Source: Microbispora sp. ZYX-F-249
GTDB lineage: Bacteria > Actinomycetota > Actinomycetes > Streptosporangiales > Streptosporangiaceae
Direction: 5' to 3'
Assembly (NCBI RefSeq): GCF_039649665.1
Contig: NZ_JBDJAW010000004.1
Coordinates: 62,001-126,000 of the forward strand
DNA length: 64,000 nt
The notes beneath the pieces were generated by a model. It was not told the origin of the DNA, made no database searches, and was given only the letters and a program-made list of their open reading frames with translations. Shown in pieces: positions 1 to 64,000 of this stretch (position 1 is its first letter; each line of letters starts with the position of its first letter). The position numbers and the translations under genes are program-made.

Positions 1-177
1 CAGGCCCACGTCAAGCGGTGGATCGGCGACCTCATGCCGCTCCTGACCGGCGACGGCGACCCCCTGGGGGTCGGGGACCTGGCGACCCACCGCCTGCCGC
101 TCGAGCAGGCGCCGCACGGCTACGAGATCTTCCAGAAGAAGGAGGACGGCGCGATCAAGGTCCTGCTCAAGCCCTGA
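1..177 (+). CDS. Zinc-dependent alcohol dehydrogenase, C-terminal end (partial)
   Basis: The window opens inside this gene; only the last 58 codons and a TGA stop are present. The visible tail reads THRLPLEQAPHGYEIF and then KEDGAIKVLLKP, the usual C-terminus of medium-chain zinc alcohol dehydrogenases of the glutathione-independent formaldehyde dehydrogenase type. Catalytic zinc and NAD-binding parts lie outside the window, so substrate cannot be judged. Its stop overlaps the end of the convergent transporter permease gene by 11 nt. Confidence 0.75.
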   Translation, partial: QAHVKRWIGDLMPLLTGDGDPLGVGDLATHRLPLEQAPHGYEIFQKKEDGAIKVLLKP

Positions 178-1006
178 CGGCCACTCTCCTCGCCGCGGCC
201 CGCCTGACCCGGCCGCGTACGGCGGTCCCGAGGAAGACCGTCCCGAACACCAGGCCCACGAACAGGGCGATGGAGGCACCGGTCGCGACGTTCCACCGCG
301 TGGAGACCCACACGCCCGCGAGCGCGCAGGCGACCCCGATCGCCGCGGCGAGCGGGAACAGCGGCGCGAGCCTGTCGGTGAGCAGGCGGGCGGTCGCGGC
401 CGGGCCCACGATCAGCGCCACGGCGAGGATCGTCCCCAGCGCGGGCACGGTGGCGACGACGGTCACCTCGACGACCGCGAGCAGGGCGAAGTCCAGCAGC
501 AGGGTGGGCAGCCCGAGCGCCGCCGCCCCCACCGGGTCGAACGCCGCGAGCAGCAGTTCCTTGCCCACCAAGGCGAGCAGGAGCAGCACCCCCACGGTGA
601 CGGCGGCGGTCGCCACCAGGTCGCCCGTGCCCACGGCCAGGACGTCGCCCACGGTGTAGGCCGCCAGGTCCTTGGTGAAGCCGTCCTGCGCCGACACCAG
701 CACCACCCCGAGCGCGAAGCCGCCCGACAGCGCGATTCCGGTGGCCGTGCCGAAGTCCTGCCCGCGGCCCCGGCCGAACAGGAGGACCGCGGCGACCACC
801 AGCAGCCCGAACAGCCCGCCGCCGAGATAGAGGTTCACCCCGAGCAGGGCGGCGATCACGATGCCGGGGAACGTCGCGTGCGTGAGGGCCATCGTGAAGA
901 ACGGCAGCCGCCGCGCGACCACGAACACCCCGACCACCCCGCCGAGCACGCCGACCAGGACGGCCTCGACCAGGGCCCGGTGCACGGTGGAGTCAAGCCA
1001 GCTCAT
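167..1006 (-). CDS. Zinc/manganese ABC transporter permease (ZnuB-like), second permease of operon
   Basis: A 279-residue integral membrane protein of the ABC-3 metal permease family, with about eight hydrophobic segments and the family phrase LTHATFPGIVIAALLG near residue 40. It should form the inner-membrane channel with the neighbouring permease and the ATPase. The ATG at 1006 was chosen because it overlaps the preceding gene's TGA (ATGA, 4 nt), and the protein then begins directly with its first amphipathic helix. It is the last gene of the four-gene operon. Two distinct permeases suggest a heterodimeric channel. Zinc rather than manganese is inferred from the Zur-like box upstream. Confidence 0.85.
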   Translation of the reverse strand: MSWLDSTVHRALVEAVLVGVLGGVVGVFVVARRLPFFTMALTHATFPGIVIAALLGVNLYLGGGLFGLLVVAAVLLFGRGRGQDFGTATGIALSGGFALGVVLVSAQDGFTKDLAAYTVGDVLAVGTGDLVATAAVTVGVLLLLALVGKELLLAAFDPVGAAALGLPTLLLDFALLAVVEVTVVATVPALGTILAVALIVGPAATARLLTDRLAPLFPLAAAIGVACALAGVWVSTRWNVATGASIALFVGLVFGTVFLGTAVRGRVRRAAARRVAVRA

Positions 1007-1887
1007 GCGGCACTCTCCACCACCGCGCGGCGGCGGGCGCGGCTCAGGCCCGCCTTCCTGCGTACGGCCCCGGCGGCGTGGGCCAGGCCGTACAACGCGA
1101 CCAGGACGAGCACCACGGTCGCGCCGGAGGCGAGCCGCACTCCGTGCTCCACCGACGCCTCGTAGCTCACGACGAGCCCGAGCCATCCGCCGGCCGCGCC
1201 GACGAGGCAGGCCAGCGGCACGATGACGGCGAGCCGGTCCGACAGGCACCGGGCCGCCGCGGCCGGCACGATGAGCAGCGCGATCACGAGGATCGTGCCG
1301 ACCGCCTTCACCGCGGCCACGACGACCAGCGCGACCGCGATGTTCAGCACGAGGTCGAGCAGGCCCACGCGTACGCCGGCCGCGCGGGCGCCCTCGGGGT
1401 CGAAGGCCCGCAGCAGGAGCGGGCGCCGCAGCACCGCCAGCAACGCCACGACCACGACCGTCACGACGGCGGTCTGGGCGAGTTGCTCCTCGGTGACCGT
1501 CAGCACCCGTCCGAACAGGAACGCCGTGAGGTCGGAGGTGAAGCCCGTCTGCCGCGAGACCACCACGACGCCGACGGCGAACAACGTGGTCAACAGCATG
1601 GCGAGCGCGGCGTCCTCGCTCACGCGGCGGCGGTGCGTCAGCAGCGTGAGCAGGACGGCCGTGAGGACCCCGGCGGCCAGCGCCCCCCAGAAGATGCCGC
1701 CGTCCCCGGCCATGAGGTGGCCGATGACCACGCCGGGGAAGACGGTGTGCGTCAGGGTGTCGCTGACGAAGGCGAGCCGGCGCAGCAGCACCAGCACGCC
1801 GACCGTGCCCGCGAGCGCGCCGAGGAGGACCAGTTCGACCAGCGCCCGCGCCATGAAGGGCAACTGGAACGGCTCGAAGAACATCAT
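1003..1887 (-). CDS. Zinc/manganese ABC transporter permease (ZnuB-like), first permease of operon
   Basis: A 294-residue ABC-3 family permease with the phrase SDTLTHTVFPGVVIGHLM near residue 40, matching the corresponding segment of its partner downstream, so the two look like an old duplication. The ATG at 1887 overlaps the stop of the ATPase gene by 4 nt, and its own stop overlaps the next permease start by 4 nt, so the operon is probably translationally coupled. A basic, alanine-rich C-terminal tail follows the last membrane segment. It is expected in the cytoplasmic membrane, importing Zn(II) delivered by the binding lipoprotein. Confidence 0.85.
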   Translation of the reverse strand: MMFFEPFQLPFMARALVELVLLGALAGTVGVLVLLRRLAFVSDTLTHTVFPGVVIGHLMAGDGGIFWGALAAGVLTAVLLTLLTHRRRVSEDAALAMLLTTLFAVGVVVVSRQTGFTSDLTAFLFGRVLTVTEEQLAQTAVVTVVVVALLAVLRRPLLLRAFDPEGARAAGVRVGLLDLVLNIAVALVVVAAVKAVGTILVIALLIVPAAAARCLSDRLAVIVPLACLVGAAGGWLGLVVSYEASVEHGVRLASGATVVLVLVALYGLAHAAGAVRRKAGLSRARRRAVVESAA

Positions 1888-2645
1888 GTCTGGGTCACGA
1901 TCACCCGGTCGCCGCGCAGTTCGAGCGCGTGCCCGCCGTACGTCGCGCGCAGCCGCTCGGGCGTCAGCACGTCGCCGGTCGGGCCGAAGCCGAACTGGTG
2001 CCGGTTGAGCAGGCACACCTCGTCGCAGGCCAGATGCGCGATGGCGAGGTCGTGGGTGCTGACGACGACGGAGGCGCCCTGCTCCTTCAGCGAGCCGATC
2101 GCCTCGAGCAGCGCGTGCTGGCTGACCGCGTCCACGCCGTTGAACGGCTCGTCGAGCAGCAGCATCCGGGGCTTGGCGGCGATGGCGCGGGCCAGCAGCA
2201 CCCGCTGGCGCTGCCCGCCCGACAGCGTGCCGAACCGCTCCCGTGCGCGGTGGGCCAGCCCGACCCGTTCCAGGGCCTCGGCGGTCTCGGCCCGGTCGGC
2301 GGCGGAGGGGCGGCGCAGCCAGCCGATCCGCCGGTAGCGGCCCATCATCACCACCTGCTCGACCGACACCGGGAAGTCGGGATCGAGCGTGTCGGCCTGC
2401 GGCACGTAGGCGACGTCGCGGCGGGCCTGCGCCGGGGGCCTGCCCAGCACCTCGATCCGGCCGCGCACCACCGGCACCAGGCCGAGCAGCGCCCTGATCA
2501 GCGTCGACTTGCCCGCGCCGTTCGGGCCGATCAGCGCCACGGCCTCGCCCTCGTGGACGACGCCGTGCAGTTCCTCGAGGACCGGGACGTCGCCGTAGGC
2601 CACGCTCGCCCGGTCGAGCACCAGGGTGGGCGTGCGCTCGCTCAT
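1884..2645 (-). CDS. znuC: Zinc ABC transporter ATP-binding protein (ZnuC-like)
   Basis: A 253-residue ABC ATPase with every diagnostic motif: Walker A GPNGAGKST, signature LSGGQRQR, Walker B MLLLDEPF and a switch histidine in VVSTHDL. It energises metal import through the two downstream permeases. The start at 2645 overlaps the stop of the binding-protein gene (ATGA). The sequence around YGDVPVLEELHGVV is typical of ZnuC/MntB-like importers. Metal specificity cannot be read from the ATPase; it is inferred from the histidine-rich binding protein and the Zur-like site. Confidence 0.9.
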   Translation of the reverse strand: MSERTPTLVLDRASVAYGDVPVLEELHGVVHEGEAVALIGPNGAGKSTLIRALLGLVPVVRGRIEVLGRPPAQARRDVAYVPQADTLDPDFPVSVEQVVMMGRYRRIGWLRRPSAADRAETAEALERVGLAHRARERFGTLSGGQRQRVLLARAIAAKPRMLLLDEPFNGVDAVSQHALLEAIGSLKEQGASVVVSTHDLAIAHLACDEVCLLNRHQFGFGPTGDVLTPERLRATYGGHALELRGDRVIVTQT

Positions 2646-3640
2646 GCGGCGGTCCCCCTCAACGCGTTGACGATGGTGTCGGTATTGTGCTCCTCCATCT
2701 GGAGGTAGGTCGCACCGGCCGAGCCTTCGGGGCCGAGCGAGTCGCCGTACAACGCGTCTTCTCCGGCCACGACCGTCACCCCGGCCTCGCGGCCGATCGC
2801 CTCGGCCGTCTTGGGCGGCAGCGACGCCTCCGAGAAGATGGCCGCCACTCCGGTCGACCTGATCTCGGCGACGAGGTCGGACACCTGCTTGGCGGACAGC
2901 TCGGCGGAGGTGTCGAAGCTCGGGATGATCGATCCGACGAACGTCAGCTTGTAACGGTCGAGGTAGTAGCCGAAGGCGTCGTGGTTGGTCACGATCTTGC
3001 GCCGGGCGGCGGGCACGGACTCGATCTTCCTCGCGATGTCGGCGTCGAGCGCGTCCAGCTTCGCGTCGTACGCCGTCCGGTTGGCCTGGTAGGCCGCCGC
3101 GTCGCGCGGGTCGGCGGCGGCGAAGGCCTTCTCGATCGTGGCGACCATCGTCTTGACGTTGAGCGGGTTGTGCCAGATGTGCGGGTCGCCCTCGGACTCG
3201 TCGTGATCGTGTCCCTCCTCCCCGTGCCCCTCCTCGTGCCCCTCCTCGGAGCCCATGCGGATCTGGACGTTCTGGGAGGCGTCGACGACGGTCCCGTCGA
3301 ACCCGGCGGCCGAGATCGTCTCGTCCAGCCACTTCTCCAGGCCCACGCCGTTCTTGACGAGCACGTCGGCCTCACCGATGGCCCGCATGTCGGCCGGGGA
3401 CGGCTCGTAGTCGTGGGGATCGACGTTCGGCTTCAGCAACTGATGGACCGTGACCCGGTCGCCGCCGACGTTGCGGGCGAAGTCGGCGACCTGCGTGGTG
3501 GTCGCCACCACCTTCAACGGCCGGGCCGTCTCCAGGGCCGGGTCGGAGGAATCGGAAGGCTTCTGCGCGCCGCCGCACGCGGCTGCGAACAGCACGACCA
3601 GCGCGGCGGACGACAGCGTACGGGCAAGCGGCGAGAACAC
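2642..3640 (-). CDS. znuA: Zinc-binding ABC transporter lipoprotein (ZnuA-like)
   Basis: A 332-residue cluster A-1 metal-binding lipoprotein. A signal peptide ends in a lipobox (FAAAC), the mature protein contains KPNVDPHDYEPSP with its metal-ligand histidine, and an acidic His-rich loop (residues ~155-180, repeated EEGH and HDHD) precedes HIWHNP; such loops are typical of zinc rather than manganese binders. I chose the GTG at 3640 because translation then starts at the signal peptide; a longer reading would add about 25 non-signal residues. First gene of the operon. A Zur-type palindrome lies about 20 nt upstream. Confidence 0.88.
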   Translation of the reverse strand: MFSPLARTLSSAALVVLFAAACGGAQKPSDSSDPALETARPLKVVATTTQVADFARNVGGDRVTVHQLLKPNVDPHDYEPSPADMRAIGEADVLVKNGVGLEKWLDETISAAGFDGTVVDASQNVQIRMGSEEGHEEGHGEEGHDHDESEGDPHIWHNPLNVKTMVATIEKAFAAADPRDAAAYQANRTAYDAKLDALDADIARKIESVPAARRKIVTNHDAFGYYLDRYKLTFVGSIIPSFDTSAELSAKQVSDLVAEIRSTGVAAIFSEASLPPKTAEAIGREAGVTVVAGEDALYGDSLGPEGSAGATYLQMEEHNTDTIVNALRGTAA

Positions 3641-3659
3641 GACCCAAATGTCCCGCAAA

Positions 3660-3674
3660 TGAAAATCATTGTCA
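3660..3674 (-). promoter_or_regulatory. Zur-type zinc box upstream of znuA
   Basis: On the minus strand this reads TGACAATGATTTTCA, a near-perfect 15-bp palindrome very close to the actinobacterial Zur consensus as I remember it (TGAAAATGATTTTCA). It sits 20-34 nt before the znuA GTG and overlaps the last bases of the upstream phosphodiesterase gene, whose stop is at 3672-3674. Zinc-bound Zur should repress the operon here. Confidence 0.75.
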
Positions 3675-4673
3675 ACTTGCGGCGATCCGCCGGGAACGCC
3701 CCGCGAGCACCGCACGGGCCGTGCCGGGGTTGTCGGCGAAGACGCCGTCCACGCCGAGGTCGTAGAGCATCGCCAGCCAGCCCATCACGTCTCCCGTCGC
3801 CCGCGCGTACGCCGGGCCGTCCGGATCGCCGCGCCGGAAGTCGGCCGGGAGCTGGGCGTTCTCGTCGCGGACGGTCCACACGTGCACGTCCAGCCCCACC
3901 CTGTGGGCGTCCCGCACCAGTGTCGTGGGGGCGAGGAGGCGGCCGCCGGAACCGGTGGGCACGACCCGCGAGGTCGCCACGCCGATGCCGTCCGCGTACG
4001 TCGCGATCTCCTCGAGCCCGGCGGGCGTGACCATCCGGTCGTACGCCGCGCCCGAGCCGCCGATCAACTGAATCAGCGGCAGCCGGGTCGTTTCGCGCAG
4101 CTCGCGCAGGTTGGCCGCCTCGAACGACTGGATGAAGACCGGGTCGTGCCGGTCGCGCCGGCCGTGCCGGCCCAGCACGTCGAGCAGCGGCTCCTCCAGC
4201 GACAGGCCGATGGAGTCGAAGTAGGAGGGATGCTTGGTCTCGGGGTAGACGCCCACGCCGTGCCGTACGGCCAGCTCGACGACCTCGTCGAACGTGGGGA
4301 TCGGGGCCAGCCCGTCGAAGGCGGCGTTGCCCGGGCGCAGGTCCGGGATGCGCTCGGTGGCCCGCAGGGTGCGCAGCTCGGCCAGCGTGAAGTCCTCGGT
4401 GAACCAGCCGGTGACCGTCACGCCGTCGATGGTCTTGGTGGTACGGCGGGCGGCGAACTCGGGGTGGTCCGCCACGTCCGTGGTCCCCGAGATCTCGTTC
4501 TCGTGGCGGGCCACCAGGACGTGGTCGCGCGTGGAGACCAGGTCGGGCTCGATGTAGTCGGCCCCGAGCGCGATCGCCGTCTCGTAGGACGGCATCGTGT
4601 GCTCGGGCCGCAGGGCGCTGGCGCCCCGGTGGCCGATGACGAGGGGTTCTGGCTGGTGCGGCACGACGGCCAC
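3672..4673 (-). CDS. glpQ: Glycerophosphodiester phosphodiesterase
   Basis: A 333-residue GDPD-family TIM barrel that hydrolyses glycerophosphodiesters to glycerol 3-phosphate and an alcohol. The catalytic signature is at the N-terminus (VIGHRGASALRPEHT with HR and H, then the metal ligands E and D in DYIEPDL). YPETKHPSYFDSIGL and the long insertion are typical of the GlpQ type. No convincing signal peptide is seen, so it may be cytoplasmic. The start is a GTG at 4673, with another GTG three codons in. Its 3' end carries part of the Zur-like box of znuA, so the two genes are packed together but probably separately controlled. Confidence 0.88.
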   Translation of the reverse strand: MAVVPHQPEPLVIGHRGASALRPEHTMPSYETAIALGADYIEPDLVSTRDHVLVARHENEISGTTDVADHPEFAARRTTKTIDGVTVTGWFTEDFTLAELRTLRATERIPDLRPGNAAFDGLAPIPTFDEVVELAVRHGVGVYPETKHPSYFDSIGLSLEEPLLDVLGRHGRRDRHDPVFIQSFEAANLRELRETTRLPLIQLIGGSGAAYDRMVTPAGLEEIATYADGIGVATSRVVPTGSGGRLLAPTTLVRDAHRVGLDVHVWTVRDENAQLPADFRRGDPDGPAYARATGDVMGWLAMLYDLGVDGVFADNPGTARAVLAGRSRRIAAS

Positions 4674-4692
4674 CGTACATGCCCGACATACG

Positions 4693-4727
4693 CGTACGGC
4701 TCCCGCGCCGGACGCGGGAGCCGTACG
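4693..4727 (-). terminator. Strong hairpin terminator downstream of glnII
   Basis: A perfect 15-bp stem (CGTACGGCTCCCGCG with its complement) and a 5-nt loop, beginning 16 nt after the glnII stop and just before the phosphodiesterase start. No long U tract follows, as is common in high-GC actinobacteria. Confidence 0.8.
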
Positions 4728-4742
4728 AGGACGGGGGAACCG

Positions 4743-5756
4743 TCAGACCTGGCCGGCCTTCTCCAGAGCCGTGCAGCAGGTGTCGACGATCAGGCGGGTG
4801 ACGACGTAGGGGTCGACGTTGGCGTTGGGGCGCCGGTCCTCGATGTAGCCCTTCTTGTCCACCTCGACCTGCCACGGGATGCGGACGGAGGCGCCGCGGT
4901 CGGAGACGCCGTAGCTGAACTTGTCCCACCGGGCGGTCTCGTGGTGGCCGGTGAGGCGGTCCTCGATGCCGTGGCCGTAGTTCTTGACGTGCTCCATGGC
5001 GTTGTCGCCCAGGGCCTCGCAGGCGGTGATGATCGGGTCGTAGCCCTCACGCATCGCCTTGGTGGAGAAGTTGGTGTGCGCGCCGGCGCCGTTCCAGTCG
5101 CCCTTCACCGGCTTGGGGTCGAGCGTGGCGGCCACGTCGAACTCCTCGGCGGTGCGGTAGAGCAGCCAGCGGGCGATCCACATGTGGTCGGAGACCTCCA
5201 GCGGCCCGGCGGGGCCAACCTGGAACTCCCACTGGCCGGGCATGACCTCGGCGTTGATGCCGGAGATCTTCAGGCCGGCGGCCAGGCAGCGGTCGAGGTG
5301 CAGCTCGACGATGTCACGGCCGAAGACCTCGTCGGCGCCGACACCGCAGTAGTAGCCGCCCTGCGGAGCGGGGAAGCCGCCCAGCGGGAAGCCGAGCGGG
5401 CGGCTGTCCTTGAAGAAGGTGTACTCCTGCTCGATGCCGAACCACGACTCCTGGTCGGCGAAGCGCTCGGCCACCTCCGCGAGCGGGGAGCGGGTGTTGG
5501 AGGCGTGCGGCGTCATGTCGGTGTGCAGGACCTCGCACAGGACCAGGACGTTGTCGCCGCCCCGGATCGGGTCGGGGCAGGTGAACACCGGCCTGAGCAC
5601 CAGGTCGGAGGCGTGACCGGTGGCCTGGTTGGTGCTGGACCCGTCGAAGCCCCACAGCGGCGGCTCGGCGCCGTCGGCAAGGACCTTGGTCTTCGAGCGG
5701 AGCTTCGCGGTCGGCTCCGTGCCGTCGATCCAGATGTACTCGGCCTTGTAGGTCAC
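4743..5756 (-). CDS. glnII: Glutamine synthetase, GSII (eukaryotic) type
   Basis: A 337-residue type II glutamine synthetase that condenses ammonia and glutamate with ATP. The N-terminus TYKAEYIWIDGTEPTAKLRS matches actinobacterial GlnII closely; further motifs are GFDGSSTNQA, MPGQWEFQVGP and NGAGAHTNFS in the active-site barrel. The GTG at 5756 is chosen because it has AAGGGA 6 nt upstream and gives the family-standard start; longer readings add non-homologous residues. GSII lacks the adenylylation loop of GSI, so control is normally transcriptional (GlnR in related genera). It is followed by a strong terminator and is monocistronic. Confidence 0.95.
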   Translation of the reverse strand: MTYKAEYIWIDGTEPTAKLRSKTKVLADGAEPPLWGFDGSSTNQATGHASDLVLRPVFTCPDPIRGGDNVLVLCEVLHTDMTPHASNTRSPLAEVAERFADQESWFGIEQEYTFFKDSRPLGFPLGGFPAPQGGYYCGVGADEVFGRDIVELHLDRCLAAGLKISGINAEVMPGQWEFQVGPAGPLEVSDHMWIARWLLYRTAEEFDVAATLDPKPVKGDWNGAGAHTNFSTKAMREGYDPIITACEALGDNAMEHVKNYGHGIEDRLTGHHETARWDKFSYGVSDRGASVRIPWQVEVDKKGYIEDRRPNANVDPYVVTRLIVDTCCTALEKAGQV

Positions 5757-5841
5757 GTCGATCCCTTCGAACGAGGCGGCCTGGCGTTCGTCCGCCACGC
5801 CCAACAGTGCCGTTTCGGGATTTCGTGACTTTTGCCCGTTT

Positions 5842-5858
5842 GTAACCAGAGTGTTAAC
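5842..5858. promoter_or_regulatory. Possible GlnR-type site upstream of glnII
   Basis: GTAAC, six bases, then GTTAAC lies 86-102 nt before the glnII start. The spacing resembles GlnR half-sites (GTnAC-n6-GaAAC) but the second half matches poorly. The assignment rests mainly on the known GlnR control of glnII in other actinomycetes. Confidence 0.3.
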
Positions 5859-5965
5859 GCGCATTCTTTGCCTTGGCAGTGCTGTGACCCGCGGCACATG
5901 ATCCCGGCTCTCCTGGGCAGTCGGAGGACGTCCACCAATCGCAACCGCACTGGGAGTGAGGGCAG

Positions 5966-6487
5966 ATGGTCTTACTGGGCCTGCTTCTGGTCCTGATCGC
6001 GGCGGCGGCTGTGATCGAGGTGTCGGTCAACGACACCGCGAACACCATGCCGATCACGGTCCTGGACCGCACGTTCAACCTCAGCCCGTTCGAGCTGTTC
6101 ATCGCCGGTGTCGTGACCGCCGCCGTCTTCGTCGCCGGCCTGCTGCTCATCACCGGCGGCATGCGCCGGTCCGCAGTCAAGCGCCGCCGGCTGCGTGAGG
6201 CGCGCCTGGCGGAGCGGGACCGCGTGTCCCGTCTGGAGGCCGAGAAGCGCGACCTGGAGCGCCGCCTGGAGACGACTTCGACGGCCTCCACGACGGCTGA
6301 CACGACGGCCGACACGACGGCTGAGCGGCCGAAGGTCGACCGGGACCGCGACGGCGTCGACGACCGGGCCGAGCGCGCCGAGCGTCCCACCGCGCCGCAC
6401 AACCGCGTGTCGGTGCCCGCGCAGCAGTCGTCCCCCGACCAGCTGGTGGCGGGCGGGCGTCACGCGGCCGACGAGCGCCGCGTCTGA
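5966..6487 (+). CDS. Small membrane protein with coiled-coil and TTAD repeats
   Basis: A 173-residue protein with an N-terminal hydrophobic segment (residues 2-18) and a second one (about 45-65), then a basic, charged helix (KRRRLREARLAERDRVSRLE) likely to form a coiled coil. Next come three near-identical TTAD units encoded by a 12-bp tandem repeat and a charged disordered tail. The two-segment plus coiled-coil layout resembles LapA-like or DUF-type envelope proteins, but I do not recognise a family with confidence. The ATG at 5966 is preceded by GTGAGGG. It is divergent from glnII and ends at a shared bidirectional terminator. Confidence 0.7.
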   Translation: MVLLGLLLVLIAAAAVIEVSVNDTANTMPITVLDRTFNLSPFELFIAGVVTAAVFVAGLLLITGGMRRSAVKRRRLREARLAERDRVSRLEAEKRDLERRLETTSTASTTADTTADTTAERPKVDRDRDGVDDRAERAERPTAPHNRVSVPAQQSSPDQLVAGGRHAADERRV

Positions 6488-6511
6488 TCCGTGATGCCGG
6501 GGGTGACACTC

Positions 6512-6537
6512 GCCCGTCCGGTCATGGCCGGACGGGC
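6512..6537. terminator. Bidirectional terminator with a stop codon in its loop
   Basis: A perfect 10-bp stem (GCCCGTCCGG and its complement) with a 6-nt loop. It serves two convergent genes. The stop codon of the minus-strand DUF72 gene (6522-6524) lies in the loop, so the last codons of that gene form one arm. Confidence 0.7.
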
Positions 6538-7292
6538 TCGGGGGACCGCTCGGGAAGCCGCGCCCTGCTCACGTCCCGCCCCTGCGCGCGGGCCAGCTCC
6601 GCAAAGGTGATCGCGTTGCGAACGGCGGCGCCGCCGGGATCGTTGTTGAAGTACACGTAGGCGTCCGGCGCCTCGCCCAGGCGGTCCACCCAGCTGCGCA
6701 ACGCATGCGAGCCGTAGCTGGGCCAGGGCTCGGCCCGTCCTTCGTGGAAGCGGAGGTAGACCCAGTCGGCCGTACGCCACAGGGGTCCGGCCGGCCGGCC
6801 GAGACGGTCGGCCCAGCACAACGCCGCCCCGAACTCCGTCAGCAGGGCGCGGATCTCGTCGGTCCACCACGAGGCGTGCCGAGGCTCGACCGCGACCCGT
6901 ACGGACCGCGGGAACCGGGCCAGGCAGGCCCGCAGCCGGCCGGCGTCCACCTGCAGGGTCGGCGGCAGTTGCAGCAGGATGGGGCCCAGCTTCGGGCCGA
7001 GCCCTTCGGCCACGCCCATCAGCCGCTCGACCGGCTCCTCCGGGTCCTTGAGCCGCTTGATGTGCGTGAGGAAGCGGCTGGCCTTGACCGCCATGACGAA
7101 GTCGGGCGGCGTACGCTCCCGCCACGCCTCGAACGTCTCCCGCTTCGGCAGCCGGTAGAAGGCGTTGTTGTTCTCGACGGTGGCGAAGATCTCGCCGTAG
7201 CTCTCCAGCCACAGCCTCTGGGGCACGCCCCCGTAGACGAGGTCGCGCCAGTCGGCGTACTGCCAGCCGGAGGTCCCCACGAGCACGGGCAT
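6522..7292 (-). CDS. DUF72 (YecE-like) family protein
   Basis: A 256-residue protein of the DUF72/YecE TIM-barrel family. Family phrases seen are VGTSGWQYADW at the N-terminus, the AFYRLP segment, FVMAVKASRFLTH, LGPILLQLPP, VAVEPRHASWW and the C-terminal DAYVYFNNDPGGAAVRNA. The biochemical role of the family is not established; it resembles xylose-isomerase-type barrels. The ATG at 7292 begins directly at the conserved strand. It is convergent with the coiled-coil protein and divergent from the PfpI gene, so probably monocistronic. Confidence 0.88.
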   Translation of the reverse strand: MPVLVGTSGWQYADWRDLVYGGVPQRLWLESYGEIFATVENNNAFYRLPKRETFEAWRERTPPDFVMAVKASRFLTHIKRLKDPEEPVERLMGVAEGLGPKLGPILLQLPPTLQVDAGRLRACLARFPRSVRVAVEPRHASWWTDEIRALLTEFGAALCWADRLGRPAGPLWRTADWVYLRFHEGRAEPWPSYGSHALRSWVDRLGEAPDAYVYFNNDPGGAAVRNAITFAELARAQGRDVSRARLPERSPEPVRP

Positions 7293-7375
7293 GCCGGTCC
7301 CCTACCCAGCGGACGGCATAGATCGCACCCGTCCGGGCACGCGACGTCAAGAACGAGCAAAAGAGGGGAGCAACG

Positions 7376-7921
7376 ATGATCCAGGGCAAGACGATCGCAT
7401 TCCTCGTCGCCCCCGAGGGGGTCGAGCAGGTCGAGCTCACCGAGCCGTGGAAGGCCGTCGAGCAGGCGGGTGGCACGCCGAGGCTGGTCTCGGTGGAACG
7501 CGGGGAGATCCAGGCGTTCAACCACCTCGACAAGGCCGGCACCTTCCCGGTGGACGCCGTGGCGGGAGAGGTCTCCGCGGCCGAATTCGACGGGCTGGTC
7601 CTCCCCGGCGGGGTCGCCAACCCGGACTTTCTGCGGATGCGGCCGGAGGCCGTGCGGTTCGTGAAGGAGTTCTTCGACGCGGGCAAGCCGGTCGCGGCGA
7701 TCTGCCACGCGCCGTGGACCCTCGTGGAGGCCGACGTGGTGCGCGGGCGCACGCTGACCTCGTGGCCCAGCCTGCGGACCGACCTGCGCAACGCGGGGGC
7801 GACCTGGGTGGACCAGGAGGTCATGGTCTGCACGGGCGGCCCGAACACGCTGGTGACCAGCCGGAAGCCGGACGACCTGAAGGCCTTCTGCCAGGCCGCC
7901 GTGGACGCGTTCGGCGCCTGA
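7376..7921 (+). CDS. DJ-1/PfpI family protein (YhbO/PfpI-type)
   Basis: A 181-residue PfpI-like protein. The nucleophile elbow AICHAPWTL carries the conserved Cys-His pair, and an N-terminal glutamate (near PEGVEQVEL) fits the catalytic Glu. FDGLVLPGGVANPDFLR and a DxxVMVCTGGPNTL-like end complete the fold. Relatives act as protein deglycases, glyoxalases or stress-induced hydrolases; which one applies cannot be told from sequence. A purine-rich site AAGAGGGGAG precedes the ATG. The next gene starts 67 nt downstream on the same strand. Confidence 0.9.
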   Translation: MIQGKTIAFLVAPEGVEQVELTEPWKAVEQAGGTPRLVSVERGEIQAFNHLDKAGTFPVDAVAGEVSAAEFDGLVLPGGVANPDFLRMRPEAVRFVKEFFDAGKPVAAICHAPWTLVEADVVRGRTLTSWPSLRTDLRNAGATWVDQEVMVCTGGPNTLVTSRKPDDLKAFCQAAVDAFGA

Positions 7922-7988
7922 GCGAGGGCTTTCCCCGGCGGATCAGGGTCTGTCATGCTTTCCGGGTGCAATTCCGCGGACTCACGGC

Positions 7989-8867
7989 ATGACCGAGGTT
8001 TTCACGCTCGGAGAGGCATTGGGCGTCGTCTCCGGCGACCGGCTGCGGCATGACACGACCATCCGGCTCGACGTGGAGGGGCCCGAGCTGACGACGGCGG
8101 TCGGCCTGGCCCGGCTCGGCCACACGGTGAGCTGGCTGGGCCGGGTCAGCGCCGACGAACTCGGCACCCGCACGCTGACCGTCCTGCGCGGCGAGGGCGT
8201 GGACGTCTCCCACGTACGGGTGGACGAGACGGCGGCGACCGGGCTGATCCTGCGCCAGCGGCGCATCGGGCGCTCGTCGCACGCCGTCCATTACCGGGAG
8301 GGCTCGGCCGGGTCCCACCTGTCGACCGGCGACGTACCCGGCGAGGCGGTGCAGTCGGCGCGGATCCTGCACGTCACGGGCGTCACCCTCGGCCTGAGCG
8401 GCCTCGCGTGGAGCGCCGTCCACCACGCCGTCAAGCTCGCCAGGGACGCCGGGGTGCTCGTCTCCGTGGACGTCAACCACCGTGCGAACCTCTGGGAGAG
8501 CGCGGAGGAGGCCCGGCAGGGGCTCACCGAACTCGCCGCCTCGGCCGACGTGCTGTTCGCGACCCAGGACGAGCTCATGCTCGTGGAGCCCGTGCTCGCG
8601 TCCACGCCCGAACTGGTCGTGACCCGGGGCGCCAAGGGAGCCAGCGCCACCGTCGAGGGCCTGCGCTACGACACCCAGGCCGCCCCCGTGACCTCAGTCG
8701 ATCCCGCCGAGGTCGGCGGCGCGTTCGTCGCGGGCTACCTCAGCGCGATCCTCGACGGCCTGCACCCGGCGGACCGCCTCAAGCGCGGCATCTCGGTGGC
8801 CGCCTTCGCGGTCGCCAGCCACAGCTCCTGGCAGGGCCTGCCCACCCGCGGCGAACTTCCTCCGTGA
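7989..8867 (+). CDS. PfkB-family sugar kinase homologue lacking catalytic motif
   Basis: A 292-residue ribokinase-fold protein most like 2-keto-3-deoxygluconate kinases (GLARLGHTVSWLGRVSADELG, then GVDVSHVRVDETAATGLILRQRR). The normal catalytic signature DTTGAGDAF is replaced by DPAEVGGAF: the catalytic Asp and the anion-hole Gly-Ala are changed. The substrate-binding N-terminal motif GGAExN is also altered (EGPELTT). The flanking FVAGYLSAILDG is intact and there is no frameshift. It is probably a pseudoenzyme or a kinase-derived regulator; a recently inactivated kinase is the alternative. Confidence 0.8.
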   Translation: MTEVFTLGEALGVVSGDRLRHDTTIRLDVEGPELTTAVGLARLGHTVSWLGRVSADELGTRTLTVLRGEGVDVSHVRVDETAATGLILRQRRIGRSSHAVHYREGSAGSHLSTGDVPGEAVQSARILHVTGVTLGLSGLAWSAVHHAVKLARDAGVLVSVDVNHRANLWESAEEARQGLTELAASADVLFATQDELMLVEPVLASTPELVVTRGAKGASATVEGLRYDTQAAPVTSVDPAEVGGAFVAGYLSAILDGLHPADRLKRGISVAAFAVASHSSWQGLPTRGELPP

Positions 8868-8978
8868 CAACCACGAACCCTCCGCGGGAGTCCGGTCAGA
8901 GCCTTCTGTAGTAGACGGCGACCGCACGACCCGCCCGCCGGCAGTGGGACCGCCGATGGCCGGGGCCGGTCGTCGTGG

Positions 8979-9346
8979 GTGCTGGTGGCCTCGGTGCGGG
9001 AGTCGGCGCAGTCGTTGGCGCTGGCGCCGGTTCCCGACGATGCGGACATCTGCCTGGCCGAGGCCGAGGACCTGATGTACGCCCGGGATCGGATCACGTC
9101 TGCTCTTGCGGATCGGGTGGCGCGGGTGCATCGGGCGGGGCAGGCCAGGCGGCACGGTCATGCCTCCACCCGTAGCTGGCTGCGCACCACGGGCGGGATG
9201 ACCGTGGCCGGGGCGGGCCGGCTGGTGACCAGTTTCACAACCGCGACCGCTACACCCGCCACAAGATCGGCACAGACCGCTGGGCCTTCACCTACCACCC
9301 GGCCCACCCGGCCCGCACCAAGCCCGTCACCCCGGGCCGGGCTTGA
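8979..9346 (+). pseudogene. Remnant of a DUF222/13E12-type HNH endonuclease gene
   Basis: The first part encodes a DUF222-like stretch (AEAEDLMYARDRITSALADR, then GHASTRSWLRTTGGM and AGRLV). After about position 9230 the frame moves: FHNRDRYTRHKIG and WAFTYHPAHP follow to a TGA at 9344-9346, which looks like the C-terminal end of the same family. The central few hundred codons, including the HNH motif, are missing. No ribosome site or start is convincing. This family is often multicopy in actinobacteria; the locus looks like deletion debris. Confidence 0.65.
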
Positions 9347-9446
9347 TACAAGAGCCTTTTGGAAGTTGCGTCATCGGTACTGCCGTGTAACACGCGACCC
9401 AGAAAATCGGATCAATGGTCTGAAGGTAGACCAAAAGGAGCCGGGC

Positions 9447-9503
9447 ATGCCAGATCCCGTCGCAGACGACAAGACCGGCGGCTGGATACCCCGCACCAGT
9501 TAG
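9447..9503 (+). CDS. Possible 18-residue leader peptide upstream of permease
   Basis: An 18-codon frame (MPDPVADDKTGGWIPRTS) with a strong ribosome site AAAAGGAG ending 6 nt before its ATG. It stops 20 nt before the permease start. No attenuator hairpin or run of a single amino-acid codon is obvious, so control through ribosome occupancy is speculative. It could also be non-functional. Confidence 0.35.
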   Translation: MPDPVADDKTGGWIPRTS

Positions 9504-9523
9504 AGCCGGTTAGAGGAGGCCTC

Positions 9524-11083
9524 ATGGCGCAAGCCCTCGACGACGACGCCAAACGACTAGCGGAACTCGGCTACAAGCAGGAACTGGCCCGCACCTGGAG
9601 CGGGTTCTCCAACTTCGCCATCTCCTTCTCCATCATCTCGATCCTCGCCGGCTGCTTCACGACCTTCGGCCAGGCGTGGAACAACGGCGGACCGCTGGCG
9701 ATCTCCGTCGGCTGGCCGCTGATCTCGGCGTTCATCCTGATCATCGGCTTCTGCATGGCGGAGCTGGTCTCCGCGTTCCCCACGGCGGGCGGCATCTACT
9801 GGTGGGCCGCCAAGCTGGGCCGGCCCGTGCACGGCTGGTTCACGGGCTGGCTGAACCTGATCGGGCTGATCGCGGTGACCGCGTCCGTCGACTACGGCTG
9901 CGCGACGTTCCTGAACATCACGATCGGGCGCTTCAGCGACTCCTGGGCGAACGGCAGCGCGCTGCACCAGACCTTCCTGCTGTTCGCCGTGGTCCTGGTG
10001 CTGCACGCGCTGATCAACATTTTCAGTCACCGGCTGATCTCGCTGCTGCAGAACGTCTCGGTGTGGTGGCACGTGTTCGGCGCCGCGGCCGTCGTGCTGA
10101 TCCTGATCTTCGGTCCGACGGAGCACCAGAGCGTGGGCTTCCTGTTCGAGACGTTCAACAACTCCGGTTTCGGCGACGGCGACTCGGGCCCGGCGTTCTG
10201 GCTGTACGTGCTGCCACTGGGCTTCCTGCTCACGCAGTACACGATCACCGGATTCGACGCCTGCGCGCACGTGTCGGAGGAGACCCACGGCGCGGCCCGC
10301 ACGGCGGCCAAGGGCCTGTGGCAGTCGATCTTCTACTCCGCGATCGGCGGCTGGATCCTGCTGCTGGCGTTCCTGTTCGCGGCCACGAACGTGGACGCCG
10401 TCAACGCCGAGGGCGGCTTCGTCGGAGCCATCTTCACCTCGTCGCTGTCGTCCACGCTCGCCACCGTCGTCTTCGGGATCTCCACGATCGGGCAGTTCTT
10501 CTGCGGCATGAGCTGCGTGACCTCGATGTCGCGGATGACGTACGCGTTCTCCCGGGACGGCGCGGTGCCGGGCTGGAGGCTGTGGTCGAAGGTGGACCGC
10601 AACCGCACGCCGGTCAACGCGATCATCGCCGGCTGCGGGGTCGCGCTGCTGATCACGCTGCCCGCGCTCTACGCGCCCGAGGGCACGACGACCCCCGTCG
10701 CGTTCCTCGCCGTGGTGTCCATCGCGGTGATCGGGCTCTATCTCGCGTTCCTCATCCCGATCTGGCTGCGCCTGCGTGCCGGGGACTCCTTCCAGCCGGG
10801 GCCGTGGACTCTGGGCCGCAAGTACAAGGCGCTGTCCTGGATCGCCGTGATCGAGATCGCGATCATCTCGGTCTACTTCGTCCTGCCCATCGCCCCTGCG
10901 GGCGTGCCGGGCAACGCGGACTTCACCTGGACCTCCGTGAACTACGCCCCCATCGCGGTCGGCGCCGTGCTCATCGGCATCGCCCTGTGGTGGCACCTGT
11001 CCGCCAAGCACTGGTTCACCGGCCCCCGCCGGACCGTCGACGACATCGGCGACGACGTCGGCCGGCCCGAGCCCGTGACCTGA
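9524..11083 (+). CDS. APC-family amino acid permease
   Basis: A 519-residue transporter of the amino acid-polyamine-organocation superfamily with about 12 membrane helices. The N-terminal ELGYKQELARTWSGFSNFAIS and helix-1 sequence, SAFPTAGGIYWWAAKLG and FDACAHVSEETHGA match the GABA/choline-type APC branch. The exact substrate cannot be read. The ATG at 9524 has an excellent AGAGGAGG site; an upstream in-frame start would add about 55 non-homologous residues. It is followed by a perfect hairpin terminator, so probably transcribed alone, perhaps with the short leader ORF. Confidence 0.9.
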   Translation: MAQALDDDAKRLAELGYKQELARTWSGFSNFAISFSIISILAGCFTTFGQAWNNGGPLAISVGWPLISAFILIIGFCMAELVSAFPTAGGIYWWAAKLGRPVHGWFTGWLNLIGLIAVTASVDYGCATFLNITIGRFSDSWANGSALHQTFLLFAVVLVLHALINIFSHRLISLLQNVSVWWHVFGAAAVVLILIFGPTEHQSVGFLFETFNNSGFGDGDSGPAFWLYVLPLGFLLTQYTITGFDACAHVSEETHGAARTAAKGLWQSIFYSAIGGWILLLAFLFAATNVDAVNAEGGFVGAIFTSSLSSTLATVVFGISTIGQFFCGMSCVTSMSRMTYAFSRDGAVPGWRLWSKVDRNRTPVNAIIAGCGVALLITLPALYAPEGTTTPVAFLAVVSIAVIGLYLAFLIPIWLRLRAGDSFQPGPWTLGRKYKALSWIAVIEIAIISVYFVLPIAPAGVPGNADFTWTSVNYAPIAVGAVLIGIALWWHLSAKHWFTGPRRTVDDIGDDVGRPEPVT

Positions 11084-11092
11084 TCTCCGCGT

Positions 11093-11122
11093 GTACGGCC
11101 CGCCCGCCCCGGCGGGCCGTAC
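11093..11122 (+). terminator. Hairpin terminator after amino acid permease
   Basis: A perfect 12-bp stem (GTACGGCCCGCC and complement) with a 6-nt loop, starting 9 nt after the permease stop. It ends only 9 nt before the ATG of the next gene, so that gene must be transcribed from read-through or from a promoter overlapping the hairpin. Confidence 0.75.
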
Positions 11123-11131
11123 GCTCGCCTC

Positions 11132-12130
11132 ATGATCGACGACACTCGGCGCAGGCGCCGCCTGGCCGCGCTCGCCCGCTCGGCCCTGACGGCCTACGAC
11201 GTGCCGGTGGCCCGCCTGACCGCGATGGCGAAGGGCTTCAACACCACCTTCCGCGTGAACGGCGCGGACGGCCGGCGTTATGTGCTCCGCGTCCAGCGCC
11301 CCGACGGCCCGAGCCCGGAGATGGTCAGGTCGGAGGCCCTGTGGCTGCGGGCCCTGCGCCGCGACACCACGCTGGCCGTCCCCGAGCCGGTGCCCACCCG
11401 TACGGGTGACCTGCTGACCGTGGCCGAGCACGCGGAGGTGCCGGCGGCGCGCAGCTGCGTGCTGTACCACTGGGTGGACGGCCGGTTCCTGGACACCACG
11501 CTCACCACCGCGCACCTGCGCCGGGTCGGCGCGTTCACCGCTCACCTGCACCTGCACAGCGCGCGGTGGACGGCGCCGGCCGGCTTCACCCGGGGACGCG
11601 TCGACGCCGTCACCGAGCCGGGCCGTCGCGCCGCGACCCCGCCACAGGAGGAGGCCGAGCAGGCGGCAAAGCTGGTGGAGCGGGTGCATTCGGCGGCGGG
11701 CGCCGAGATCGTGCGGACGGTGACGGAGCGCGTGCGGCGCGTCCGGGACGCCCTGGGCCACGGGCCGGACGCCTACGGGCTGATCCACGGCGACCTGCAC
11801 CAGGAGAACTATCTCTTCCACCGCGGCGAGGTCCGCGCCATCGACTTCGACGACTGCGGGTACGGCCACTTCGTCTACGACCTGGCCGTGACCGCAAGCG
11901 AACTCGCCCACCTGCCGCACGCCGCGGATCTGCGTGCCGCCCTGCTCGCGGGATACCGCGCCGTACGGCCGCTGCCCGCGAGTCACGAGGACGCGATCGG
12001 GGTCTTCACGGCGTTGCGGCGCCTCCAGCTCACGCTGTGGGTGGTGCGGGAACGGGCACAGCCGATGTTCCGCGACGACTGGCGGGACCGGGTGACCCGC
12101 GGCCTGGAGAGCGCGGCCCGGGCCCTGTGA
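11132..12130 (+). CDS. APH/ChoK-family phosphotransferase
   Basis: A 332-residue kinase-like protein of the aminoglycoside phosphotransferase/homoserine kinase superfamily. It has an N-lobe FRVNGADGRRYVLRVQRP (phosphate-binding lysine replaced by Arg), the catalytic Brenner motif HGDLHQENYLF and the metal-binding IDFDDCGYG. The C-terminus is helical (LRRLQLTLWVVRERAQP). Relatives phosphorylate small alcohols, amino sugars or drugs, so a resistance role is possible but unproven. No clear Shine-Dalgarno sequence precedes the ATG, which sits right behind a terminator hairpin. It is convergent with lipB, 9 nt apart. Confidence 0.85.
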   Translation: MIDDTRRRRRLAALARSALTAYDVPVARLTAMAKGFNTTFRVNGADGRRYVLRVQRPDGPSPEMVRSEALWLRALRRDTTLAVPEPVPTRTGDLLTVAEHAEVPAARSCVLYHWVDGRFLDTTLTTAHLRRVGAFTAHLHLHSARWTAPAGFTRGRVDAVTEPGRRAATPPQEEAEQAAKLVERVHSAAGAEIVRTVTERVRRVRDALGHGPDAYGLIHGDLHQENYLFHRGEVRAIDFDDCGYGHFVYDLAVTASELAHLPHAADLRAALLAGYRAVRPLPASHEDAIGVFTALRRLQLTLWVVRERAQPMFRDDWRDRVTRGLESAARAL

Positions 12131-12139
12131 CCGCCGGCG

Positions 12140-12778
12140 TCAGGAGGCCTCGAACGCCTCCGCGACGACCGGGCGGGTCTCCTCCATGGAGGCCCGTCCG
12201 AGCTCGCGGGCGATCGAGGTCATCTCCACGTCGGGCATGCCGCAGGGGATCGCGAGGTTCCACGGCGTGAGGTCGCCGTCCACGTTGAGCGCGAAGCCGT
12301 GGCTGGTGACCGACCGGCTCGACCGCATGCCGATCGAGACGATCTTCCGCCCGGTGTCCCGCGTCCAGACGCCGGTCAGCAGCTCCGACCCGGGCGGGGT
12401 GTCGCGGCGCTCGGCCGGGACGCCGATCCGGGCCAGCGCCTCGACCAGCCGCAGCTCCACCTCGCGGATGTAGTCGACCACGCCCTCGCCGTCCCGCAGC
12501 TTCACGATGAGATAGCCCACCAGCTGCCCGGGGCCGTGATAGGTGAGCTGCCCGCCGCGGCCGGTCGGCACCACGGGGATGCCGGCCGACGGGTCGGGCA
12601 GGTGGGTCTCCAGCGTCCGCTTGCCGACCGTGAAGACCGGCGGGTGGCTGAGCAGCCACAACGTGTCGGGCCGCGCGTCGTCCTGCCGTTCCTCGACCAG
12701 CGCGGCCATCCGCTCCATGGCCTTCTCGTAGTCGACCAGCTCGTCCTGGATCAGCGTCAGGGGCCGTTGCCGCATCAT
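12140..12778 (-). CDS. lipB: Octanoyltransferase LipB
   Basis: A 212-residue lipoyl(octanoyl) transferase that moves octanoate from acyl carrier protein to lipoyl domains of 2-oxoacid dehydrogenases and the glycine cleavage H protein. It has the signature RGGQLTYHGPGQ (residues 74-85), the catalytic Lys145 in RKIVSIG, SHGFALNV and the catalytic Cys179 in AIPCG. Length is normal. The ATG at 12778 has AGAGGTGAGC upstream. The usual partner lipA is not in the window; the gene stands alone between a convergent kinase and a PspC gene 55 nt upstream. Confidence 0.95.
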   Translation of the reverse strand: MMRQRPLTLIQDELVDYEKAMERMAALVEERQDDARPDTLWLLSHPPVFTVGKRTLETHLPDPSAGIPVVPTGRGGQLTYHGPGQLVGYLIVKLRDGEGVVDYIREVELRLVEALARIGVPAERRDTPPGSELLTGVWTRDTGRKIVSIGMRSSRSVTSHGFALNVDGDLTPWNLAIPCGMPDVEMTSIARELGRASMEETRPVVAEAFEAS

Positions 12779-12833
12779 CGCTCACCTCTTCCGATGTGAG
12801 CATAAACGCGGCCGCGCCGTGCGGCGCAGCCGA

Positions 12834-13049
12834 CTACCTGCGCCCGTACGAGTAGTCGTGGCCCGCCGACGTGGGGGCCGGGGCCTTGGGGAAGAGCACC
12901 CACATGATGATGTAGGCCACGAACTGCGGGCCCGGCAAGATGCACGACAGCAGGAACAGCAGGCGTACGACCGTCGGCGACATGCCGTACCGGTCCGCGA
13001 TCCCCCCGCAGACGCCAGCGATGATCTTGTGCTGTCTCGATCGGTACAT
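12834..13049 (-). CDS. PspC-domain small membrane protein
   Basis: A 71-residue protein that is almost only a PspC domain: a basic N-terminus (YRSRQHKIIAGVCGGIADRYG), then a paired hydrophobic region (VVRLLFLLSCILPGPQFVAY and IIMWVLFPK). PspC domains occur in envelope-stress regulators and anti-sigma-like proteins. The ATG at 13049 is chosen because AAAGGAG lies 9 nt upstream; an in-frame GTG would add 16 residues. It may be co-transcribed with lipB (55 nt apart), although the functions are unrelated. Confidence 0.85.
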   Translation of the reverse strand: MYRSRQHKIIAGVCGGIADRYGMSPTVVRLLFLLSCILPGPQFVAYIIMWVLFPKAPAPTSAGHDYSYGRR

Positions 13050-13222
13050 CGATCGGCTCCTTTCGTCATCCGGTTCAACGGGCCTTCCTGAAGACACGTT
13101 CCGCGAGGAACCCTGAGAAAACCCTGATCCCCCTACGTCGTTGATTCAGGGGTATCCCGACTGGTGATCTTCTCCCGGAAGAGGGCATATAGGGAGGCAA
13201 CAGACCGTCTTTGGAGACTCAT

Positions 13223-13801
13223 ATGGATATAGCGACCTTGCAGGCGCAGAGCCGCCTGTACCTGCGCCAGAAGATCACCATGATGGTGAACAGGTACGTC
13301 GTCCATGTGGCTCTCCCCGACGGTTCCGAGGGCGAGGCCGTGGCGTTCGCCGAGCAGAAGCGGATGGCCCTCAAGGAGCAGGTGACCCTCTACACCGACG
13401 AGTCCCGGCAGGCGACGCTCGCCGGTTTCAAGGCGCGCAAGGTCCTCGACCTCGCCGGCGAGTACGACGTCGTCGACGACAGCGGGGCGTCGATCGGCAT
13501 GTTCCGCAAGGACTTCGGCCGGTCCCTGCTCCGCTCGACCTGGCATGTCCAGCAGCCGGGGCTGCCGACGCTGACGGGCCAGGAGCGGAACCTGGCGGTC
13601 GCCCTGCTGCGCCGGTTCTCCGACTCGCTGGAGTGGCTGCCGTACCACTTCGACTTCAGCATCGGCGCCTCGATCGCGTTCTCCGTCGACCGCAGGTGGG
13701 GGTTGCGCGACCGGTACGCCATCGAGATCCGGGATCCGCGCATCGACCGCCGCCTGGTCATCGCCATGGCCGTGGCGCTCGACGCCCTGCAGTCCCGATA
13801 G
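13223..13801 (+). CDS. LURP-one-related (scramblase-like) family protein
   Basis: A 192-residue soluble protein with a LURP-one-related/phospholipid-scramblase-like beta-barrel: SRLYLRQKITMMVNRYVVHV, then MALKEQVTLYTDESRQATLAGFK in pieces, and an IGMFRKDFGRSLLRSTW strand pair near residue 95. The C-terminal part ends in a hydrophobic helix (VIAMAVALDALQS). The function of bacterial members is not known. The ATG at 13223 follows TTTGGAGAC; a TTG four codons upstream is less likely. It precedes the rho leader on the same strand. Confidence 0.7.
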   Translation: MDIATLQAQSRLYLRQKITMMVNRYVVHVALPDGSEGEAVAFAEQKRMALKEQVTLYTDESRQATLAGFKARKVLDLAGEYDVVDDSGASIGMFRKDFGRSLLRSTWHVQQPGLPTLTGQERNLAVALLRRFSDSLEWLPYHFDFSIGASIAFSVDRRWGLRDRYAIEIRDPRIDRRLVIAMAVALDALQSR

Positions 13802-13831
13802 ATCTCGAGGAATCGCCGCGACAGGTGAGAC

Positions 13832-13840
13832 TGTTATAGT
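13832..13840 (+). promoter_or_regulatory. Extended -10 promoter upstream of rho
   Basis: TGTTATAGT is a good extended -10 element; no clear -35 is seen 17 bp upstream. It predicts transcription from about 13847, giving a leader of about 180 nt before rho. Confidence 0.45.
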
Positions 13841-13854
13841 CGAGGAACAGCCGT

Positions 13855-14034
13855 ATGGTTCTGGCTCCATCTCGAGCCCATACGCGCCCAGCATGTGCCT
13901 GGTCAACCGCCTGGTCGACCGTCATCGTCCATCTAGACGAGACGCCGCGCCGGGAGCCCCACGCTTCGCTCCGCCCGGATGACGCGCCACGCGCGAACTC
14001 CCCCAGACATTTCCCAGCCCTAGGAGTCCCATGA
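13855..14034 (+). CDS. Possible 59-codon upstream ORF overlapping the rho start
   Basis: An uninterrupted frame of 59 codons from an ATG with GAGGAA 7 nt upstream, ending in a TGA that overlaps the rho ATG (ATGA). The overlap would allow translational coupling. Against a real protein: third-position GC is only about 60%, far below the neighbours, and the peptide resembles nothing I know. The last 45 nt before rho are C-rich and G-poor, which is a Rho-loading type of composition. It may be a regulatory leader rather than a protein gene. Confidence 0.35.
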   Translation: MVLAPSRAHTRPACAWSTAWSTVIVHLDETPRREPHASLRPDDAPRANSPRHFPALGVP

Positions 14035-15173
14035 CCACCACCACTCTCAGCGTTCCCAAGCCGCGCAGCGTCTCCCGCGCCGCGTCGGCCCGTACGAAGA
14101 ACACCCGGACCACCGAGGTGACCGGCCTGCTCGACCGGGCCGGCCGGAACACGGTGATCCGTACCAACGGCTACCTGCCCGGCCCGAAGGACGTGACCGT
14201 CCCGGCCGCCCTCGCGGACGCGCTCGACCTGCGCCGCGGCGACCACGTCCGCGGCATCGCCCAGAACGGCACGCTCACCTCCGTCACGACCGTCAACGGC
14301 GGGCCGGTGGGCGCGGCGCGGCCGGACTTCGCCGACCTCGTGCCGATCCACCCCGACGAGCGGCTGCGCCTGGAGACGGCGCGAAACGTCCTGGCCACGC
14401 GCGTCATCGACCTGTTCGCCCCGGTCGGCAAGGGCCAGCGCGGCCTCATCGTCGCCCCGCCGAAGGCCGGCAAGACCACGCTGCTCAAGGCCGTCGCGAA
14501 CGCGATCGCGATCAACCACCCCGAATGCCACCTCATGGTCGTCCTGGTGGACGAACGGCCCGAGGAGGTCACCGACATGCGCGAGTCGGTCCGGGCCGAG
14601 GTGATCGCCTCGACCTTCGACCGGGCGCCGCAGGACCACATCACCGCGGCCGAGCTCGCCGTCGAGCGGGCCAAGCGGATGGTGGAGACGGGCCGTGACG
14701 TGGTCGTGCTCATGGACTCGATCACCCGGCTCGGCCGGGCGTACAACATGGCCGCGCCGAGCGGCGGGCGCGTGCTCACGGGCGGCATGGACGCCCGGGC
14801 CCTGCACCAGCCCAAGGCGGTCCTCGGCGCCGCGCGCAACATCGAGGGCGGCGGCTCCCTCACGATCCTCGCCACCGCGCTGGTCGAGACGGGCTCGAAG
14901 ATGGACGACATCGTCTTCGAGGAGTTCAAGAGCACCGGCAACATGGAGCTGAAGCTGAGCCGGAACCTGGCCGACCGCCGCGTCTTCCCCGCCGTCGACG
15001 TCGTCGCCTCCGGCACCCGCCGCGAGGAACTGCTGCTCCACCCCGCCGAGCAGCCTCCGATCTGGCGGCTGCGGCGGGCCCTGCAGGACCAGGAGTCGTT
15101 CGATCGGTTCCTCACCACGCTGAAGAACACGGGCTCGAACGCCGAACTCCTCCTGGCCCTGGGGAAGAGCTAG
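14031..15173 (+). CDS. rho: Transcription termination factor Rho, short paralogue
   Basis: A 380-residue RNA-dependent hexameric ATPase. Residues about 30-95 correspond to a shortened RNA-binding OB fold (GYLPGPKDVTV); the motor domain is intact: P-loop APPKAGKTTLL (142-152), Walker B DVVVLMDSITRLGRAYN, Q-loop ALHQPKAVLGAARN, R-loop ETGSKMDD and the arginine finger region NLADRRVFPAVD. The housekeeping Rho of actinobacteria usually carries a long N-terminal basic insertion and exceeds 600 residues, so this is probably a second Rho or Rho-like factor. A site GGAG lies 4 nt before the ATG. The stop shares CTAG with the convergent gene. Confidence 0.9.
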   Translation: MTTTTLSVPKPRSVSRAASARTKNTRTTEVTGLLDRAGRNTVIRTNGYLPGPKDVTVPAALADALDLRRGDHVRGIAQNGTLTSVTTVNGGPVGAARPDFADLVPIHPDERLRLETARNVLATRVIDLFAPVGKGQRGLIVAPPKAGKTTLLKAVANAIAINHPECHLMVVLVDERPEEVTDMRESVRAEVIASTFDRAPQDHITAAELAVERAKRMVETGRDVVVLMDSITRLGRAYNMAAPSGGRVLTGGMDARALHQPKAVLGAARNIEGGGSLTILATALVETGSKMDDIVFEEFKSTGNMELKLSRNLADRRVFPAVDVVASGTRREELLLHPAEQPPIWRLRRALQDQESFDRFLTTLKNTGSNAELLLALGKS

Positions 15174-16036
15174 ATCCCGATCGGATGCCAGACGGTCTTG
15201 GTCTCCAGGAACGTCGTCATCCGCCCGATGCCGGGGTCCGCGAGCCAGTCCACGGGACCGGCCGGCGGCCGGAGCACCCGCTTGAGGTTCTCCGCGGCCA
15301 GTTCCTCACACGTGACGGCCGACTCGGCGTCGGCGCCCGTCAGGTCGATGCCGTTGACGTCCATGTGGCCCGCCAGCCAGGGAGCGATCTCGGCGGCCGA
15401 GCCGGTGAGGATGTTCACCACCCCGCCCGGCAGGTCGGAGGTCGCCAGCACCTCGGCCAGCGTGATCGCCGGCAGCGGCGCCCGCTCGGAGGCGATCACC
15501 ACGCAGGTGTTGCCCGTCACGATCACCGGCGCGATCACGCTGACCAGCCCGAGCAGCGGTCCCGCCTGCGGAGCGACCACGGCCACCACGCCCGTCGGCT
15601 CCGGGCTCGACAGGTTGAAGTACGGCCCGGCCACCGGGTTGGCCGACCCGAGCACCGCGCCGATCTTGTCGGACCAGCCCGCGTACCAGACCAGCCGGTC
15701 GACCGTCGCGTCCACCATCTCGCCGGCCTGCTTGACCCCCACGCCGCCCATGGCGGTGATCTCCGCGACGAACTGCGCGCGGCGGCCCTCCAGCATCTCG
15801 GCGATCCGGTACAGGATCTGGCCCCTGTTGTACGCCGTGGCGCCCGACCAGCCGGGGAACGCCTTCCGCGCGGCCGCGACCGCGTCCCTGGCGTCCTTGC
15901 GCGAGGCCCTGGCCGCGTTGGCGAGGAAGTCGCCCTTGGAGGAGGTCACCACATACGACCTTCCGCTCTCCGAACGCGGGAACGCGCCCCCGATGAACAG
16001 CTTGTACGTCTTGCGCACGGCCAGCCGCTCACTCAT
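15170..16036 (-). CDS. Short aldehyde-dehydrogenase homologue without catalytic domain
   Basis: A 288-residue protein that follows the aldehyde dehydrogenase fold through the NAD-binding half (FIGGAFPRSESGR, EPTGVVAVVAPQAGPLLGLV, DLPGGVVNILTG) but then jumps to a short unique end. The ELGGK general-base segment and the catalytic Cys loop are absent; full enzymes are about 480 residues. It ends the deoC operon. It is likely a non-catalytic partner of the full-length enzyme upstream; such pairs next to deoC occur, as I recall, in other actinomycetes. A truncated gene decaying in place is the alternative. The ATG at 16036 overlaps the small upstream ORF. Confidence 0.8.
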   Translation of the reverse strand: MSERLAVRKTYKLFIGGAFPRSESGRSYVVTSSKGDFLANAARASRKDARDAVAAARKAFPGWSGATAYNRGQILYRIAEMLEGRRAQFVAEITAMGGVGVKQAGEMVDATVDRLVWYAGWSDKIGAVLGSANPVAGPYFNLSSPEPTGVVAVVAPQAGPLLGLVSVIAPVIVTGNTCVVIASERAPLPAITLAEVLATSDLPGGVVNILTGSAAEIAPWLAGHMDVNGIDLTGADAESAVTCEELAAENLKRVLRPPAGPVDWLADPGIGRMTTFLETKTVWHPIGI

Positions 16037-16259
16037 CGAAACTTCCAATCTCCAGTGGACGGGCCGGCTGGTAGGTCTGGCCGCACCGGCACACGCCGCC
16101 GCGGTGGGCGAACCAGCCGTGCCGTACGGCGAAGCGGCCGGAGCGGCGGCCCCGGGAGAAGCCCTCGCCCGCCCCCGCGCGGACGCGGCGGACGAGACGG
16201 CGGCGACGCCCGGAGTCGCACCTGCAGGACGGGCGGCCGGTCGGATGATCACACCGCAA
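16029..16259 (-). CDS. Possible small Cys/Arg-rich protein between the two ALDH genes
   Basis: A 76-codon frame filling the 212-nt gap between the two aldehyde dehydrogenase genes, overlapping the first by 11 nt and the second by 8 nt. It starts with TTG. Codon third positions are GC-rich like a real gene. It is very basic, with five cysteines in two clusters (CDHPTGRPSCRC and GGVCRCGQTY), suggesting a zinc-ribbon-like end. I do not recognise it; it could also be a frame-shifted remnant of duplicated ALDH DNA. Confidence 0.4.
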   Translation of the reverse strand: MRCDHPTGRPSCRCDSGRRRRLVRRVRAGAGEGFSRGRRSGRFAVRHGWFAHRGGVCRCGQTYQPARPLEIGSFDE

Positions 16260-17676
16260 GGTAGGCCTCCAGACCGTGCCGCCCGCCCTCGCGGCCGTAG
16301 CCCGACTCCTTGTAGCCGCCGAACGGCGAAGTGGGGTCGAACCGGTTGAACGTGTTGGACCAGACGACGCCGGCCCGCAGCCGGGACGCCATCCACAGCA
16401 TGCGCGAGCCCTTCTCGGTCCACACGCCCGCCGACAGCCCGTACGGGGTGTTGTTGGCCTTCTCCACCGCCTCGGCGGGGGTGCGGAAGGTCAGCACCGA
16501 CAGCACCGGCCCGAAGATCTCCTCCCGGGCGATGCGGTGCGACTGGGCCACGCCGGTGAAGAGGGTGGGCGGGAACCAGTAGCCGCGGTCGGGGATCGGG
16601 CAGGCGGGCGACCACCGTTCGGCCCCCTCGGCCTCCCCGGCCTCCGACAGCTCGCGGATCTTGGCGAGCTGCTCGGCCGAGTTGATCGCGCCGATGTCGG
16701 TGTTCTTGTCCAGCGGGTCGCCGAGCCGCAGCGTGCCGAGGCGCCGCTTGAGCGCCTCCAGCAGGTCGGCCGCGACCGACTCCTGCACCAGCAGCCGGGA
16801 TCCGGCGCAGCACACGTGGCCCTGGTTGAAGAAGATCCCGTTGACGATGCCCTCGACGGCCTGGTCGAGCGGCGCGTCCTCGAACACGATGTTGGCGGCC
16901 TTGCCGCCGAGCTCCAGCGTGAGCTTCTTGCGGGTGCCCGCGAGGCTCCTGGCGATGAGGCGGCCGACCTCCGTCGAGCCGGTGAAGGCGACCTTGTCCA
17001 CGCCGGGGTGGTCGACGAGCGCGGCGCCCGTCTCACCCGCGCCGGTGACGATGTTGACGACCCCCGGCGGCAGGTCGGCCTGGCGGCAGATGTCGGCGAA
17101 CGCCAGCGCGGTCAGCGGCGTGGTCTCGGCCGGCTTGAGCACGACCGTGTTGCCGCAGGCCAGGGCGGGTGCGATCTTCCACGCCAGCATGAGCAGCGGG
17201 AAGTTCCACGGGATGACCTGTCCGGCCACGCCCAGCGGCCGGGGATCGGGGCCGAACCCGGCGTACGACAGCTTGTCGGCCCAGCCCGCGTAGTAGAAGA
17301 AGTGGGCCGCGACCAGCGGGAGGTCCACGTCGCGGGACTCCCGGATCGGCTTGCCGTTGTCGAGCGTCTCCAGGACGGCCAGCTCACGCGCCCGCTCCTG
17401 GATGATCCGGGCGATCCGGAACAGGTACTTGGCCCGCTCCGCGCCCGGCATGGCCGACCACACCGGGAACGCCTTGGCGGCGGCCTGGACCGCGCGGTCG
17501 ACGTCGGCCTCCCCCGCCCACGCGACCTCCGCGAGCACCTCCTCGGTGGCCGGGTTGACGGTCTTGTGGCGCTCCTCGCCCTGCGGCTCGACCCACTCGC
17601 CGTTGATGAACAGGCCGTACGACGGCCGGATGTCGACGATGTCCCGCGACTCGGGCGCGGGTGCGTATTCGAACAT
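16249..17676 (-). CDS. NAD(P)-dependent aldehyde dehydrogenase
   Basis: A 475-residue full-length aldehyde dehydrogenase. Motifs are the cofactor pocket IPWNFPLLMLAWKIAPALA, FTGSTEVG, the general base in LELGGKAANIVFED, the nucleophile in FFNQGHVCCAGSR, EEIFGPVLSV and FGGYKESGYGREGG. Lying 15 nt downstream of deoC, it probably oxidises the acetaldehyde released by the aldolase to acetate, although other aldehydes cannot be excluded. The ATG at 17676 begins the usual short N-terminal arm. It is followed by a possible small gene and the catalytically incomplete homologue. Confidence 0.93.
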   Translation of the reverse strand: MFEYAPAPESRDIVDIRPSYGLFINGEWVEPQGEERHKTVNPATEEVLAEVAWAGEADVDRAVQAAAKAFPVWSAMPGAERAKYLFRIARIIQERARELAVLETLDNGKPIRESRDVDLPLVAAHFFYYAGWADKLSYAGFGPDPRPLGVAGQVIPWNFPLLMLAWKIAPALACGNTVVLKPAETTPLTALAFADICRQADLPPGVVNIVTGAGETGAALVDHPGVDKVAFTGSTEVGRLIARSLAGTRKKLTLELGGKAANIVFEDAPLDQAVEGIVNGIFFNQGHVCCAGSRLLVQESVAADLLEALKRRLGTLRLGDPLDKNTDIGAINSAEQLAKIRELSEAGEAEGAERWSPACPIPDRGYWFPPTLFTGVAQSHRIAREEIFGPVLSVLTFRTPAEAVEKANNTPYGLSAGVWTEKGSRMLWMASRLRAGVVWSNTFNRFDPTSPFGGYKESGYGREGGRHGLEAYLAV

Positions 17677-17691
17677 GCCTCAGTCCAGCCC

Positions 17692-18630
17692 TCAGTCCAG
17701 CGTGAAGTAGTCGGGACCGGCGTACCGGCCGGTGGCCATCTTCTGCCGCTGCATGAGCAGGTCGTTCAGCAGCGAGGAGGCGCCGAGGCGGAACCAGTCG
17801 GGGTCCAGCCAGTCCGGCCCGGCGGTCTCGTTGACCAGCACCAGGTATTTGATCGCGTCCTTGGTGGTGCGGATGCCGCCCGCGGGCTTCACGCCCACCT
17901 TGCGGCCGGTCGCGGTCAGGAAGTCGCGCACGGCCTCCAGCATGACGAGCGTCACCGGGAGGGTCGCGGCCGGCGACACCTTGCCGGTCGAGGTCTTGAT
18001 GAAGTCCGCTCCGGCGATCATCGCCAGCCAGGAGGCCCGCCGCACGTTGTCGTACGTCGCGAGCTCGCCGGTCTCCAGGATCACCTTCAGATGCGCGTCG
18101 GCACAGGCTTCCTTGGTGGCGACGATCTCCTCGTACACCTTGAGGTAGTCGCCGGCGAGGAACGCGCCTCGGTCGATGACCATGTCGATCTCTGCGGCTC
18201 CGGCGGCCACGGCGAGGCGGGTCTCGGCGACCTTCACCTCCAGCGAGGACCGGCCGCTGGGGAACGACGTGGCGACGGACGCCACCTTCACCCCCGACCC
18301 GGCCAGCGCCTCGACGGCGGTCGCGACCAGGTCGGGATACACGCAGACCGCGGCGACGGGCGGCACGGAGGAGTCGGCGGGGTCGGGCCGCACCGCCTTG
18401 GCGCACATCGCCCTGACCTTGCCGGGGGTGTCCGCGCCTTCGAGCGTGGTGAGGTCGACCATCCCGATGGCCATGTCGATGGCCTGCTTCTTGGCGGTGG
18501 TCTTGATGGATCGCGTGCCCAGCATCGCGGCCCGGGCGTCCGCACCGACCCGGTCGACCCCGGGAAGGCCGTGCAGGAACGCCCGCAACGTCGAGGGTGA
18601 GGAGGCGACCTCCGCGAGCGGAGTAGTCAT
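17692..18630 (-). CDS. deoC: Deoxyribose-phosphate aldolase
   Basis: A 312-residue class I aldolase that splits 2-deoxyribose 5-phosphate into glyceraldehyde 3-phosphate and acetaldehyde in deoxynucleoside catabolism. The Schiff-base lysine is K212 in FIKTSTGK, and the second active-site lysine sits in VGVKPAGGIR. The N-terminal region is longer than in E. coli DeoC, as in many actinobacteria. The ATG at 18630 is chosen because homologous sequence starts soon after; an upstream start adds 15 unlikely residues. First gene of an operon with two ALDH-type genes. Palindromic CGCCTTAG repeats lie 66-170 nt upstream. Confidence 0.94.
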   Translation of the reverse strand: MTTPLAEVASSPSTLRAFLHGLPGVDRVGADARAAMLGTRSIKTTAKKQAIDMAIGMVDLTTLEGADTPGKVRAMCAKAVRPDPADSSVPPVAAVCVYPDLVATAVEALAGSGVKVASVATSFPSGRSSLEVKVAETRLAVAAGAAEIDMVIDRGAFLAGDYLKVYEEIVATKEACADAHLKVILETGELATYDNVRRASWLAMIAGADFIKTSTGKVSPAATLPVTLVMLEAVRDFLTATGRKVGVKPAGGIRTTKDAIKYLVLVNETAGPDWLDPDWFRLGASSLLNDLLMQRQKMATGRYAGPDYFTLD

Positions 18631-18696
18631 AGTTGGCACGGAACCAGCATCCCCGACCACTCGGATTGATTCCAAACCCGGGGACTACGCCGCTCC

Positions 18697-18797
18697 TAAG
18701 GCATCGCCTTAGCCGCCTTAGAAGTCCTACGCCGCAGGCCCATGCCAGAGATCGCCAGAGATAGGGCATCCGCCCGATGTGCCGCACCACGCCTTAG
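18697..18797. promoter_or_regulatory. CGCCTTAG repeat cluster between deoC and a small gene
   Basis: Three direct copies of CGCCTTAG (18705-18712, 18714-18721, 18790-18797) and one inverted near-copy that makes a perfect palindrome TAAGGC-ATC-GCCTTA at 18697-18711. The cluster lies between two divergent genes and looks like a multi-site operator. The regulator is unknown; a deoxynucleoside-responsive repressor is one guess. Confidence 0.4.
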
Positions 18798-18846
18798 ACC
18801 GAACCTTGAGGAGTACGGAAAGAGACCCGAACAAGGAGACGCAGCG

Positions 18847-19014
18847 ATGGGTCCGGAACTGCACTACCAGGTAATGATCAACCGGGCGGCCGAGCTTCAG
18901 GAGGAGGCCGCCGGTCACCGGCGCGCCCGCGAGGCGCAGGCGGCGCTGAAGAGCCGGCAGCGCTCCGGCCAGCGCCGGCTGCGTGCGGCCTTCGGCAAGC
19001 TCCGCACCTCATGA
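18847..19014 (+). CDS. Small basic helical protein, function unknown
   Basis: A 55-residue protein (starts MGPELHYQVMINRAAELQEE) rich in Ala, Arg and Gln and predicted to be a single long helix with a basic C-terminus. The ATG at 18847 has AAGGAGA about 8 nt upstream; a longer in-frame reading adds 35 residues without homologous look. It has its own strong terminator, which supports a real monocistronic gene. I recognise no domain. Confidence 0.65.
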   Translation: MGPELHYQVMINRAAELQEEAAGHRRAREAQAALKSRQRSGQRRLRAAFGKLRTS

Positions 19015-19024
19015 GACGCGTACG

Positions 19025-19061
19025 AAGGCCCGGCCGGACCCTCCCTCCCGGCCGGGCCTTT
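19025..19061 (+). terminator. Hairpin terminator with T tract
   Basis: A perfect 13-bp stem (AAGGCCCGGCCGG and complement), 10-nt loop, followed by TTT. It begins 11 nt after the stop of the small helical protein gene. Confidence 0.85.
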
Positions 19062-19096
19062 GCGCCCCCTTGAGCCGTCGTGAGCCCCGCCAGTCA

Positions 19097-19108
19097 GTCA
19101 GATCTGAC
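19097..19108. promoter_or_regulatory. Palindrome upstream of the AAA-LuxR regulator gene
   Basis: GTCAGATCTGAC is a perfect 12-bp palindrome, 37 nt before the start codon. It may be an operator, possibly for autoregulation; there is no further evidence. Confidence 0.35.
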
Positions 19109-19144
19109 CGTAAAACCAGGCGAAGCGACGCAAAGGGTCATGAC

Positions 19145-22036
19145 ATGCTTGACGACATGACACGCCGGGCGGTGAGCCCCGTTTTCGTCGGGCGGGGCGC
19201 GGAGTTGGAGACCCTGGGCGAGGCCTACGACCAGGCCCGCAAGCAGGCCACCGCGGCGGTGCTCATCGGCGGCGAGGCGGGCGTGGGGAAGACCCGCCTC
19301 GCGGTCCGGTTCGCCGAGCAGGCCGCGCAGGACGGCGCCCACGTGCTCGTCGGGGGCTGCGTGGAACTGTCCGCCGAGGGCCTGGCGTACGCGCCGTTCA
19401 CCGCCGCGCTGCGGCAGCTCGTCCGGGAGTGCGGGGCGGCCGAGGTCGCCGCCCTGCTGCCCGACGGCGCCGCCCGGGACCTGGCGAGGCTGCTGCCCGA
19501 GTTCGGCGAGCCGAGCGGCGAAGGGGAGACCGAGTCGGCCCGCGCCCGGCTGTTCGAGCTGATCCTCGCCCTGCTGGAACGCCTCGCCGAGCGGCGGCCG
19601 GTGGTGCTCGTCATCGAGGACGTCCACTGGGCCGACCGCTCCAGCCGCGACCTCATCGCCTTCCTCAGCCGCAACCTCAGGTCGGCTCCCGTCCTGATGG
19701 TCATGACGTACCGCTCCGACGAGTTGCACCGCACCCATCCCCTGCGGCCGGTGCTGGCCGAGCTGGGGCGGGTCGACGGCGTGGTCCGGGTGGAACTGCC
19801 CCGCTTCACCCAGGACGAGGTCGCCGAGCAGATGGCCGGCATCCTCGGGGTGACCCCCGAGTTCGCCAAGGTGGACCGGGTCTTCGAGCGCAGCGGCGGC
19901 ATCCCGCTGTTCGTGGAGGCGCTGCTCGACTGCGGCGACGAGTGCTCGTTCCCCGACTCGCTGCACGACCTGATCATCGGCTCGGTCGAGCGGCTGCCCG
20001 AGGAGACCCAGCGGGTGCTGCGGATCGCCGCGGCCGGGGGCGTACGCGTCGGGCACGACCTGCTCGCGGCGGTCGGCGGGCTGTCCGACGTGGACCTGGA
20101 GAACGCGCTGCGGCCGGCCATCGCCGCCAACGTGCTGCAGGTGGCCGACGGCGGGGCGTACGCGTTCCGGCACGCCCTGATCCGCGAGGCGGTCCACGAC
20201 GAGCTGCTGCCCGGCGAGCACGCGCGGATGCACGCGCGGTACGCCGAGGAGATCGACCGCGACCGCACCCTCGTGCCCCCGGGCCGGGCGGCCATCGAGA
20301 TCGCCCACCACTGGTACTCCGCCCGCGACGACCTGTGGGCGCTGATCTCGGCCTGGGAGGCGGCGGAGAAGGCGGCCAAGTCGTTCGCCTACACCGAGCA
20401 GATCCAGCTGCTCGACCGCGTGCTGACCCTGTGGGACAAGGTCCCCGACGCCGCCGAGCGCATCGGGCACGACCACTGCACCGTGCTCGAGCGGGCCTCG
20501 GAGGCGGCGTACGTCGGCGGCGACATGGAGCAGGGCACCAAGTACGTGCGCGGCGCCCTGGCGGAGCTGGACGAGCGGACCGCCCCGGAACGGGTGGCCG
20601 AGCTGCTGGTCCGGCTGGCGAACATCAAGATCCAGAAGGGCAAGACCAGCGGGCTGGAGGAGCTGCGGCGCGCCGAACGCCTGGTCCCGCGGCCCGGCGA
20701 CATCCGCACGCTCGTGCTGACCCGGCTGGGCACGGTGCTGATCAATTCCGACGAGATCGCCGAGGGCACCGCGCTCACCGAGGAGGCTCTGCGCACCGCC
20801 CGCGAGAAGGGCGACGAGGTCCAGGAGGCCGACCTCCTGATGAACCTCGCGCTCGGACACTCGATCAACGGCGACCTGGAGACGGCGTTCGCGATGAACG
20901 AGCGCGCCCTGGCCATCGGCACCCGGCTCGACTCACCCCGCATCACCCTGCGCGCCCTGGCGAACAACGTCGACGCCCTCGACAACCTCGGCCGCTCGGA
21001 GGAGGCGGTGCGGCTCGCGCTCGAGGGCGAGAAGCTCGCCCGGCGATTCGGCAGGTTCCGCCACCAGGGCACGTTCATCGCCAACAACCGTGCGGAGGCG
21101 CTGGAGTCCCTCGGCCGGTGGGACGAGGCGATCGAGATCATCGAACGGTCGATGACGATGGGGCCGACCCTGCGCAACCGGTGGCACATGCTGCGGGTTC
21201 GCGCGGACATCGCGATCGCGCGCGGCGAGGAGGACCTGGCGCAGGACATCCTCGCCGAGGTCGGGGCGTTCTCCCCGCATCTGGACGAGCAGACGCAGGA
21301 GTGGACGAACAACACCCGCCTGGTCGTCGCGTGGCACCTGCTGCGCGGCGAGCCGCTGCAGGCCCTGGCCGTACTGGAGACGGCGCTGGACGACCCGCCG
21401 CGGTCGGGCAAGGCGATGCTCGCCGGCCGGCTGCTCGCATCGGTCCGCTACGTCTGCGACGCCGCGGCGCCGGTCGCCCCCGAGCAGGTCGAGCGCGTAC
21501 GCGCCATGGGCGACCGTCTCGCCGAGAACCTGGGCGACGGGCCGGTGGACGAGGCGTTCGGGCTGGTGTACCGGGGCGAGTTCGACGCCGCGGCCGAGGC
21601 GTGGCGGCGGCTGGGCCGTCCGTACGTGCGGGCCAAGGCGCTGCTGCACGCGGCGATGGCCGCCGCCGCGAGCGGCGACCGCGACGGGGCCTCGGCGCGC
21701 CTGCGCGAGGCATCCCCGCTCGCGGCCGAGTTGCGTGCCACCCCGCTGGTCACGCAGATCGAGACGCTGGCCCGCCGCGTCGGCGCCCCCCTCTCCCGTG
21801 CCACGCCGTCCGGTCCCACACCGCCGGAACCCGCGCGGCAGGCCGACCTGACCCCGCGCGAACTGGAGGTGCTGCGCCTGGTGGCGGCCGGGCGCAGCAA
21901 CAGGGACATCGCGGCCGAGCTGTTCATCTCGGCCAAGACCGTCAGCGTGCACGTGTCGAACATCCTGCCCAAGCTGGGGGTGTCGACCCGGGGCGAGGCC
22001 GCCGCCGCGGCCCACCGCCTGTCTCTTCTCGATTAG
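19145..22036 (+). CDS. Large ATP-binding LuxR-family regulator (LAL type)
   Basis: A 963-residue transcription regulator. An AAA/STAND ATPase module is at the N-terminus, with Walker A GGEAGVGKT (residues 42-50), Walker B VVLVIEDVHWADRSSRD and a downstream winged-helix-like region. A long helical TPR-like part follows, and a C-terminal LuxR HTH begins LTPRELEVLRLVAAGRSN and continues to ISAKTVSVHVSNIL. Such proteins activate metabolic or secondary-metabolite genes on binding an inducer. The ATG at 19145 has AAAGGG 7 nt upstream; another ATG four codons later is possible. No obvious target operon is adjacent. It ends at a 15-bp tandem repeat shared with the convergent gene. Confidence 0.9.
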   Translation: MLDDMTRRAVSPVFVGRGAELETLGEAYDQARKQATAAVLIGGEAGVGKTRLAVRFAEQAAQDGAHVLVGGCVELSAEGLAYAPFTAALRQLVRECGAAEVAALLPDGAARDLARLLPEFGEPSGEGETESARARLFELILALLERLAERRPVVLVIEDVHWADRSSRDLIAFLSRNLRSAPVLMVMTYRSDELHRTHPLRPVLAELGRVDGVVRVELPRFTQDEVAEQMAGILGVTPEFAKVDRVFERSGGIPLFVEALLDCGDECSFPDSLHDLIIGSVERLPEETQRVLRIAAAGGVRVGHDLLAAVGGLSDVDLENALRPAIAANVLQVADGGAYAFRHALIREAVHDELLPGEHARMHARYAEEIDRDRTLVPPGRAAIEIAHHWYSARDDLWALISAWEAAEKAAKSFAYTEQIQLLDRVLTLWDKVPDAAERIGHDHCTVLERASEAAYVGGDMEQGTKYVRGALAELDERTAPERVAELLVRLANIKIQKGKTSGLEELRRAERLVPRPGDIRTLVLTRLGTVLINSDEIAEGTALTEEALRTAREKGDEVQEADLLMNLALGHSINGDLETAFAMNERALAIGTRLDSPRITLRALANNVDALDNLGRSEEAVRLALEGEKLARRFGRFRHQGTFIANNRAEALESLGRWDEAIEIIERSMTMGPTLRNRWHMLRVRADIAIARGEEDLAQDILAEVGAFSPHLDEQTQEWTNNTRLVVAWHLLRGEPLQALAVLETALDDPPRSGKAMLAGRLLASVRYVCDAAAPVAPEQVERVRAMGDRLAENLGDGPVDEAFGLVYRGEFDAAAEAWRRLGRPYVRAKALLHAAMAAAASGDRDGASARLREASPLAAELRATPLVTQIETLARRVGAPLSRATPSGPTPPEPARQADLTPRELEVLRLVAAGRSNRDIAAELFISAKTVSVHVSNILPKLGVSTRGEAAAAAHRLSLLD

Positions 22037-22084
22037 GCGATCCTCGGTCTGGCGATCCTCGGTCAGGCGCTCCTCGGTCAGGCG
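22035..22084. repeat. 15-bp tandem repeat between convergent stop codons
   Basis: Three copies of a 15-bp unit (GGCGATCCTCGGTC plus one variable base) and a partial fourth run from the stop codon of the LuxR gene across the stop codon of the convergent exporter gene (22078-22080). The copies differ at one or two positions. Confidence 0.75.
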
Positions 22085-22647
22085 AACAGGGGCTCGATCA
22101 GCAGCAGCACGCCGAAGACGGCGAACGCGGCGGCCGCGCCATACTTGATCCATTTCTCGGGCAGCCGGGTGCCGAGGAACCTGCCGACCAGGATGGCCAG
22201 CGCGTCGGCGGCGACCATGCCCACGGTGGAGCCGACCCACGTGCCGAACCAGCCGTGCTGGGTGGCCAGCGTGATCGTGGCGAGCATGGTCTTGTCGCCC
22301 AGTTCGCTGAGGAAGAACGCCACGGCGACGGCGATGAACGCGTTGCGGGTGGTCTTGGCCGCCTTGCCCTTCTCCTCCTCGGTGAGTTCGTCGCCGCGCA
22401 GCGTCCAGGCGGCGAAGGCGAGGAACGCGATACCGGCGATGATCGAGATGGCGGTGGTGGGGAGGGCGTCGCCGACCAGCCGGCCGAGGCCGACGCTGAA
22501 GAGATGGACGAGCGCGGTCGCGGCGGTGATGCCGGCCAGCACCGGCCCCGTCTTGAACCGGGTCGCGAAGGTCAGGGCCATGAGCTGGCTCTTGTCGCCC
22601 AGCTCGGCTACGAAGATGACGACGAGGGAGATCCAGAGGGCGTACAC
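22078..22647 (-). CDS. GDT1/TMEM165-family manganese exporter
   Basis: A 189-residue membrane protein with two homologous halves, each carrying the family motif: FVAELGDKSQLMAL in the first, FFLSELGDKTMLAT in the second. It has six membrane helices with a charged central loop (RGDELTEEEKGKAAK). Members move Mn(II) or Ca(II) out of the cytoplasm. The GTG at 22647 is chosen because AAAGGCG lies about 6 nt upstream and translation then begins at the first helix. A yybP-ykoY manganese riboswitch precedes it, which strongly supports Mn export. Confidence 0.92.
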   Translation of the reverse strand: MYALWISLVVIFVAELGDKSQLMALTFATRFKTGPVLAGITAATALVHLFSVGLGRLVGDALPTTAISIIAGIAFLAFAAWTLRGDELTEEEKGKAAKTTRNAFIAVAVAFFLSELGDKTMLATITLATQHGWFGTWVGSTVGMVAADALAILVGRFLGTRLPEKWIKYGAAAAFAVFGVLLLIEPLFA

Positions 22648-22720
22648 GGGTCGCCTTTCGTCCCTTTCAGGGGGATTTGCGACCGGGCCGGCGTACGACA
22701 CCCGGGGAGTTCGGGCACGA

Positions 22721-22761
22721 CTTCGGCCCGGCAGCATGCGGTCATGACTGTCGGGCCGAAG
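22721..22761 (-). promoter_or_regulatory. Expression platform hairpin of the Mn riboswitch
   Basis: On the minus strand CTTCGGCCCG (22752-22761), which contains the 3' arm of aptamer helix P1, is exactly complementary to CGGGCCGAAG (22721-22730). This 10-bp stem and P1 cannot form together, giving a switch between an aptamer-bound and an alternative structure upstream of the GTG. Confidence 0.65.
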
Positions 22762-22846
22762 GTCTCGTCCGCCACGAGGGCTCCACGACCGGGCGGACGA
22801 ACCGCCAGTGTGTCGATCAGTGGATTTCGGACTACTCCCCTTCGGT
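22755..22846 (-). promoter_or_regulatory. yybP-ykoY manganese riboswitch
   Basis: The transcript has the two conserved halves of this aptamer class: GAAGGGGAGTAG near the 5' end (complement of 22831-22843) and GAGACCTTC near the 3' end (complement of 22758-22766). Helix P1 is formed by CCGAAGG (22838-22844) and CCTTCGG (22756-22762). Two arms lie between. It lies 5' of a manganese exporter, the classical context; Mn(II) binding should raise exporter expression. Confidence 0.87.
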
Positions 22847-22867
22847 GTTGCCCCAGTCTAACCCGGG

Positions 22868-23917
22868 CTAAAGACTCACTCCCACCAGCACGGGCTCGTT
22901 GACGAGCCACACTCCGAACTTCTCGTGCACGCCGTCGCGCACCTCGCGGGCCAGCGCCAGCAGTTCGTCCGCGCCGGCCTCACCGGTCGGGTTGGTGAGG
23001 GCCAGCGTGTGCTTGGTCGAGATGCGGGCCCGCCCCTTCTCGTAGCCCTTGGGGAAGCCGGCGTTCTCGATAAGCCATGCCGCCGGGACCTTGACCATGC
23101 CGTCGGGCATGTCCCAGCGCGGGTGGCCGGGGGCCCGCAGTCCCAGGGCCGCCGCCTCGTCCGGGCCGAGCACGGGGTTGGTGAAGAAGGACCCGGCGCT
23201 GCGCGTGTCCGGGTCGCCGGGGTCGAGGACCATGCCCTTGCCCCGTCGCAGCCCCAGCACCGCCTCGCGCGCGTCGGACAGCGGCACCCGCTCACCGAGC
23301 TCCACGCCGAGGCGTACGGCCAGCTCCCGGTACGCCACGGGCCCCGACAGCGGCGAGTGCTCCAGGGCGTAGGTGACGGCCAGCACCACGTGCCTGCCGG
23401 GGTCGTGCTTGAACGCGCTGTCCCGGTAGGCGAAACCGCACTCGGCCGCCGTGAGGTCCCGCACCTCGCCGGTGACCCGGTCGTACACGCGGACGCCGGT
23501 GACGGTCTGCGAGACGTCCTGGCCGTACGCGCCGACGTTCTGGATGGGGGTGGATCCCACCAGCCCGGGGACGCCCGACAGGCATTCGACCCCCGACCAG
23601 CCCTCGGCCACGCACCGGGCGACCAGGGCGTCCCAGTCCTCCCCCGCCTGCACGGTCACCCGCACCCGTCCGTCGTCGGGGGTCACCTCGACGCCCCGGG
23701 TGGCGACGCGCACCACGAGCCCGTCGAACCCGTCGTCGGACACCACGAGGTTGCTGCCGCCGCCGAGCACCAGCACGGGCTCGCCATCGCGGTCGGCCTC
23801 GGCCACGGCCGCGATCAGCTCGTCCTGCGTCTCCGCCTGCGTGAACGCCCGGGCCGGCCCGCCCGTCCGCAGCGTGGTGTACGGGGCGAGCGGCACCCCT
23901 GCCAACCGGTCAGCCAT
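22868..23917 (-). CDS. murB: UDP-N-acetylenolpyruvoylglucosamine reductase
   Basis: A 349-residue FAD enzyme that reduces UDP-GlcNAc-enolpyruvate to UDP-MurNAc in peptidoglycan synthesis. FAD-binding VLVLGGGSNLVVSDDGFDGL is split by normal spacing, the YGQDVSQTV and CGFAYRDSAFK segments carry active-site residues, and SAGSFFTNPVL contains the proton-donating Ser. Actinobacterial length. The ATG at 23917 gives the typical ADRLAGVPLAPYTTLRTGG start. It lies in the conserved rpmG - dehydratase pair - murB neighbourhood, separated from the dehydratases by a small repeat-rich gene. Confidence 0.95.
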   Translation of the reverse strand: MADRLAGVPLAPYTTLRTGGPARAFTQAETQDELIAAVAEADRDGEPVLVLGGGSNLVVSDDGFDGLVVRVATRGVEVTPDDGRVRVTVQAGEDWDALVARCVAEGWSGVECLSGVPGLVGSTPIQNVGAYGQDVSQTVTGVRVYDRVTGEVRDLTAAECGFAYRDSAFKHDPGRHVVLAVTYALEHSPLSGPVAYRELAVRLGVELGERVPLSDAREAVLGLRRGKGMVLDPGDPDTRSAGSFFTNPVLGPDEAAALGLRAPGHPRWDMPDGMVKVPAAWLIENAGFPKGYEKGRARISTKHTLALTNPTGEAGADELLALAREVRDGVHEKFGVWLVNEPVLVGVSL

Positions 23918-23956
23918 CGGTCTCCTCGCACGCGGAACGTCCGACGAACAGGATAG

Positions 23957-24361
23957 CTATCCGCGGTCCTCGCGCTCCGCCTCGGCTATCGACTCGTCGA
24001 TCCTCGACGTGGCCGAGCTGCCGTCCCACAGGAGCTGGGAGGCGACCATCGACGCCTCTCCCGAAGGGGTCAGCGCGGTCTCGATCGTCCCGCCGGGCGC
24101 GACGTCCCGCTCGACCTCGTCGATCTCTTCGGGGCCGGTGGCCTCGGCGGCCTGCCTGGCGTTCTCCGCCCGCGGCCGCGGCATCGCGCCGCCGTGGGCG
24201 TCGCCGGCCTTGCCGGGGTCCTGGGTCTGTGCGGCGACGCCTGCGACGTCACCGGTGCGTTCCGCTGCGTTGTCTCGATCTGCGTTGTCTCGATCTGCGT
24301 TGTCTCGATCTGCGTTGTCTCGATCTGGGTTGTCTCGATCTGGGTTGTCTCGATCGCTCAC
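23957..24361 (-). CDS. Acidic low-complexity protein with DRDN repeats
   Basis: A 134-residue hydrophilic protein. The N-terminus is made of about six DRDN(P/A) units encoded by a 15-bp tandem repeat; the rest is acidic and Ala/Glu-rich, with a more ordered-looking end (IETALTPSGEASMVASQLL). The GTG at 24361 starts directly before the repeats; a TTG 11 codons upstream is an alternative, and neither has a good ribosome site. I recognise no family. It lies 57 nt after the MaoC gene and may be co-transcribed with it and murB. Confidence 0.5.
   Translation of the reverse strand: MSDRDNPDRDNPDRDNADRDNADRDNADRDNAAERTGDVAGVAAQTQDPGKAGDAHGGAMPRPRAENARQAAEATGPEEIDEVERDVAPGGTIETALTPSGEASMVASQLLWDGSSATSRIDESIAEAEREDRG
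24266..24355. repeat. Six-copy 15-bp tandem repeat inside a coding region
   Basis: Six exact-length units of TGCGTTGTCTCGATC; four carry TGCG and two carry TGGG. Being a multiple of three, copy number can change without shifting the frame of the minus-strand gene, which reads them as DRDNA or DRDNP. Confidence 0.9.
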
Positions 24362-24418
24362 GATCCGACCGCTACCCAGCACCGCCGCGGCCAATCGGAC
24401 CGGCCCGGAGGGGCACGG

Positions 24419-24847
24419 TCAGGAGAGCTGAACCACCGCGCGGGCCTTGGACAGGACCCGGGAGTCGCCGGACTTCGCGGTCAGCGCGACGACGACACGC
24501 TTGTCCTCGCGCTTCTCCTCGACGATCCCGCTGATCGTGATCGTCGCGCCGTTGTCGTCGTCCGGCACCACGACCATGGACGAGAAGCGGACGCCGTACT
24601 CCACCACCGCGCCGGGGTCGCCGGCCCAGTCCGTCACGAACCGGCCGCCCTGCGCCATCGTGTACATGCCGTGCGCGATGACGTCGGGCAGGCCGACCGC
24701 CTTCGCGTACCGCTCGTTCCAGTGGATGGGGTTGAAGTCGCCGGAGGCGCCGGCGTACCTGACCAGGTCCACCCGGCGGACCATGTACTCGACGGCCGGG
24801 ATCTGCTGGCCGGCCTCCACCTCGTCGTACTTCACCGTCGCCGCCAT
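24419..24847 (-). CDS. MaoC-like dehydratase, HadB-type subunit
   Basis: A 142-residue single hot-dog-fold protein. The hydratase motif is present as GASGDFNPIHWNERYAKAVG (catalytic Asp and His) followed by DVIAHGMYTMA. With the gene 1 nt upstream it should form a heterodimeric (R)-hydroxyacyl thioester dehydratase, the arrangement known for HadAB in mycobacteria. In non-mycolate actinomycetes the pair probably serves general fatty acid or related acyl chain synthesis. The ATG is at 24847. Confidence 0.88.
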   Translation of the reverse strand: MAATVKYDEVEAGQQIPAVEYMVRRVDLVRYAGASGDFNPIHWNERYAKAVGLPDVIAHGMYTMAQGGRFVTDWAGDPGAVVEYGVRFSSMVVVPDDDNGATITISGIVEEKREDKRVVVALTAKSGDSRVLSKARAVVQLS

Positions 24848-24848
24848 G

Positions 24849-25298
24849 TCAGGCCGCCCCTCCCCGCTCCACGATGACGTTGTAGGTCCGGCAGACCAGC
24901 TCGCCGGAGGTGGTGGAGACGTCGCTGCGCAGGGTCAGGAACTCGTTGCGCCCGACGCTGCGGATCTCCGCGATGGTCGAGGCGCACACCAGCTCGTCGC
25001 CCGCGTGGATGGGCCTCTCGTACTCGAACCGCTGCTCGCCGTGCACGACCATGGAGAAGTCGAGCCCGAGCTCGGGGTCGGCGAGCGCCTCACCGGTACC
25101 GAGAAGGCTGAACACGATGGGGAACGTGGGCGGCGCGACGACGTCCGGATGCCCGGCCGCCACGGCGGCCTGCCTGTCGTGGTAGATCGGGTTGGAGTCG
25201 CCGATCGCGGTGGCGAACTCGCTGATCTTCACGCGGCTGACCTCGTAGGGCGCGGACGACGCGTACGTCCGCCCGACGAAATCACGGTTCAAAGCCAT
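24849..25298 (-). CDS. MaoC-N/FAS1-like dehydratase, HadA-type subunit
   Basis: A 149-residue hot-dog protein (UPF0336 / MaoC N-terminal type). It begins ALNRDFVGRTYASSAPYEVS, has the degenerate AIGDSNPIYHDRQAAVAAG motif and ends with a strand pair CRTYNVIVERG. It is the stabilising or partly catalytic partner of the HadB-type protein encoded next. The ATG at 25298 is preceded by AAGGAGC about 9 nt upstream, and an upstream start would add 19 non-homologous residues. It follows rpmG in the conserved actinobacterial order. Confidence 0.88.
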   Translation of the reverse strand: MALNRDFVGRTYASSAPYEVSRVKISEFATAIGDSNPIYHDRQAAVAAGHPDVVAPPTFPIVFSLLGTGEALADPELGLDFSMVVHGEQRFEYERPIHAGDELVCASTIAEIRSVGRNEFLTLRSDVSTTSGELVCRTYNVIVERGGAA

Positions 25299-25360
25299 CG
25301 GGCCGGGGCTCCTTCTGCTGAGCGGGTAGGCCGTACCGTAACAGAACCCGGACACGACAA

Positions 25361-25387
25361 ACCGGCGTCCCCGCGGGGAACGCCGGT
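25361..25387 (-). terminator. Hairpin between rpmG and the dehydratase pair
   Basis: ACCGGCGT-CCCC and GGGG-A-ACGCCGGT pair in a near-perfect stem with a 2-nt turn, 60 nt after the rpmG stop. It may end or attenuate the rpmG transcript before the downstream dehydratase genes. Confidence 0.55.
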
Positions 25388-25446
25388 GTCGGAAGTGCGA
25401 TGGGGTTCCGAAGTGGTGCCTGCGCGGACCGCGCCGCGTACCGGAA

Positions 25447-25611
25447 CTAGCGGGTCTCGCGGTGCGCCCGGTGCGTCTTGCAGTTGGGGCAGTACTTCTT
25501 CAGCTCAAGCCGATCCGGGTCGTTGCGCCGGTTCTTCCGCGTGATGTAGTTGCGGTGCTTGCACTCCTGGCAGGCCAGCGTGATCTTCGGCCTAACGTCT
25601 GTGGCAGCCAC
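25447..25611 (-). CDS. rpmG: 50S ribosomal protein L33, zinc-binding (C+) type
   Basis: A 54-residue L33 with the usual [16 protein letters not shown] start and [18 protein letters not shown] end. Both CxxC pairs are present, so this is the zinc-containing form. Zur-repressed paralogues normally lack the cysteines; no Zur-like box is seen here. The GTG at 25611 is the family-standard start, with AAAGG 9 nt upstream. Confidence 0.97.
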
Positions 25612-25690
25612 GTGGGAGTGCCTTTCTGCGTTCGGGACTACTGGACAACCCACGCCGGGGCCGTCTTGTGCAGATGACCCGGGAGGGTAG

Positions 25691-25764
25691 TAGCGGAGGC
25701 CGGACTTGAACCGGCGACACAGCGATTATGAGCCGCTTGCTCTGCCTGACTGAGCTACTCCGCC
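25691..25764 (-). tRNA. tRNA-Met (CAT), elongator type
   Basis: The minus strand folds as a cloverleaf: acceptor GGCGGAG with CTCCGCT (terminal G-U), D arm GCTC..GAGC, anticodon loop with CAT in GGCTCATAATC and T arm GCCGG-TTCAAGT-CCGGC. CCA is not encoded. The initiator hallmarks (three G-C pairs before the anticodon loop, unpaired first base) are absent, so it is the elongator. Confidence 0.93.
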
Positions 25765-25942
25765 TTGGCCGGAAATCGGATCCGGCCACGCAAGGATACC
25801 CGACCTGTACGGCTATTCGCGCATCGGGATCAGCCATGATCGAGGTCGGTCTTCCCATGGGAATGAGACATCCCCACCAAGCCGAAAGCCCCACCCGGCA
25901 GCATCAGTCAGAAACACTGCTTGGATAGGACTTCTCGACTAG

Positions 25943-26015
25943 AGCCCCCAAACGGAATCGAACCGTTGACCTTCTCCTTACCATGGAGACGCTCTGCCGA
26001 CTGAGCTATAGGGGC
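25943..26015 (-). tRNA. tRNA-Thr (GGT)
   Basis: The minus strand gives acceptor GCCCCTA with TGGGGGC, D arm GCTC..GAGC, anticodon stem TCTCC/GGAGA with loop ATGGTAA (anticodon GGT) and T arm AACGG-TTCGATT-CCGTT. CCA is not encoded. It lies 178 nt upstream of tRNA-Met in the transcription direction. Confidence 0.93.
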
Positions 26016-26109
26016 GGGTCCGCCGGCCGCTCTCGCGTTGCGGACAGGTGTAACCATACACGGCCACGGCGGCCTACGCGAATTCGAATCACCCGCGTGG
26101 CGGGCCGCC

Positions 26110-26562
26110 TCAGGGCGTCGGCAGGACTCCGGACAGGTCGGCCTCGGGCCGATGCCGGGCGGGCACGTCGGCCGTGACCGCGTAGCGGCTGAAGTAGCCC
26201 TTGCCCTTGACCGGGATCACGCTGCTCAACGTCACCGTGGCGTCGTACGGCGCGTCCGCGCACTCGGGCAGGCACCAGGTGCCGCTGAGTTTGCCCGCAC
26301 CGGTCGCCCGGGTCGGTCCCCAGGTCCGCCAGGTGACCGCGCTCATCGCGCTGAACTCCGAGAGCACGAGGTTCGCCGGCCGCTGGTCGGGCCTGCCCCG
26401 CTCGGCGTCCCGGAAGTTGAGCACGTACACCGGCGTCTCGGCCGCGGGATCCGCGGGCGCCGACCCGCAGCCGCCCAGTACGGCGGCGAGTGCGCTCACG
26501 GTGACGAGCAGACCGGCGGGCAGACGGGCGGGCAGACGGGCGGGCAGGGCAGGCAGGCGCAT
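26110..26562 (-). CDS. Putative lipoprotein
   Basis: A 150-residue exported lipoprotein. The signal peptide is unusual: it begins with a repeated PARLPARLPAG stretch (encoded by short GGGCGGGCAGAC repeats at about 26515-26555), then a hydrophobic core and lipobox LGGC. The mature part has a Cys pair (TWCLPECADAP) and a beta-rich look. No family is recognised. The ATG at 26562 has GAGGGGGA upstream. It stands between the tRNA pair and another small gene. Confidence 0.75.
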   Translation of the reverse strand: MRLPALPARLPARLPAGLLVTVSALAAVLGGCGSAPADPAAETPVYVLNFRDAERGRPDQRPANLVLSEFSAMSAVTWRTWGPTRATGAGKLSGTWCLPECADAPYDATVTLSSVIPVKGKGYFSRYAVTADVPARHRPEADLSGVLPTP

Positions 26563-26621
26563 CGATTCCCCCTCGGCACTGTGAGTGCCCAGGGCCCGCG
26601 ACTGTTACGCCTGTGACCTGG

Positions 26622-26831
26622 CTATCTGACGGCCGTACGGGCGTCGCCGGCCCGGACGGGCAGCGGAATCACCTCGCACAGGTCGGCGAGGTCGACATAC
26701 CGGGCGACCTCCTCGACCGACAGGCAGTCGGCGACCACCCGGCCGTGGCGCCGCACCCGCAGCACCTGGCGGTCGTGGCGGTACGCGGGAACGATCTCGT
26801 AACCGTCCGGTCCCACCCATCGGCTGTCCAT
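26622..26831 (-). CDS. Small conserved-looking hypothetical protein
   Basis: A 69-residue protein starting MDSRWVGPDGYEIVPAYRHD, then LRVRRHGRVVADCLSVEEVA and RYVDLADLCEVIPL. It has an ordered alpha/beta pattern and looks like a compact globular domain seen in other actinomycetes, with no assigned function that I know. No ribosome site is visible before the ATG; TAGTTT sits just upstream, so the message may be leaderless. Confidence 0.65.
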   Translation of the reverse strand: MDSRWVGPDGYEIVPAYRHDRQVLRVRRHGRVVADCLSVEEVARYVDLADLCEVIPLPVRAGDARTAVR

Positions 26832-26974
26832 GACGGACCAAACTAGCGGGTTCTCCCCACGCCTATCTCCCGTCCCATGGGAATCGGCCTTAAGTAGGGT
26901 CTTAACCGACCCCAAGTGCCCGGCCGCACAGTGAGCGCGACATACCGCCGTTCCCGCTCATGAAGGGTCCCCCG

Positions 26975-27595
26975 ATGTCCGACACCCCCAACCTGCTGGG
27001 CTTCCGCATCACGCACCGGGCGATGCGGGCCGACTCCCGGCGCCTCGCCGACGTCACCGCCGAGATCGCCGCGGGCCGGCAGCCGTGCGGGCCGGAACGC
27101 GCCGCCGCCATCAGCGAGTACGTCACCAAGCTGTGCCGCGGCATCCACCACCATCACAAGGCGGAGGACGACCGCCTGTGGCCCCTGCTCGTCCGGTCGG
27201 CGGGCGCCGAGGTCGACCTGAGCGAGCTGAGCGAGGACCACTCCGAGCTCGACCCGCTGCTGGAGGAGATCCGGTCCGTCGCGGGCGACCCGGCCGAGCT
27301 GGCCAAGCCGCTGCGCCGGCTGGCGGACCTGCTCGACGAGCACATCGAGGAGGAGGAGCGCACGATCTTCCCGATCATCATGCGGCACGTGTCCGGCAAG
27401 GACTGGGAGGAGCTGGAGCAGTACGTCCGCAAGGGCGGCGACGTGCGCTTCGAGCTGCCGAGGATCGAGCAGCACGCGCGGCCGGAGGAGATGGCGGAGC
27501 TGCGTGCGCTGGCCGGGCCCGTGCTGGTCGTCATGCTGGCGGTGCTGCGCCGCGCCCACCGGCGCCGCGAGCGCCTCATCTTCGGCGCCGCGTGA
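26975..27595 (+). CDS. Hemerythrin-domain protein
   Basis: A 206-residue HHE-type hemerythrin. Iron-ligand histidines are visible in helix 1 (FRITHRAMRADSRR), in CRGIHHHHKAEDD, in LSEDHSELD and in LLDEHIEEEERTIFP, with a last candidate in RIEQHARPEE. Such diiron proteins sense or scavenge oxygen or nitric oxide. The ATG at 26975 is chosen over 26960 because AAGGG lies 7 nt before it. It is convergent with the SARP gene and overlaps its end by 20 nt. Confidence 0.88.
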   Translation: MSDTPNLLGFRITHRAMRADSRRLADVTAEIAAGRQPCGPERAAAISEYVTKLCRGIHHHHKAEDDRLWPLLVRSAGAEVDLSELSEDHSELDPLLEEIRSVAGDPAELAKPLRRLADLLDEHIEEEERTIFPIIMRHVSGKDWEELEQYVRKGGDVRFELPRIEQHARPEEMAELRALAGPVLVVMLAVLRRAHRRRERLIFGAA

Positions 27596-30500
27596 GCGCC
27601 GCGTCGTCGAGCCCACGGCGGGCGGCCTCCTCCCAGTGCGGGGAGCCGACCTGCCGGGCGACCTCGGCTGCCCGCAGGTAGTGGGCCCCGGCGTCGCCGG
27701 GCCGCCCCAGGAACACCGCCAGGTCGCCGAGCGTGTGCGCCACCGGCCCCAGCGTGACCGAGCCCGAGTGCAGGCCGGCCAGCTCGCCGTCGTACGGCAG
27801 GAGCAGCCGGTAGCACTCCCCGGCCACCTCCGGGTCGCCCAGCTCGATCGCGTTGTCCGAGCGGAGAGCCATGAACACGAGCCAGTAGTAGTCCCGGCGA
27901 GGGGCGCGTAGGGGAGCCCAGACCGCGCGGGCCTCCTCCGTGCGGCCGGCGCCGGTGAGCGCCCGCGCGTACAGCTCGCCGGCGTCCTGCGGCAGGCGTT
28001 CCCACAGGGCGGCGAGCTCCTCGACCGAGTCGTGGACCCGTCCCGCCGCCAGCTTGACCACGAAGCGGCCGACCGCTCCCACCATCGCGCCGTTGGCGTC
28101 ACCGGTGCTGGCCAGCTGCTCCCCGAGCTGTGAGTAGACGCTCTCGGCCCGCTCGAACTCACCCCTGACCAGCAGGTGCAGGGCGTCGAGGAAGCCGAGG
28201 ATGCCGAGGGCCAGGCCGAGCTGGCCGCTCGTCGACAGCTCCATGGCCTTGTCGGCGTGCCGGCGCGCCGTCGTCCAGTCGTTGCGGCCCAGCGCGGCCA
28301 TGAGCAGCGAGAAGTGGCCGAGCGTCTGATAGCCGAGGAGCCCGGCGGCGGCCGAGGCGGCCAGCAGATCGTGCCCGAGCCTCTCCAGGTCGTCCCGCCT
28401 GTCCGGGGTCAGGCAGACCCAGTAGCGGCCGTTGAGCGCCATGCACCGCAGCCGCGGGTCGCCGAGGGCGTCCGCGATCGCCAGCGCCTCCCCACCGGCC
28501 GCCTCGATGCGCTCCGCGTCGTGTCCTTCGAGCGCGTGGCAGAGGGCGACGAGCATCCGGCAGCGCAGTTCCCCGGCCTCCGCGGGCAGCGACTCCTCGA
28601 TCGCCCGGACGAGATCGGTGTCGAGCACGCGGTCCGGCTGGATGGTCCAGATGACCGGCGCGTCGAGCGAGGACACCGCCCGCGCCACCGCGTCCCTGCC
28701 GCCCATCCGGCGGGCGACCGCCAGCGCCCTCGTCCGGTTGCGCACCGCCGTGATCACGTCGCCCGCGTGCGCCTGCGCGGACACCAGACGGCACAGGAGG
28801 TCGAGGCGGACGTCCCGATGCGCGTCGTCGGTCCCCTCGCTCAGCAGGTCGAGCGCGCCCAGCGCGCCCTGCAGCAGCCCGGCCGCCTCCCTGTGGGCGT
28901 AGAGCGCGGCGGCCTGCCCGGCGGCCCGCGCCGCGTACTCGGCCGCCGTGAGGGCGGTCGCGGTCGTCGCGGCGGCGAGCGCGTGGTGCCCGAGCGCCCC
29001 CACGTCGCCAGGGCGCACCCGCTCCAGCGCCGTCAGGACCTTGCCGTGCATCCGCGCCCGGCGCAGCCGCGGGATGTCCTCGTACAACGTCTCGCGGACG
29101 AGCACGTGGGCGAACCGGACACGGCCGGGGCGGGGCTCCTCCAGCAGGCCGGACAGCACGCCCGCCTCCAGGCCGTCGAGCACCGTCTCCTCGTCCGCTC
29201 CCGGCAGGGCGACCAGCACGTCCGCGTCGGCCTCGCGACCGAGGACGGCGGCCGTGCGCAGCGTGGTCTGCGCCGTCGCGGGCAGCCGGGCGAGGCGGCG
29301 GCGGATGAGGTCGCGCACGCCGGGCGGCAGCGCGTGGGCCGCCGAGGGGCCGTCCACCGCGAGCAGCCGGGCCGTCTCGGTCACGAACAGCGGGTTGCCG
29401 CCGGTCCGCTCGGTGACCGTGCGCGCCGTGGCCTCGTCGACCTCCGTGCCGGAGCGTGCCGTGAGCAGGCGGGCCACCTCCGGCTCGCCCAGGCCGCCCA
29501 GGGTGATGTGCTCCACCGTCTGCACGGCGAGCGCAGCGGCGGTGGCCGTGAGGTCGTCGCCCGCCTCGGCCGGCCGATGCGTCAGCAGGACGAGGACCGG
29601 CGTCCGGGTCAGGCGGCCCGCCAGGTGACGCAGGAGCTGGAGGGTCTCCTCGTCGGCCCGGTGCACGTCCTCCAGCACGATCAGCAGCGGTCCGGGCACG
29701 CCCTCCAGGTAGTCGCCGGCCGCCCGCGCCAGCCAGAACTGGCCCACGGGCGCGGCGTCGTCGGTCAGCAGAGGCGCCAGCCGGGCCGCGGTCTCCGGCT
29801 CGGGCGGGCAGGTCGCGGACAGCTCCCGCAGCACCTCGCTCCACGCCCAGGCGGGCGGCACGCCGCCGGTCGTCTCGGGGCAGCGGCCGACCACGGTCTG
29901 CCAGCCGTCCCCGGCCAGGCGCCGCACGAGCGCGTCGGCCAGCGTGCTCTTGCCCGAGCCCGCCTCGCCACCGAGCCACACGATGCGGAAACCGGCCCCG
30001 GCCTGCTCGGCCGCGGCGGCCAGCCGGGACAGCTCCGCCGTACGGCCGACCATGCGGGGGGAAGCGGAGTCCGGGGCGGGCGCGGGAACCGGGATCACGA
30101 GCTCCGGAACTGCGGGGACCGCGTCGAGCGACTCGGCCTGCGCGAGGATGTCCGACTCCAGCGCGCGCAGGGCGGGCCCGGGGTCGACGCCGAGCTGCTC
30201 GGCGAGCAGGGTGCGCGTCCGGCGCAGGGCCGCGAGCGCCTCCCCCTGCCGCCCGGCCCGGTAGTAGGCGAGCGCGAGCAGCCGAACGGCGTTCTCCCGC
30301 AGGGGATGCGCGGTGAGGTGACGCTCCAGCTCCGGGACGACCTCGGCGTGACGGCCGAGCGCGAGCCCGGCCTCGGCGCGGTACTCCACCGCGACCGCCC
30401 GCAGCTCGTTCAGATGGACCACTTCGGGGACGGCCCACTCCTCCTCGGTGAACTCCGCGTACGCCGGGCCGGTCCACAGCGCCAGGGCCTCGTCCACGGC

Positions 30501-30887
30501 CTCCAGCGCGTTCGCGGGCCGCCCCTCGGCGAGCAGACCGGCGGCGGCCTCGACCAGCCGGGGAAAGCGCCAGGCGTCCACGTCGCCGGGCTCCAGCGCC
30601 AGGCGGTATCCGGGGGGAGCGCTGACCAGCACGCGGGCGGCGGCGCGGGGGGCGCGGTCCGGCTCCAGGGCCCGCCGCAGGTTCGACACGTAGACCTGGA
30701 GCGCGGCCAGCGCGCGCGGCGGCGGCTGCCCCCGCCACAGGTCGTCGACGAACCGGTCGGTCGACACCACGTGCCCCTGGGCGCCCACCAGCCGGGCCAG
30801 CACGGCGCGCTGGAGCGAGGTCCCGAGGTCCGCGGGGCGCCCGTCGACCTCTGCCGCAATTCGCCCCAAAACGCGCACTTTTACCAT
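27576..30887 (-). CDS. SARP-family regulator with BTAD, ATPase and TPR-like domains
   Basis: A 1103-residue AfsR/DnrI-type regulator. An OmpR-like winged helix spans about 1-95 (RVLGRIAAEVDGRP), BTAD about 100-245 (HLNELRAVAVEYRAEAGLAL). A STAND-type ATPase follows, with Walker A GGEAGSGKS (306-314) and Walker B LLIVLEDVHRADE, and helical repeats fill the C-terminal half. SARPs usually activate secondary-metabolite or morphological genes. The window shows no biosynthetic cluster beside it, so targets are likely elsewhere. The start is ATG at 30887; the NlpC gene ends 19 nt upstream on the same strand. Confidence 0.92.
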   Translation of the reverse strand: MVKVRVLGRIAAEVDGRPADLGTSLQRAVLARLVGAQGHVVSTDRFVDDLWRGQPPPRALAALQVYVSNLRRALEPDRAPRAAARVLVSAPPGYRLALEPGDVDAWRFPRLVEAAAGLLAEGRPANALEAVDEALALWTGPAYAEFTEEEWAVPEVVHLNELRAVAVEYRAEAGLALGRHAEVVPELERHLTAHPLRENAVRLLALAYYRAGRQGEALAALRRTRTLLAEQLGVDPGPALRALESDILAQAESLDAVPAVPELVIPVPAPAPDSASPRMVGRTAELSRLAAAAEQAGAGFRIVWLGGEAGSGKSTLADALVRRLAGDGWQTVVGRCPETTGGVPPAWAWSEVLRELSATCPPEPETAARLAPLLTDDAAPVGQFWLARAAGDYLEGVPGPLLIVLEDVHRADEETLQLLRHLAGRLTRTPVLVLLTHRPAEAGDDLTATAAALAVQTVEHITLGGLGEPEVARLLTARSGTEVDEATARTVTERTGGNPLFVTETARLLAVDGPSAAHALPPGVRDLIRRRLARLPATAQTTLRTAAVLGREADADVLVALPGADEETVLDGLEAGVLSGLLEEPRPGRVRFAHVLVRETLYEDIPRLRRARMHGKVLTALERVRPGDVGALGHHALAAATTATALTAAEYAARAAGQAAALYAHREAAGLLQGALGALDLLSEGTDDAHRDVRLDLLCRLVSAQAHAGDVITAVRNRTRALAVARRMGGRDAVARAVSSLDAPVIWTIQPDRVLDTDLVRAIEESLPAEAGELRCRMLVALCHALEGHDAERIEAAGGEALAIADALGDPRLRCMALNGRYWVCLTPDRRDDLERLGHDLLAASAAAGLLGYQTLGHFSLLMAALGRNDWTTARRHADKAMELSTSGQLGLALGILGFLDALHLLVRGEFERAESVYSQLGEQLASTGDANGAMVGAVGRFVVKLAAGRVHDSVEELAALWERLPQDAGELYARALTGAGRTEEARAVWAPLRAPRRDYYWLVFMALRSDNAIELGDPEVAGECYRLLLPYDGELAGLHSGSVTLGPVAHTLGDLAVFLGRPGDAGAHYLRAAEVARQVGSPHWEEAARRGLDDAALTRRRR

Positions 30888-30906
30888 GACGGAGCAAGCA
30901 TAGGGA

Positions 30907-31419
30907 TCAGGCCGGATAGTGGTAATAGCCGAGCAGGTCGTCCAGAACGCTCACGTCGTCCATGCGAATCCGTGTCCCGGTCGCGAACGCGTTGATCATC
31001 TTTCCCCCGCCGACGTACACCCCGACGTGGTGGGTCCTGCCCGGCCTGCCGTAGAAGACCAGGTCGCCGGGTTGCGGCACGCCGACCCGGCGCAGCCTGC
31101 CGAGGTGGTCGTCGGTGTTGCCTGGGCCGAGCACGTCCTCCCCGAAGGCCAGGCCGTACACCCAGCGGGTGAACCCCGAGCAGTCGAAACCGCGCGTCCG
31201 GCTCGCCGGGCAGGGCTTGATCGAGCCGCTGTAGCCCCGGCACGTCCCCTTCGACGGTCCCGGCCGCGCGGCGTGCCCTCCGCCCCACGAGTACGGAAGG
31301 GAGCCCTGCGCGGCGTACGCGACGGCGACGGCGCGGGACAGCTCCTCATCGAGCGGCGCCGACCCGGCGGCGGCCAGCGCGACGATCCCTCCGATCAGCA
31401 GCCGGCGCTTGATCCCCAT
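30907..31419 (-). CDS. Secreted NlpC/P60 peptidoglycan hydrolase
   Basis: A 170-residue exported cysteine peptidase. A signal peptide (IKRRLLIGGIVALAAAGSA) is followed by the NlpC/P60 domain, with catalytic Cys in RGFDCSGFTRWVYG and His in THHVGVYVGGGKMINA. VGVPQPGDLVFYG is a further family phrase. It should cut stem-peptide bonds of peptidoglycan. The ATG at 31419 starts the signal peptide; a TTG four codons earlier is an alternative. There is no second cell-wall-binding domain, so it is a minimal hydrolase. Confidence 0.88.
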   Translation of the reverse strand: MGIKRRLLIGGIVALAAAGSAPLDEELSRAVAVAYAAQGSLPYSWGGGHAARPGPSKGTCRGYSGSIKPCPASRTRGFDCSGFTRWVYGLAFGEDVLGPGNTDDHLGRLRRVGVPQPGDLVFYGRPGRTHHVGVYVGGGKMINAFATGTRIRMDDVSVLDDLLGYYHYPA

Positions 31420-31626
31420 GGATCGGGACAATAGCCACCCATCTTTTTATTGACCATGGAAGCTTTACCCCACTCGATCGACGCGCAGGAAGAGGATTGT
31501 TACTGTGAGTGCGGCTCAGCTCGTACGTTCATCGGCGTGTCGGTCGAAGCGCTTCGTCGGTCGCCCCGGACCTCCCGTCCCGTTCCCCGGTGGTCCCCGG
31601 CGCCAAGGAGAGCGAAGGGAACCACC

Positions 31627-31959
31627 GTGGAGACGTGGACGGCACAACCCCCTTCCCCCACCCGCTGGTGGGTGCTGGGGCTGCGCGGAGAGCTGGATCT
31701 CCACGCGGTCCGGCACCTGCGCGAGCCGCTGCGCACGCAGATCGAGGCCCACGGCCCGTGGCTGGCCATCGACCTGAGCGAGGTGCGGTTCATCGACACC
31801 ACGGGCGTGGGGCTGCTCGTGCGCCTGGTGCACAACCTGCGTGAGAGGGACGGCGACCTGGCGCTCATCGCGCCGGGCGGCCAGGTGCTGCGCATCCTGC
31901 GCTGGACCAACCTGACCCGGCTGTTCCGCGTCCTCGACACCGCCGACGCCCTCGATTAG
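31627..31959 (+). CDS. STAS-domain anti-sigma factor antagonist
   Basis: A 110-residue SpoIIAA/RsbV-like STAS protein. The core is GLRGELDLHAVRHL, then AIDLSEVRFIDTTGVGLLVRL with the phosphorylatable position in DTTG (Thr instead of the usual Ser), and ending LRILRWTNLTRLFRVLD. It would bind a cognate anti-sigma kinase when unphosphorylated and free a sigma factor; no kinase or sigma gene is next to it. The GTG at 31627 has GAAGGGAA upstream; an in-frame longer reading has no homologous content. Its end overlaps the PBP gene by 4 nt. Confidence 0.87.
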   Translation: METWTAQPPSPTRWWVLGLRGELDLHAVRHLREPLRTQIEAHGPWLAIDLSEVRFIDTTGVGLLVRLVHNLRERDGDLALIAPGGQVLRILRWTNLTRLFRVLDTADALD

Positions 31960-34103
31960 TTCGGCAGGATCTGCACCGGCGTGTCGCCGCCTCCCGCCGG
32001 ACCGTCGCCCCCCGTGGGCGGCGTCACGGACACCAGCCCCCGGCAGCTTCCGCCACAGCCGCCGAACCGCTCGGTGTTGATCGGCGTGAACTCCGTCGCG
32101 GGCACGCCCCGCAGCGCCCGCAGCATCGTGTCCTTCCAGATCGGGCCGGGGACGCTGGCGCCGAAGACCGAGCCGTAGTAACGGCCGCCGATCGTGACGC
32201 CGTTCAGCTTGTACTTCGAGGTGCCACGGGGGTCGCCGAGGCTGACCGCGCCGGCCAGGTCGGGGGTGAACCCGGCGAACCAGGCCGAGGAGGAGTTGTC
32301 GTTGGTCCCGGTCTTGCCCGCCGCGTCGCGGCCGATGCCGCCCACCGCCGACATCGTGCCCTTGGTGAACACGCCCGACAGGATGTGCGCCGCCGCGTCG
32401 GCCACCTCGGGATCGAGGGCCTGCCGGCACTTCGGCTTGTAGTCGGTGCTCTTGCCCGTGCTGTCGGTGATCCGGGTGATCGCCATCGGCGCGCAGTACT
32501 TGCCGCGCGCGCCGATCGCGGCGTACGCGGTGGCCACGGTCACCGGGTCCATCTCGTTGATGCCGAGCGTGAACGTCTCGACCTCCTTGAGCGGGGCGCC
32601 GTCGGAGCGGTGGATGCCCAGCGACTTGGCCGTCTTGACCACCTCGCAGAGGCCGACCCGCTGCTCGAGCTCGACGAAGAACGTGTTGACCGACGCCCAG
32701 GTGCCGGTCTGCAGCGTCTTCCAGCCGGGAGCGCCCTCGTCGTTGGTGACCGTGTGGCTCGGGTCGCCGATGTTCTCGCCCGCGCAGTTCTTGAAGGCCG
32801 CGTAGCTCCGCGCGGTGTAACCGGCGCCCGCGCTGAAGCCGTCGTTGATCTTCATGCCCTGTTTCAACGCGGTGAGCAGGGTGAACGTCTTGAACGTCGA
32901 ACCGGCCTGGAAGCCTATGCCGCCACCGTGCGCGACGTCGGCCACGAGGTTGTAGGACATCTGGTGCTTGCTCTTGCGCGTGCCGTACGGGCGGCTCGCG
33001 GCCATCGCCTTGATCGCCCCGGTGCCGGGCTGGACCAGCGCCTCGGCGGCGACGGGGTTGTCCGACGGGTGGACCCACTTCCTGATCGCCCGGTCGGCGG
33101 CGGCCTGCATCGTGGGGTCGATCGTGGTCCTGATGGTCAATCCGCCGCGGTTGAGGAACGCCAGGCGCTGCTTCGCCGTCTTGCCGAAGTCGGGGTTGTT
33201 GAGGATCTCGTTGCGCACGTAGACGCAGAAGTACGGATACTTGCTCGACTCACAGCCGCCGGGCAGCGGGGTCCCCTTGTAGCCGAGCCTGGCCTTCTTC
33301 GCCTCGGCCGCCTGCTCCTTGGTGATCTTGCCGAGCTCGGCCATCCGGTCGAGCACGACGTTGCGCCGCTTCAACAGCCGGTCGCGGCTGGTCTTGCCCA
33401 GGTTGGGGTCGGTGGCGTTGGGGTCCTGCACCGCCCCCGCCAGCGTCGCCGCCTGCGGCAGCGTAAGCTCGCTCGCGCTGATCCCGAAGAACCGCTTGGC
33501 CGCCGCCTCGACGCCGTACGCCCCCGCGCCGAAGTAGGCGATGTTGAGGTACTTCTCCAGGATCTGGTCCTTGGAGTACTTCTTCTCCACGCCCATCGCG
33601 TAGCGCAGCTCGTTGAGCTTGCGGGCGTAGCTGGCCTCCAGGGCCTTGTTCTTCTCCTCCTCGGTGTCGGCGGCGTTGAGCAGCACCTGCTTGACGTACT
33701 GCTGGGTGATCGAGGAGCCGCCCTGGGCCACCCCGCCCGACTGCAGGTTCGTGGCCAGGGCGCGGAGGGTGCCTTCGATGTCGATCGGGCCGTGCTCGTA
33801 GAACCGGTAGTCCTCGATCGAGATGATGGCCGTCTTCATGATGTCGGCGATCTTGTCGGACGGCACGACCTCGCGGTACTGCTCGTAGAACCGCGCGATC
33901 TCGCGGCCCTTCACGTCCTGGATGACCGAAACCTGCGCCAGCGGGGGCTCGGCGAGATCCCGTGGCGCGATGCCCACGTCCTCGACGGCCGACACCAGCC
34001 CGACGCCCGCGCCTCCCACAGCCGGCAGCGCGATGCCCGCGACCAGCACGCCGGCCGCCGCTCCCATGGCGGCCAGACGCAGCACCTTCCCCGTGGCGTT
34101 CAC
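31956..34103 (-). CDS. Bifunctional class A penicillin-binding protein
   Basis: A 715-residue glycosyltransferase/transpeptidase. An N-terminal membrane anchor (about 10-40) precedes the GT51 domain with IISIEDYRFYEHGPIDIEG (catalytic Glu) and GGSSITQQYVKQ. The transpeptidase domain has the nucleophile in AGSTFKTF (about residue 400), SVN at about 469 and KTGTNDNSSSAW at about 595. It polymerises and cross-links peptidoglycan outside the membrane. The C-terminus has a Cys-containing GGCGGSCRG and a Gly/Pro tail. The GTG at 34103 has GGAGG 5 nt upstream. Its neighbour is a beta-lactamase 71 nt upstream. Confidence 0.93.
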   Translation of the reverse strand: MNATGKVLRLAAMGAAAGVLVAGIALPAVGGAGVGLVSAVEDVGIAPRDLAEPPLAQVSVIQDVKGREIARFYEQYREVVPSDKIADIMKTAIISIEDYRFYEHGPIDIEGTLRALATNLQSGGVAQGGSSITQQYVKQVLLNAADTEEEKNKALEASYARKLNELRYAMGVEKKYSKDQILEKYLNIAYFGAGAYGVEAAAKRFFGISASELTLPQAATLAGAVQDPNATDPNLGKTSRDRLLKRRNVVLDRMAELGKITKEQAAEAKKARLGYKGTPLPGGCESSKYPYFCVYVRNEILNNPDFGKTAKQRLAFLNRGGLTIRTTIDPTMQAAADRAIRKWVHPSDNPVAAEALVQPGTGAIKAMAASRPYGTRKSKHQMSYNLVADVAHGGGIGFQAGSTFKTFTLLTALKQGMKINDGFSAGAGYTARSYAAFKNCAGENIGDPSHTVTNDEGAPGWKTLQTGTWASVNTFFVELEQRVGLCEVVKTAKSLGIHRSDGAPLKEVETFTLGINEMDPVTVATAYAAIGARGKYCAPMAITRITDSTGKSTDYKPKCRQALDPEVADAAAHILSGVFTKGTMSAVGGIGRDAAGKTGTNDNSSSAWFAGFTPDLAGAVSLGDPRGTSKYKLNGVTIGGRYYGSVFGASVPGPIWKDTMLRALRGVPATEFTPINTERFGGCGGSCRGLVSVTPPTGGDGPAGGGDTPVQILPN

Positions 34104-34174
34104 TAAGTCCTCCCCCAAATGGCTATAGACAAGGTTATGGGGCCGTAAAACGCGATCGGCCCCATAACGAGTTG

Positions 34175-35080
34175 TTACGGCAGCCGGCCGAGGCCGCGCG
34201 CGAGCACGGTGGCCGTCTTGGCGACGACCTTGTCGTCACCGGAGCCGTCGGCCGCCAGGCGGTTGGTGTAGATCGCCATGATGATCGGGGCGGCCCCCTT
34301 GGCCGGCCAGACGACGGCGATGTCGTTGGCGGTGCCGTACGTCCCGCCGGTGCCGGTCTTGTCGCCGACGATCCACGTCTTGGGCAGCCCGGCGCGGATG
34401 CGCGCGTCCCCTGTCGTGTTGTCGCGCAGCCACCCGATCAGCCGGGAGCGGTCCTTCGCGCCGAGCGCGTCGCCGGCGGTGAGCGCGCGCAGATCGCGGG
34501 CGATCGACGCGGGCGTGGTCGTGTCCCGCCGCTCCTTGGGCGACCACTCGTTGAGCTCGGTCTCCCACCGGTCCAGCCGCGAGATCGGGTCCTTGAGCGT
34601 GCGGAAGTAGCGGGTGAGCCCCTCCGGCCCGCCGATGCGCTTCAGCAGCATGTTGCCGGCGGTGTTGTCGCTGTAGATGACCGCCGCCCGGCACAGCTCG
34701 GCGAGGGTCATGCCGTCCTTCACGTGCTTGGCGGTCTCCGGCGAGTACGGCTTCAGCTCGTCGGCCGTCCAGTGGACGACCTTCTTCGTCAGCTCCCGGT
34801 CGGTGGTGCGGTCCAGCACCGCCGCGGCGGCCACCGCCTTGAAGGTGGACGCCAGCGCGAACCGCTCGCCCGCCCGGTAGCCGATCGTCTTCCCGGTCGC
34901 CGTGTCGATCGCGTACGCGCCGATGCGGCCCTTGAAAGACGTCTCCAGCGCGCGCAGCGCGGCGGCCACGTCCGTCGGGGGCGCGGCCGGTGCGGCGGCG
35001 GCCGGGGTCGCGGCCGGGGCGGCGCCGACCAGGACGAAGACCGTCATCGCGGCGGCTTTCACCGTCACCGGGTGTCCCAT
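34175..35080 (-). CDS. Class A beta-lactamase
   Basis: A 301-residue exported serine beta-lactamase. The Ala/Pro-rich signal region (residues 1-35) is followed by all catalytic motifs: STFK with Ser78, SDN at 137-139, ExxLN at 173-177 (the deacylating Glu) and DKTGTGGTYG. Nothing essential is missing, so hydrolysis of penicillins is expected; spectrum cannot be predicted. The ATG at 35080 has GAGGACATCC upstream. It sits directly upstream of a class A PBP gene on the same strand, which may allow shared expression. No BlaI/BlaR or AmpR-type regulator gene is next to it. Confidence 0.95.
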   Translation of the reverse strand: MGHPVTVKAAAMTVFVLVGAAPAATPAAAAPAAPPTDVAAALRALETSFKGRIGAYAIDTATGKTIGYRAGERFALASTFKAVAAAAVLDRTTDRELTKKVVHWTADELKPYSPETAKHVKDGMTLAELCRAAVIYSDNTAGNMLLKRIGGPEGLTRYFRTLKDPISRLDRWETELNEWSPKERRDTTTPASIARDLRALTAGDALGAKDRSRLIGWLRDNTTGDARIRAGLPKTWIVGDKTGTGGTYGTANDIAVVWPAKGAAPIIMAIYTNRLAADGSGDDKVVAKTATVLARGLGRLP

Positions 35081-35200
35081 GGATGTCCTCGCTCTCGTGC
35101 GTCGGTGATCTGTCAGACGCAGGAGCAAACCAGAGGGTTCGGAACAAGTCCAATATTCATATGGACACCCGGCCGATATCGGTTCACATATGAGACCAGC

Positions 35201-36313
35201 TCAGAGCGGCGGGGCGAAGTGGCGGCCGGCGGCGACGAGATCGTCCACGGCCCGCGCCGCGGCGGCGAGCCGCTCCCCCGGCGATCCGGCGACGACGACG
35301 TGCGGGAGGCCGCGCCGGGACAGCTCGGCGCGCAGCCGCCGGTCCATCTCGTGCCTGACGTGCTCACCGTCGCGCCAGCCGTCCTGCTCGAAGGGCACGC
35401 CGTCCACGGACGTGTGGATCCACAGGTCGTGCCGGGCCCGCTCGTGGACGCGCAGGACGTCCGCGCTCACCGTGCCGAGGTAGCGCTCGTGCCACAGGGC
35501 GGTGGCGAGCGCGTCGGTGTCGCAGAACAGCACGGGCGAGCCGACCCGCGCCGCCGCCTCCTCCCAGCCGAGCTGCCGGTGCGCGATCAGCGTGAACTCC
35601 TCCGGCTCCCACTCCAGGTCGTCGAGCCACGGCTCGGGCGCTCCCGCCTTCTTGGCCGCCCGGCGGGCCAGGGCCAGCTTCTCCTCACAGTAGGTCCTGC
35701 CGTACTCGGGCACCCAGCGGGTCGCGGACCAGACGCCGCCGCGTGCGGCGTAGTGGGCGGCCAGGGCGCGGGCGAGCGTGGTGGTGCCGGTGGACTCGGC
35801 TCCGACGACGACCACCCGCCAGGCGAGGTGGGCGCGTACGGCGGGGCTCAGCCAGGGCCAGGCGGCCACCGGGTCGTCGCGGACCATCGTCCCGCTGACC
35901 GGGTGGCGGCTGCGGTCCGGATCGACCGCGACGTGCACGCCGCCGAACCTGCGGGCCAGCTCCGGCCCGTACGCCTCGGAGGAGAAGACGGCGTCCACGT
36001 CGGGCGCGCCGCCGCCGTGGGCGAGCGCCAGCGCGTGCCGGAACGCCTCGACGTGTGCGGCCCAGACGTCCGGGTCGTCGTAGTCGATCTCGACGTCGTC
36101 CACGACCGGCGCCACCACCACGTGCGGCTGCGGATGGGCCTCGCGCAGCCACGCCGTACGCAGGGCGAGCGGGATGCTCTCCACGCTCGAGGCGGCCACG
36201 ACCACCGTGACCAGCGCGCAGTGCCCGGCGGCCGTGTCGACGAGGTGGTGGTGGCCCGCGTGCGGCGGATAGAACTTCCCGATCACCAGCCCGTGCGCGT
36301 AGCGGGTGCTCAT
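35201..36313 (-). CDS. nadR: Bifunctional NadR: NMN adenylyltransferase / ribosylnicotinamide kinase
   Basis: A 370-residue two-domain enzyme. The adenylyltransferase domain has GKFYPPHAGHHHL with the HxGH-type motif and the PVSGTMVRDDP end motif. The kinase domain has Walker A GAESTGTTTL (about residue 170). It phosphorylates nicotinamide riboside to NMN and adenylates it to NAD. The N-terminal HTH repressor domain of enterobacterial NadR is absent. The ATG overlaps the pnuC stop (ATGA), so uptake and phosphorylation are coupled. Confidence 0.93.
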   Translation of the reverse strand: MSTRYAHGLVIGKFYPPHAGHHHLVDTAAGHCALVTVVVAASSVESIPLALRTAWLREAHPQPHVVVAPVVDDVEIDYDDPDVWAAHVEAFRHALALAHGGGAPDVDAVFSSEAYGPELARRFGGVHVAVDPDRSRHPVSGTMVRDDPVAAWPWLSPAVRAHLAWRVVVVGAESTGTTTLARALAAHYAARGGVWSATRWVPEYGRTYCEEKLALARRAAKKAGAPEPWLDDLEWEPEEFTLIAHRQLGWEEAAARVGSPVLFCDTDALATALWHERYLGTVSADVLRVHERARHDLWIHTSVDGVPFEQDGWRDGEHVRHEMDRRLRAELSRRGLPHVVVAGSPGERLAAAARAVDDLVAAGRHFAPPL

Positions 36314-36966
36314 TGCGCCACCGCCGCGTCGGGGGCGGGGACGGGCCGGGCGGCCAGGTCACGCCGCCAGGCGACCAGCCCGGCCACGCACAGCGCGAGG
36401 AACAGCACGTAGAGGACGCTGGTGAGGTAGAGGTCCTTGTACGCGTAGAGGGGGATGTAGATCAGGTCGACCGCGATCCACAGCCACCACGACTCGACCC
36501 GCTTGCGGCACTGTCCGTAGGTCGCCATGAGCGACAGGGCGGTCGTCAGGGCGTCCCAGAACGGGACGGCCGAGTTGGTCCAGGCCGCCAGCGCGGCGGT
36601 GAGCAGCCCGGTGGCCCCGGCGCCGGCGAGGGCGAGCCACACCCATTCGGCGCGGCCGGTCCTGGTGACCACGAGCGTGGTCCGCCCGGCCCCGCCGTAG
36701 AGCCACTGCCACCAGCCGTACAGGCCGAGGACCACGTAGACGATCTGCAGGCCCGCGTCGGCGTACAGGCCCACGGCCAGGAAGACCAGGCCCAGGAGGA
36801 CGACGTTCGCGACGCCGATCGGCCAGTTCCAGATGTTCTGGCGGGCCACCAGCCAGACGGTGAGCGCTCCCGTCACGAACCCGAGCAGCTCGGCCCAGCT
36901 CGTCGACACGCCGCCCAGGGTGATGGCGGGCTCCAGGAGGGGCCCCAGCAGATCGGTCAGTGCCAC
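36310..36966 (-). CDS. pnuC: PnuC nicotinamide riboside transporter
   Basis: A 218-residue membrane protein with about seven helices. Family motifs are NIWNWPIGVANVVLLGLVF, YGWWQWLYGG and the C-terminal ESWWLWIAVDLIYIPLYAYK with the substrate-contact aromatic residues. It lets nicotinamide riboside in by facilitated diffusion; NadR traps it by phosphorylation. Two tandem GTG codons (36969, 36966) follow AAGGAGG; the second has better spacing (5 nt) and was chosen. A palindrome lies just upstream. Confidence 0.94.
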   Translation of the reverse strand: MALTDLLGPLLEPAITLGGVSTSWAELLGFVTGALTVWLVARQNIWNWPIGVANVVLLGLVFLAVGLYADAGLQIVYVVLGLYGWWQWLYGGAGRTTLVVTRTGRAEWVWLALAGAGATGLLTAALAAWTNSAVPFWDALTTALSLMATYGQCRKRVESWWLWIAVDLIYIPLYAYKDLYLTSVLYVLFLALCVAGLVAWRRDLAARPVPAPDAAVAQ

Positions 36967-36976
36967 CACGACCTCC

Positions 36977-37387
36977 TTAATCGTCAGTGTGACGATAACA
37001 AGGGATCGCGATCAGGGAAACATGGACGACGTATCCGGCGGCGGCGCCCACGGCGTACCAGAACAGGTCGGGGGCGTTGAAGGTCGTGCCGAGCGCCAGC
37101 CGGGCCAGCGCGCTGTGCGCCGACAGCTCGGCCGGCACGCCGGTGAGCTGGGCGAACTCGACCAGCCAGCTCAAGCAGAGCGCCACGGCCGCCACCGCGA
37201 CCGGCCGGGCGCGCGGCGCGGCCACGACCACCAGCGCGTACACGAGGAGGGTGTAGAGGAGGTCGCCCGCGTACTTGCCGACCGCGCCCGGCAGCAGCGC
37301 CCGGACCGCCAGGCCCGCGCCTACGACGACCACGGCGGCGGCCAGGGCGGCGAGCCGGCGATGCGGGGAATGCGGCGGATGCGGCAT
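36977..37387 (-). CDS. DUF2809-like small membrane protein
   Basis: A 136-residue protein with four hydrophobic segments. YAGDLLYTLLVYALVV, LCLSWLVEFAQLTGVP and GTTFNAPDLFWYAVGAAAGYV fit the DUF2809/VanZ-like pattern. Function unknown. Its TAA stop lies 10 nt before the chosen pnuC start, and the putative pnuC operator overlaps its 3' end. Start ATG at 37387, 25 nt after the DUF1707 gene. Confidence 0.75.
   Translation of the reverse strand: MPHPPHSPHRRLAALAAAVVVVGAGLAVRALLPGAVGKYAGDLLYTLLVYALVVVAAPRARPVAVAAVALCLSWLVEFAQLTGVPAELSAHSALARLALGTTFNAPDLFWYAVGAAAGYVVHVSLIAIPCYRHTDD
36980..36996. promoter_or_regulatory. Palindromic operator candidate upstream of pnuC-nadR
   Basis: ATCGTCA-GTG-TGACGAT: perfect 7-bp arms and a 3-bp spacer, 14-30 nt before the pnuC start, inside the last codons of the upstream DUF2809 gene. 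The position suits a repressor responding to NAD status (for example an NrtR-type protein), but the regulator is not known. Confidence 0.5.
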
Positions 37388-37412
37388 CCGGGCACCGTAT
37401 CGGGGCCGGTCG

Positions 37413-38033
37413 TCAGGGGACCCGGTGGTAGCGCACCCAGATGTCTCCGCCGATGTGCCCGGACAGCCGCAGCACGACGCCGTCGGGGTCGGGCGGCACG
37501 GGAGAGGTGTTGTGCACGCGCCTGTGCCGGATCCACCCGCCGGAGGTCACCTCGTCGGCGACGACCCGCCAGCCGAACGGGACCCGGATGACGACGTCCC
37601 CGAACATCGAGTCGCAGCGGACGGTCATGCCGATCTCCCGGTGCGGGCAGTCCGCGTACCGGAAGTCGACCACCGCCGTCCGCCAGGTGCAGTCGAGCGT
37701 GATCCGCGGCGGCACCCTCCAGCGCCCGGTCTTCCTGACGGCACGCGTGCCGCGGGTGAACAGCAGCAGATCGTCCGCCGGCTCCGATCGCACCTCGGGC
37801 GCCCGCGTCCCGGGCAGGTCCGCGACCAGGGCCTCCAGCTCACCGTAGGTGCGCGCGGCGTACAGACGGTCGAGCCGATCGGTCAGCTCGTCCAGGGTGA
37901 TCCGGCCCTCGCCGACGGCGGCGCGCAGCCTGTCCGCGGTCCGGTCCCTGTCCCGGTCCCCGGCGCGTAATTCCGCCTGGTCGCCCACAAGTGAGCAGTT
38001 TAGTAATCGGCATTCCAGGGTCGCCAGGTTCAT
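37413..38033 (-). CDS. DUF1707 (SHOCT-like) protein with LiaF-like C-terminal domain
   Basis: A 206-residue protein. The DUF1707 domain (about 22-75) has the standard RAGDRDRDRTADRLRAAV and ITLDELTDRLDRLYAARTYGELEAL-type sequence. A second beta-rich domain follows (MFGDVVIRVPFGWRVVADEV), similar to the cell-wall-stress LiaF-like domain. No membrane helix is evident between them. Start is uncertain: ATG at 38033 (no ribosome site, possibly leaderless) or a GTG at 37988 that would start closer to the domain. Confidence 0.82.
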   Translation of the reverse strand: MNLATLECRLLNCSLVGDQAELRAGDRDRDRTADRLRAAVGEGRITLDELTDRLDRLYAARTYGELEALVADLPGTRAPEVRSEPADDLLLFTRGTRAVRKTGRWRVPPRITLDCTWRTAVVDFRYADCPHREIGMTVRCDSMFGDVVIRVPFGWRVVADEVTSGGWIRHRRVHNTSPVPPDPDGVVLRLSGHIGGDIWVRYHRVP

Positions 38034-38262
38034 ATATCCGAAATAGCGGTACTCGTCGGCCCGAAATTTCGGGAGCGCATGCGAAAAATCACGTGATGGA
38101 ACGATCTAGCCGGAAAAACGATCGCTAGTTAAACTCCGAGTCAGCTTCGGCCGCCCGTCTCGGGTGGCCGTTCGCCCGTCGCCCAACGGGGAGGGCCCGT
38201 GCCCTCCCATGCCCCGGGGCGGCGCGGCTCCTCCACGCCCTGAGCGGCGGGGCCTCACAGGT

Positions 38263-38273
38263 CTCCATGGAGG
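38263..38273 (+). promoter_or_regulatory. Ribosome site of the subtilisin gene inside a palindrome
   Basis: CTCCATGGAG is a perfect 10-bp palindrome whose right half is the Shine-Dalgarno sequence GGAGG (38269-38273), 4 nt before the GTG start. An upstream GAGGGC..GCCCTC hairpin also lies in the leader. Otherwise the 244-nt gap 38034-38277 shows nothing recognisable. Confidence 0.4.
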
Positions 38274-38277
38274 TGTC

Positions 38278-41200
38278 GTGTCGAGGAAGCCCCCACCTGC
38301 CTACTTACGGACCACAGCGGTCGTCGCCGGCCTCGGCCTGGTGACGGCGATGATCCCGGCGGCCTCCGCCGCCGCCGACCCGAGCCCCACCCCGTCGCGG
38401 TCGTGGAGCGCCACGGCCGTGACGGGCGCCGAGCGCGTCCAGGGCGCCAAGTCACCCAGCGGCAGGCTCGCCAAGAGCGACCCCGCCCTGCTCGCCTCGC
38501 AGTCGCCGGAACGGACGAGCGTCGTCGTCAAGCTCGACTACGACGCGCTCGCGGCCTACAAGGGCGGCCTGCCGGGTCTGCCCGGCACCAGCCCGTCGGT
38601 CACCGGCAGAGCGCTCAACCTGAAGAGCGGCGACGCGGCGAAATACACCAAGCACATCGAGAGCGTCGAGAACACCTTCCTCGGCGAACTCGGCGCCAAG
38701 ATCCCCGGCGCCAGGGTCGGGCAGAAGCTCCGCACGGTCTACGGCGGCGTCGCCCTGACACTGCCCGCCAACAAGGCCGCCGAGCTGCTGAAGCTGCCCG
38801 GCGTGGCCGCCGTGCAGGAGGACAAGCGGGAGCAGCCCCTCACCGACTCCAGCCCGGAGTTCATCGGCGCGACCACCGTCTACAACCGGCTCGGCGGCGT
38901 GAAGTCGTCGGGCAAGGGCGTCATCGTCGGCATCCTCGACACCGGCGCGTGGCCGGAACATCCCTCGTTCGCCGACCCCGGAACGCTTCCGGCTCCCCCG
39001 CCGAGGGCGGACGGCACCGCGCGGACGTGCGACTTCGGCGACAACCCGCTGACGCCGGCGGCCGACCCCTTCCGGTGCAACAACAAGCTGATCTCCGGGC
39101 AGCCGTTCCTGGAGACGTACAACGCGGTCGTGGGCGGGGAGATGTACGGGGACAGCGCCCGTGACTCCAACGGCCACGGGACGCACACCGCCTCCACGTC
39201 GGCGGGCGGGCCGGTCGACCACGCCGACCCGCTCGGCATCGACCGCGGCGCGATCCACGGCATCGCGCCCGCGGCGCACGTCGCGGTCTACAAGGTCTGC
39301 GGCGCGGAGGGCTGCTACCAGTCCGACTCGGCGGCCGCGGTCGCACAGGCCATCGCCGACGGCGTGCGGGTCATCAACTTCTCGGTCGGCGGCGGCGCGG
39401 ACCCCTACAGCGACCCGGTCGAGCTCGCGTTCCTCGACGCGTACGCGGCGGGCGTGTTCGTGTCGGCCTCGGCGGGCAACTCGGGACCGGGCGCGGCGAC
39501 GACGGACCACCGTGGCCCGTGGGTGACCACCGTTGCGGCCTCGACGCAGAGCCGCACCTTCCAGTCGACGATCACGCTGACCGGCGGGCCGTCGATCAAG
39601 GGCGCGTCGATCACGGCGGGCGTCGCCTCGCCGCTGCCCGTGGTGCTCGCGTCGGCCCCGCCGTACAACGACGCGCTGTGCGTCGGCACCCCGCCCCCGG
39701 GGCTGTTCGCCGGGAAGATCGTCGCCTGTGAGCGCGGCCCGAACCGGGTGCTCAAGGGAGCGCAGGTCAAGAAGGGCGGCGCCGCGGGGATGATCCTGTA
39801 CAACTCCACCCCGCTCGACGTCATGACCGACAACCACTGGCTGCCGACGGTCCACATCGACAAGCCGGAGACCGACGTGCTGCTCGCCTGGCTGAACTCG
39901 CACCCGGGTGCGACGGCGAGCTTCACCCAGGGCGAGAAGGCGACCTGGCAGGGCGACGCGATGACGACGTTCTCCTCGCGCGGCCCGGGCGGCGACTTCC
40001 TCAAGCCCGACGTCACCGCGCCCGGCCTGCACATCCTGGCGGGCACCACCCCGACGCCGGAGTCGGAGCTGGAAGGCCCTCCGGGCAACCTGTACCAGGC
40101 GATCGCGGGCACCTCGATGTCGTCGCCGCACGTGGCGGGCGCCGGCGCGCTCGTGTTCGCGCTGCACCCGGACTGGACGCCCGGCCAGGTCAAGTCGGCC
40201 CTGGAGACCACCGCGACGACCAAGGTCACCAAGCAGGACCGGACCACCCCGGCCGACCCGTTCGACTACGGCGGCGGCCGCATCGACCTGAGCAAGGCGG
40301 GCGACGCGGGCCTGACCCTCGACGAGACCGCGGCGAACTACGCGGCTTCGGCCGCCGATCCGCTGAACCGGATCGATCTCAACCTGCCGTCGGTCAACGC
40401 GCCCGTCATGCCGGGCGTGATCAGCGCCAAGCGCACGCTCGTCAACGCGACCGGCAAGACGCTGATCTACACCGCTACGGGCACCACCGTCAGCGGGGCG
40501 AACATCACCGTGCTGCCGCCGCTGTTCACGGTGAAACCGGGCAAGAGCCAGAAGATCACGGTCGTGATCACGGCGCCCGACCTGCCCGACGGGCAGTACT
40601 TCGGCCAGGTGAACCTCAAGCAGGTCGGCGGCGACCGGGAGCAGCACCTGCCGGTGGCCTTCTACCGGCAGGAGGGGGCCGTGCCGATCGACCAGACCTG
40701 CGCGCCCGGCACCATCGCCAGGAACACGGGCGAGTCCACCTGCACGGTCACCGTCCAGAACAACACCCTGGAGGACACCGAGGTCACCGCGGTCAGCACG
40801 CTGGACCTCAAGCTGCGGCTGAACGGCGTCACCGGCGCGACCAAGATCGGCAGCCAGATCGTGACGGCCAAGAGCACGCTCCCCGGCAGGCAGCCGGACA
40901 AGCCGACCATCGCACCCGGCGAGAGCCCGGCCGGCTACCTGCCGCTGGCGGCCTTCGGCATCGCCCCGACCCCCATCGGCGACGAGGAGGCGCTGAACTT
41001 CACCGTCCCGGCGTTCACCTACGCCGGCCGTACGTTCACCAGGATCGGCGTCGTCTCCAACGGCTACACGGTGGCGGGCGGCACGAACGGCGCGGCGGAC
41101 ATCCAGTTCGCCCCGCAGACGCTGCCCGACACGGCCCCGCCGAACGGCGTGCTCGCGCCGTACTGGACCGACCTGAACGGCACCGGGGCGCCGGGCGTCT

Positions 41201-41607
41201 ACGTCGCCTCCCTGACCGACGGCGTGAGCAGGTGGCTCGTCGTCGAGTGGCAGGTCAACCTGTACGGCACGAACAGCCGCAAGGTCTTCCAGCAATGGAT
41301 CGGGCTGGGCGGCGCCGAGGACATCTCGTTCGCCTACAACCCGGGCAACCTGCCGGGTGACCCCGGGGCGGCCTACGGCCTGACCGTCGGCGCCGAGAAC
41401 GCGGAAGGCAACGCCGGCAGCCAGATCAGCGGCCCGCCGACGCAGGACTACCGGATCACCAGCACGCCGGGCGCCCCCGGCGGCACGCTCAGCTACTCCT
41501 TCACGGTCAAGGGCGTGTCCCCGGGCACCGGCAGCGTCACGACCGGAACCTCCACCCCCCAGGTGAAGGGCATCACGGTCGAGGTCGACAAGATCACCGT
41601 TCAGTAG
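38278..41607 (+). CDS. Secreted subtilisin-like serine protease (S8), multidomain
   Basis: A 1109-residue exported protease. A signal peptide (residues ~1-38) is followed by an I9-type propeptide and the S8 catalytic domain: Asp in GILDTGAWPEH, His in SNGHGTHTAST and Ser in GTSMSSPHVAGA. A protease-associated (PA) domain is inserted between His and Ser (VLKGAQVKKGGAAGMILYNS). A fibronectin-like domain and a C-terminal beta-rich region (residues ~850-1109) follow. This resembles large plant-type subtilases of actinomycetes. The GTG at 38278 has GGAGG 4 nt upstream. It probably degrades extracellular protein. It ends at a strong bidirectional hairpin. Confidence 0.93.
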   Translation: MSRKPPPAYLRTTAVVAGLGLVTAMIPAASAAADPSPTPSRSWSATAVTGAERVQGAKSPSGRLAKSDPALLASQSPERTSVVVKLDYDALAAYKGGLPGLPGTSPSVTGRALNLKSGDAAKYTKHIESVENTFLGELGAKIPGARVGQKLRTVYGGVALTLPANKAAELLKLPGVAAVQEDKREQPLTDSSPEFIGATTVYNRLGGVKSSGKGVIVGILDTGAWPEHPSFADPGTLPAPPPRADGTARTCDFGDNPLTPAADPFRCNNKLISGQPFLETYNAVVGGEMYGDSARDSNGHGTHTASTSAGGPVDHADPLGIDRGAIHGIAPAAHVAVYKVCGAEGCYQSDSAAAVAQAIADGVRVINFSVGGGADPYSDPVELAFLDAYAAGVFVSASAGNSGPGAATTDHRGPWVTTVAASTQSRTFQSTITLTGGPSIKGASITAGVASPLPVVLASAPPYNDALCVGTPPPGLFAGKIVACERGPNRVLKGAQVKKGGAAGMILYNSTPLDVMTDNHWLPTVHIDKPETDVLLAWLNSHPGATASFTQGEKATWQGDAMTTFSSRGPGGDFLKPDVTAPGLHILAGTTPTPESELEGPPGNLYQAIAGTSMSSPHVAGAGALVFALHPDWTPGQVKSALETTATTKVTKQDRTTPADPFDYGGGRIDLSKAGDAGLTLDETAANYAASAADPLNRIDLNLPSVNAPVMPGVISAKRTLVNATGKTLIYTATGTTVSGANITVLPPLFTVKPGKSQKITVVITAPDLPDGQYFGQVNLKQVGGDREQHLPVAFYRQEGAVPIDQTCAPGTIARNTGESTCTVTVQNNTLEDTEVTAVSTLDLKLRLNGVTGATKIGSQIVTAKSTLPGRQPDKPTIAPGESPAGYLPLAAFGIAPTPIGDEEALNFTVPAFTYAGRTFTRIGVVSNGYTVAGGTNGAADIQFAPQTLPDTAPPNGVLAPYWTDLNGTGAPGVYVASLTDGVSRWLVVEWQVNLYGTNSRKVFQQWIGLGGAEDISFAYNPGNLPGDPGAAYGLTVGAENAEGNAGSQISGPPTQDYRITSTPGAPGGTLSYSFTVKGVSPGTGSVTTGTSTPQVKGITVEVDKITVQ

Positions 41608-41616
41608 GGATACCCG

Positions 41617-41649
41617 GGGCCCGGCGGACCAGCGCTGTCCGCCGGGCCC
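41617..41649. terminator. Bidirectional hairpin terminator
   Basis: A perfect 13-bp stem (GGGCCCGGCGGAC and complement) with a 7-nt loop in the 57-nt gap between the convergent protease and kinase genes. It insulates the GTPase-associated locus from the protease gene. Confidence 0.85.
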
Positions 41650-41664
41650 TCCCGTTGCCGCCGG

Positions 41665-43029
41665 TCAGCCGGCGGCGGCGATCTGGGCGCGTACGGCGGG
41701 GCTGAGCCCGGCCAGAAGGCGCTCGGCGCGGCCGTCCGTGGTCGCCCGCAGCAGGGCCGCGGTGACGGGCGGGGGCACGTACTCCAGCACCTGCCGGGCC
41801 CGCCGGGTCGTCATCGCCTCGACCAGCCGGACCGCGGCGGGCGTGACGCCGAGCGCGTTGAGGATGTCCGCGGCGACCCGGTCGGCCACGTCCGCCAGAA
41901 TGCTCGCGCCCCGGCTCGCCGGCATCTGCCGCAGCAGCGCGGCCGCTCCCGCGGCGGTCATGTGGCCGACCACCCGTCCCGCCTGGCCGGCCGGCAGCAG
42001 GGCCAGCACCTCGGCCGCCCGGGAGGGATCGTCCGTCATGGCGTCCAGCGCCTGTCCGGCCGCACCGGGCGTCATCGCGGCCAGCGCCGCGGCGGTGCCG
42101 CGTGAAGAGGAGCCGTACGGGGAAGATCCGCGCGGCGGCGACGGCGGCTGCTGTGGTGCAGGTGGCGGTGAGTGTGGCGGCCGCCTCGGCGGCGTGGACC
42201 GCGGCGGGGCGAGGATCGCCGCCAACCGGCGGTCGAGTTCGGCCGCCCCGATCCGGAGGCCGGGGTCCTTCCTGAGCAGCCCGGCGATCACGTCGTACAG
42301 CGGCCCGGGGCGGCGAGGCGGCGGGAGAGCGTCGTTGCAGACGGCGTGCACGGTCGCGTAGGGGTTGTCCCGCCGGAAGGGCGAGTAGCCTTCCAGCGCG
42401 CAGAAGAACGTGATTCCCAGCGCCCACAGATCGGCGGCCGGTCCCACGGTGCGCCCGTCGACCCGCTCGGGCGCCATGAACTCCGTGGTGCCGAGCAGGG
42501 TGCTGCGTGAGGTGAGCCCGCTCTCGCCGGCGATGTGGGCGATGCCGAAATCGACCAGAACCGCCTTGCCGTCGTGCCCCACGACGATGTTGGCGGGCTT
42601 GACGTCGCGGTGCAGCACGTGCGCGGCGTGCGCGGCCGTCAGCCCGGCCAGCACCTCGCGTCCCATGGTGGCGATCTCGCGCTCGGACAACCGCCGCCGC
42701 CGGATCAGGTCCTCCAGGGAGCCGCCCTCGACGTGGACCATGACGATCCACGGCGAGCCGCCCTCCTCGAAGACGTCGTAGATCCCGGCGATCGCGGGAT
42801 GCCTGATGCGAGCCAGGGATCGGGCCTCCCGCAGAGCCCTCGCCCGCTGGACCTCGATCGCCTCCCCGTACGGCGTCAGGGCGACTTCCTTGAGCGCGAC
42901 GAGCCGGCCGAGCATCCTGTCCTTCGCGAGCCAGACCGTGCCCATGCCGCCACGGCCGAGCTGGGACCTCAGCTCGTAACGGTCCCTGATCACCCGCCCC
43001 GGGCTCGCCATGGGAACGTCAGTCGTCAT
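41665..43029 (-). CDS. Ser/Thr protein kinase fused to MgtE-N-like helical repeats
   Basis: A 454-residue Hanks-type kinase. The glycine loop LGRGGMGTVWLAKD, the VALKEV lysine, HRDVKPANIVV, DFGIAH and the LLGTTEFMAPE activation segment are all present, so it should be active. After a Pro/Ser linker (~275-310) comes a repeat-rich helical domain of about 140 residues (ALAAMTPGAAGQALDAM, LLPAGQAGRVVGHM, LLRQMPASRGASIL) resembling MgtE N-terminal repeats. There is no membrane helix, unlike PknB-type kinases. The ATG at 43029 overlaps the DUF4407 stop by 11 nt; an ATG at 43011 is possible. It probably signals with the membrane proteins upstream. Confidence 0.87.
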   Translation of the reverse strand: MTTDVPMASPGRVIRDRYELRSQLGRGGMGTVWLAKDRMLGRLVALKEVALTPYGEAIEVQRARALREARSLARIRHPAIAGIYDVFEEGGSPWIVMVHVEGGSLEDLIRRRRLSEREIATMGREVLAGLTAAHAAHVLHRDVKPANIVVGHDGKAVLVDFGIAHIAGESGLTSRSTLLGTTEFMAPERVDGRTVGPAADLWALGITFFCALEGYSPFRRDNPYATVHAVCNDALPPPRRPGPLYDVIAGLLRKDPGLRIGAAELDRRLAAILAPPRSTPPRRPPHSPPPAPQQPPSPPRGSSPYGSSSRGTAAALAAMTPGAAGQALDAMTDDPSRAAEVLALLPAGQAGRVVGHMTAAGAAALLRQMPASRGASILADVADRVAADILNALGVTPAAVRLVEAMTTRRARQVLEYVPPPVTAALLRATTDGRAERLLAGLSPAVRAQIAAAG

Positions 43030-44407
43030 CGGGCAGCAGCTCGACTCCCCCGTGGCGCTCCGCGCCGGCCCGCGGCACCCGCATGGTCCTGTCGTCCGGC
43101 ATCCGTCTCAGTTCCTGGTCCTCCAGCGAGTCGTACACGTCGGTCTCGCCGACGGTCTCCGCCCGCGTGCCGGTCGGGCCCGCCGGGTACGGCGCGCCGT
43201 CCCCGGGGACGTTCACGACCGGCTGAGGGCCGGTTTCGCCCGTACGGGACCAGATGCGCCAGACGTCCTGGGAGCGGGCCGAGGGCGGGACGGACGTCCC
43301 CGGACCGGCCGTGCCGGGCGAGGCGAAGGTGCCCCGCGCGTCCCGGAACTCGTGCTTCTCCGCCAGCGCGAGGACCTTCTCGTAGTTGCCCGGCCGCTGC
43401 ATCAGCTTGACCGCGATCGGCAGGCACTCGATCAGGAGGAACAGCAGGAACAGCAGCAGGCGGGTGACGCTGAGGCTCGGGTCCTTGCCGGTGATCTCGT
43501 TCAGCGCCTGGATGCGGATGAGCAGGCCGTTGGTCGCCATGTTCTCCGCGTCGAAGGACGCCTGGAGGTCGGCCTGCCGCTTGATCCCCGCGTCGAGCTG
43601 CGCCTTCGCCTTGGGCAGGGCCTCCCGCGCGCTGGCGAGACGGGCCTGCTTGGCCTCCTCGCTACTCGCGCTCAACTCGCGCTTGCGGCTTTCGATCTGC
43701 CGGTTGATCAGGTCGATCCGCCGCTTGTCCTTCTCGTACGCGCGCCGGCTGTCCTGTGCGAGGGGACCGTCGCCCTTCTTCGGGCACGAGGGTCCTCCGT
43801 ACAACTGGCACTGCCACTCGTCGTAGTGCTTGTCGGCCAGTTTCTGCTGTCTGGCGCGTTCGACGGTCAACGCCTTGACGGCCGGGTCCTGCTCGGTGTC
43901 GATGGGCACGTCGCCCCCGGAGGAGATCACCTTCTCCAGATCCGCCACCTCCTTGCGGAGCTGGCCGACGTCCTTGCCGACGTTGCCCTGCTGCTGCTGC
44001 GCGACGAACACGTCCGCACGCCGCTGCTTGATTTGCACGATTTGCGCATCGATCTCGGACCGGAAAATCTGCAGCACCAATGGCGTCGAGATGACGAAGC
44101 CGAGCAGAAGTGCCATGAGAACGCGCGGAACGGCCAGCGGCCAGCGGCGCGGGGCGTCCGCCCTCATCGTGGTGACCAGCCAGCGGTCGAGGCTCAGGAT
44201 CATCAGGCCCCAGACGAGCGCCGCGATGACCGCCAGGACGACGTTGACGCCCAGGGCGCTGTTCAGGGCGAACGTCATCGAGACGACCGCGAGGACGGCC
44301 GTGGTGAGCACGGCGCCGCCGATGCCCTCGAACTTCCCGTACTCCGTCGGGCACCGTTGGAGCACCTCCGGCCGCGCTCCGGACAGCGCAATCAGAAACC
44401 GTCTCAT
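43019..44407 (-). CDS. DUF4407-family membrane protein with long coiled coil
   Basis: A 462-residue protein of the DUF4407 type: three N-terminal membrane segments (about 30-115, including the LSLDRWLVTTMRA phrase after helix two), a long charged coiled-coil (about 120-310) with a Cys pair (QCQLYGGPSC), a fourth membrane segment (LLLFLLFLLIECLPIAVKLM) and a disordered cytoplasmic tail. Biochemical function is unknown. The ATG at 44407 has GAGGAGAAAC upstream. It is co-directional and overlapping with the kinase and divergent from the vWA-GTPase-GAP1 operon, suggesting a joint system. Confidence 0.85.
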   Translation of the reverse strand: MRRFLIALSGARPEVLQRCPTEYGKFEGIGGAVLTTAVLAVVSMTFALNSALGVNVVLAVIAALVWGLMILSLDRWLVTTMRADAPRRWPLAVPRVLMALLLGFVISTPLVLQIFRSEIDAQIVQIKQRRADVFVAQQQQGNVGKDVGQLRKEVADLEKVISSGGDVPIDTEQDPAVKALTVERARQQKLADKHYDEWQCQLYGGPSCPKKGDGPLAQDSRRAYEKDKRRIDLINRQIESRKRELSASSEEAKQARLASAREALPKAKAQLDAGIKRQADLQASFDAENMATNGLLIRIQALNEITGKDPSLSVTRLLLFLLFLLIECLPIAVKLMQRPGNYEKVLALAEKHEFRDARGTFASPGTAGPGTSVPPSARSQDVWRIWSRTGETGPQPVVNVPGDGAPYPAGPTGTRAETVGETDVYDSLEDQELRRMPDDRTMRVPRAGAERHGGVELLPDDD

Positions 44408-44440
44408 GTTTCTCCTCGCCTATGCGGCCCCCACCTGGAG

Positions 44441-44460
44441 TGCCATGTCGCAACGTGGCA
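44441..44460. promoter_or_regulatory. Inverted repeat in the divergent control region of the GTPase locus
   Basis: TGCCATG-TCGCAA-CGTGGCA: 7-bp arms with one mismatch, 34 nt upstream of the DUF4407 start. The 228-nt gap (44408-44635) is AT-richer than its surroundings, with several TA-rich candidates for -10 elements on both strands, so it is probably a double promoter. Confidence 0.4.
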
Positions 44461-44635
44461 TGACGCACGCGACGCGGGCTATCGTAGATCCCCGTCATCG
44501 GATTGCGGGAAAATGACAATTATTCGCCGCAACGACACAACAAGAAGCCTAGCGTTATGACAAGTCGTCTCTTCGTAGCTGCCAACTAGACATTATGGAA
44601 CGTGGGCGACAAATAGGACGATAACCGGAGGACTC

Positions 44636-46060
44636 GTGCCAGAGCCCGACAAGGCTCTGCTTCGCAAGGCCGTCGCCCGGGCCGTTGCGGGGCTCACCGC
44701 CACCGGCCGCCTCACGATCGTCGAGGTCGCAGCCGACGCAATGACCGTCTTCCGGATCCACCGGGACGACAACGGCAGACCTCGCTGCCACTACTGGTCG
44801 CTGTCATGGGGCGACCTGACCTCCGAACACGGGTGGGCGGACGAGTCCACCCGGCAGGCCGTGCTCCGGGCCGCCGACCTGCCGTCCGCCGACGAGGTCG
44901 TCCTCGTCTGCTCGTTTCCGGACGGCGCGGAGGCGAACCGGGTGCTCGGCTGGCTGAGCGAGGCGCGGCCCGCCGCCGTCCACCCCGTCGACGGGCCGGT
45001 CACCGCGGTCATCGAGGACGTCCTGGCCACCGACCCCCTGTCGCGGTCGTACGACCTGGTCGTGATGCGTGCCGACCATCCGAGCGGGCGCCTGCGGCTG
45101 GGGAGCAAGCAGCTGTTCCCGATCGGCGCCGTCCCCGGCACGCGGGCCGAGGTGACCGTCCGCTGCGAGCCCGGCGACGAGTACGGCACGGCGTTCGCCG
45201 TGGTCACCTGGCAGGGCCGGGAGCCCAGGCTGCTTTCGGTGCACAGCGCCAGGCTCACCCCCGGGCGTTACCCGCTGACGGCCGAGCTGATCCGGCCGGG
45301 AAAGGTGCGGTTCACCGGCCTGGGCGAGCTGACGCGCGACCCGCGCGACTGGGGCGACCTCGTCGCCGCGGTGCCGTCACAGTTGCCGCCCCGGGCCGGA
45401 CCGGCGCATCTGATCTGCGCGGTGGAGGTGTGCGGGCCGGACGCGAAGGTGGAGGAGCGGCTGAGCCGGGTGCGCCAGGTGGTCAATTTCCTGTCCGCCG
45501 AGCTGGCCGGCCTCCTGCGGGTCTCCCTCGTGGCGTACGGCGCGCACTCCTACGACGACCGGTCGGCGGGAGAGCATCCGGTGGAGGTCGCCGCCTGGCA
45601 GGTCGCGCCCGAGCACGCTCTGGCCGCGCTGGAACCGCTGGAGGACCGCGGCGCGATCACCGAGGGCTATCCCTATTACCCGCACGCCGCCCAGGTGGAG
45701 GACATGCTGGACGCCGTGGCCCGGCGACTCCCGACATCGGAACACATGCGCACGGTCCTGCTCACCGTCGGCGACCGCCCGCCGCACCCGGTGCGCGCGA
45801 ACCGGTCGTTGATCCTGCCCTGCCCGCATCCGCACGACTGGCAATCGCTCCTGAGTCGCGTCCAGCACCGGCCGGACACCCTGCTCGCCGCGATCTGCGA
45901 CCGCCGGGACGCCTCCGCGCACCCGGCCTGGCGTCAGCTCGGCGCGAACGCCGTCGCGCATCTCGATGCCCTCGACATCCGGGGGCTGGCCACCGATCTG
46001 GGGCTGAGCGCGCCCGCCGCCCTCCCCATCCCGTTCCCCCTCCTCGACGAGACGGAGTGA
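44636..46060 (+). CDS. vWA-like protein of the GTPase-associated locus
   Basis: A 474-residue soluble protein, not a confident member of any family I know. Residues ~1-130 look like an alpha/beta domain; ~140-235 is beta-rich (LRLGSKQLFPIGAVPGTRAE); ~250-460 has the layout of a von Willebrand A domain: strand LICAVEVCG, a helix VVNFLSAELAG, strand LRVSLVAYGAHSYDD and later RTVLLTVGDRPPH. The metal-site DxSxS motif is replaced, so metal binding is doubtful. The GTG at 44636 has CGGAGGACTC upstream. First gene of an operon with a GTPase 8 nt downstream, the arrangement recalled for GTPase-associated systems. Confidence 0.6.
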   Translation: MPEPDKALLRKAVARAVAGLTATGRLTIVEVAADAMTVFRIHRDDNGRPRCHYWSLSWGDLTSEHGWADESTRQAVLRAADLPSADEVVLVCSFPDGAEANRVLGWLSEARPAAVHPVDGPVTAVIEDVLATDPLSRSYDLVVMRADHPSGRLRLGSKQLFPIGAVPGTRAEVTVRCEPGDEYGTAFAVVTWQGREPRLLSVHSARLTPGRYPLTAELIRPGKVRFTGLGELTRDPRDWGDLVAAVPSQLPPRAGPAHLICAVEVCGPDAKVEERLSRVRQVVNFLSAELAGLLRVSLVAYGAHSYDDRSAGEHPVEVAAWQVAPEHALAALEPLEDRGAITEGYPYYPHAAQVEDMLDAVARRLPTSEHMRTVLLTVGDRPPHPVRANRSLILPCPHPHDWQSLLSRVQHRPDTLLAAICDRRDASAHPAWRQLGANAVAHLDALDIRGLATDLGLSAPAALPIPFPLLDETE

Positions 46061-46068
46061 GACCAGGC

Positions 46069-47055
46069 ATGCAGTCCGATCCGGCGCCGGGACCACCGGC
46101 ACACGACATCGCGATGTGGGGCGCCCCGGGCAGTGGCAAGACCACGCTTCTGGCCGCCCTGAACATCGCGCTGATGCGGCGGCATGACGACTGGAAGATC
46201 ATCGGGTCCGACGCCGCCTCGTCCGACTACCTCATCGAGCGCACGAACGCGCTGTCGAGCGGGAAGGTCTTCCCCGAGGCGAGCCAGAGCCTGGAGCACT
46301 ACCGCTGGACGCTGGTCGGGCCGACCGAGCGGCACAAGCGCCGGTGGTGGCGCAGGCTCCGGCCCGCCCCGCCGCTGAAGATCGGCATCAGCATGGTCGA
46401 CGCGCCCGGAGGTCTGTTCAGCGCGGCCCCCCTCCGTACGGGGACCGGCTCCGGAAGTGTCGAGGACCCGCGTCGCCGCCTCATGGACAACCTGGTGAAG
46501 AGCCGGGGCCTGGTCTTCCTTTTCGACCCCATCCGGGAGTTCGAGCTCGGTGACGCCTTCAACCACCTGCACCCGCCGCTCACCCGCCTGGCCGAGAAGA
46601 TGCTGGAGACCGGCGAACTCCGGGACGGGAAGCTCCCCCATCACGTCGCCGTCTGCATCACCAAGTTCGACGACCCCCGCGTGCTCGAGACCGCGGAGAA
46701 GCTCAACCTGCTCGACCCCGCGCCGGACGACGAGTACGGATTTCCCCGCGTGAGCAGCGAGGACGCCCGGGACCTGTTCCGCGCGCTGTGCGAGGTGTCC
46801 GCGAGCGGCAACGCGGACATGGTCGTCAACGCCCTGGACCAGTTCTTCGACCGCACGCGCGTCGAGTTCTTCGTCACCTCGTCGATCGGCTTCTACGTAC
46901 GGCCGCAGACCAAGACGTTCGACTGGCACGACTACCAGAACCTGCTGCCCGAGGCGGGCAGGGACCTGCGCATCCGGGGACAGGTCCATCCCATCAACGT
47001 CGTCGAGCCCATGCTGTGGCTGGGGCGGCACCTCGCCGCCGGCGGCTCCCGGTGA
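46069..47055 (+). CDS. P-loop GTPase of a GAP1-type system
   Basis: A 328-residue predicted GTPase. Walker A is GAPGSGKTT (residues 18-26); the G3-like motif is VDAPGGLF, and G4 is ITKFDD (TKxD in place of NKxD), followed by a C-terminal helical part with a conserved-looking VEFFVTSSIGFYV (G5-like). A basic loop (RHKRRWWRRLRP) separates G1 and G3. It probably acts as a GTP-driven switch for the membrane protein encoded next, whose GTG overlaps its stop by 4 nt. Confidence 0.75.
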   Translation: MQSDPAPGPPAHDIAMWGAPGSGKTTLLAALNIALMRRHDDWKIIGSDAASSDYLIERTNALSSGKVFPEASQSLEHYRWTLVGPTERHKRRWWRRLRPAPPLKIGISMVDAPGGLFSAAPLRTGTGSGSVEDPRRRLMDNLVKSRGLVFLFDPIREFELGDAFNHLHPPLTRLAEKMLETGELRDGKLPHHVAVCITKFDDPRVLETAEKLNLLDPAPDDEYGFPRVSSEDARDLFRALCEVSASGNADMVVNALDQFFDRTRVEFFVTSSIGFYVRPQTKTFDWHDYQNLLPEAGRDLRIRGQVHPINVVEPMLWLGRHLAAGGSR

Positions 47056-49316
47056 TCGGATTCGAGTGGGCGCTGGAAGGCAAGCGGCCCGGCAGCTACG
47101 ACGAATACGGTCTGCTGAACTGGAGCGACGGACGGCTCGACTACGAGGTGTTCGAGAAGCTCAGGGACCGCTACACCACGGGTACCGCCGTCGACCTGCC
47201 GCAGGTGACGATCGGGACCGCGAAGGTCAGCGAGAACGGGGAAATATCCCACTATGTGGTCCTGGCGATTCGTGAGTGGTCCGGTCACCACGACTTCGCC
47301 AACCGCAGGATCGCCTACACCCGCTGGTTCTACGTGCCGTACGAGCAGCTCGTCGACCGGCCCGTGTCCTACACGGCGCTCTACACCGCCTTCGCCGCGT
47401 TGCCGCTCGAGCCGCGGCCTCCGCTGACCGTCGACGTGCCACCGTACGATCCGGAGGCGGTCTCTCCCGGGCCGGACGCGCTCTCGGCGGCGGCGCTGCT
47501 GCTGAACGGCCGGCCGGTGTGCGTGGTGGGCGCCGACGCCGTCCCCATGATCGACCGGCTGCGGTTCGTGGACACCGTCGCGGCGCTGCTGCCGTACGGG
47601 ACGCGGACCAGGTTCACCGCCGCCACCTGGACCAGCAGCACGACCGAGCACACCATCAAGCTGTCGTTCGCGCGGTACGCCCCCGAGGGAGGGCAGACGG
47701 TGGTGTGGGGACACGCGGCCGAGAGCGTCCGCGACCAGACGGCCTCGAAACTCTGCCACCAGTTCTACACACGGTCCGACGTCCCCGTGGCGACGATGGT
47801 CGCGAGGCTCGCCCGCGGCACCGAGCCGCTGTCGCTCGAGAAGGACCGGCCCAAGGTGCTCAAACTGGTCGAACTGTCCGGCAGCGCGGTGCCCGAGATC
47901 GAACCCTCTCCGGACCCTCCCCCCGCCCCGCCCGCGGGTCCCGCGGACACCACGGTGGCGTACCGGAACGGCGCGGGAAACCCCTTCATCGAGGCGCTGG
48001 CCGACGCGCTCATGTACGCCAAGGACGTCCGCGGCGCGGTCGAGGAACTGGCGCGTACGGGCACGACCCCCACGGCGCGGCAGCACCTCCAGCGGGCCCT
48101 GCTCCAGCGCAACTGCTTCCGCGGCGTGATCGATGCGCGTAGTGACGCGAGCGTCCTCTACAGACGGCTCGTGGACGCGGCCTTTCCGCTCGAGGACATG
48201 GGGAGGCGGTCCAGCCAGGACATGGCCGACGCCCTCATCTGTTCGGACACCACCCCCGAGACCGTCCGGCGGCTGCTCACCTCTCTCATGGGCGAGCCGC
48301 CGCCCGAGCGCCGGTGGACCTGGCGGGCTCTGAACCGGCGAGCGCGTCTGACGGTGACCCTGGCGGGAACGGCCCTGCTCATCGTGGTGTCCGTCGTGGC
48401 CGTCTTCCTGGCTCTGGGCGACGCCGGCGAATCCTCCCCGGAGAAGTTCGCCCCTCCGCCGGTGGTCGTGCAGGCGCCCGCGGAGCAGCAGTACGCCGCC
48501 GAGGCCTTCGCCGAGATGCTCCGCCGCGACGGCTACGCCCCGGCCATCGAGACCCTCGATCCCGCGACCGTCACGCCGCGCGCCGAAGTGCCGACCGTGA
48601 CGATCGCCTACGACCTCGACGTCCTCCGGGCGGTCAGCGGCGGCCGGTACTCCGGCAGGGACGTGCGGGCGGAGCTGCAGGCTCTGGGCCTCAGCGAACT
48701 GGCGGACCTGCGGGTGACCGATCCCGACGTCCTGCTCGTCAATGACGACATCAAGCCCGAAAGGTTCCTCGACCATCCCGAGAAGGGCGACGAGGTTCTC
48801 ATCCGCGACACCCTCGGCGCGGAACAGCTGAACGCGCTGCGTGATCGGGGCGTCCTGCTGCACCCCTCGTCGCCCGAGGATATTTCGCGTCGGCTCGCGG
48901 AGCACTCCGCCGACGCCGCGATCGTCCCCGAGAGCGTGAGCGCCTACGAGGGCTACCGGCCCTCTGCTGTAGGTGACCTGCCGCTTCCGCAGCGCAGGAT
49001 GGTCGTGCTCGTCAACAACGCGGCGGGCGACGGGATAAAACAGGATCTGCTACAGGTCACCCGGGCGGCGGATCTCGGACACGCCCCTCCGGGCGACCTC
49101 AAGGCGGCCGCGAAGGCCCTCATCGACACGATCGCTCCGGTGGTGGAACCGGCGACCCTCGAAGAGCCGGCGAAAGGAAGCAACTCCTTCCCGTACGTCC
49201 TCTTCTTCGTGGCGGTCGCCATCGCCTTCGTGGCGGTGGTGCTGTGGATGTGGGGTCCCGACCGGATCGGCGGCCACCCCCTCAGCTCGAAGCCGTCCAG
49301 GAGAGGGAGCAGATGA
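47052..49316 (+). CDS. GAP1-like membrane protein with binding-protein-like outer domain
   Basis: A 754-residue protein. Residues ~1-120 (FEWALEGKRPGSYDEYGLLNW in outline) and ~146-200 (VDTVAALLPYGTRTRFTAATWTSST in pieces) match, from memory, the GAP1 N and middle domains found with GTPases. A Pro-rich linker and a helical part follow, then a membrane helix at ~431-454, an outer domain at ~470-696 that resembles a type-2 periplasmic-binding fold (EQQYAAEAFAEMLRRDGY), a second helix at ~711-734 and a basic tail. The layout suggests a receptor: outer ligand sensor, inner GTPase-facing domains. The start is a GTG with a 4-nt overlap (GTGA). Confidence 0.65.
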   Translation: MIGFEWALEGKRPGSYDEYGLLNWSDGRLDYEVFEKLRDRYTTGTAVDLPQVTIGTAKVSENGEISHYVVLAIREWSGHHDFANRRIAYTRWFYVPYEQLVDRPVSYTALYTAFAALPLEPRPPLTVDVPPYDPEAVSPGPDALSAAALLLNGRPVCVVGADAVPMIDRLRFVDTVAALLPYGTRTRFTAATWTSSTTEHTIKLSFARYAPEGGQTVVWGHAAESVRDQTASKLCHQFYTRSDVPVATMVARLARGTEPLSLEKDRPKVLKLVELSGSAVPEIEPSPDPPPAPPAGPADTTVAYRNGAGNPFIEALADALMYAKDVRGAVEELARTGTTPTARQHLQRALLQRNCFRGVIDARSDASVLYRRLVDAAFPLEDMGRRSSQDMADALICSDTTPETVRRLLTSLMGEPPPERRWTWRALNRRARLTVTLAGTALLIVVSVVAVFLALGDAGESSPEKFAPPPVVVQAPAEQQYAAEAFAEMLRRDGYAPAIETLDPATVTPRAEVPTVTIAYDLDVLRAVSGGRYSGRDVRAELQALGLSELADLRVTDPDVLLVNDDIKPERFLDHPEKGDEVLIRDTLGAEQLNALRDRGVLLHPSSPEDISRRLAEHSADAAIVPESVSAYEGYRPSAVGDLPLPQRRMVVLVNNAAGDGIKQDLLQVTRAADLGHAPPGDLKAAAKALIDTIAPVVEPATLEEPAKGSNSFPYVLFFVAVAIAFVAVVLWMWGPDRIGGHPLSSKPSRRGSR

Positions 49317-49834
49317 TTGATCGCGATAGGTCCGCCGGCTATGACATCCGGGATATGCGGGAGGACGACGCCGCCCAGGTCCTCGCCATCTACCAAGCGG
49401 GGCTCGACAGCGGTGACGCCAGCTTCGAGATCACCGCCCCCACCTGGCAGGCGTTCGACGCCGCGAAGCTGCCCCTCCACCGGCACGTCGCCGTGGACAC
49501 CACCACCGGGCAGGTGATCGGCTGGGTCGCCGTCAGCGCCGTCTCCGGCCGCTGCGTGTACGCCGGGGTCGTCGAGCACTCCGTCTACGTCGATCCCGCC
49601 CACTCCGGCCGGGGAGTCGGGATGGCGCTGCTGAACGCCCTGATCCGGTCCACCGAGGCCGAGGGCGTCTGGACCATCCAGTCGGGCGTCTTCCCCGAGA
49701 ACACCGCCAGCCTGCGCCTGCACGAGAAGGCCGGCTTCCGCGTCGTCGGCGTCCGCCACCACATCGGCCGCCATCACGACCGCTGGCGCGACGTCGTCCT
49801 CCTCGAACGCCGCAGCACCGTCACGGGTCTCTGA
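49313..49834 (+). CDS. GNAT acetyltransferase, phosphinothricin-acetyltransferase-like
   Basis: A 173-residue GNAT protein. YDIRDMREDDAAQVLAIYQAG and DSGDASFEITAPTW are typical of the PAT/MddA branch; acetyl-CoA binding is in VDPAHSGRGVGMALLNAL and the end has AGFRVVGVRHHIGRHHDRWRD. Relatives N-acetylate phosphinothricin or methionine sulfoximine, giving resistance. The ATG overlaps the GAP1-like gene's stop (ATGA) with AGAGGGAGC upstream, so it is translated together with the GTPase system; whether it is functionally part of it is open. Confidence 0.88.
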   Translation: MIDRDRSAGYDIRDMREDDAAQVLAIYQAGLDSGDASFEITAPTWQAFDAAKLPLHRHVAVDTTTGQVIGWVAVSAVSGRCVYAGVVEHSVYVDPAHSGRGVGMALLNALIRSTEAEGVWTIQSGVFPENTASLRLHEKAGFRVVGVRHHIGRHHDRWRDVVLLERRSTVTGL

Positions 49835-49863
49835 CCGCGTTCGATCGACCGTGGGGAGTCTTC

Positions 49864-51084
49864 ATGGAGAACGAAGTGGCGGAGTGGCTCAAGTCGCGAG
49901 CGATACCGCTGGACGGCCTCACACCGGGCGCCGGGACCACCGACCTGGCGCCGTTCCGCGCCGCCCTGGACGGGGTGCGGGTGGTGGGAGTCGGCGAGGG
50001 CACCCATGGCAGCCGGGAGTTCTTCCTGATCAGGCACCGGTTGCTGGAGTTCCTGGTGGAGGAGCTGGGCGTCACGACACTCGCGGTGGAGGCGAGCGCG
50101 TCGGCGTCGCGGGCCGTGGACGACTACGTGCGGGGCGGCTCCGGTGATCCGGTCGAGGCGCTCGCCGGTCTGGGCTTCTGGACGCTGCACACCGAGGAGA
50201 TGCTGGCGGTCGTTCAATGGCTGCGCGACCACAACCGCACCGCCGCGGCGAAGGTACGGTTCGTGGGGATCGACCCGCAGCATCCCGCGGCCTCGCTGGA
50301 GGCCCTGCGTACCCACCTCGGCGACGACGCGCCGGACCTGCTCGACCCCCTCGCTCCCCTCACCGGCAAGCGCCTGGGTGTCGGCCCGCCGCTGGACCGG
50401 CGGATCGAAGCCGACGCCCGCCGTGTGGAGGACTTCCTGACCGGCCGGACCGCCGGCCCCGAACGGGACGAAGCGCTGGCGCACGCGCGGATCGTGCGGC
50501 AGAGCGCCGACCTCGCGAGCCGGCCGTTCCGGCATTCGGACCCCGCCGAGACCGTGAGCGTCGCCCGCGACCGGTACCTCGCCGACAACCTCGACCTGCT
50601 CCTGACCGACCCGAACGCCAAGATCGCCCTCTGGGCGCACAACGGCCACATCATGAGGGGCAGCCACAGCGGCGGGTCGGTGCCCGCCATGGGATGGCAC
50701 CTCGCACAGCGCCATGGTGAGGCGTACTACGCCCTCGGCGTGCTGTTCGGAGAAGGCCGGTTCCGGGCCCGGCGGCCACGATTCGGAAAGGTGAACCCGG
50801 CCAGGCCTCCGGCCACCTTCCGGGTTCCGCTCGTCCGCAAACCCACGATCGTGGAGGGCCACCTGGCCGCCGCCTCCCCGGGCGAGTATGTGATCGACCT
50901 GCGGGGCGAGCCGCGGCCCGAGGCGGTGACGCAGTGGCTCGGCGAATCCCTGTTCATGCGGAGCTACGGCGGCCTGGTGGCGAGGCGGTTCACCTACAAA
51001 CTCAGCTACATGCCCACCGTGCTCGCCGAGCACTTCGACGGCATCGCCTTCGTGCCCGAGACCACCGCCTCCACGGCTCTGTAG
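49864..51084 (+). CDS. Erythromycin-esterase family protein
   Basis: A 406-residue member of the EreA/succinoglycan-biosynthesis-type hydrolase family. The conserved GEGTHGSREFFLIRHRL carries catalytic His and Glu; TTLAVEASAS, RFVGIDPQHP and LWAHNGHIMRG complete the active site. Some members inactivate macrolides by opening the lactone ring; many actinobacterial ones have unknown substrates, so resistance is only a possibility. The ATG has GGGGAG upstream. It lies 29 nt after the GNAT gene and 6 nt before a small kinase. Confidence 0.88.
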   Translation: MENEVAEWLKSRAIPLDGLTPGAGTTDLAPFRAALDGVRVVGVGEGTHGSREFFLIRHRLLEFLVEELGVTTLAVEASASASRAVDDYVRGGSGDPVEALAGLGFWTLHTEEMLAVVQWLRDHNRTAAAKVRFVGIDPQHPAASLEALRTHLGDDAPDLLDPLAPLTGKRLGVGPPLDRRIEADARRVEDFLTGRTAGPERDEALAHARIVRQSADLASRPFRHSDPAETVSVARDRYLADNLDLLLTDPNAKIALWAHNGHIMRGSHSGGSVPAMGWHLAQRHGEAYYALGVLFGEGRFRARRPRFGKVNPARPPATFRVPLVRKPTIVEGHLAAASPGEYVIDLRGEPRPEAVTQWLGESLFMRSYGGLVARRFTYKLSYMPTVLAEHFDGIAFVPETTASTAL

Positions 51085-51090
51085 GCCCCG

Positions 51091-51579
51091 ATGGCCAAGG
51101 TGTTGATCACCGGGATGTCGGGAACCGGTAAGTCGACCGCACTCCAGATCTTGGGCGCACGAGGGCACCGAGTCGTGGACACGGACTACGGCCATTGGAG
51201 CCACTGGGTCACCCTCCCGGACGGGTCGCCGGACTGGGTGTGGCGTGAGGAGGCGATGACCGATCTGCTCGCCGGCCACACGGAGGGCGCCTTGTTCGTG
51301 GCCGGCTGCAAGAGCAACCAGGGCCGGTTCTATCCGCTGTTCGACCACGTCGTGTTGCTGAGCGCGCCCGCCGAGGTGCTGCTGGCCCGGGTCGGGGAGC
51401 GGACCGGCAATCCGTACGGGAAGCGGCCGGAGGAACGGGACGCGATCCTGGAGAACCTGCGCGTCGTCGAGCCGCTGCTGCGGGCCACCGCCACCGTGGA
51501 GATCGACGCTCGCGCTCCTATCGAGCATGTCGTCCGGCAGCTCGAGGTGCTTGCCGCGGCGCCGACTCCACTCACCTGA
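51091..51579 (+). CDS. Small P-loop kinase (AAA/shikimate-kinase-like)
   Basis: A 162-residue P-loop NTPase with Walker A GMSGTGKST (residues 8-16), a DTDYGHW substrate-side segment and a LARVGERTGNPYGKRPEERD lid with several arginines. It resembles shikimate- or gluconate-kinase-like proteins found next to resistance genes in actinomycetes. The substrate is unknown. It lies 6 nt downstream of the esterase-like gene and is probably co-transcribed with it. Confidence 0.82.
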   Translation: MAKVLITGMSGTGKSTALQILGARGHRVVDTDYGHWSHWVTLPDGSPDWVWREEAMTDLLAGHTEGALFVAGCKSNQGRFYPLFDHVVLLSAPAEVLLARVGERTGNPYGKRPEERDAILENLRVVEPLLRATATVEIDARAPIEHVVRQLEVLAAAPTPLT

Positions 51580-51584
51580 GCAAC

Positions 51585-51866
51585 TCAAGGCATGGGCGAG
51601 CCGACGCGATGCAGAGTTCCGTCAGAGTCGATGTAGGCGAACTCTCGAAGTCCGTATGGAGTGTCGTGAGGCTCGCCGAGGCGGCCGGTGACGTCCGCGG
51701 CGGCCCATTCGGCGTACACGGCATCGGCGTCCGAGACGTAGAGGTAGACGGCCGCAGCGGTGCGGGCAGGATCGTGCTCATTCCACTCGGTCAGATGGAG
51801 CGAAACCGACCCCCGAGCGACGAACCCATACCTCGGTGACTTCGACAACAGAACATCATCCCTCAC
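51585..51866 (-). CDS. VOC-family (bleomycin-resistance-like) protein, N-terminally truncated
   Basis: A 93-residue fragment matching the last three quarters of a VOC-fold resistance protein (YGFVARGSVSLHLTEW, AAVYLYVSDADAVYAEWAA, GLREFAYIDSDGTLHRVG). Family members are about 115-125 residues; the first beta-alpha unit with one metal or ligand half-site is missing, and the upstream frame does not supply it. The start would be a GTG at 51866. It is probably a decayed gene at the edge of the lower-GC patch. Confidence 0.6.
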   Translation of the reverse strand: MRDDVLLSKSPRYGFVARGSVSLHLTEWNEHDPARTAAAVYLYVSDADAVYAEWAAADVTGRLGEPHDTPYGLREFAYIDSDGTLHRVGSPMP

Positions 51867-51897
51867 GTTGTGGTGAAAGCATGGAATGACGGAGACC

Positions 51898-51919
51898 TGC
51901 GCCAGCGCGGACTGGCGCA
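51898..51919. repeat. Short inverted repeat before lipoprotein gene
   Basis: TGCGCCAG-CGCGGA-CTGGCGCA, perfect 8-bp arms with a 6-nt loop, 22 nt before the lipoprotein start. It could form an mRNA hairpin in the leader or be an operator. Confidence 0.4.
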
Positions 51920-51941
51920 GGCTCCTCTCATGGGAGCCCTG

Positions 51942-52406
51942 ATGCCAAAACTACATGCAACTCGCGCTGGCGCTATCGCGAGAGCGGCTCTTCTGAGCGG
52001 CCTCATCACGACATTGACCGCCGGATGCACTGGAGCAACTACCTACGCTGCCGCAGCAAACGGGGAATCTACTGCCCAAAAGAACACGGGAGTTCCGGCC
52101 GAACAGCGCTACACACAACTACGTTGTTACAGCGTGGCCAGCCCCGAAGGGCACTTCGTCGAAGTTAGGTTCCCGCGCAAAGCAGGAGAGTTGCAGGAGC
52201 CGCAGATCACGCCTGAGGGGGCGAAGGACGCTTGTGCCACGCTATTCCGCGAGGGTCGACTCGTGGAAGGCGTAGCGAAAAACATCACTTCCCCCGGTGG
52301 CACCGAGGGTAAAATCCCCTTGCTTTTTGTCTGCACTACAGACACATCTCGTTTCGCTGTGTTCCCTTCAAAACCATGCCAAGCGATGGGGCTTAACGAG
52401 GCATAG
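51942..52406 (+). CDS. Putative lipoprotein of atypical base composition
   Basis: A 154-residue exported protein with a signal peptide (LHATRAGAIARAALLSGLIT) and lipobox LTAGC. The mature part contains three further cysteines and a compact domain (RCYSVASPEGHFVEVRFPRK). No family is recognised. The ATG at 51942 is chosen because GGGAG lies 6 nt upstream and the signal peptide follows at once. GC content (about 57%) and codon choice are clearly lower than in neighbours, which suggests transfer. Confidence 0.65.
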   Translation: MPKLHATRAGAIARAALLSGLITTLTAGCTGATTYAAAANGESTAQKNTGVPAEQRYTQLRCYSVASPEGHFVEVRFPRKAGELQEPQITPEGAKDACATLFREGRLVEGVAKNITSPGGTEGKIPLLFVCTTDTSRFAVFPSKPCQAMGLNEA

Positions 52407-52753
52407 CTTCCACTTCTGGCCGCCTTTCCCGTCGTCTGCCCGTCATGCTCAAACGTTCATATGGGCGGATAGGGGCGGGTGGTAGTCCGCATGATTGAGG
52501 TGGACGGGCGCCTGGTGTACGCGGTCTGCCGAATTACGCTTTCAGAAATCAAGGCGGCGGCGCTGCGCGCCGCCGCACAGCGGCCCGTCGCCCGCCCGCC
52601 GTCCGGGCGTGCGGCCTGGGGGCCGGTCCCGGCCAGCGGCGGCTCGGGCCGCCCGCCGCACGCTCACTACGCCGTACCCAACGCACCCGGCGCCGACGGC
52701 GCCGCACCGCCGGAACGATTCGCCAACCGCCCATCGCGGGACCGCAGTCCTTC
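52407..52753. other. Intergenic stretch with a GC-rich hairpin block
   Basis: No convincing gene is seen. The first 140 nt are AT-richer; 52549-52740 abruptly becomes extremely GC-rich and contains a 10-bp stem with a 3-nt loop (GCGGCGGCGC at 52554-52563 with 52567-52576). Open frames cross the block, but their sequences are low-complexity Ala/Pro/Arg. The abrupt shift may mark an inserted repeat. Confidence 0.5.
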
Positions 52754-53197
52754 ATGTACCTTCTCGTCGTGGATGGCTCGAATCCTGACGCTGCGTCGAG
52801 GGAGAGAATCCCCTCCGGGTGTGCCATTGTCTTTGTGCTCTTCGGTCTTGTCTTCGTACTCGCTGGCGTCCGATGGATTGGGCCTGCACTGCAGGCCGCG
52901 AAGGGCGAAGGAATCCGTGGCACATTGACGATCGAGACAAGGAACTGCCGCAAGGGATGCGACTGGAGCGGCGAGTTCGTGTCCAGCGATGGGCGGCTTC
53001 GAGTCGCCGACGTGCACACCGATGATTTGAACCACAAAACGCAGGTAGGCGATCGCGTTGCTGTCCTGTACGTAGGAGACAAGGCATATGCGCCTGAAGG
53101 GTCCACCGAGTGGCTCGGCTGGGTCGTTGCCATGCTCGTCGGGGTCACAATCATGGGATGGACGATCTGGGTCTGGCGGTTCTCCGGTCGATCCTGA
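52754..53197 (+). CDS. Putative two-helix membrane protein of lower GC
   Basis: A 147-residue protein with a membrane helix at about 22-42 (CAIVFVLFGLVFVLAGV), a soluble domain with two nearby cysteines (RNCRKGCDWSGEFVSSDG) and VGDRVAVLYVGDKAYAPEG, and a second helix near the C-terminus (LGWVVAMLVGVTIMGWTIWV). The pattern is like DUF3592-type proteins, but this is a guess. There is no ribosome site; the GC-rich block directly upstream may have replaced the original 5' end. Base composition is low for the window. Confidence 0.5.
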   Translation: MYLLVVDGSNPDAASRERIPSGCAIVFVLFGLVFVLAGVRWIGPALQAAKGEGIRGTLTIETRNCRKGCDWSGEFVSSDGRLRVADVHTDDLNHKTQVGDRVAVLYVGDKAYAPEGSTEWLGWVVAMLVGVTIMGWTIWVWRFSGRS

Positions 53198-53657
53198 GCA
53201 GTTGCTGGCAGAAATAGCTGCGAGGACCATCGACGGGGCCGTTCAGCCGGCGGTACCACCTCGGTTGACAGCAGTTGCCTCCGGCGGGGGCCTCGGCTCC
53301 GGGGTGATCGCCTGCGCGTCAGCCGGGGCCGTAGCTGGCTGAGGTGGAGACCTGATCATCCCGCCCGCCACGACCCAGGCAAGCCCAGCACACCGGCTCC
53401 TACGGCTCAAGCCCGTCTGTGACCCCTGGCGTCCAATTGCCGAGGAACGGCGACCGGCTGACGTACACGCGAAGACGGGCTTGCCCCTCCGTCCCCGGCC
53501 CGCTGCCGCTCCGCGGTGGGTCGAGGCAGACGGGATGATCAGGGAGGCGAGGCGTGCGCGTCCGCGGAGGAGCACCCCCGATCGCGTGCCCCGAGCGTGC
53601 CCTAAGTCAGGGTCAGACACGGGGAATCAGGGGTACTCGCGGATCAAGAAACGAAGA
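53198..53657. other. Non-coding accessory stretch beside tRNA-Tyr
   Basis: No supported gene is seen. It contains an inverted repeat with perfect 11-bp arms (CAAGCCCGTCT at 53408-53418 and its complement at 53473-53483) around 54 nt, and mixed base composition. Open frames on both strands lack recognisable domains. No transposase or integrase is preserved. Confidence 0.5.
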
Positions 53658-53691
53658 AGCCCCCGACCGGCATCTCTGCTGATCAGGGGCT
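53658..53691 (-). terminator. Terminator-like hairpin after tRNA-Tyr
   Basis: AGCCCC and GGGGCT enclose a 22-nt loop with further partial pairing (GA/TC); on the minus strand it is followed by TTCTTCGTTTCTTG. It begins 15 nt past the tRNA 3' end. Confidence 0.5.
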
Positions 53692-53705
53692 ACTTTTCCT
53701 GCTGG

Positions 53706-53787
53706 TGGCAGGTCCAGGGTTCGAACCTGGGTAGGCTGAGCCGACGGTTTTACAGACCGCTCCCTTTGGCCACTCGGGCAACCTGCC
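53706..53787 (-). tRNA. tRNA-Tyr (GTA)
   Basis: The minus strand has acceptor GGCAGGT with ACCTGCC, a class II long variable arm, anticodon loop CTGTAAA (GTA) and T arm CCAGG-TTCGAAC-CCTGG. CCA is not encoded. Its 3' end faces the lower-GC accessory patch, the usual side for integrated elements. Confidence 0.93.
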
Positions 53788-53945
53788 TTGTCTTCCGCTC
53801 GCTGCGGCGACAGGTAGAAGAATAGCGGACTTCCCGGGTGCACGTGACATGGGTTCCGGCTCGGCCCCCTCACACGATCGCCCGGCAGCAGGCGGCCCCG
53901 GAAAACCGGGAGCGGACGCGGCGAACGGGCGGCCATAGTGGGACG

Positions 53946-54425
53946 GTGATCAGACAGGCTGAGCCGGCGGATCTCGCGGCCCTGGCGGAGATCGAGACGG
54001 CGGCGGACGGGATGTTCGTGCCGCTCGGCATCGTCTTCCCGCCGGGCACCACGGTCGTCGAAGGGTGCGACGATCCCGGGCGTGTCATCGTGGCGGGCCG
54101 GCCGCCGGTGGGGTTCGCCCTGGTCGGGGTGGTCGACGGGCTGACCCACCTCGAACAGATCGCCGTGCATCCCGACCACGGCAATCGAGGGATCGGGACC
54201 CGGCTCCTCGACGCCGTCTGCGCGGCGGCCGCGCGGGCCGGCAGCGCCGCGGTGACGCTGACGACGTTCCGGGACGTGCCGTGGAACGCCCCCTGGTACG
54301 CCCGGCGCGGCTTCCACGTCGTACGACCCCACGCGTGGGGGCCGGAGCTCACCGGGCTCGTCGAGCACGAACGGTCCCTCGGCATCGAGGTGGCGCCCCG
54401 CGTCGTCATGAGGAAGGACCTCTGA
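53946..54425 (+). CDS. GNAT-family acetyltransferase
   Basis: A 159-residue GNAT protein: IRQAEPADLAALAEIETAAD at the start, HLEQIAVHPDHGNRGIGTRL with the acetyl-CoA pyrophosphate loop, and NAPWYARRGFHVV near the end. The acceptor substrate is unknown. The GTG at 53946 begins the fold; CATAGT lies 7 nt upstream and no ribosome site is seen, so the message may be leaderless. It is followed 54 nt later by yajQ. Confidence 0.85.
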   Translation: MIRQAEPADLAALAEIETAADGMFVPLGIVFPPGTTVVEGCDDPGRVIVAGRPPVGFALVGVVDGLTHLEQIAVHPDHGNRGIGTRLLDAVCAAAARAGSAAVTLTTFRDVPWNAPWYARRGFHVVRPHAWGPELTGLVEHERSLGIEVAPRVVMRKDL

Positions 54426-54479
54426 TCACATCGGCGCCCACTAATCTCGAAGGGCAACGGAGAGAGGACACGGACACCG

Positions 54480-54971
54480 ATGGCCGACAGCAGTTTCGAC
54501 GTGGTGAGCAAGATCGACCGGCAGGAGGTCGACAACGCCCTGAACCAGACGGTCAAGGAGGTCGGGCACCGCTTCGACTTCAAGGGCACCGGCGCGAGCA
54601 TCTCCTGGTCGGGGCAGAAGGACATCGAGATCAAGGCGAACAGCGAGGAGCGGGCCAACGCCGTCCTCGACGTCTTCAAGGACAAGGTCGTCAAGCGCAA
54701 CCTGTCCCTCAAGATCCTGGACGCGGGCGAGCCGAAGCTGTCCGGCAAGGAGTACCGCCTGATGGTGTCCCTCAAGGAGGGCATCGACCAGGAGAACGCC
54801 AAGAAGATCTCCAAGCTGATCCGGGACGAGGGCCCGAAGGGCGTGAAGGCGCAGATCCAGGGCGAGGAGCTCCGGGTCAGCTCCAAGAAGAAGGACGACC
54901 TCCAGGAGGTGATCTCCCTGCTCAAGGGCAAGGACCTCGACATCGCCCTTCAGTTCGTCAACTACCGGTGA
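54480..54971 (+). CDS. yajQ: YajQ family nucleotide-binding protein
   Basis: A 163-residue UPF0234/YajQ protein with two ferredoxin-like domains. It begins [20 protein letters not shown], has [19 protein letters not shown]-like [14 protein letters not shown] and ends [10 protein letters not shown], all typical. Relatives bind nucleotides, and some bind cyclic di-GMP and act with transcription factors. Full length. It is followed by a good terminator. Confidence 0.95.
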
Positions 54972-54998
54972 TACGCATCACAGCCTGACACACGGATC

Positions 54999-55028
54999 AA
55001 GGCCCTGACCTGCGGGTTCAGGGCCTTT
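54999..55028 (+). terminator. Hairpin terminator after yajQ
   Basis: AAGGCCCTGA pairs perfectly with TCAGGGCCTT (10 bp, 9-nt loop), followed by TT, 27 nt after the yajQ stop. Confidence 0.85.
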
Positions 55029-55061
55029 GTCAGTTTCGGCCGACCCCCGCGTCATGACCAT

Positions 55062-55091
55062 TTGATTGCCCGAAGCAACGATCACTATATG
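55062..55091 (+). promoter_or_regulatory. Promoter of the MFS-YceI-MarR operon
   Basis: TTGATT (55062-55067), an 18-bp spacer and TATATG (55086-55091) form a sigma-70-like promoter, unusually AT-rich for the window. Transcription would start near 55098, about 38 nt before the MFS start codon. Confidence 0.6.
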
Positions 55092-55095
55092 ATTG

Positions 55096-55110
55096 CTTAG
55101 GGAAACTAAG
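55096..55110. promoter_or_regulatory. Operator candidate for the MarR regulator
   Basis: CTTAG-GGAAA-CTAAG, perfect 5-bp arms and 5-bp spacer, covering the predicted transcription start. A TGATTGC direct repeat (55063-55069, 55090-55096) flanks it. Position and size fit a MarR-family site; the cognate regulator is probably the third gene of the operon. Confidence 0.5.
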
Positions 55111-55135
55111 TTTGATCGTACGGGGAAGGACTTCG

Positions 55136-57685
55136 ATGGCGAATCCGATGACCAAGGAGACGCCGCCGGGAACGGCGGCCCCGGGAATGACGCACCGGGA
55201 GATCCTGGAGGCGCTCTCGGGGCTGCTGCTCGGAATGTTCGTCGCGATCCTGTCGTCGACCGTCGTGGCGAACGCGCTTCCCACCATCATGGTGGAGCTG
55301 AAGGCGGACGAGACGACCTACACCTGGGTCATCACCGCGACCCTGCTCGCGGCGACGGTCTCGACGCCGATCTGGGGCAAGCTGGCCGACCTGACGAGCA
55401 AGAAGGTGCTCATCCAGATCGGCCTGACCGTGTACGTGATCGGGTCCGTCATCGCCGGCCTGTCGCAGAACCCCACGATGCTGATCTCGGCGCGGGTGGT
55501 GCAGGGCCTGGGCGTCGGCGGCCTCACCGCGCTCTCCCAGGTCATCATGGCGGCGATGATCCCGCCGCGGGAGCGGGGGCGCTACTCGGGCTACCTGGGG
55601 GCGGTGTTCGCGGTCGCCACGATCGGCGGCCCGCTGATCGGCGGCCTCATCGTGGACACCGACTGGCTCGGCTGGCGCTGGTGCTTCTACGTCGGCGTGC
55701 CGTTCGCGATCATCTCGCTCATCGTGCTGCAGAAGACCCTGCACCTGCCCGTGGTCAAGCGGAAGGTGCGCATCGACTGGGGCGGCGCGGTCCTCATCGC
55801 CGCCTCGGTCTCGCTGCTGCTGATCTGGGTGTCCTTCGCGGGCAACAAGTACGACTGGCTGTCGTGGCAGACCGGCGCGATGGTCGGCGGGGCCGTCGTC
55901 CTCGCGGCGCTGTTCCTCCTGGTCGAGACGAAGGCCAGTGAGCCCATCGTCCCGCTGCGCCTGTTCCGGATGCGGACGGTCAGCCTCTCCGTGGTCGCCA
56001 GCGTGCTGGTCGGCGTGGCCATGTTCGGCGCGACGACCTTCCTCAGCCAGTACTTCCAGCTCGCCCGGGGTGAGACGCCCACGGTGGCCGGCCTCATGAC
56101 GCTGCCGATGATCCTCGGCCTGGCGCTCTCCTCGACCGTCTCCGGGCAGATCATCACCCGCAGCGGCCGCTGGAAGGTCTTCCTGGTCTCCGGCACGTTC
56201 TTCCTCACCGCCGGCTTCGCGCTCATGGGCACGCTGCGGTACGACACCGACTACTGGATCGTGGCCGTCTTCATGTTCCTCGTCGGTGTGGGCGTGGGCA
56301 TGAGCCAGCAGAACCTCGTGCTCGCCGTGCAGAACGAGGTGCGGGCGGAGGACCTCGGCGCGGGCAGCTCCGTGGTCGCGTTCTTCCGGTCCCTCGGCGG
56401 CGCGATCGGCGTGTCGGCGCTGGGCGCCGTGATGGTCCACCGCGTCAGGAACTACCTGGAGGAGGGCCTTTCGGCGCTGGGCGTCAGCGGGACCGGCGGA
56501 GACAGCGGCGCGATCCCCGACCTCGCCGCGATGCCCGCCCCGATCCGCACCGTCGTCGAGAGCGCGTACGGCCACGGCGTCGGCGACCTGTTCCTCTACG
56601 CCGCGCCGGCCGCCTTCCTGGCGCTGCTCGCCGTGCTGTTCATCAAGGAGATCCCGCTGCGGACCAGCGCGATCACCGTCCGCGCCGACGGGCGGGAACC
56701 CGACGAGACCCTCACCCCCGAGCTCTCCCACCAGCGGGGCGGCGCCGCGCCCGGACGTCACGCGCAGCGCGACAGGCAGCGGCCGATCACGGCCGGCGCC
56801 GAGGTCGCCTCGCCGAACGGCCACGCCCTCACGCAGCCCCTGAACGCGCAGCCCCTGAACGCGCAGGTTCTCACCGCCACGCAGGCCCAGCCGTACGCCG
56901 CCGTGGCGATGGACACGCATGGCCCGGGCGGCGTGGAGATCCGCGGGTTCGTCAAGGGCCAGGACGGCGTGCCCGTGGGCCGCGCCACGCTCACGCTGAT
57001 CGACGTACGCGGCCACCAGCTCGGCCGTACGGTCACCCGGGACGACGGGGGCTACACGCTCCAGACTCCGGGCGGCGGGACGTACGTGCTGATCGCGTCG
57101 GCGGGCGACCGGGAGCCGCAGGTCGCGACGCTGGTCGTGGGCGATCAGCCGGTGGACTTCGACATGGTGCTCGCGGCCTCGGGCCGGCTCGTCGGCACCG
57201 TGCGCGGGACGGACGGCGCGCCGGTCGCCGAAGCGGTGGTCGTCGTGACCGACGTGCGCGGCGAGGTCGTGGCCACGAGCGCGACCGACGCCGAGGGCGG
57301 CTTCGCCTTCTCCGGCATCGTGGCCGGCACCTACACGCTCACGGTCAGCGGCGCGGCGTACCGCCCGGCCGCCGTTCCCATCGAGGTGCTGGGCACCGGT
57401 CAGACCCGGCACGACGTCGTGCTCCTGCCCGGCGCGCGGGTGCGCGGCACGGTCCGCGTCAAGGACGGCGTGCCGCTGGCCGACGCCAGGGTCACGCTGC
57501 TCGACGCCGCGGGCAACGTGGTGGGTGTGGCGACCACCGCCGAGGACGGCGAGTACGCCTTCACCGACCTCACCGGCGGGCAGTACACGATCGTCGCCAG
57601 CGGCTACCCGCCCGTGGCGAGCACGCTGAACCTGGGCGGCCAGGGCGACGAGCCGTACGACGTGTGGCTGGGACACGAGCGATGA
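55136..57685 (+). CDS. DHA2-type MFS drug exporter with three CarboxypepD_reg-like repeats
   Basis: An 849-residue protein. Residues ~20-515 are a 14-helix EmrB/QacA-like proton antiporter (ALPTIMVELKADETTYTWVI, PIWGKLADLTSKK, RVVQGLGVGGLTALSQVIM). After a disordered linker, three beta-sandwich repeats follow (starting near 595, 680 and 767) with the pattern GxVxxxDGxPVxxAxVTL..DxxGxY, as in carboxypeptidase regulatory-like/Cna-B domains. Fourteen-helix exporters have both ends in the cytoplasm, so the repeats would be intracellular, which is unusual. The ATG at 55136 has GGGGAAGGA. It overlaps the YceI gene by 4 nt. Confidence 0.88.
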   Translation: MANPMTKETPPGTAAPGMTHREILEALSGLLLGMFVAILSSTVVANALPTIMVELKADETTYTWVITATLLAATVSTPIWGKLADLTSKKVLIQIGLTVYVIGSVIAGLSQNPTMLISARVVQGLGVGGLTALSQVIMAAMIPPRERGRYSGYLGAVFAVATIGGPLIGGLIVDTDWLGWRWCFYVGVPFAIISLIVLQKTLHLPVVKRKVRIDWGGAVLIAASVSLLLIWVSFAGNKYDWLSWQTGAMVGGAVVLAALFLLVETKASEPIVPLRLFRMRTVSLSVVASVLVGVAMFGATTFLSQYFQLARGETPTVAGLMTLPMILGLALSSTVSGQIITRSGRWKVFLVSGTFFLTAGFALMGTLRYDTDYWIVAVFMFLVGVGVGMSQQNLVLAVQNEVRAEDLGAGSSVVAFFRSLGGAIGVSALGAVMVHRVRNYLEEGLSALGVSGTGGDSGAIPDLAAMPAPIRTVVESAYGHGVGDLFLYAAPAAFLALLAVLFIKEIPLRTSAITVRADGREPDETLTPELSHQRGGAAPGRHAQRDRQRPITAGAEVASPNGHALTQPLNAQPLNAQVLTATQAQPYAAVAMDTHGPGGVEIRGFVKGQDGVPVGRATLTLIDVRGHQLGRTVTRDDGGYTLQTPGGGTYVLIASAGDREPQVATLVVGDQPVDFDMVLAASGRLVGTVRGTDGAPVAEAVVVVTDVRGEVVATSATDAEGGFAFSGIVAGTYTLTVSGAAYRPAAVPIEVLGTGQTRHDVVLLPGARVRGTVRVKDGVPLADARVTLLDAAGNVVGVATTAEDGEYAFTDLTGGQYTIVASGYPPVASTLNLGGQGDEPYDVWLGHER

Positions 57686-58503
57686 GCGTCTCGGAGACGG
57701 TCCCCGGGGGGCTGCACGCCATGGTCCGCAGCAAGGACGGCTGGGCCGTCCAGCACGCGGTCGTCACGGTGACGGACACGGCCGGCCGCCAGGTGGCGCG
57801 GGCGGAGGCGGACGCCGACGGGCAGGTCGCCACCGCCCCGCTGCGGCCGGGCGTGTACACGGTGGTCGCGACCGCGATCGGGTACGCGCCGGCCGCGTCC
57901 ACCGCGATCGCGACCGCCTCGGGCGCCGCCGAGGCCGGCACGCTGGTGCTGGCCCGGCAGGGCGGCACCGAGCTCCCCCCGCCCGGCGTGTGGACGATCG
58001 ACGTCGAACACTCGAAGATCTCGGCCACGGCCCGGCATCTCGGTCTCAGCAGCGTGCAGGGGCGGTTCACCGAGTTCTCCGGCCGGATCGACATGGGCGC
58101 CACGCCGGAGGAGTCGTCCGTGGTCGCCGAGATCGTCGCCGAGTCCATCGACACGGGCAGCCGGATGCGCGATGATCACCTGCGGTCCGCGGACTTCCTC
58201 AACGTCCCGGTGCATCCGGTGATCACTTACCGGAGCACCGGGCTGTCGCCGGCGGGCCCGGACCGGTGGACGGTACACGGCGTGCTGACGCTGAGCGGCG
58301 TCAGCCGCCCGGTCGATCTCGACATGGCGTACCTGGGCACCGGCCCGGACCTGTGGGGCGGGCTGCGGGCGGCCTTCCACGCGGTCACCGAGTTGCGCCG
58401 CGAGGACTTCGCGATGACCTACAACCAGGTCGTCCAGGCCGGGATCTCGCTGATCGGCGCGACACTGAAAGTAGAGCTGGACATCCAGGCGGTGCGCGGC
58501 TGA
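57682..58503 (+). CDS. YceI-family lipid-binding protein with N-terminal CarboxypepD_reg-like domain
   Basis: A 273-residue protein. Residues ~5-95 form one more beta-sandwich like those in the upstream exporter (LHAMVRSKDGWAVQHAVVTV). Residues ~105-270 are a YceI lipocalin-like barrel (GVWTIDVEHSKISATARHLG, RMRDDHLRSADFLNV, TLSGVSRPVDLDMAYLG, DFAMTYNQV). YceI proteins bind isoprenoid or other long lipids. No signal peptide is present, so it is probably cytoplasmic, unlike E. coli YceI. The ATG overlaps the exporter stop (ATGA), implying a joint function. Confidence 0.88.
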   Translation: MSVSETVPGGLHAMVRSKDGWAVQHAVVTVTDTAGRQVARAEADADGQVATAPLRPGVYTVVATAIGYAPAASTAIATASGAAEAGTLVLARQGGTELPPPGVWTIDVEHSKISATARHLGLSSVQGRFTEFSGRIDMGATPEESSVVAEIVAESIDTGSRMRDDHLRSADFLNVPVHPVITYRSTGLSPAGPDRWTVHGVLTLSGVSRPVDLDMAYLGTGPDLWGGLRAAFHAVTELRREDFAMTYNQVVQAGISLIGATLKVELDIQAVRG

Positions 58504-58538
58504 ACGCCCTGCCCACCGCAGGCGGAAGGAGGCAGGCC

Positions 58539-59021
58539 ATGACGCAGGCGGAGATCGTTCCCCGACCGCCGACGGCCGGCGAGCGCGAGGCGTACTGCGC
58601 GGTCGAGCGGCAGCTCGCCATCCTGCTCCGGCGCGCCAAGGCGTTCTCCGCCGGCATGGGGCGCAAGGTGCATCCCGAGCTCGACCCCGGCGCGTACGGC
58701 CTGCTGGTCCGCATCGACCAGAGCTCGCCGATGCGGTCCAGCGACCTGGCCGCCTACCTCCGGGTCGGCCGGGCGACGATCAGCCGCCAGCTCAAGGTGC
58801 TGGAGGAGCTGGGGCTGATCAGCCGGAGCCCCGACCCGGAGGACGGTCGGGCCCACCTGCTGGCTCTCACCGCCGAGGGCCGCGAACGGCTCGACGACGC
58901 GCGGGCCGCCCGCGAGGGCCAGCTGCGCACGCTGCTGGCCGCCTGGCCGGAGGAGGACGTGCGGCTGCTCGCGCGGATGCTCGAGCGGTTCAACACGCTC
59001 ACGGAAGGCCTGAATCCCTGA
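58539..59021 (+). CDS. MarR-family transcriptional regulator
   Basis: A 160-residue MarR regulator: helix-turn-helix SDLAAYLRVGRATISRQLKV and wing LGLISRSPDPEDGRAHLLALT, with dimerisation helices at both ends. The ATG at 58539 has GGAAGGAGGC upstream. As third gene of the exporter operon it probably represses the operon by binding the palindrome before the MFS gene and is released by a pump substrate. Confidence 0.92.
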   Translation: MTQAEIVPRPPTAGEREAYCAVERQLAILLRRAKAFSAGMGRKVHPELDPGAYGLLVRIDQSSPMRSSDLAAYLRVGRATISRQLKVLEELGLISRSPDPEDGRAHLLALTAEGRERLDDARAAREGQLRTLLAAWPEEDVRLLARMLERFNTLTEGLNP

Positions 59022-59131
59022 CACCACGTTTCACAGGCGTTACTGGCTACGACCCATGCAGTGGCCAATCCGTCATAAGGGACGCCTAAACTGCGCCTCA
59101 GACGTTTTCGCACCACAGCAAGGAGGCCGGT

Positions 59132-60037
59132 GTGGCTCCCTGGTCCACCTATCGGAAAGCGGCGAGCATCGGTGCGGCGGTGCTGGCGGCGGCGCTCGCC
59201 GTGTCCGCCTGCGGGAGCGACTCCGCCGATTCGGGCACGGCGACAGCCTCGGCCGCCCCGGGTGGCGTCGCCCTCGTGAACGCCGGAAAGATCACAACCT
59301 GCACGAACATCCCGTACGAGCCGTTCCAGTTCAACCAGGGCGACAAGGTCGTCGGGTTCGATGTGGACATCGTCGACCTGGTCGCGAAGAAGCTCGGCGT
59401 GACCCAGGACATCGTCGACATCGACTTCGCGGCGATCAAGAGCGGCGCCGCCCTGAACGCCCGCAAGTGCGACGTGGCCGCCGCCGGCATGACGATCACG
59501 GAAGAGCGGCAGAAGAACCTGCTGTTCTCCGAGCCGTACTTCGACGCCACCCAGGCGCTGTTGGCCAAGAAGGGCAGCGGGATCACCTCGCTGGACGACG
59601 TCAAGGCCAAGAACCTCAAGCTCGGCGCGCAGGCCTCGACCACGGGCCTCGACTACGTCAAGGAGCAGGGCTTCGAGCCGATCGAGTTCGCCGACTCCCC
59701 CAAGGAACTGCTCGGCCTGCAGACGGGCCAGGCGGACGTGATCGTGCAGGACCTCCCGGTCGTGCTGACGTGGCTCAAGAAGCCCGATGTCAGCGCCAAG
59801 TTCGAGCACGTCGCGAGCCTCGACACCGGTGAGCAGTACGGCATCGGCATGAAGAAGGACAACGCGGCGCTCAAGAAGGTCGTCGACGAGGTCCTCGCCG
59901 CCGCGAAGTCCGACGGCACCTACAACGAGATCTACAAGAAGTGGTTCGGCACCGAGCCCGGCGCCACGTCCGGTGGTGCCACTGACGGCGGTTCGGGCGC
60001 CGAGACCGGAACCGAGTCGCCCGCCGCCGGATCATGA
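59132..60037 (+). CDS. Polar amino-acid ABC transporter binding lipoprotein
   Basis: A 301-residue family-3 solute-binding lipoprotein. Signal peptide with lipobox VSAC; the domain has TTCTNIPYEPFQFNQGDKVV, GFDVDIVDLVAKKLG, VAAAGMTITEERQ and LLFSEPYFDATQALL. The C-terminus is a Gly/Thr/Ser tail (about 25 residues). It should deliver glutamate, glutamine or similar amino acids; the side-chain pocket cannot be resolved by eye. The GTG at 59132 has AAGGAGG. Stop and next start overlap (ATGA). Confidence 0.92.
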   Translation: MAPWSTYRKAASIGAAVLAAALAVSACGSDSADSGTATASAAPGGVALVNAGKITTCTNIPYEPFQFNQGDKVVGFDVDIVDLVAKKLGVTQDIVDIDFAAIKSGAALNARKCDVAAAGMTITEERQKNLLFSEPYFDATQALLAKKGSGITSLDDVKAKNLKLGAQASTTGLDYVKEQGFEPIEFADSPKELLGLQTGQADVIVQDLPVVLTWLKKPDVSAKFEHVASLDTGEQYGIGMKKDNAALKKVVDEVLAAAKSDGTYNEIYKKWFGTEPGATSGGATDGGSGAETGTESPAAGS

Positions 60038-60869
60038 GTGCTGTGAGCGAACAGCAGGACACCTCCCCGGCTGAGCCCCGCAAGGGGCTCAGCCCGCGGA
60101 AGAAGCAGCGCATCAGCCGGGCCATCCAGTACGCCGTGCTGGTGGTGATCCTCGTCGTCCTGGCCGCTCTGGCCGACTGGGGGGCGATCCGCGAGTCGTT
60201 CTTCAACCTGCACGTCGCCCGCGAGGGCCTGCCCGACCTGTTCACGGTGGCGCTCCGCAACACCGTCATCTACACGGTGTCGGGCTTCGTCCTCGGCTTC
60301 GTCCTGGGTCTGGTGCTGGCGCTGATGCGGTTGTCCTCGGTCGCGCCGTACCGGTGGGTGTCGGCGATCTACATCGAGATCTTCCGCGGCCTGCCGATGC
60401 TGCTCATCTTCCTGCTGATCGGCAGCCTGCCGCTGGCGTTCCCCGGCTTCGAACTGCCCGGCGGGGTGTACGGCAGCGCCGCGCTGGGGCTCGGCGTCGT
60501 CTCGGCGGCGTACATGGCCGAGAACTTCCGGGCGGGCATCCAGGCGGTGCCGAAGGGGCAGATGGAGGCGGCGCGTTCGCTCGGCATGCCGCACATGCGG
60601 GCGATGGTGTCGATCATCATCCCGCAGGCGATCCGGATCGTGCTGCCGCCGCTCACCAACCAGCTCGTCTCGCTGCTGAAGGACTCGTCGCTGGTGCTGA
60701 TCCTCGGCGTCACGGCCGCCCAGGTGGAACTGGCGAAGTTCGGTAACGACCAAGCCTCCACCCACGCCAACCCCACGCCGATCCTCGCGACCGGCCTGAC
60801 CTATCTGCTGATCACGATCCCCCTCGGGTACGTCGCGAGGCGGCTCGAAGCGCGTCAGGGAGGGGGCCG

Positions 60870-60873
<4 letters not shown>
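60034..60873 (+). CDS. Polar amino-acid ABC transporter permease
   Basis: A 279-residue HisM/GlnP-type permease with a cytoplasmic basic N-terminus, about five to six membrane helices and the EAA loop ([21 protein letters not shown]). [16 protein letters not shown] is the standard helix before the periplasmic loop. It probably works as a homodimer, since no second permease gene is present. It overlaps both neighbours by 4 nt. Confidence 0.92.
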
Positions 60874-61610
<737 letters not shown>

Positions 61611-61620
61611 CGCGGACGAC

Positions 61621-61663
61621 ACGAGACGAGGCGGGGCCGTCGCGGGCGCCCGCCTCGTCTCGT
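61621..61663 (+). terminator. Hairpin terminator after amino-acid ABC operon
   Basis: A perfect 15-bp stem (ACGAGACGAGGCGGG and complement) with a 13-nt loop, 10 nt after the ATPase stop. Confidence 0.85.
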
Positions 61664-61766
61664 CTCCGCCCAGGGCCGTTCGTGGCCCAGTCGTGACAGA
61701 ACCTTTCCCCGCCGCACCGCGTCTATCCAGGCGACATCCAATCCTGGCGGGACGAAAGGAACTCCG

Positions 61767-62795
61767 ATGAGAAAGCCCGCGATCCTCGCCCTGTCGGCGG
61801 CGGCCACCATGGCGCTGACCCCCCTCGCCGGCGCCGCGCAGGCGGAGGCGCGTACGGGGGCCGTCTCCGCCACGGCGTCCTCCGCGTCCCCCGTCCGGTA
61901 CGCCTGGCTGAAGTCCTGCCACAAGAAGGACGACTACTTCCCCTGCGGCTCGTGGCATCTGCTGCTCCGCGACGGCCGTGACAGCGTGCTCAAGGACGCC
62001 GCGGTGTTCTCCCGCACCGCCAAGGGCAAGATCGACAAGCAGTCGCACGCGCCTGTCTCGGTGAGCGGCGACGGACGGCACGTGTCGTACTTCCGGCAGA
62101 AGGACGGCTTGCTCGCCGTCCGCGACGTGACCACGAACAAGGTCCGCGTGCTCCCCCGCGCGGTGTCGAAGCCGCCCAAGGGCCTCGGCACGGGCGACCT
62201 CGCCACCACCCTCTCGCGGGACGGCGGCCTGCTCACGGTCGACTACTACGACGAGGACGACAAGGTGCCGTCCCTGCTCGTGAACGTGCGTACGGGGAAG
62301 GTGAGCAAGATCCCGGCCAAGGTCACGGTCCTGGGCTTCAGCCCCGACGGGAAGCACCTGCTCGTCACCCAGGGGACCGCCGAGAACACCAGCCGGTTCA
62401 GCGTCTACGACCAGGACGGGCGGCAGACCGACACCCAGGTCGTGCCGCAGGTGGTGGCCAACAACAGCCCGATGGCGCTCGCCGACGACGGCGCCTCGGT
62501 GGCGGTGCTGATCACCACCACCTCCGGCAGGCAGCGGCTGCGGGTGTACGACCTGTCGAACGACACCGTGGGCGAGGCCGTCGACGTCCGCGTGCCCAAG
62601 AAGGAGTCGGCCAGGCGCCTGGAGTGGACCCCTGACGGCGGCCTCACGCTCTGGGAGACCCTGGACTCGGCGAAGACCGGCGAGACGACCGGAGTCGTGG
62701 TCCGCGGCCTCGACGCCGGCACCGGCGCCACCACCAAGCTGGACTCCTTCCGAGTGAAGTCCAGCCTGTGGACCTGGTGGTTGCCCGGCGAGTGA
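61767..62795 (+). CDS. Secreted TolB/WD40-like beta-propeller protein
   Basis: A 342-residue exported protein. The signal peptide (RKPAILALSAAATMALTPLAGAAQA) is followed by repeated blades of the type VSVSGDGRHVSYFR, TLSRDGGLLTVDYY, GFSPDGKHLLVTQ and ALADDGASVAVLI, each with the S/xDG turn of TolB-like propellers. A Cys pair (KSCHKK..FPCGSW) may form a disulphide. The role is unknown; such proteins often bind partners at the cell surface. The ATG has AAAGGAAC upstream. Confidence 0.8.
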   Translation: MRKPAILALSAAATMALTPLAGAAQAEARTGAVSATASSASPVRYAWLKSCHKKDDYFPCGSWHLLLRDGRDSVLKDAAVFSRTAKGKIDKQSHAPVSVSGDGRHVSYFRQKDGLLAVRDVTTNKVRVLPRAVSKPPKGLGTGDLATTLSRDGGLLTVDYYDEDDKVPSLLVNVRTGKVSKIPAKVTVLGFSPDGKHLLVTQGTAENTSRFSVYDQDGRQTDTQVVPQVVANNSPMALADDGASVAVLITTTSGRQRLRVYDLSNDTVGEAVDVRVPKKESARRLEWTPDGGLTLWETLDSAKTGETTGVVVRGLDAGTGATTKLDSFRVKSSLWTWWLPGE

Positions 62796-62814
62796 GGCGG
62801 GTTATCGTCCCGTT

Positions 62815-63390
62815 ATGGGCAAGATCTACGAGAAGCTCACCGACCGGCTGCGCGAGTTCGTCACCACGCAGCCGGTCTTCTTCGTCGCGACCGCTCCCGA
62901 GCAGGGCGGCCACGTCAACGTGTCCCCGAAGGGATACTCCGACACCTTCGCCGTCATCGACGACACGACCGTGGCCTACCTCGACCTCGACGGCAGCGGC
63001 GTGGAGACCATCGCCCACATCCGTGAGAACGGCCGCGTCACGCTGATGTTCTGCGCCTTCAGCGGGCCGCCGAAGATCGTCCGACTGTTCGGCACCGGCC
63101 GCGTGGTGACCCCCGGGGACGCCGGCTTCGCGGACCTGCTCACGCTCTTCGGGCCGCATCCGGGCGTGCGCTCGGTCATCGTCGTGAGCTGCGACCGCAT
63201 CGCCGACTCGTGCGGCTACGCGGTGCCCTTCATGGCGTACGAGCAGGACCGCACGCTGCTCGACGAGTGGGCGGGGCGCAAGGACGTCCAGCAGCGGCGG
63301 GACTACCGCGCCAAGCACAACCGGGAGAGCATCGACGGGCTGCCCGCCCTCGGCCCCGCGGAGACCGACCCGGTCACCCAGCACTCCTGA
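62815..63390 (+). CDS. Pyridoxamine-5'-phosphate-oxidase-like flavoprotein
   Basis: A 191-residue split-barrel protein. IYEKLTDRLREFVTTQPVFF, NVSPKGYSDTFAVID, ETIAHIRENGRVTLMFCAF and PKIVRLFGTGRVV are typical of a PNPOx-like group that binds FMN or F420. True PNP oxidase activity is unlikely. It lies 19 nt after the propeller gene and may share its transcript. It is convergent with htpX. Confidence 0.87.
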   Translation: MGKIYEKLTDRLREFVTTQPVFFVATAPEQGGHVNVSPKGYSDTFAVIDDTTVAYLDLDGSGVETIAHIRENGRVTLMFCAFSGPPKIVRLFGTGRVVTPGDAGFADLLTLFGPHPGVRSVIVVSCDRIADSCGYAVPFMAYEQDRTLLDEWAGRKDVQQRRDYRAKHNRESIDGLPALGPAETDPVTQHS

Positions 63391-63407
63391 ACGCCGGTCC
63401 CGGCGCG

Positions 63408-64000
63408 TCACCGCCGGTAGCCGGCCATCCGCTCGAGACGGGCGACCCGCGCGGCGACCGGCGGATGCGTGGCGAACAACCTGCCGATACGGGTGCCCCG
63501 GAACGGGTTGACGATCATCATGTGACCGGCCGAGGCGAGCCTGCCGTTCTCCGGGAGCGGCAGCCTGCGGACCTCCATCTCGATCTTGCGCAACGCGGAG
63601 GCGAGAGCCAGCGGGTCGCCCGTCAGCCGTACGCCGGCGTCGTCGGCCGCGAATTCTCGCGAGCGCGCGATCGCCACCTGGATCATCGTGGCCGCTACCG
63701 GCCCGAGGATCGTCACCAGCACGGCGCCGAGGAACCCCGGGCCCTCGTCGTCGTCGGAGCCGAAGAGCAGGCCCGCGTACCCGAAGTACGTGATCATCGT
63801 GGCGAGCGCGCCCGTGACCGAGGAGATCAGGATGTCCCGGTTGTGGATGTGCGACAGCTCGTGGCCGAGCACGCCCTTGAGTTCGCGCTCGTCCAGCAGC
63901 CCGAGGAGGCCGTGCGTGACGCACACCACCCCGTCACGCGGGTTGCGGCCGGTCGCGAACGCGTTGGGCTGCATGGTCGGGGACACGTACAGGCGGGGCA
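63408..64000 (-). CDS. htpX: HtpX membrane metalloprotease, C-terminal part (partial)
   Basis: The gene runs off the right edge; 197 codons are present. The frame enters as [20 protein letters not shown], the conserved HtpX stretch before the active site. The zinc-binding [10 protein letters not shown] and the third ligand in [10 protein letters not shown] are present, separated by two membrane segments. HtpX degrades misfolded membrane proteins at the cytoplasmic face. The N-terminal helices are outside the window. Confidence 0.95.

Follow-up and report, generated by a model that had tools for sequence, protein, structure and literature searches.

In manganese riboswitches of the yybP-ykoY class, the Mn-contacting adenosine is A48 in X. 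oryzae and A41 in L. lactis. The excerpted description of the X. oryzae aptamer calls A48 invariable and reports its contact with Mn2+ (PMC6754395). The E. coli mntP riboswitch is, in the excerpt of its description, Mn-dependent and acts on translation initiation (PMC9603457). Among actinobacteria, a yybP-ykoY copy is annotated at terC (cg2157) of C. glutamicum, and the same excerpted account gives three predictions of 43.7-49.9 bits from an older Rfam model, one of which was observed in RNA-seq (PMC3890552); a survey represented here by extracts covers the Mycobacteriaceae and Corynebacteriaceae (PMC3766115). The association of UPF0016/GDT1 genes with the yybP-ykoY riboswitch is also already in print; an excerpt of PMC7380456, citing Dambach 2015, reports riboswitch control of these genes in 328 of 333 strains.

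The locus described in this study has the same aptamer class and exporter family as the set in the PMC7380456 excerpt, and it shares phylum and class with the C. glutamicum copy, whose target in the excerpted account is TerC rather than GDT1. The window, a stretch of 64,000 nucleotides from the soil actinobacterium Microbispora sp. ZYX-F-249, carries a complete yybP-ykoY aptamer on its minus strand (22845-22756, from sequence). It sits in the leader between murB (end 22868) and a GDT1-family gene (22647-22078), and 108 nt separate its P1 helix from the GTG start of this GDT1/TMEM165 homologue. That the aptamer is present can hardly be doubted. The most probable reading of the whole is a 5' leader that combines a Mn2+-sensing aptamer with a relay switch and serves a cation exporter gene of GDT1 type. 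The predicted aptamer, the exporter association, the mutually exclusive pairings and their covariation were all demonstrated by sequence comparison, and Mn2+ would be the ligand in Microbispora by class membership.

An earlier note had described both conserved aptamer halves and a perfect P1 helix, and these were recovered on the minus strand as GGGGAGTAG (22840-22832), GAGACCTT (22766-22759) and a perfect 7-bp P1 between the 5' arm CCGAAGG (strand A, 22845-22839) and the 3' arm CCTTCGG (22762-22756), the last six letters of which begin strand B. Two models were built, R1 from 34 aligned aptamers, two of them non-actinobacterial, and R2 from 25 actinobacterial rows, the window copy among them. 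Across the 25 rows, six P1 column pairs were 100% standard, one with four GC-to-AU double changes. The L1 5' strand GGGGAGTAG shares letters with P1, where that helix ends, and with the inner helix, where it begins; GGGAGTAG was invariant in all 34 aligned aptamers. The L1 3' strand reads GAGACC; its GAGA and the inner-helix 3' arm GGAC occupy 22770-22763, and GGAC pairs with GTCC at 22832-22829, one pair of this helix being UA in 14 and CG in 11 of the 25 rows. The window copy thus has the class marks of a P1 helix and an L1 internal loop formed by the strands GGGGAGUAG and GAGACC. The P3 arm (22824-22782) contains L3, ACACACT at 22813-22807, and the return strand CCGG at 22792-22789; six of its eight pairs (helix 3) showed double changes and 88.0% of cells were paired. 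It is followed by the P4 hairpin GCC-CTCGT-GGC (22781-22771; helix 5 of the 25-row alignment). The Mn-contacting adenosine of L3 corresponds to A22811, matched by sequence rather than by structure, and is A in 34 of 34 aligned rows within the consensus ACAYRCY; L3 deviates in L025 and L026, with ACA kept. Over the 34 rows, 17 of the 26 consensus pairs had double changes. The 25 actinobacterial rows had 93.0% of cells paired over 26 pairs, and their covariation score was 0.426 versus 0.176 for shuffles and 0.07-0.12 for slid-partner controls.

Compared with the described members, the window copy shares with E. coli mntP and alx the L1 strands (GGGGAGTAG and GAGACC), the invariant L3 adenosine, P1 as the switch helix and an exporter gene downstream. 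Its L3, ACACACU, agrees in six of seven letters with ACAUACU (ACA48U49ACU52) in the excerpted X. oryzae description (PMC6754395). It lacks a P2 arm, with only about 4 nt from the inner helix to P3, a place where mntP has an insertion in the R2 alignment. A P2 arm is not required for the class, since L104 exceeds the RF00080 cut-off with a similarly short linker. The window aptamer was therefore modelled as a three-way junction, in contrast to the four-way junction of the solved X. oryzae aptamer. A further difference from mntP and alx lies in the expression platform, which in the window contains the extra strands C and D. A separate stretch at 22710-22704, ACTCCCC, complements the aptamer GGGGAGT, and the two are paired when the leader is folded without constraints; much of the window's clade has similar CTCCCC-like stretches, which may represent an additional anti-aptamer strand.

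The leader is probably transcribed from its own promoter, because a TAnnnT box ending 5-16 nt 5' of the P1 CGAAGG was present in 46 of 48 representative leaders (mean 3.9 and maximum 11 in shuffled upstream sequence) and because the window's putative -10 box, TAGACT (22860-22855, minus strand), lies 7 nt past the murB stop. This box is 9 nt upstream of P1, and from it the transcript would start close to the P1 5' arm.

The check proposed in the earlier note, a search with the Rfam yybP-ykoY model, came back empty. RF00080 gave no match in the window at the gathering score, none at E<=10 with permissive filters over 361 bases around the leader, and none in the whole genome; the window copy thus falls short of the cut-off of 45 bits, which is a property of the curated library entry and no biological feature. 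In 197 genomes of the class (stricter filters), no match exceeded the cut-off and four fell below it. Taken at its word, the criterion set in the earlier note would count this silence as a refutation; it was judged instead to be a false negative. R2, built exclusively from actinobacterial sequences, picked up the two Mn riboswitches of E. coli, at 31.8 bits for alx (E 2.8e-6, 81 nt upstream of the gene) and 28.6 bits for mntP (E 2.1e-5, 116 nt upstream of the gene), which ties the window copy by homology to experimentally studied members. RF00080 itself recognised some related actinobacterial copies below its cut-off (L061, 34.1 bits; L031, 32.4; L033, 29.6; L049, 29.2), and it also scored the E. 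coli mntP switch below the cut-off, at 41.6 bits. From other phyla, L104 reached 54.3 bits with RF00080 and 59.6 with R2, and L106 reached 38.5 with RF00080; L084, searched alongside L104 and other relatives, gave no match to RF00080. The failure of RF00080 is a weakness of the model. Matches to gabT, ybhL, mir-H7 and WT1-AS_4 (E 1.8-8.9) were far under their cut-offs and were dismissed.

On the window, R2 scored the aptamer at 84.5 bits (E 7.9e-21; next best window match, 14.5 bits), a value that is partly by construction because the window supplied one of the 25 sequences. The independent support is the occurrence of the same predicted aptamer at the same place in other genera. In a sample of 198 genomes of the phylum, R2 matched 45; R1 matched 239 of 394 genomes of the class (stricter filters), of which 280 contained PF01169 (GDT1). 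At 80 GDT1 loci, an R1 match was found upstream of the gene on the coding strand in 56, of which 22 were R1 training rows, and was absent in 24. Among relatives, the aptamer was recognised by pattern or R1 at 26 of 30 GDT1 loci, with no R1 match at E<=0.01 in L027-L030. As is usual for the class, these aptamers occupy leaders of Mn-homeostasis or exporter genes: GDT1 here, and TerC, MntP and Na/Ca-exchanger (Na_Ca_ex) genes for sister copies in other actinobacteria. The same aptamer was seen before an actinobacterial MntP gene (PF02659) in L149 (1542-1635, minus strand) and before sodium/calcium-exchanger genes in L031 (1501-1608), L032 (about 1489-1588) and L161 (1628-1741), all on the minus strand, with exchanger identity taken from PF01699 for L032 and L161 and by eye for L031. 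G029 and G047, the genomes behind L031 and L032, gave no PF01169 match, as if one exporter replaced the other. L155 contained two aptamers in one 2-kb stretch (444-548 and 1735-1830, minus strand), each before a TerC-like frame.

Downstream of the aptamer, the P1 3' arm and its extension, CTTCGGCCCG (22761-22752), pair exactly over 10 nt with CGGGCCGAAG (22730-22721), as the earlier note had read. For the description of the switch, A and B denote the P1 strands, C the complement of B, D the complement of C, and E the start-site strand. Strand B, CTTCGGCCCGACAG (22761-22748), pairs with A in the aptamer or with C in the alternative hairpin; strand C, CTGCCGGGCCGAAG (22734-22721), pairs with B or D; and strand D, CGGCCCGG (22690-22683), is the exact 8-nt complement of CCGGGCCG (22731-22724). 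D overlaps GGTCGC (22684-22679), which pairs with GCGACC (22654-22649) just before the start codon to form a start-site hairpin enclosing the SD-like GAAAGG (22659-22654).

By eye, the complement of the P1 3' arm was repeated in nearly every leader listed. For the statistics, 112 leaders were reduced to 109 by removing L024, L104 and L106 and then clustered to 48 representatives with less than 75% identity. The best B duplex ranged from -8.4 (L067) to -31.5 kcal/mol. Duplexes formed by a leader's own strands were stronger than swapped ones for B-C (z -12.6 and -12.0 in two runs, 48 leaders), C-D (z -9.1, 47 usable leaders) and the SD with its upstream sequence (z -5.6, 48 leaders), as compared with mean z values of -1.2, -1.3 and -0.7 and lowest values of -2.8, -2.9 and -3.3, respectively, in dinucleotide-shuffled controls. 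Restricted to the B-extension, the 14 nt beyond P1, the permutation test gave a weaker signal (z -2.7). Within the 16 leaders of the window's clade, B-C was paired in 213 of 224 cells with only two double changes, and C-D in 127 of 128 cells with only one, so that the C-D covariation there rests on a single double change, equalled by 53 of 500 shuffles. L038 showed concordant changes in B, C and D. Two exclusive folds, as first proposed from the window, are the best reading, and the B-C hairpin covaries across the 48 diverse leaders.

In other leaders the connection to the ribosome site is direct. Strand B pairs with the SD in L067, and the P1 3' arm pairs with the SD region in 12 of 15 TerC-like leaders, which had been chosen for a visible complement and were folded as short pieces (L146, L147, L148, L150, L151, L152, both aptamers of L155, L157, L158, L159 and L165). 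L153, L154 and L156 were left out of the folding, L153 being without an SD complement by eye. TerC identity was checked with PF03741 for L147 and L158 and by eye for the others. The usual sequences were CCTCCGG for the P1 3' arm and CCGGAGG for the SD region; in L158 both sides differ in a matching way (CCTTCGG/CCGAAGG).

On this basis the following mechanism is suggested for the window leader. Transcription would start shortly upstream of P1. Binding of Mn2+ would dock L1 with L3 and hold P1 (A-B) together, leaving strand C free to pair with D; C-D pairing would disrupt the hairpin that covers the ribosome site and allow translation of the exporter. Without Mn2+, B would leave A and pair with C, whereupon D would be released, the start-site hairpin would form and translation would be low. 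The direction, more exporter with more Mn2+, is very likely correct. Control at translation rather than transcription is favoured with fair confidence, and the C-D relay as written is a serious candidate that falls somewhat short of probable.

Accessibility calculations were carried out with the aptamer-closed state simulated by making the P1 arm unavailable, and differences above 0.5 kcal/mol were counted for or against; these are secondary-structure energies, in which tertiary docking, the order of co-transcriptional folding and ribosomes play no part. In the 6-nt SD window, which was tried first, 26 of 48 leaders were for and 10 against (p 0.0025; 12 shuffles per leader, 19% for and 16% against), and the window's own leader went in the wrong direction (-0.76 kcal/mol). 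Three wider windows were chosen after this result. With P1 closed, opening of -15 to +3 cost less in 32 of 48 leaders and more in eight (L023, L069, L081, L083, L091, L111, L113 and L120), versus 26% for and 19% against with shuffled linkers; the Wilcoxon p of 3.6e-5 is somewhat flattering because the wider windows were picked post hoc and, among them, this one alone was tested against shuffles. Here the window leader gained 5.8 kcal/mol, versus -1.0 to 1.9 in ten shuffles. The counts were 30 for and five against at -15 to -5 (window leader +1.8) and 28 for and seven against at -12 to +2 (window leader +5.8). L083 was against in all four windows and L021 in two of the four. Among 28 leaders grouped as Streptosporangiaceae with their near relatives, a related, non-independent set, 25 gained and none lost by more than 0.5 kcal/mol.

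The main rival explanation, considered unlikely, keeps the same Mn2+ aptamer and makes the control transcriptional: the B-C hairpin would be a terminator, lacking a U-run or assisted by Rho, that P1 prevents. The hairpin is indeed long and GC-rich, and in L104 and L106, from other phyla, a hairpin after P1 is followed by T7 and T6, respectively. However, TTTT near the end of strand C was found in only two or three of 48 leaders (two scans), counts that may be low because both scans, which flagged L106, missed the plain T7 of L104, where strand C had been assigned to another position; the whole stretch from B to the start codon contained TTTT in eight of 48. In seven leaders (L033, L077, L096, L116, L117, L122 and L139), an SD hairpin and then T4-T6 immediately precede the start codon, an arrangement that recalls a terminator overlapping the ribosome site and counts in favour of this rival; in the last 10 nt, TTTT was present in eight of 111 leaders, L034 included. 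Against termination at B-C stand the covarying pairings that continue between C and the start codon, and the direct pairing of P1 or B with the SD in L067 and the 12 TerC-like leaders. The switching element of the earlier note is thus real and conserved, and its extent has to be redrawn: as further pairings continue to the start codon and there is no terminator U-run, the switch probably acts on translation and extends past the interval first outlined.

That a real yybP-ykoY-type aptamer has been retuned to another ion or signal, such as Ca2+ or pH, is regarded as very improbable. Pfam names the GDT1 family 'divalent cation/proton antiporter', and an excerpt on the S. pneumoniae mgtA switch describes Ca2+ binding by a family member (PMC9495176), both of which would be compatible with such a change; the agreement of L1 and of L3, including its Mn-contacting adenosine, with the X. 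oryzae form and the sister copies before MntP and TerC genes speak for Mn2+. Readings as conserved but ligand-free hairpins or as a fortuitous similarity, to which the silence of RF00080 might point, are disfavoured to the verge of dismissal, given an aptamer core kept in 34 of 34 aligned copies with covarying stems and the recovery of the E. coli Mn riboswitches by an actinobacterial model.

The Mn2+-sensing leader with a translational switch, as preferred here, precedes a gene with a PF01169 match (E 3.2e-43, two stretches), in agreement with the GDT1-type exporter expected from the letters. Its translation contains two copies of the motif E-x-G-D-(K/R)-(S/T), ELGDKS and ELGDKT; one or two copies of this motif mark GDT1/UPF0016 proteins in the excerpt of PMC7380456. 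The downstream gene is likely a manganese exporter. A leader peptide, considered for a 100-aa frame over the leader (22608-22910), was rejected, since L012 has GTA in place of the GTG near strand C, and L010, L012 and L014 are 2 nt shorter in the stretch that follows. Elsewhere in the window, a large predicted regulator with TPR-like and C-terminal LuxR-type similarity (18983-22036) faces the GDT1 gene in convergent orientation; all 25 NCBIfam matches listed for it were under their cut-offs. The only gathering-level Rfam matches in the window were two tRNA genes (25943-26015 and 25691-25764, minus strand). In Rhodococcus erythropolis, a UPF0016 gene showed the strongest down-regulation at nearly all times of phage infection according to the excerpted report (PMC10986025), and a related GDT1 gene with this aptamer occurs in R. 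qingshengii (L056).

A GDT1 relay was not found in the excerpted yybP-ykoY account of C. glutamicum (PMC3890552), and no GDT1 relay leaders were described in the titles and abstract openings among the matches listed, in a literature search that covered few subscription journals. It is tentatively proposed that actinobacterial GDT1 leaders have a relay-type platform, in which the switch strand mostly stays clear of the ribosome site and passes the signal via C and D, inserted strands that pair by turns with their neighbours, to the start-site hairpin, as opposed to the direct type of TerC leaders, in which the P1 3' arm is the anti-SD. The contrast between no RF00080 match over the cut-off in 197 genomes and R1 matches in 239 of 394, both with stricter filters, shows that the current Rfam model passes over a large set of Mn riboswitches in actinobacteria. 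If the proposal is true, these would form a lineage-wide branch of Mn riboswitches with a modular, extendable output, and one aptamer with two outputs, direct for TerC and relayed for GDT1, would offer a testable comparison. For Microbispora, the leader would tie to Mn2+ a GDT1 homologue that is itself unstudied.
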